Assembly: GCA_934693135.1 (NCBI GenBank)
Contig: CAKUVA010000041.1
Location: 1-11,374, forward strand
Direction: 5' to 3'
Origin: an uncultured Bacteroidales bacterium
GTDB lineage: Bacteria > Bacteroidota > Bacteroidia > Bacteroidales > UBA932
Length of the DNA: 11,374 nucleotides
Below, piece by piece: positions 1 through 11,374 of this stretch; the first letter of the stretch is position 1; each line of letters opens with the position of its first letter. The notes beneath the pieces were generated by a model. It did no database searches. It worked only from the letters and a program-made list of their open reading frames with translations, and was not told the DNA's origin. Both the position numbers and the translations under genes were made by a program.

Positions 1-73
1 TCGTTTTTTCAAATTTACAAAAATTCTCGCTATTTTCCTAATATTCAATCAATTATATTTCATCGAACTCACG

Positions 74-571
74 TTATTTAAGGATTGTATGTTCTTTGAG
101 ATTAGGATGAAGAATCTTTTGCGTTTTTATTTCAACAATGCGGTTCTTGTTATCGTAACAATACTCGTTAATTTCATCTTCTGAAAGTCCAGGCCAGGTG
201 TCAAATTCTTTTACAATACGACCAGCTGAATCATACTCATTCTTGGGATGAGATGCAAGGAAGTTCTTGAGTATTCCGTCCTGTATGTTATAATAATGGC
301 CAGAATAACTGTCATTTTTAATGCTATGAAGAATTTCTGATATAGGAGTCCCATTTTTAGAGAACTGTACAAATTGTCTGTCGGTAGAATTCGATAATTC
401 CAGCAAAAAAACGGGACCGCGCACATCAAAGTATTCAGAAAATGTTTTAATCTTGCCAATATATAATGAAGTATATCCGTCCCAAATACCAGTTACTCGT
501 CTCAAGCTTGTGGATCTCCGATACATAATTAAATGTTTGTGTGATAATGCATTTTTAAAATGATTACGCAA
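74..571 (-). CDS. 5'-truncated hypothetical protein with YD/RHS-like repeats
   Basis: Function unknown. The C-terminal third contains two YD/RHS-like units: NEYDSAGRIVKEFDT, then NEYCYDNKNRIVEIKT. These match the loose pattern Y-D-x2-G/N-R-[IL] of extracellular RHS/YD repeat proteins. The rest is not recognised. No signal peptide or membrane helix is visible. The start is doubtful: the first start-like codon, at 571, is TTG, while the frame is open back to 592, where it meets the TAA that ends the neighbouring IS1595 transposase frame. The first in-frame ATG is at 526, inside what looks like ordinary coding sequence. I infer that the 5' part was removed when the IS1595 element, or a deletion next to it, created this junction. 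The gene lies in the same direction as the large operon upstream and may once have followed it. It could be a silent remnant or a short expressed protein. Confidence 0.5.
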   Translation of the reverse strand: MRNHFKNALSHKHLIMYRRSTSLRRVTGIWDGYTSLYIGKIKTFSEYFDVRGPVFLLELSNSTDRQFVQFSKNGTPISEILHSIKNDSYSGHYYNIQDGILKNFLASHPKNEYDSAGRIVKEFDTWPGLSEDEINEYCYDNKNRIVEIKTQKILHPNLKEHTILK

Positions 572-592
572 TGTTGTACTTAAATTCGTTTT

Positions 593-1357
593 TTAGGCCA
601 GGGCCGCAACCATGAGCTTATCTAACAGTGCATTGCCGAAACGCCGCCGGTTGAACTTATAGCAGAACTCATTCAGGTAGTTCTGGAGATAGCCCGGCGT
701 GATTTCATGGTAGACATCCAGCAGAAGCCGTTTGGCATTGCTGGTGGCGATATGGACCCATGGAAGGATCTTGCCGACCTGTACAGGTTCTATGACCTGA
801 TGGACGTGCTCCTCCACAAGAGACTTGAAGTTCGTATATGATTTCGAATCGTCTGTCTCCGCCAGCACCAGGACCTTGCTTTTCTTCTGGCTGCCGTGTC
901 CCCGTTTGAGAGGCTTATCCTTCTCGGAATCAAGGGCTTCGGTGGAGAAGAAGCCTTCGTCAAGTTCAACCATGCCGCACACCTTGTACTCGGCGTCCCG
1001 TTTACCCATGGCATTACGGAGTTTATGAAGCATCGCCCAGATTGGCATATAGTTCTTGTGTCCGAGTTGTCGCTGGAGTTCGGCTGCGGAGAAGCTCTTC
1101 TTCGTCGAGGTCAGCAGGTGCATGGTGATGAACCAGTACCGCAGCGGCAGCTGGCTCCCGTGCATCACGGTGTTCGCCTTCTGACTCTGGCGGTAATGGC
1201 AGTGCTTGCACTCGAAGCACTTCTTGTCGCCTTTCCAGTAATGCTCCTTGCACCCGCAGTGAGGGCAGACGACTCCCTGTGTCTCACGGTACTCTCTCAG
1301 CTTACGTTCGCAGCTTCCCTCATCAGGAAAGACCTGCATAAAGTCAATAAGTTTCAT
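593..1357 (-). CDS. IS1595 family transposase, internally deleted and C-terminally truncated
   Basis: DDE-type transposase of the ISXO2/IS1595 group. An N-terminal zinc ribbon (CPHC, then CFECKHC) is followed by the catalytic domain. Visible are VELDEGFF with the first Asp, TDDSKSY where the family usually has a DG-S-x-SY-type second Asp, and LPWVHIATSNAKR with the third catalytic position (Asn in this subgroup). I place the start at the ATG at 1357 (MKLIDFMQVF). The frame stays open to 1435, but that extension runs through the terminal repeat and is not family-like. The protein is about 254 residues, against roughly 300 as I recall the family. The segment between KVLVLAE and TDDSKSY, normally about 40-50 residues, appears to be missing in frame. 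The C-terminus also stops at LMVAALA, before the usual SYKN-type tail. Probably inactive. Confidence 0.72.
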   Translation of the reverse strand: MKLIDFMQVFPDEGSCERKLREYRETQGVVCPHCGCKEHYWKGDKKCFECKHCHYRQSQKANTVMHGSQLPLRYWFITMHLLTSTKKSFSAAELQRQLGHKNYMPIWAMLHKLRNAMGKRDAEYKVCGMVELDEGFFSTEALDSEKDKPLKRGHGSQKKSKVLVLAETDDSKSYTNFKSLVEEHVHQVIEPVQVGKILPWVHIATSNAKRLLLDVYHEITPGYLQNYLNEFCYKFNRRRFGNALLDKLMVAALA

Positions 1358-1393
1358 GTCCCTTTGTTTTATAGGGACAAAGTTACCGCCAGG

Positions 1394-1422
1394 CCTTGAC
1401 AACTTTTGACAAAAGCTCGTCC
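1394..1422 (-). repeat. Right terminal repeat of the IS1595-type element
   Basis: Read inward on the minus strand, the end starts GGACGAG and contains TTTTGTCAAAAGTTGTCAAGG, with TTGTCAA repeated in tandem. It lies inside the spurious N-terminal extension of the transposase frame, which supports the internal start at 1357. No matching left-end copy is present near 593. Confidence 0.55.
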
Positions 1423-1438
1423 TTAGGTGGAACATTGA

Positions 1439-2392
1439 TTAGTCATTTAAATTTTTATCATCAAGGTTTTTAATCTCCATATTGGCATTTGATAATTCTT
1501 GCTTAACAACTGCAAGGCTATTTTCCAGATACTTGATTGTGCTATTTTGCGCCTTAATAATGCTTTCTTTCTCCTCAATAATTTTTTCATTGTCTTTAAC
1601 ATTTGTAGAGAGAGTATTTACTCGATTAGAAAGGTTCACACTGATTGATACGAATATAATCACAACAACTACCATAAGTACTAACGCAGCCACCACTCTT
1701 GTATGCTTCTTCTGGCGGTGAACTTTTGTTAGTTCATCAGAAAGTTCCTTGGTTGTGTTTGTTAAATTCTCAATTTGCTTGTTCAGACTTTTAATTTTAC
1801 CGGAATAGCCAACAAGTAATTGAGTATCGTAATCTTCGTTTTTGTAAATATGAATTAAGTTAAAAAGCTTTATGTTACTGTTAATATCAGCAGCTGTGGC
1901 TGTTGTGGGTAGTAAAACAAATTTGTCTGCACCTGCAGCATAATTTAAAGGAGGTAATTTCCTAAAACTATACCCCGATATCTTATCTATAGACAGGGAA
2001 ATGTGTTGCATAATCCTATCGACCTCAGTGCGTTCTTGATGGAGTTTTATGGCTTTAACCGTGACATCACCAGCATCAGTAAATTCAAGTATCTTGCCCA
2101 CGACTACAAGCTCAGCCATAGTGCCTTCAAAAATTGAGAACATTTGCTTTATATCGTTGCAGTATAGGTCGTTGAATGATACCGCCACACCGATATACTT
2201 GTTCGGAACAGATTTGCTGTATAATCTCCTGACATAGATATAGTACACCAAATTGTCATATCTTCTGATAGCAATCTGTGTTTTGACCTCGTTACAGGTC
2301 GCTACGCTCTTGAAGATATCTTTTGCATAATCATCTGGATATTGAGTATAACCAGAGCCAAATTCTCCGAAAATATATGTGGAATGATTCAC
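1439..2392 (-). CDS. Membrane-anchored coiled-coil adaptor, paralogue of the first operon gene
   Basis: Function unknown; 317 residues. Residues 1-195 form a globular domain shared with the gene at 8707-9483: STYIFG near the N-terminus, YYIYVRR at 50-56, IGVAVS, and LPPLNY at 146-151. Coiled coil follows at about 198-228, then a basic patch (HRQKKHTR), one membrane helix at 233-252 and a second coiled coil to the end at about 255-312. The positive-inside rule puts the N-terminal domain in the cytosol and the C-terminal coil in the periplasm. The start is GTG, one base after the stop of the protease gene, which implies translational coupling. It is the last gene of the operon; a decayed IS follows 16 bp after its stop. 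It probably acts as an adaptor or sensor linking the cytosolic GTPase to the envelope parts; that is inference. Confidence 0.7.
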   Translation of the reverse strand: MNHSTYIFGEFGSGYTQYPDDYAKDIFKSVATCNEVKTQIAIRRYDNLVYYIYVRRLYSKSVPNKYIGVAVSFNDLYCNDIKQMFSIFEGTMAELVVVGKILEFTDAGDVTVKAIKLHQERTEVDRIMQHISLSIDKISGYSFRKLPPLNYAAGADKFVLLPTTATAADINSNIKLFNLIHIYKNEDYDTQLLVGYSGKIKSLNKQIENLTNTTKELSDELTKVHRQKKHTRVVAALVLMVVVVIIFVSISVNLSNRVNTLSTNVKDNEKIIEEKESIIKAQNSTIKYLENSLAVVKQELSNANMEIKNLDDKNLND

Positions 2393-2393
2393 T

Positions 2394-2930
2394 CTACTTC
2401 AGTTTGAATCGAATAACTTTTGAGTCATTATCTATGGTATAGGAGGCCACCCTGTCTAGGACACCATTACCAAGAAGAACCGGAGCTTCAGTATTTGAAG
2501 AAACTTGAGTAAGTACATCTCGGCAGACTATTGTTTGGATTCCATCAGTAATTTCGAGCGTCCGTATGTTGAAAATGGCATCTTCCACGACACTTCCATC
2601 AGCAATGCTGGACTTGGCTGTTCCAAGGAAATCGTCTTCTGTTAAAAGACCACGTTTCAATAGTTGCTTGGCCTCAAGTGGCGAGATAAGAGTGAGGGAA
2701 CATCCTGTGTCAAAAATCATGTCGGTGCTCAGCCCGTTAATCTTTACCTGAACAAACTTCACGCCTCCTTCTAATGTATAGGGGACATTTATCGTCTCAT
2801 AATCCGACACGGTTTCGGTCGGATAGTTGACATAAGGAATATGAACCTTTTTCGACTTATTACTGCCAGAACAAGACACTAAAAGCAAGATGGCGGCCAT
2901 CAGCAACGATTGTCTTATAACAGTTTTCAT
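2394..2930 (-). CDS. Lipoprotein with retropepsin-like aspartic protease domain
   Basis: 178 residues. The N-terminus is a lipoprotein signal peptide: hydrophobic run MAAILLLVSC with lipobox LVSC and the lipidated Cys at 20. The following residues (SGSNKSKK) lack the acidic surface-export signal of Bacteroidetes lipoproteins, so I expect it to face the periplasm. The mature part is a clan AA, retropepsin-like domain: VKINGLSTDMIFDTGCS with the catalytic DTG at 74-76, an ISPLEA segment, and the C-terminal LLGNGVLDR-type segment followed by a strand ending in IRFKL. One DTG motif per chain means that, as in retropepsins, the enzyme would have to dimerise. Its start overlaps the previous stop by four bases (ATGA) and the next gene starts one base after its stop, so it is a genuine operon member. 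Substrate unknown; it might cut a periplasmic domain of one of the co-encoded membrane proteins. Confidence 0.8.
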   Translation of the reverse strand: MKTVIRQSLLMAAILLLVSCSGSNKSKKVHIPYVNYPTETVSDYETINVPYTLEGGVKFVQVKINGLSTDMIFDTGCSLTLISPLEAKQLLKRGLLTEDDFLGTAKSSIADGSVVEDAIFNIRTLEITDGIQTIVCRDVLTQVSSNTEAPVLLGNGVLDRVASYTIDNDSKVIRFKLK

Positions 2931-4408
2931 TGTTTATTCACTTTGAAAGAATGAGTAAAGACCTTATTGTTGTTAACATAATAAGACAACACATGGTTTT
3001 CCCCTGAGATAGGAGTAGCAGAAATCTCTTTTTGTTTCTTACTGCCAGAAATAGAAAAACCATTGCACTTCCATTCGCCTTCCTGTTCTGGCACACCAGT
3101 CAAGATTATCCTATATTGTTTGCCGAGGATAAGAGGTTCATTTACATCTGCATTTGAGTTGTCTTTAATAACGATCAGAGGTGAAGTTTGCTCGGATTGA
3201 ATTAGGCTGAGTGCCTTGGTCAGTTCAATGTATTTAGCCTCAAGTTCGGAATTCTTAGCCGTTAATGCTGAATACTGTTTTTTCAGTTCTGACGTTTTAG
3301 GAGCACTTTTAATTTCTCTGACACAGAAAAGCACAACAATAATTACAACAACAACAGCAGTGATGATTATAATGTATTTCCTGCGATTTTCTCCTTTCCA
3401 AAGAGATGAGTCATTACGATAATCATTATTCCGCCCAATGTCAAGGTGATCCATGGCCCCAGCATTAGGCTTGACAGATCTAAGAATTTCCAGCATCTCG
3501 GACAAATCCGGTTCTAATCTATCGGCCACAGCACCTATATCTGAGCACTTTTTTAACCTATCAACCTCCTGCTTTAATCTTGTGTTATCTTGCTTGAGAG
3601 AACTATTGGAGGATTTTAATGAATTTAATTCTGCACTTAATCTTTGATTTTCAGATTTTGTTGTTGATAAATCATTGGAAGCAGTAGTCAATTTCTGCTT
3701 AAGTCCCGGTATCTGTTTGCTGTCTTTTTTTAAAGCATCAATTTGATTCTCATATTCTTTCTTGCTTTCTTGATATTTTTGATCCGAAGACAAAAGAGAA
3801 GATATTATCGCATCTTTAGATGTATATACTGGAGAGACATATACTTTGCCATATATTTTGGTGGCGTTGAAAAAAGTCTCGCAATCCACATCGTTAATGT
3901 TGTAATAAACAGATTTCGACGCGTTTTGTTTTGTAAAAGAAGAATCGATCACCTCAAAGTCGCTTCCGAAATTAGAGATTATCTGATTTCTTGCCAATTT
4001 TGAGATTTCAGTCAATTCTCCGCCCACATCCTTGAAATTGGTAATTAAGTATTTCTCTGAATTTTTGTTATTACTTAAAAGTTTTCCGGAAATTTTTTGA
4101 GTATAAATTGTATCAAAGAGGTTAAACAAGGAATGGACATCGGTACAATAATTTCCTTCCACTTTTAATGACATCCCAAAATATGAGCCGGTACGGCCTC
4201 CCTCTGCGATAACATTCTGTGGTCTTATGTACGAGTAGTACGAGCAGAACTTATTAGCGTCCTTTCTGATTTCAATCACGAATGCTGATTGGGCTTTATT
4301 GAAGGTATCAAGAATATTATAGAATGAATTATAGTACGAATCATCGGAGGTGCCCCAGGCATCAAAGCCCTGAGGCACTCCGTGAAAAACAAATTCTGCT
4401 ATCTCCAT
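2927..4408 (-). CDS. Large membrane-anchored coiled-coil protein with periplasmic beta domain
   Basis: 493 residues, function unknown. The N-terminal domain (about 1-200) looks like a divergent copy of the domain in the first and last operon genes: FVFHG at 6-10, CSYYSYIR at 55-62, YFGMSLKV at 76-83, and DVHSLFNLFD at 90-99 against DIKQMFSIFE in the last gene. Next come a long coiled coil (about 205-290), a basic stretch (ENRRK), one membrane helix at 345-364, a second coiled coil at 370-405 and a C-terminal domain of about 80 residues rich in beta strands, perhaps Ig-like (ILGKQYRIILTGVP, EWKCNGF). Predicted topology is N-terminus in the cytosol and beta domain in the periplasm. It starts two bases after the GTPase stop codon, so the two are probably translated together. 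A GTPase partner or effector adaptor role is a guess from this pairing. Confidence 0.68.
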   Translation of the reverse strand: MEIAEFVFHGVPQGFDAWGTSDDSYYNSFYNILDTFNKAQSAFVIEIRKDANKFCSYYSYIRPQNVIAEGGRTGSYFGMSLKVEGNYCTDVHSLFNLFDTIYTQKISGKLLSNNKNSEKYLITNFKDVGGELTEISKLARNQIISNFGSDFEVIDSSFTKQNASKSVYYNINDVDCETFFNATKIYGKVYVSPVYTSKDAIISSLLSSDQKYQESKKEYENQIDALKKDSKQIPGLKQKLTTASNDLSTTKSENQRLSAELNSLKSSNSSLKQDNTRLKQEVDRLKKCSDIGAVADRLEPDLSEMLEILRSVKPNAGAMDHLDIGRNNDYRNDSSLWKGENRRKYIIIITAVVVVIIVVLFCVREIKSAPKTSELKKQYSALTAKNSELEAKYIELTKALSLIQSEQTSPLIVIKDNSNADVNEPLILGKQYRIILTGVPEQEGEWKCNGFSISGSKKQKEISATPISGENHVLSYYVNNNKVFTHSFKVNKQ

Positions 4409-4410
4409 GT

Positions 4411-5343
4411 TTACCCCCTAATTTTCTTCATTATGGTATTCCACAACATCTGAGGATATTCGTCCACTCCCTGCTGGTACGTTAAGTATGCTGAACCATC
4501 TGCACGTGTCGCTTCTGTAAACATGCCATTAGAAAAAGGGACAAGCTCACATAAATAAGGTTTCAGCCATTTATAGATCGGTACTTCGTTAACAAATGGC
4601 GTAAATATACCCGGATACATATTGCTGATATCATTCTTTACGCCCGCTATATTAACTCTACCTGGAGAAATCACGAAGTTTGACTTGTCCACCTTGTTAT
4701 AGAGAAAAATAGCTTTGTCTTGTACTCGCATCATTGTTTTAAGATGATGTATTCTGGAAACATATCCACTTCTATCTGAAGAATCTTTCCAGTCAGGTTC
4801 AACCATATAAATCCATATTTTTCTATTATTACTGTTAATAATAGTATTGACGTACGCCGGGAAAGGATTATCTGGCTTTTTGGGATTGAAGTAATACTCG
4901 CCGGGCGCCTCAAGGATCTGGCAGATACGACGGCCGTTTTTATCAAGTACTTCAACCAACATGAAGCTAATCATCTCCGTACCTTGAGCCGCGTTTGATG
5001 AATTGACAAGTTCATTATATCCATCGCACATTTTGGCATAATGGGCATCCGCCGCAGGCCTAAACGAACGGATTGGAGACACGCGATATCCATATTTCAG
5101 TAAAAACCTAGTAAGGCGAATGAGAGTCATCGTTTTTCCGCATTCAGTTGGACCGAACAAAACAACGATAGGAACGTTTGGATCCGCAATGGTGACGACT
5201 ATGCTATTGGGATCATTGTACTCAGTTTGGCTGAGGCCTGTCTCTGAGGTGTCGTTGATTGTAGATTCTTCTGAAATTATAGGAGCAGCTGTGACAGTAG
5301 GTTCGCCAGTAGAGACTCCTTCAAAATCGAATTTTTTTGCCAT
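4411..5343 (-). CDS. P-loop GTPase (TRAFAC-like), switch of the operon
   Basis: 310 residues, soluble. After a Ser/Thr- and acid-rich, probably disordered N-terminal tail of about 55 residues, the nucleotide-binding core shows Walker A/G1 GPTECGKT at 64-71, a G3-like segment LEAPGE at 144-149 on a hydrophobic strand, and G4 NKVD at 216-219, which specifies guanine. A possible G5 follows at VPFSNG (268-273). The G3 Asp of the usual DxxG is replaced by Glu (EAPG), an oddity noted separately. No membrane helix is present, so it should work in the cytosol, probably on the cytosolic domains of its membrane neighbours. Single-domain GTPases of this kind occur in bacterial conflict operons, but I cannot assign this one to a named family. 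It starts 36 bp after the four-helix protein stop and ends 2 bp before the next start. Confidence 0.8.
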   Translation of the reverse strand: MAKKFDFEGVSTGEPTVTAAPIISEESTINDTSETGLSQTEYNDPNSIVVTIADPNVPIVVLFGPTECGKTMTLIRLTRFLLKYGYRVSPIRSFRPAADAHYAKMCDGYNELVNSSNAAQGTEMISFMLVEVLDKNGRRICQILEAPGEYYFNPKKPDNPFPAYVNTIINSNNRKIWIYMVEPDWKDSSDRSGYVSRIHHLKTMMRVQDKAIFLYNKVDKSNFVISPGRVNIAGVKNDISNMYPGIFTPFVNEVPIYKWLKPYLCELVPFSNGMFTEATRADGSAYLTYQQGVDEYPQMLWNTIMKKIRG

Positions 5344-5379
5344 AATAATTTACTTAAATTTGGTTGCTTTTGTTGTGTG

Positions 5380-6453
5380 CTATTCTTTTTTGAAAGCAAG
5401 GTCAAAGAAGATAAAGGCTCCAAGGTCAACAAGGATTGAGAGAAGAACCCATATGATTAGGCCTCGCCCGGCATACTTCCCATTCAAGAAATCTTTCCAT
5501 ACATCAAAGACACTCAGCATACGTTCCACCCGGGTCACAGCCTGAACAGGATTACCTTCGGCATCTTCCGGTAGATATGTTTCTTTGTCCCCTGTATTGA
5601 AGTCGATGTAATTACTATATGTCTTGATTGTTGAATATCCTCTAACGAGTCTGCTATTAACATCCTTAACTTGCTCGGCAATGTTCAAATCGATCTCCCC
5701 GCTCTTTATCAGATTCTCGGCATACTCAAGATTTTTATAGTCAGTAGATGCTTGACCCTTATAAGTGTTTTCGTCAGGAGCTGTCATTGAATTACGAATA
5801 TTCGTAAGTTTACTTTGCATCAGAATATTGATCTTCTGGCGGTACGCGTCAACGAGTTTTGCACGAGTTTGTACGGACTTATCGTTAAATGATAATGGCT
5901 CCACCTTATCCACTTCCAAAAGCGTAGCGAACTGTGCCAGAATGCGTCTGGCATTAGACCCGAATCCGGGATTTGCATCATTCTTTATTTCAGATTCAAG
6001 TTCGGCAAACAAACTCCAAACCTTATTTTGGAATTCAGTTTGTTTGTCTCTGATCTTGGTCTCCGTAAGAGTATTGTTCTTCAGTTGATCCAAATATCCC
6101 TTTGTGGTAGAAATGTCGGTACTTGCGACACTTTCTATCGAGCTTCGATAAAAGAAAGTATGTGTATTGGTTGGCATACTGAAAAGAAGCCAGAATACAA
6201 GAACAACCAATATGCCGGCTATTAACTTTCCACCTCTCTTTTCAACATAAACATTCTGATTGAAGCTGTCAACAATCAATTTAGTTCCCCAAGAAGCAAT
6301 AATGAAGAAAGCGATGGTTACAATCCAGCACAAGAGCTGAGGCCAAGATGAGAGAAGAAGATGCAATGACTCTTGTGTTGCCCAGCAACTGACGGAAGCC
6401 AATGCGATAAATGCGAAAACTGAAATGACTTTCAAGGTGTTGTTTTGTTCCAT
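5380..6453 (-). CDS. Four-helix membrane protein with large periplasmic loop
   Basis: 357 residues, not recognised. Membrane helices are visible at about 8-25, 38-63, 75-94 and 330-352. With the N-terminus in the cytosol, three helices in a row place residues 95-329 in the periplasm. This loop is mostly predicted helix, with many charged residues and no Cys. The last helix returns the short C-terminus (FKKE) to the cytosol. It lies between the stator genes (24 bp upstream gap to the OmpA-like gene stop) and the GTPase gene (36 bp gap), so it could join the stator to the GTPase or sense envelope state. The spacing is looser than elsewhere in the operon, but no terminator or clear promoter is visible there. 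Confidence 0.68.
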   Translation of the reverse strand: MEQNNTLKVISVFAFIALASVSCWATQESLHLLLSSWPQLLCWIVTIAFFIIASWGTKLIVDSFNQNVYVEKRGGKLIAGILVVLVFWLLFSMPTNTHTFFYRSSIESVASTDISTTKGYLDQLKNNTLTETKIRDKQTEFQNKVWSLFAELESEIKNDANPGFGSNARRILAQFATLLEVDKVEPLSFNDKSVQTRAKLVDAYRQKINILMQSKLTNIRNSMTAPDENTYKGQASTDYKNLEYAENLIKSGEIDLNIAEQVKDVNSRLVRGYSTIKTYSNYIDFNTGDKETYLPEDAEGNPVQAVTRVERMLSVFDVWKDFLNGKYAGRGLIIWVLLSILVDLGAFIFFDLAFKKE

Positions 6454-6476
6454 GATATTAATTGATTGAATGTTAT

Positions 6477-7136
6477 TTATTTGCGTATTTCCTTTATGAC
6501 TCCGGGTTTTGGCAATATATGGATCAAAAACCTTTGGTTGAGATGCTCATCAGATTCTCTCATTAGTCCAGTACCGCTTTGTACACCATCACCGCTGCCG
6601 CAAATGAGGACTTCGCAATTCTGTTCTGTAAACTTGATATCGTTGGCCTCCCAAAAGCGCTTGAGGTCAAGTGCTCTGCTGTAGCTTAATTCATAATTCC
6701 CCGCAAAAGAATCTCTTGAGGCCTGCCCCTCAATGATAAGGATGTACTGTATTCCAGGATATTTTTTAGTGGTCTTTTCAATAAAGGATTTTGCGCTCTT
6801 CCCTGCTTCAAGTAGTTTGGTTTTTATCTCATCCGAAACATATTTGTCGATATTTGACTGTCCTTTCGGGAAATATACATCTATCTTGAGTTTATGTTTT
6901 TTGAAGTCTTCTTTATATTCAAAATAATCTTCATCTAATCCCTTGGTAGCATCTTCGATTTCTTGAGCCTTGTCCAACTTTGCTTGTAGATTGATATTGT
7001 TCTGGATAACCTCTCCTTTCTCTTTGTTCAGTTGAACAACCGCGACAACAAAAAGCATAAGCATGACAAAGAAAAGGCTCGTCATGAGATCAGCATAGCT
7101 GGCCCAAAAATAGGATTTATTCTTTTTCTCCGTCAT
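6477..7136 (-). CDS. MotB/ZorB-like stator subunit with OmpA-like domain
   Basis: 219 residues. The N-terminus is the typical MotB/ZorB helix, FWASYADLMTSLFFVMLMLF at 10-29. It carries Asp16 in the position of the proton-binding Asp and the YADLMT context common to this family. A short coiled linker (40-80) leads to an OmpA/MotB-type peptidoglycan-binding domain at about 84-208: EGQASRD at 136-142, NYELSYSRAL at 147-156 and NQRFLIHI at 200-207, matching the family pattern of Asp, N-x2-LS-x2-RA and a late Arg. It should span the inner membrane once and grip the cell wall, forming the ion channel with the product of the adjacent upstream gene. The ATG follows directly on the upstream TAG with no gap, as expected for a subunit pair. 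Known relatives are MotB, TolR/ExbD (without OmpA) and ZorB. Confidence 0.85.
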   Translation of the reverse strand: MTEKKNKSYFWASYADLMTSLFFVMLMLFVVAVVQLNKEKGEVIQNNINLQAKLDKAQEIEDATKGLDEDYFEYKEDFKKHKLKIDVYFPKGQSNIDKYVSDEIKTKLLEAGKSAKSFIEKTTKKYPGIQYILIIEGQASRDSFAGNYELSYSRALDLKRFWEANDIKFTEQNCEVLICGSGDGVQSGTGLMRESDEHLNQRFLIHILPKPGVIKEIRK

Positions 7137-8702
7137 CTATCCAACGATGTGTTTAACAACAAATTCGTATGCAAACATCACAAACGCAAGAAGTGCGATA
7201 ATCCTAATGGAGGTGTTCAGAATGTTCATCCATTTTCTGGATTTGTTCCTTTTGGATGTGGAAAACTGTTCTGAAGATGGTAATCGAACGGCACCATCAC
7301 GTATGCTATAAGCACCAGATTCAATCAGCCTAACGATTTGATCAAGCCGTTTGGAATTCTCCCTTGATATATCAGCAAGAGACTTTATCGAGCCACTCAT
7401 TTCCAACATATCTTGCATCCTCTTGAAAATCTCTTCTATATCTGCAGCACTTTGAGAAATGCCATTCTGCTGTTCCTTTAATTTTTCAACAAAATCTGCC
7501 TGCTGCTTTTCGTAAGTCCCCTTAAACATCTCAGCTTCTGTTGCTGCTTGAGTCTTAAGAGTCTCCATGTATTGCCCCAGAGATTCTGTTATCTGTTTAA
7601 AGGACTTTTCCAAAGAGCTATCGACACTACTTACTACTTGTTTTATATATTCTTCCCTTGATTGCACTTGAGTCATCTCTTTCTCGAAGAAAGTCCCCAT
7701 ATTCTCAATTGCTGCTGTTCGATCAAGGTGATTATTCAGATTCTCGTTGAGGCTGTTGACGGCATTCAGATAGCTATTCACATTGGTCAGATACTGAGTA
7801 AATTGTCCTATTTGCCCAGTACATTTTTGCAGTTCATTTAGTACTACGACATTAGCTTTGGCTGCATCCTTTATATTAATTTTGCTAATAGCATCTAATG
7901 CATATGCTTGATCTTTTGAGACCTGCCTAACACTTGTCAAGACATTATCAAATTCTTTGATATTGCCTTGGAAAGTCTGGTTGAAAGTCATCAAATTTGT
8001 TTGAAGGAGGGATAACGCCGTTACTGAATTGCCTGAAAGTACTGGCAAGAGTTCAGTTTGAAGCCAGGAATAGAATAGATTCTTATTGGTTTCAATCTGA
8101 GTCTTTGCGCCTTTAGACTTCCATGATATAATGGTGGTGCATAGTATACCAACGAAGCTTGCGGCCATTGCAATGGCAACACAAATCATCATTGAAGAAA
8201 CATTTGTCAGATTGTCAACCCCACCGTTGAATGCAATGATAGAAATGCCTACAATGATTCCCACCATTGTACCCATCAGCCCCATATAAAGCGGGATAGG
8301 CTGCATGATGGATATCTCTTCCTCCTCGGCGCCACAATATCTTTCTACTACGTCCTTCATCAAGGAAAAATCGCTCGCTGCTCCTTTGTTTTTCTGAAGG
8401 TACATATTGATGGCATCCTTGATGTTTGTGGCTGTCGGATCAGTACTATTGATTGATATTTGTGATACTTCAACCTCTCTTGTAAAAGAGGTGCCATTGG
8501 AATTCCATAACTCATCAGAATTAGGGTCTTCTGATTCATGGATGGTGATACTGGCTTTATTAATCGAATATGCCAACTTGTTTGAGGGGAAAATGTCCTT
8601 GAATGTATTGGTTTTATTGACAGCTAGCCTAAATATCCTTAATTGATAGATAATTATAATTAGGATAATAGGGACAACAATTATATAATGAATAATGTTC
8701 AT
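7137..8702 (-). CDS. ExbB/TolQ/MotA-like (ZorA-like) stator subunit with long coiled tail
   Basis: 521 residues. Topology resembles ExbB/TolQ: helix 1 at 4-24, a cytosolic segment to about 130, helix 2 at about 136-159 (IPLYMGLMGTMVGIIVGI, with the GLLGTVxG-like signature of the family) and helix 3 at 169-192. The cytosolic tail, about 193-490, is long and mostly coiled coil (strong at 280-460), as in ZorA rather than ExbB. Unusually, the tail ends in another hydrophobic helix at 496-516 (IIALLAFVMFAYEFVV), so it should be tied back to the membrane. It is expected to form a pentameric channel around the OmpA-domain partner encoded directly downstream and to turn ion flow into movement or force. 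It starts four bases after the stop of the previous gene. Family membership is confident; the biological role is inferred. Confidence 0.82.
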   Translation of the reverse strand: MNIIHYIIVVPIILIIIIYQLRIFRLAVNKTNTFKDIFPSNKLAYSINKASITIHESEDPNSDELWNSNGTSFTREVEVSQISINSTDPTATNIKDAINMYLQKNKGAASDFSLMKDVVERYCGAEEEEISIMQPIPLYMGLMGTMVGIIVGISIIAFNGGVDNLTNVSSMMICVAIAMAASFVGILCTTIISWKSKGAKTQIETNKNLFYSWLQTELLPVLSGNSVTALSLLQTNLMTFNQTFQGNIKEFDNVLTSVRQVSKDQAYALDAISKINIKDAAKANVVVLNELQKCTGQIGQFTQYLTNVNSYLNAVNSLNENLNNHLDRTAAIENMGTFFEKEMTQVQSREEYIKQVVSSVDSSLEKSFKQITESLGQYMETLKTQAATEAEMFKGTYEKQQADFVEKLKEQQNGISQSAADIEEIFKRMQDMLEMSGSIKSLADISRENSKRLDQIVRLIESGAYSIRDGAVRLPSSEQFSTSKRNKSRKWMNILNTSIRIIALLAFVMFAYEFVVKHIVG

Positions 8703-8706
8703 GATC

Positions 8707-9426
8707 TTATATGTTCAGTGTAATTAGCTGATGCGTATACATATATATGAATCCAATCGTCAAACAAACGAGCAGGAAGAGAAGTAAGAATGACAGGGAG
8801 GCCATAAATTTTTGAGCTTTTACTTGTTTTGATTTCTGAGGCCGCTCTGCGGATAAAGTGCGCTGCAGTTTGAGCTCTTCACTTAGTTGTTGGATTTTAA
8901 GAATCAACCCATTAAAGGCCGGAGTGCCAATGTTGTCATTTTTAACAACATAGACCATGTTATTAATTGTGATTTTACCCTTTATTATTTGCACCCCATC
9001 TGAAAGTGATGCTCCTTGAAAACCAACATAAGACGAATAATTGACGGGAGGCATAGCCTCAAAATACTTCTCTCCGTCTGAAATGTCGCTCTTGATCCTC
9101 TTGGAAATCAAGTCGTGTTCATAAAGGAGTGAGCCGTTGGCGATTTTTAAAAAATGAATTAATCCTTCATTATTAACAGTCAACACATTGCCTTCAATAA
9201 CAATCGCTTGATATGCAGACTCAAATAAGCGGAACAGCCAGGATAGATTGTACGTGGCCATACTATTAATTGAGATACAAATACCAAAATAGAGGGTATT
9301 ATCTTTTTCCGCCACTCGTCGCATATAAGCATAGTACATCATGTTAGGCTTCCTAAAAACTGCAATTTGAGACTCCGACTTGAAATTATTTGCCAGAGGT
9401 TGCAATTGAGTTTTTAGCGAGTCCAT
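8707..9426 (-). CDS. Tail-anchored protein of the shared-domain family, 5' end damaged
   Basis: Function unknown. From the first in-frame ATG (9426) it is 239 residues: a globular domain to about 172, a coiled segment (172-190), a basic patch (KSKQVKAQK) and a C-terminal membrane helix at 208-230, with almost nothing beyond. The domain should therefore face the cytosol. It is homologous to the last operon gene: YYAYMRR against YYIYVRR, and MPPVNY against LPPLNY. The homology continues upstream of the ATG. The frame is open to 9483 and encodes NCSTYIFG then YFQYP, matching NHSTYIFG and YTQYP of the paralogue. The codon matching the paralogue's GTG start is GTT here (9481-9483), right at the edge of the insertion sequence, and an in-frame TGA lies three codons before it. 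The native start is therefore missing, and any protein from 9426 lacks the first strand of the domain. Confidence 0.65.
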   Translation of the reverse strand: MDSLKTQLQPLANNFKSESQIAVFRKPNMMYYAYMRRVAEKDNTLYFGICISINSMATYNLSWLFRLFESAYQAIVIEGNVLTVNNEGLIHFLKIANGSLLYEHDLISKRIKSDISDGEKYFEAMPPVNYSSYVGFQGASLSDGVQIIKGKITINNMVYVVKNDNIGTPAFNGLILKIQQLSEELKLQRTLSAERPQKSKQVKAQKFMASLSFLLLFLLVCLTIGFIYMYTHQLITLNI

Positions 9427-9478
9427 GGGATATTGGAAATATCCGTCAGAAGTTGTCCCGAAGATATAGGTGGAACAA

Positions 9479-9482
9479 TTAA
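9479..9482. repeat. TTAA, left candidate target-site duplication
   Basis: TTAA directly outside the left terminal repeat. It is matched by TTAA at 11299-11302. It overlaps codons 1 and 2 (GTT AAT) of the damaged first operon gene. Confidence 0.5.
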
Positions 9483-9511
9483 CTTTAGTTCAGCGCAAAA
9501 GTAGCACTACA
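9483..9511 (+). repeat. Left terminal inverted repeat
   Basis: CTTTAG, a variable 8-mer TTCAGCGC, then AAAAGTAGCACTACA. It matches the complement of 11270-11298 at 24 of 29 positions, and the inner 15 bases are identical. Confidence 0.75.
9496..9503 (-). promoter_or_regulatory. Outward TAnnTTTG element at the left IS end
   Basis: On the minus strand 9496-9503 reads TACTTTTG, a match to the Bacteroidetes -7 consensus TAnnTTTG, pointing out of the element into the operon. No TTTG-like -33 element sits at the usual 19-20 bp distance (nearest CAAA complement at 9539-9542 is too far), so it may be weak or incidental. Confidence 0.25.
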
Positions 9512-9604
9512 GCAATCGGGCTAAGCGACCACATTTGCCAAATAATTGATTTCTAATAAAATTGCAGCTCAAATGTTTGCTAGTGTCAAAAATGTTTCTT
9601 AAAT

Positions 9605-9628
9605 TTGTAGTGCTACTTAATACTACAA
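9605..9628 (+). repeat. Internal third copy of the end repeat with small hairpin
   Basis: TGTAGTGCTACTT at 9606-9618 is the exact inverse of 9499-9511 in the left end and a direct repeat of 11270-11282 in the right end. It overlaps a small stem, TTGTAGT (9605-9611) with ACTACAA (9622-9628) and a 10-base loop. It lies 17-40 bp before the transposase ATG, so it could be a transposase-binding operator or, in transcripts entering from outside, form a long stem with the left end that hides the start region. Confidence 0.5.
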
Positions 9629-9644
9629 TACAAGACATTCTGAT

Positions 9645-11268
9645 ATGGCATTTATAAGGGTTCAGAAACTGGTGCGGGACAGTGACGGGAATATTCTCAG
9701 CGGCAGTGCGGCCATCAAGGAGTCGCAGTACATCAGGGATGGAGGGCAAGTTCCATTCCAGGCAGATTGTACGCGAACGTCTCGGGAAGGTCGTCTGGCT
9801 GGCTTCGGACGGCAAATCCGGAATATTCCTTTCCCCCAGCAGAGGACTTGTGTCCTATGATTCCGTCTCCGATAGTTTTGACGAGGTCGGCCGCGATGAC
9901 GGACGCCTGTCCGGCGTAAGTGCCGATGTTTTTCCTGACACCGAAATCCACACCGTATTCGGCGATGCGCACCTCCTGCTTTGCTTTCTTGTCAAGAGCG
10001 GAATGGCCGAAGTGCTGAAGACTGCATTCCCCGATGAAATTGAACGGGAACGCGTCCTGTGCCATATCCTGCACAGCATCCTCCGCGACGGGAGCCGCAT
10101 AAGTTGCGACAACTTCATCGAGAAGTCTTTCGCCTCCTATGTGCTTGAGGACATCCCCACGGCATCTCTCCGTTGTGATACCGCATACTTCAGCATGATG
10201 GGAAAGGACAGCGTCCGTCTGGCTTTCTTCAAAGCATTTGTTGAAAGAATGAGGAAGACCAGCCCCGACTTCGGAAAGTGCTGCTACGTCGACTCTACGC
10301 CCCTTCCCAACGATATTGACAACAACCCGTTCAACGCCCTCAGTTGTCATGGGGTTGACTCCTCCTCCGTACAGACCAGGCTTGTCCTCGTACTGGACGA
10401 GGAAACCGGTTCCCCCGTATGGTATGATATCATCCCCGGTAACGTCCTTGACATCAATACCATAATGACCGTGTTGAATGACGTTGCAGTAAGCCTTGAC
10501 ATTACAATCAACTCCCTTGTGCTGGATGCCGGATACATATCCAAGGAAGTGATGCACGCCTTTCACAACGGCACCGAGAAGTCGCTTGTCGGCAGGATGC
10601 CGGCAAGGAAGGGCTTCCCGTTCAAGACGCTCTACCACGAATTCAAGTCCAGCCTTGACAAAGGGAAATACCGTTTCGTCCGTGGAGGTCACGTCTACTT
10701 TGGCAAGAGGAAGGAGATTGAACTTTTTGGTGAGAAGATCTTCGCCTATGTTTATGTGGACAAGCACAACGCCCTCCAGAGGGAGCGCAACTACATGCTT
10801 GATCACCCCGAGGAATATGCCGCCCTGAAGGATAAAGAGAAGGACTGGATGTCCGTGCGCTTCGGTTACTTCGTGCTGCTTTCCAACAGGAAACTCGAGC
10901 CTGTCGACCTGCTCACAGAATACTTCGGCAGAACTGATATTGAAGGAGTCATCAAGACCAGCAAGGAGTATCTCGGGCTGCTGCCGCTGTCCAAGTGGTC
11001 TGCAGACACCGTGCGGGGAAAGATACTCAGTGACATAATGAACACCATCATCTTCCTGAACATGCGTAAAGCCTTGGACGAAAGCGGATTGTCGGTCAGT
11101 GAAGTGACCGGCAAGACTCAATCCCTCATGTGCTTCCGAAACAAGCATGGCGAAATATTGATAGAAACACCTAATAAAAAGGTCAAAGCGTACTACAAGC
11201 TCATCGGCGAGACCGTCCCGGCAAGCTTGAAAATCAATGACTTCCGCCGGAAGGTCATGCTCGCGTAA
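9645..11268 (+). pseudogene. IS1634-like DDE transposase, frameshifted near the N-terminus
   Basis: The transposase starts at ATG 9645 with a family-like N-terminus (MAFIRVQKLVRDSDG, ILSGSAAI) but shifts frame at the G run 9744-9746. Removing one G joins QYIRDGG to KFHSRQIVRERLGKVVWL and gives a continuous 540-residue protein. After the shift the frame runs to the TAA at 11268. The core shows DDE residues: CYVDST with Asp at 10291, LVLDAGY with Asp at 10525, and the IS4-superfamily YREG-like segment YFGRTDIEGVIKTSKEYL with Glu at 10942. Without the shift, translation from 9645 stops at 9860 after 71 residues. An ATG at 9682 in the downstream frame exists, but its first 18 residues (Ser/Arg-rich) are not family-like. 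It may be a true mutation, a sequencing indel or, less likely, programmed frameshifting. The assignment to IS1634 rather than another IS4-like family is from recall. Confidence 0.72.
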
Positions 11269-11269
11269 T

Positions 11270-11298
11270 TGTAGTGCTACTTTTGGCATTATCTAAAG
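11270..11298 (-). repeat. Right terminal inverted repeat
   Basis: Read inward on the minus strand: CTTTAG, variable ATAATGCC, then AAAAGTAGCACTACA. It begins two bases after the transposase stop codon, so the gene fills the element to its right end. Confidence 0.75.
11278..11285 (+). promoter_or_regulatory. Outward TAnnTTTG element at the right IS end
   Basis: TACTTTTG on the plus strand, the mirror image of the left-end element, pointing towards the partial gene at 11334. No -33 element is seen at the normal spacing. It is part of the conserved inner repeat, so its presence at both ends is not independent evidence. Confidence 0.22.
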
Positions 11299-11302
11299 TT
11301 AA
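11299..11302. repeat. TTAA, right candidate target-site duplication
   Basis: TTAA directly outside the right terminal repeat. It sits at the centre of a perfect 12-bp palindrome AAAGTTAACTTT (11295-11306), which makes the exact element boundary ambiguous by a few bases. Confidence 0.5.
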
Positions 11303-11333
11303 CTTTGCAGCTCAACCATAAATTGAGCAAGCC

Positions 11334-11374
11334 ATGGCAGGTAAATGTAAAGAAATGAACAAAATCAAGCAAGC
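11334..11374 (+). CDS. Start of a probable IS21-type transposase (istA), partial
   Basis: An ATG at 11334 opens a frame to the window edge, encoding MAGKCKEMNKIKQA. This resembles the N-terminus of Bacteroidetes IS21 IstA proteins (a short basic start followed by M-x-x-I/V-[KR]-Q before a helix-turn-helix). Only 13 codons are visible, so the call is tentative. If right, an IS21 end lies between 11299 and 11334, and the IS1634-like element was inserted at the edge of it. Confidence 0.4.
   Translation, partial: MAGKCKEMNKIKQ

Follow-up and report, generated by a model that had tools for sequence, protein, structure and literature searches.

A conserved Bacteroidales operon encoding a P-loop GTPase and membrane-anchored adaptors, with an optional ZorAB-like stator cassette

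RESULTS

Eight genes between two insertion sequences

The stretch of DNA analyzed here, referred to as the window, comprises 11,374 nucleotides from an uncultured Bacteroidales bacterium and contains eight minus-strand ORFs, named A to H, that are spaced by -4 to +36 nt and lie between two insertion sequences (Table 1). All eight genes listed in a preliminary description of this DNA were found. In profile scans, D, E, F, and H gave no match reaching a curated Pfam or NCBIfam cutoff. The G protein matches PF13975 (1.3e-8) and PF13650 (1.6e-7), both above the cutoff, and contains the sequence FDTG; with the lipobox also read in its sequence, this agrees with its earlier designation as a retropepsin-like lipoprotein. 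The gene set had been proposed to be undescribed, and indeed no description of the operon was found in the literature as searched by titles and abstract openings, a search with subscription papers and most preprints outside its scope.

Table 1. Features of the window and their positions
Feature	Position	Strand	Description
165-aa ORF	74-571	-	beyond IS1595; YD-repeat-like stretches read by eye; no Pfam hit at E <= 0.01
IS1595-family transposase	593..1435	-	NF033547 4.8e-49, PF12762 1.3e-11; adjoins end of H
H	1439..2392	-	adaptor: putative longin-like domain, coiled coil, TM, second coiled coil
G	2394..2930	-	retropepsin-like lipoprotein; DTG motif, lipobox
F	2927..4408	-	adaptor: predicted longin-like domain (residues 1-195), coiled coil, TM (343-364), Ig-like domain (411-491)
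E	4411..5343	-	P-loop GTPase; predicted Ras/Rag/Arf-like fold
E, NKVD motif	~4687-4698		
E, EAPGE motif	~4897-4914		G3-like
E, P-loop	~5131-5154		
D	5380..6453	-	four TMs, helical periplasmic domain (topology from sequence)
C	6477..7136	-	MotB/ZorB-like subunit; plug Asp16 invariant in alignment; C-terminal half OmpA-like
B	7137..8702	-	MotA/ExbB/ZorA-like stator subunit; long coiled tail, C-terminal hydrophobic segment
A	8707..9426	-	third adaptor; putative H-type longin-like domain, C-terminal TM; 5' truncated by IS
IS1634-type insertion sequence	9479..11302	+	inverted repeats 9479-9511 / 11270-11302
IS1634-type transposase ORF	9682-11268	+	PF01609 1.2e-6 (above cutoff); NF033559 8.9e-21 (below its own cutoff)

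The IS1634-type element, placed by its inverted repeats, has inserted at the start of A and removed the 5' end of this gene. The A frame is open to position 9480 at the edge of the element, lacks a start codon, and continues upstream with residues that resemble the beginning of the adaptor from a related locus, L002. For the IS1595 element, no inverted repeats were found in a repeat search at 12 nt, and its limits were read by eye; the stop codon of H falls outside the end so defined, so that H seems to be intact, yet it is shorter than most of its relatives.

A five-gene core and a three-gene cassette

A genome scan for E yielded 79 loci, in all of which ORFs were called and labeled with iterative profiles. 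The core is carried by commensals such as Parabacteroides distasonis and Segatella copri. The titles of 75 loci are from the Bacteroidota, and the other four (L047, L052, L064, and L073) are contigs of <10 kb from MAGs that are perhaps misbinned. Genes were counted in 78 loci, the fragment L076 having dropped out, and the counts are lower bounds, as shown by a further G-like ORF found in L045. D is located no more than two genes upstream of E in 78/78 loci, an adaptor (F) no more than two genes after E in 76, and G no more than four genes after E in 55; a second adaptor is present in 62, whereas B or C was detected in only 4. Among the 47 loci with >4 kb of upstream and 5 kb of downstream sequence, D and F were present in 47 each, the second adaptor in 41, G in 34, and B/C in 2. 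Rescanning with four- and five-row stator profiles returned the same four loci (L001, L002, L013, and L051), plus a single marginal B hit that fell on an adaptor. The genes of the window divide into a five-gene core (D-E-F-G-H) and a three-gene cassette (A-B-C). The idea that all eight constitute a single conserved machine was rejected, since the stator is present in 4/78 loci; when joint conservation was assessed across the loci, the core was kept together and recurred without the stator, and the full set of eight was not. Within the same order, E was found in 4/393 genomes, G002 among them.

In L002, the genes are arranged as SNase-A-B-C-D-E-F-G. In L013, G precedes an H-type adaptor, which is followed by B and then C. 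On the B side, both L001 and L051 break off at a contig end. Amino acid identities between the window and the stator-bearing locus L051 are 56% (B), 66% (C), 39% (D), 44% (E), 23% (F), 45% (G), and 39% (H), compared with 61% (D), 61% (E), 32% (F), 62% (G), and 39% (H) for the stator-less locus L003. The simplest reading of these identities would be that the stator has moved between core lineages; for A, the identity between the window and L002 is only 29%. Synonymous sites were saturated in the window comparisons.

Adaptors, GTPase, and core partners

The three adaptors, previously described as membrane-anchored paralogues, do have one domain in common, as a profile built from H and A matches F with a probability of 99.6% (E 3e-24). 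A midpoint-rooted tree that covers 142 of the 143 adaptor domains splits into 64 H-type and 78 F-type rows with support of 100/100. F-type rows directly follow E in 77/78 cases, and the three stator-linked adaptor copies are all of the H type: the A proteins of the window and L002, which are 29% identical, pair with a support of 100/96, and the L013 copy branches elsewhere within the H-type group. These data strongly support the existence of two deep groups of membrane-anchored adaptors that share one cytosolic domain. Structure predictions were made for E and F, in the latter case for the whole protein, and the F model suggests that the domain common to the adaptors may be longin-like. Most loci keep the F and H paralogues next to each other, the pattern expected of an obligate heterodimer.

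The assignment of E as a P-loop GTPase is borne out by the P-loop and NKxD motif, which are kept across the E family in the alignment, and by a predicted structure that is a confident G-domain model with a Ras/Rag/Arf-like fold. A search for protein relatives of E gave 950 matches; among the 120 matches listed, 10 had a precomputed, generic AAA Pfam label, and the rest had none. At two loci (L061:4738-6670 and L068:10001-11744), two E-type genes lie side by side and possibly encode a GTPase pair.

A 66-row alignment of D shows three invariant residues, N96 and H98 behind TM3 and D343 within TM4. Pfam matches of D are weak and scattered, with DUF4407 the best represented (6/66), and a comparison of D with solved structures gave no convincing match. 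We also observed proteins of 680 to 688 aa near the core of L001 (9927-11993) and L011 (14145-16187) that match the retropepsin profile; the one from L001 consists of TPR repeats joined to a retropepsin domain.

The stator pair and its relatives outside the core

The C protein matches the PADLOC ZorB1 model PDLC00608 at 1.8e-12, and a five-row C profile matches 8vvn_B, a solved type I ZorB (PMC11890865), at 8.5e-8; its match to Pfam MotB_plug is under the curated cutoff. The matches of B to MotA/ExbB/ZorA models are weak and all under curated cutoffs (TIGR02805, 8e-5; NF033917 ZorA, 2.3e-4; PF01618, 0.04); those to PADLOC ZorA (0.0018) and to the solved ZorA 8qyy_A (E 0.79) are likewise weak. 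Of the ZorA/ZorB-like pair claimed at the outset, C holds as ZorB-like, and B can be called at most weakly ZorA-like. The reported lack of ZorC, ZorD, and ZorE was reproduced by a PADLOC scan of the eight window proteins, the window ending at insertion sequences, and extended to ten proteins from the flanks of the four loci with a stator; for this reason, a plain Zorya system was rejected. C resembles ZorB across the TM and periplasmic part and B has the long cytoplasmic tail of a weakly ZorA/ExbB-like protein, but unlike in Zorya, the window stator is coupled to a GTPase-adaptor operon, its B subunit ends in a hydrophobic segment, and most core loci have no stator.

ZorAB-like stators also occur away from the core. 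C had a match at E <= 0.001 in 23/393 Bacteroidales genomes; at 6e-6 to 9e-4, five of these are weak. We inspected 19 stator regions, 17 from this search and two from another search, several of which end at contig ends. A tubulin-like gene is present in 8/19 (in L116 with a PF00091 match of 1.4e-5, below the cutoff), a protein of ~1,100 residues in 9/19, a labeled G in 5/19, and SNase in 4/19. Eight regions (L109, L113, L114, L116, L117, L121, L122, and L126) represent a second Bacteroidales ZorAB-like stator operon, which encodes a lipoprotein of ~420 aa, the tubulin-like protein, the ~1,100-aa protein, B, C, and sometimes a retropepsin G and SNase; a small TM protein of ~150 aa was recognized by search in 6/8 of these tubulin-type operons. 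In another region (L124:9146-16136), a ZorAB-like stator adjoins protein kinase, PP2C phosphatase, and vWA genes.

Genes flanking the core

The flanks of 16 stator-less loci (16/79 loci, read by eye) contain mostly housekeeping genes; other genes noted there include an AAA gene in L010, a HipA-like gene in L021, and plasmid- or integrase-type genes in L049 and L078. An AAA-ATPase/PDDEXK gene was recognized by eye in L007, and the Porphyromonas loci L020 and L026 have their upstream flanks in common. At the stator-bearing locus L051, a TIR gene lies between the operon and ftsA/ftsZ-like genes. The stator-bearing locus L002 is adjoined by an opposite-strand operon (12344-18109) for a ThiF/E1-like protein and a Clp-type AAA ATPase, along with small proteins that had no Pfam hit; this operon matches the PADLOC E1-E2 models at 1.8e-32; four proteins from L013 and one from L001, scanned in the same way, had no PADLOC match. 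The genes behind the core differ by locus and are secreted or envelope types, including BACON-type proteins, lipoproteins, a DNA/RNA endonuclease (L017 and L030), and SNase (L032); they may be effectors or chance neighbors. A further family of ~200 aa (one member has 99 aa) is encoded directly behind F in L050, L054, L055, L057, L065, L066, L067, L072, and L075.

DISCUSSION

The data presented here strongly support a conserved operon that combines a GTPase fold with G motifs, a four-TM partner encoded just upstream and, usually, a retropepsin-like lipoprotein. We tentatively favor, at somewhat below even confidence, the interpretation that D-E-F-G-H is an inner-membrane GTPase switch of the Bacteroidales with an optional stator cassette, envelope or cell wall surveillance and repair being the likely role of the switch. 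F and H would pair via their putative longin-like domains and bind E, which would thus be a membrane-proximal switch held by the two adaptors. It is conceivable that the F-H pair sets the GTP/GDP state of E by analogy with eukaryotic longin heterodimers, which do so for Rag, Rab, and Arf GTPases. Sensing of the envelope, or action on it, may fall to D and to the periplasmic portions of the adaptors, which are Ig-like in F and a coiled coil in H, and G may trim a periplasmic partner. In a minority of loci, including the window, the A-B-C cassette would bring in a ZorAB-like stator together with a dedicated H-type adaptor, and through A, ion flow and cell wall contact could be coupled to the switch.

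A defense role had been suggested for the locus, and in such a Zorya-like anti-phage system, the stator would sense the perturbation of the wall at phage entry, with the GTPase-adaptor complex and secreted nucleases or proteolysis stopping the infection. We regard this as unlikely. While C is ZorB-like, ZorC, ZorD, and ZorE were not found in the window or flanking proteins scanned, and 74/78 loci have no stator at all. Conflict-type neighbors are seen at two of the four stator loci, namely, the TIR gene of L051 and the E1-like/AAA operon of L002, where an SNase gene also directly precedes A-B-C, as SNase does occur in other stator regions; the flanks read for stator-less loci, however, are mostly housekeeping in nature. 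The cargo next to the core varies among loci, which speaks for defense; searches of viral contigs, plasmids, and phages found no E relatives in any of them. A defense role is hence not established; of the two forms, the one with the stator is the more likely to act against phages or DNA.

Operons in which a bacterial GTPase is combined with a partner of the roadblock/longin class are already known, MglA/MglB and the actinobacterial conservons being examples; together with the longin heterodimers of Rag/Arf GTPases, these modules are the nearest functional analogues. By the Pfam scans, they belong to sequence families other than those of the operon studied here, in which a kinase-like sensor was not noticed. 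That the GTPase controls where a surface machine is located or how active it is, and so regulates trafficking, secretion, or motility, as MglA/MglB does in gliding and TagF in type VI secretion, is improbable, since most loci are without a motor and secretion or gliding genes were not noticed by eye in the flanks of the 16 loci; TagF belongs to type VI secretion, genes for which were likewise not recognized there.

The operon also has traits of the DO-GTPase/GAP1 conflict systems (Kaur et al. 2020, PMC7159879), which comprise a GTPase and its partner in one operon, membrane parts, and occasional paired GTPases. D-E-F-G-H differs in that its adaptors number two and are anchored in the membrane, and in that D and, in most cases, a retropepsin lipoprotein are also present. 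In profile comparisons, E matched a 27-row DO-GTPase alignment with a probability of 1.3%, and the F and H+A profiles matched a 10-row GAP1 alignment with a probability of 0.1% each; these are not family matches, and membership was rejected. Within the Bacteroidota, GAP1-N2 (PF20013) had 1 match among 296 genomes, and DO-GTPase2 (PF19993) had matches in 8/148 genomes, 1 of them over the cutoff. By eye, the start of GAP1 looks similar to F and H. A membrane-bound DO-GTPase/GAP1 branch in which the adaptors act as GAP1 and divergence has erased any recognizable sequence likeness is improbable in the face of the negative profile comparisons, even with the APGE motif common to E and DO-GTPase2 (single-sequence comparison, probability 11%), the one E relative of 23 that touches PF19993 (E 0.06), the paired E genes of L061 and L068, and the stators of the same kind beside tubulin-like or kinase, PP2C, and vWA genes, which are reported as GAP1-N2 partner types (PMC7159879).

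To return to the envelope switch, a broader and more doubtful version of this interpretation is that the operon encodes a bacterial, membrane-anchored counterpart of the Rag-GTPase/longin-heterodimer platform, which would make it a new modular GTPase-gated machine, in which periplasmic sensors feed a Bacteroidales envelope switch and a ZorAB-like motor cassette with a longin adaptor is pluggable and transferable. In eukaryotic membrane signaling, longin domains play a central part together with Rag and Arf GTPases, and FLCN-FNIP, Lst4-Lst7, and GATOR1 are longin heterodimers of this kind. The predicted folds of E and of the F domain and the presence of two adaptor paralogues in most loci are in line with such a counterpart. 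Unlike the eukaryotic complexes, the Bacteroidales set is bacterial and its adaptors are anchored by one TM and have periplasmic parts, and the likeness is so far one of predicted fold.

The operon is easily missed, as D, E, F, and H remain under all curated cutoffs and, among the matches listed, most E relatives are without a Pfam label. If a Rag/Arf-like GTPase is indeed coupled here to two membrane-anchored, longin-like partners of ancient origin, the operon would offer a tractable bacterial case of Rag/Arf-longin logic, with a bearing on the origin of this logic, and ZorAB-like stators would be interchangeable cassettes and not parts of Zorya alone.
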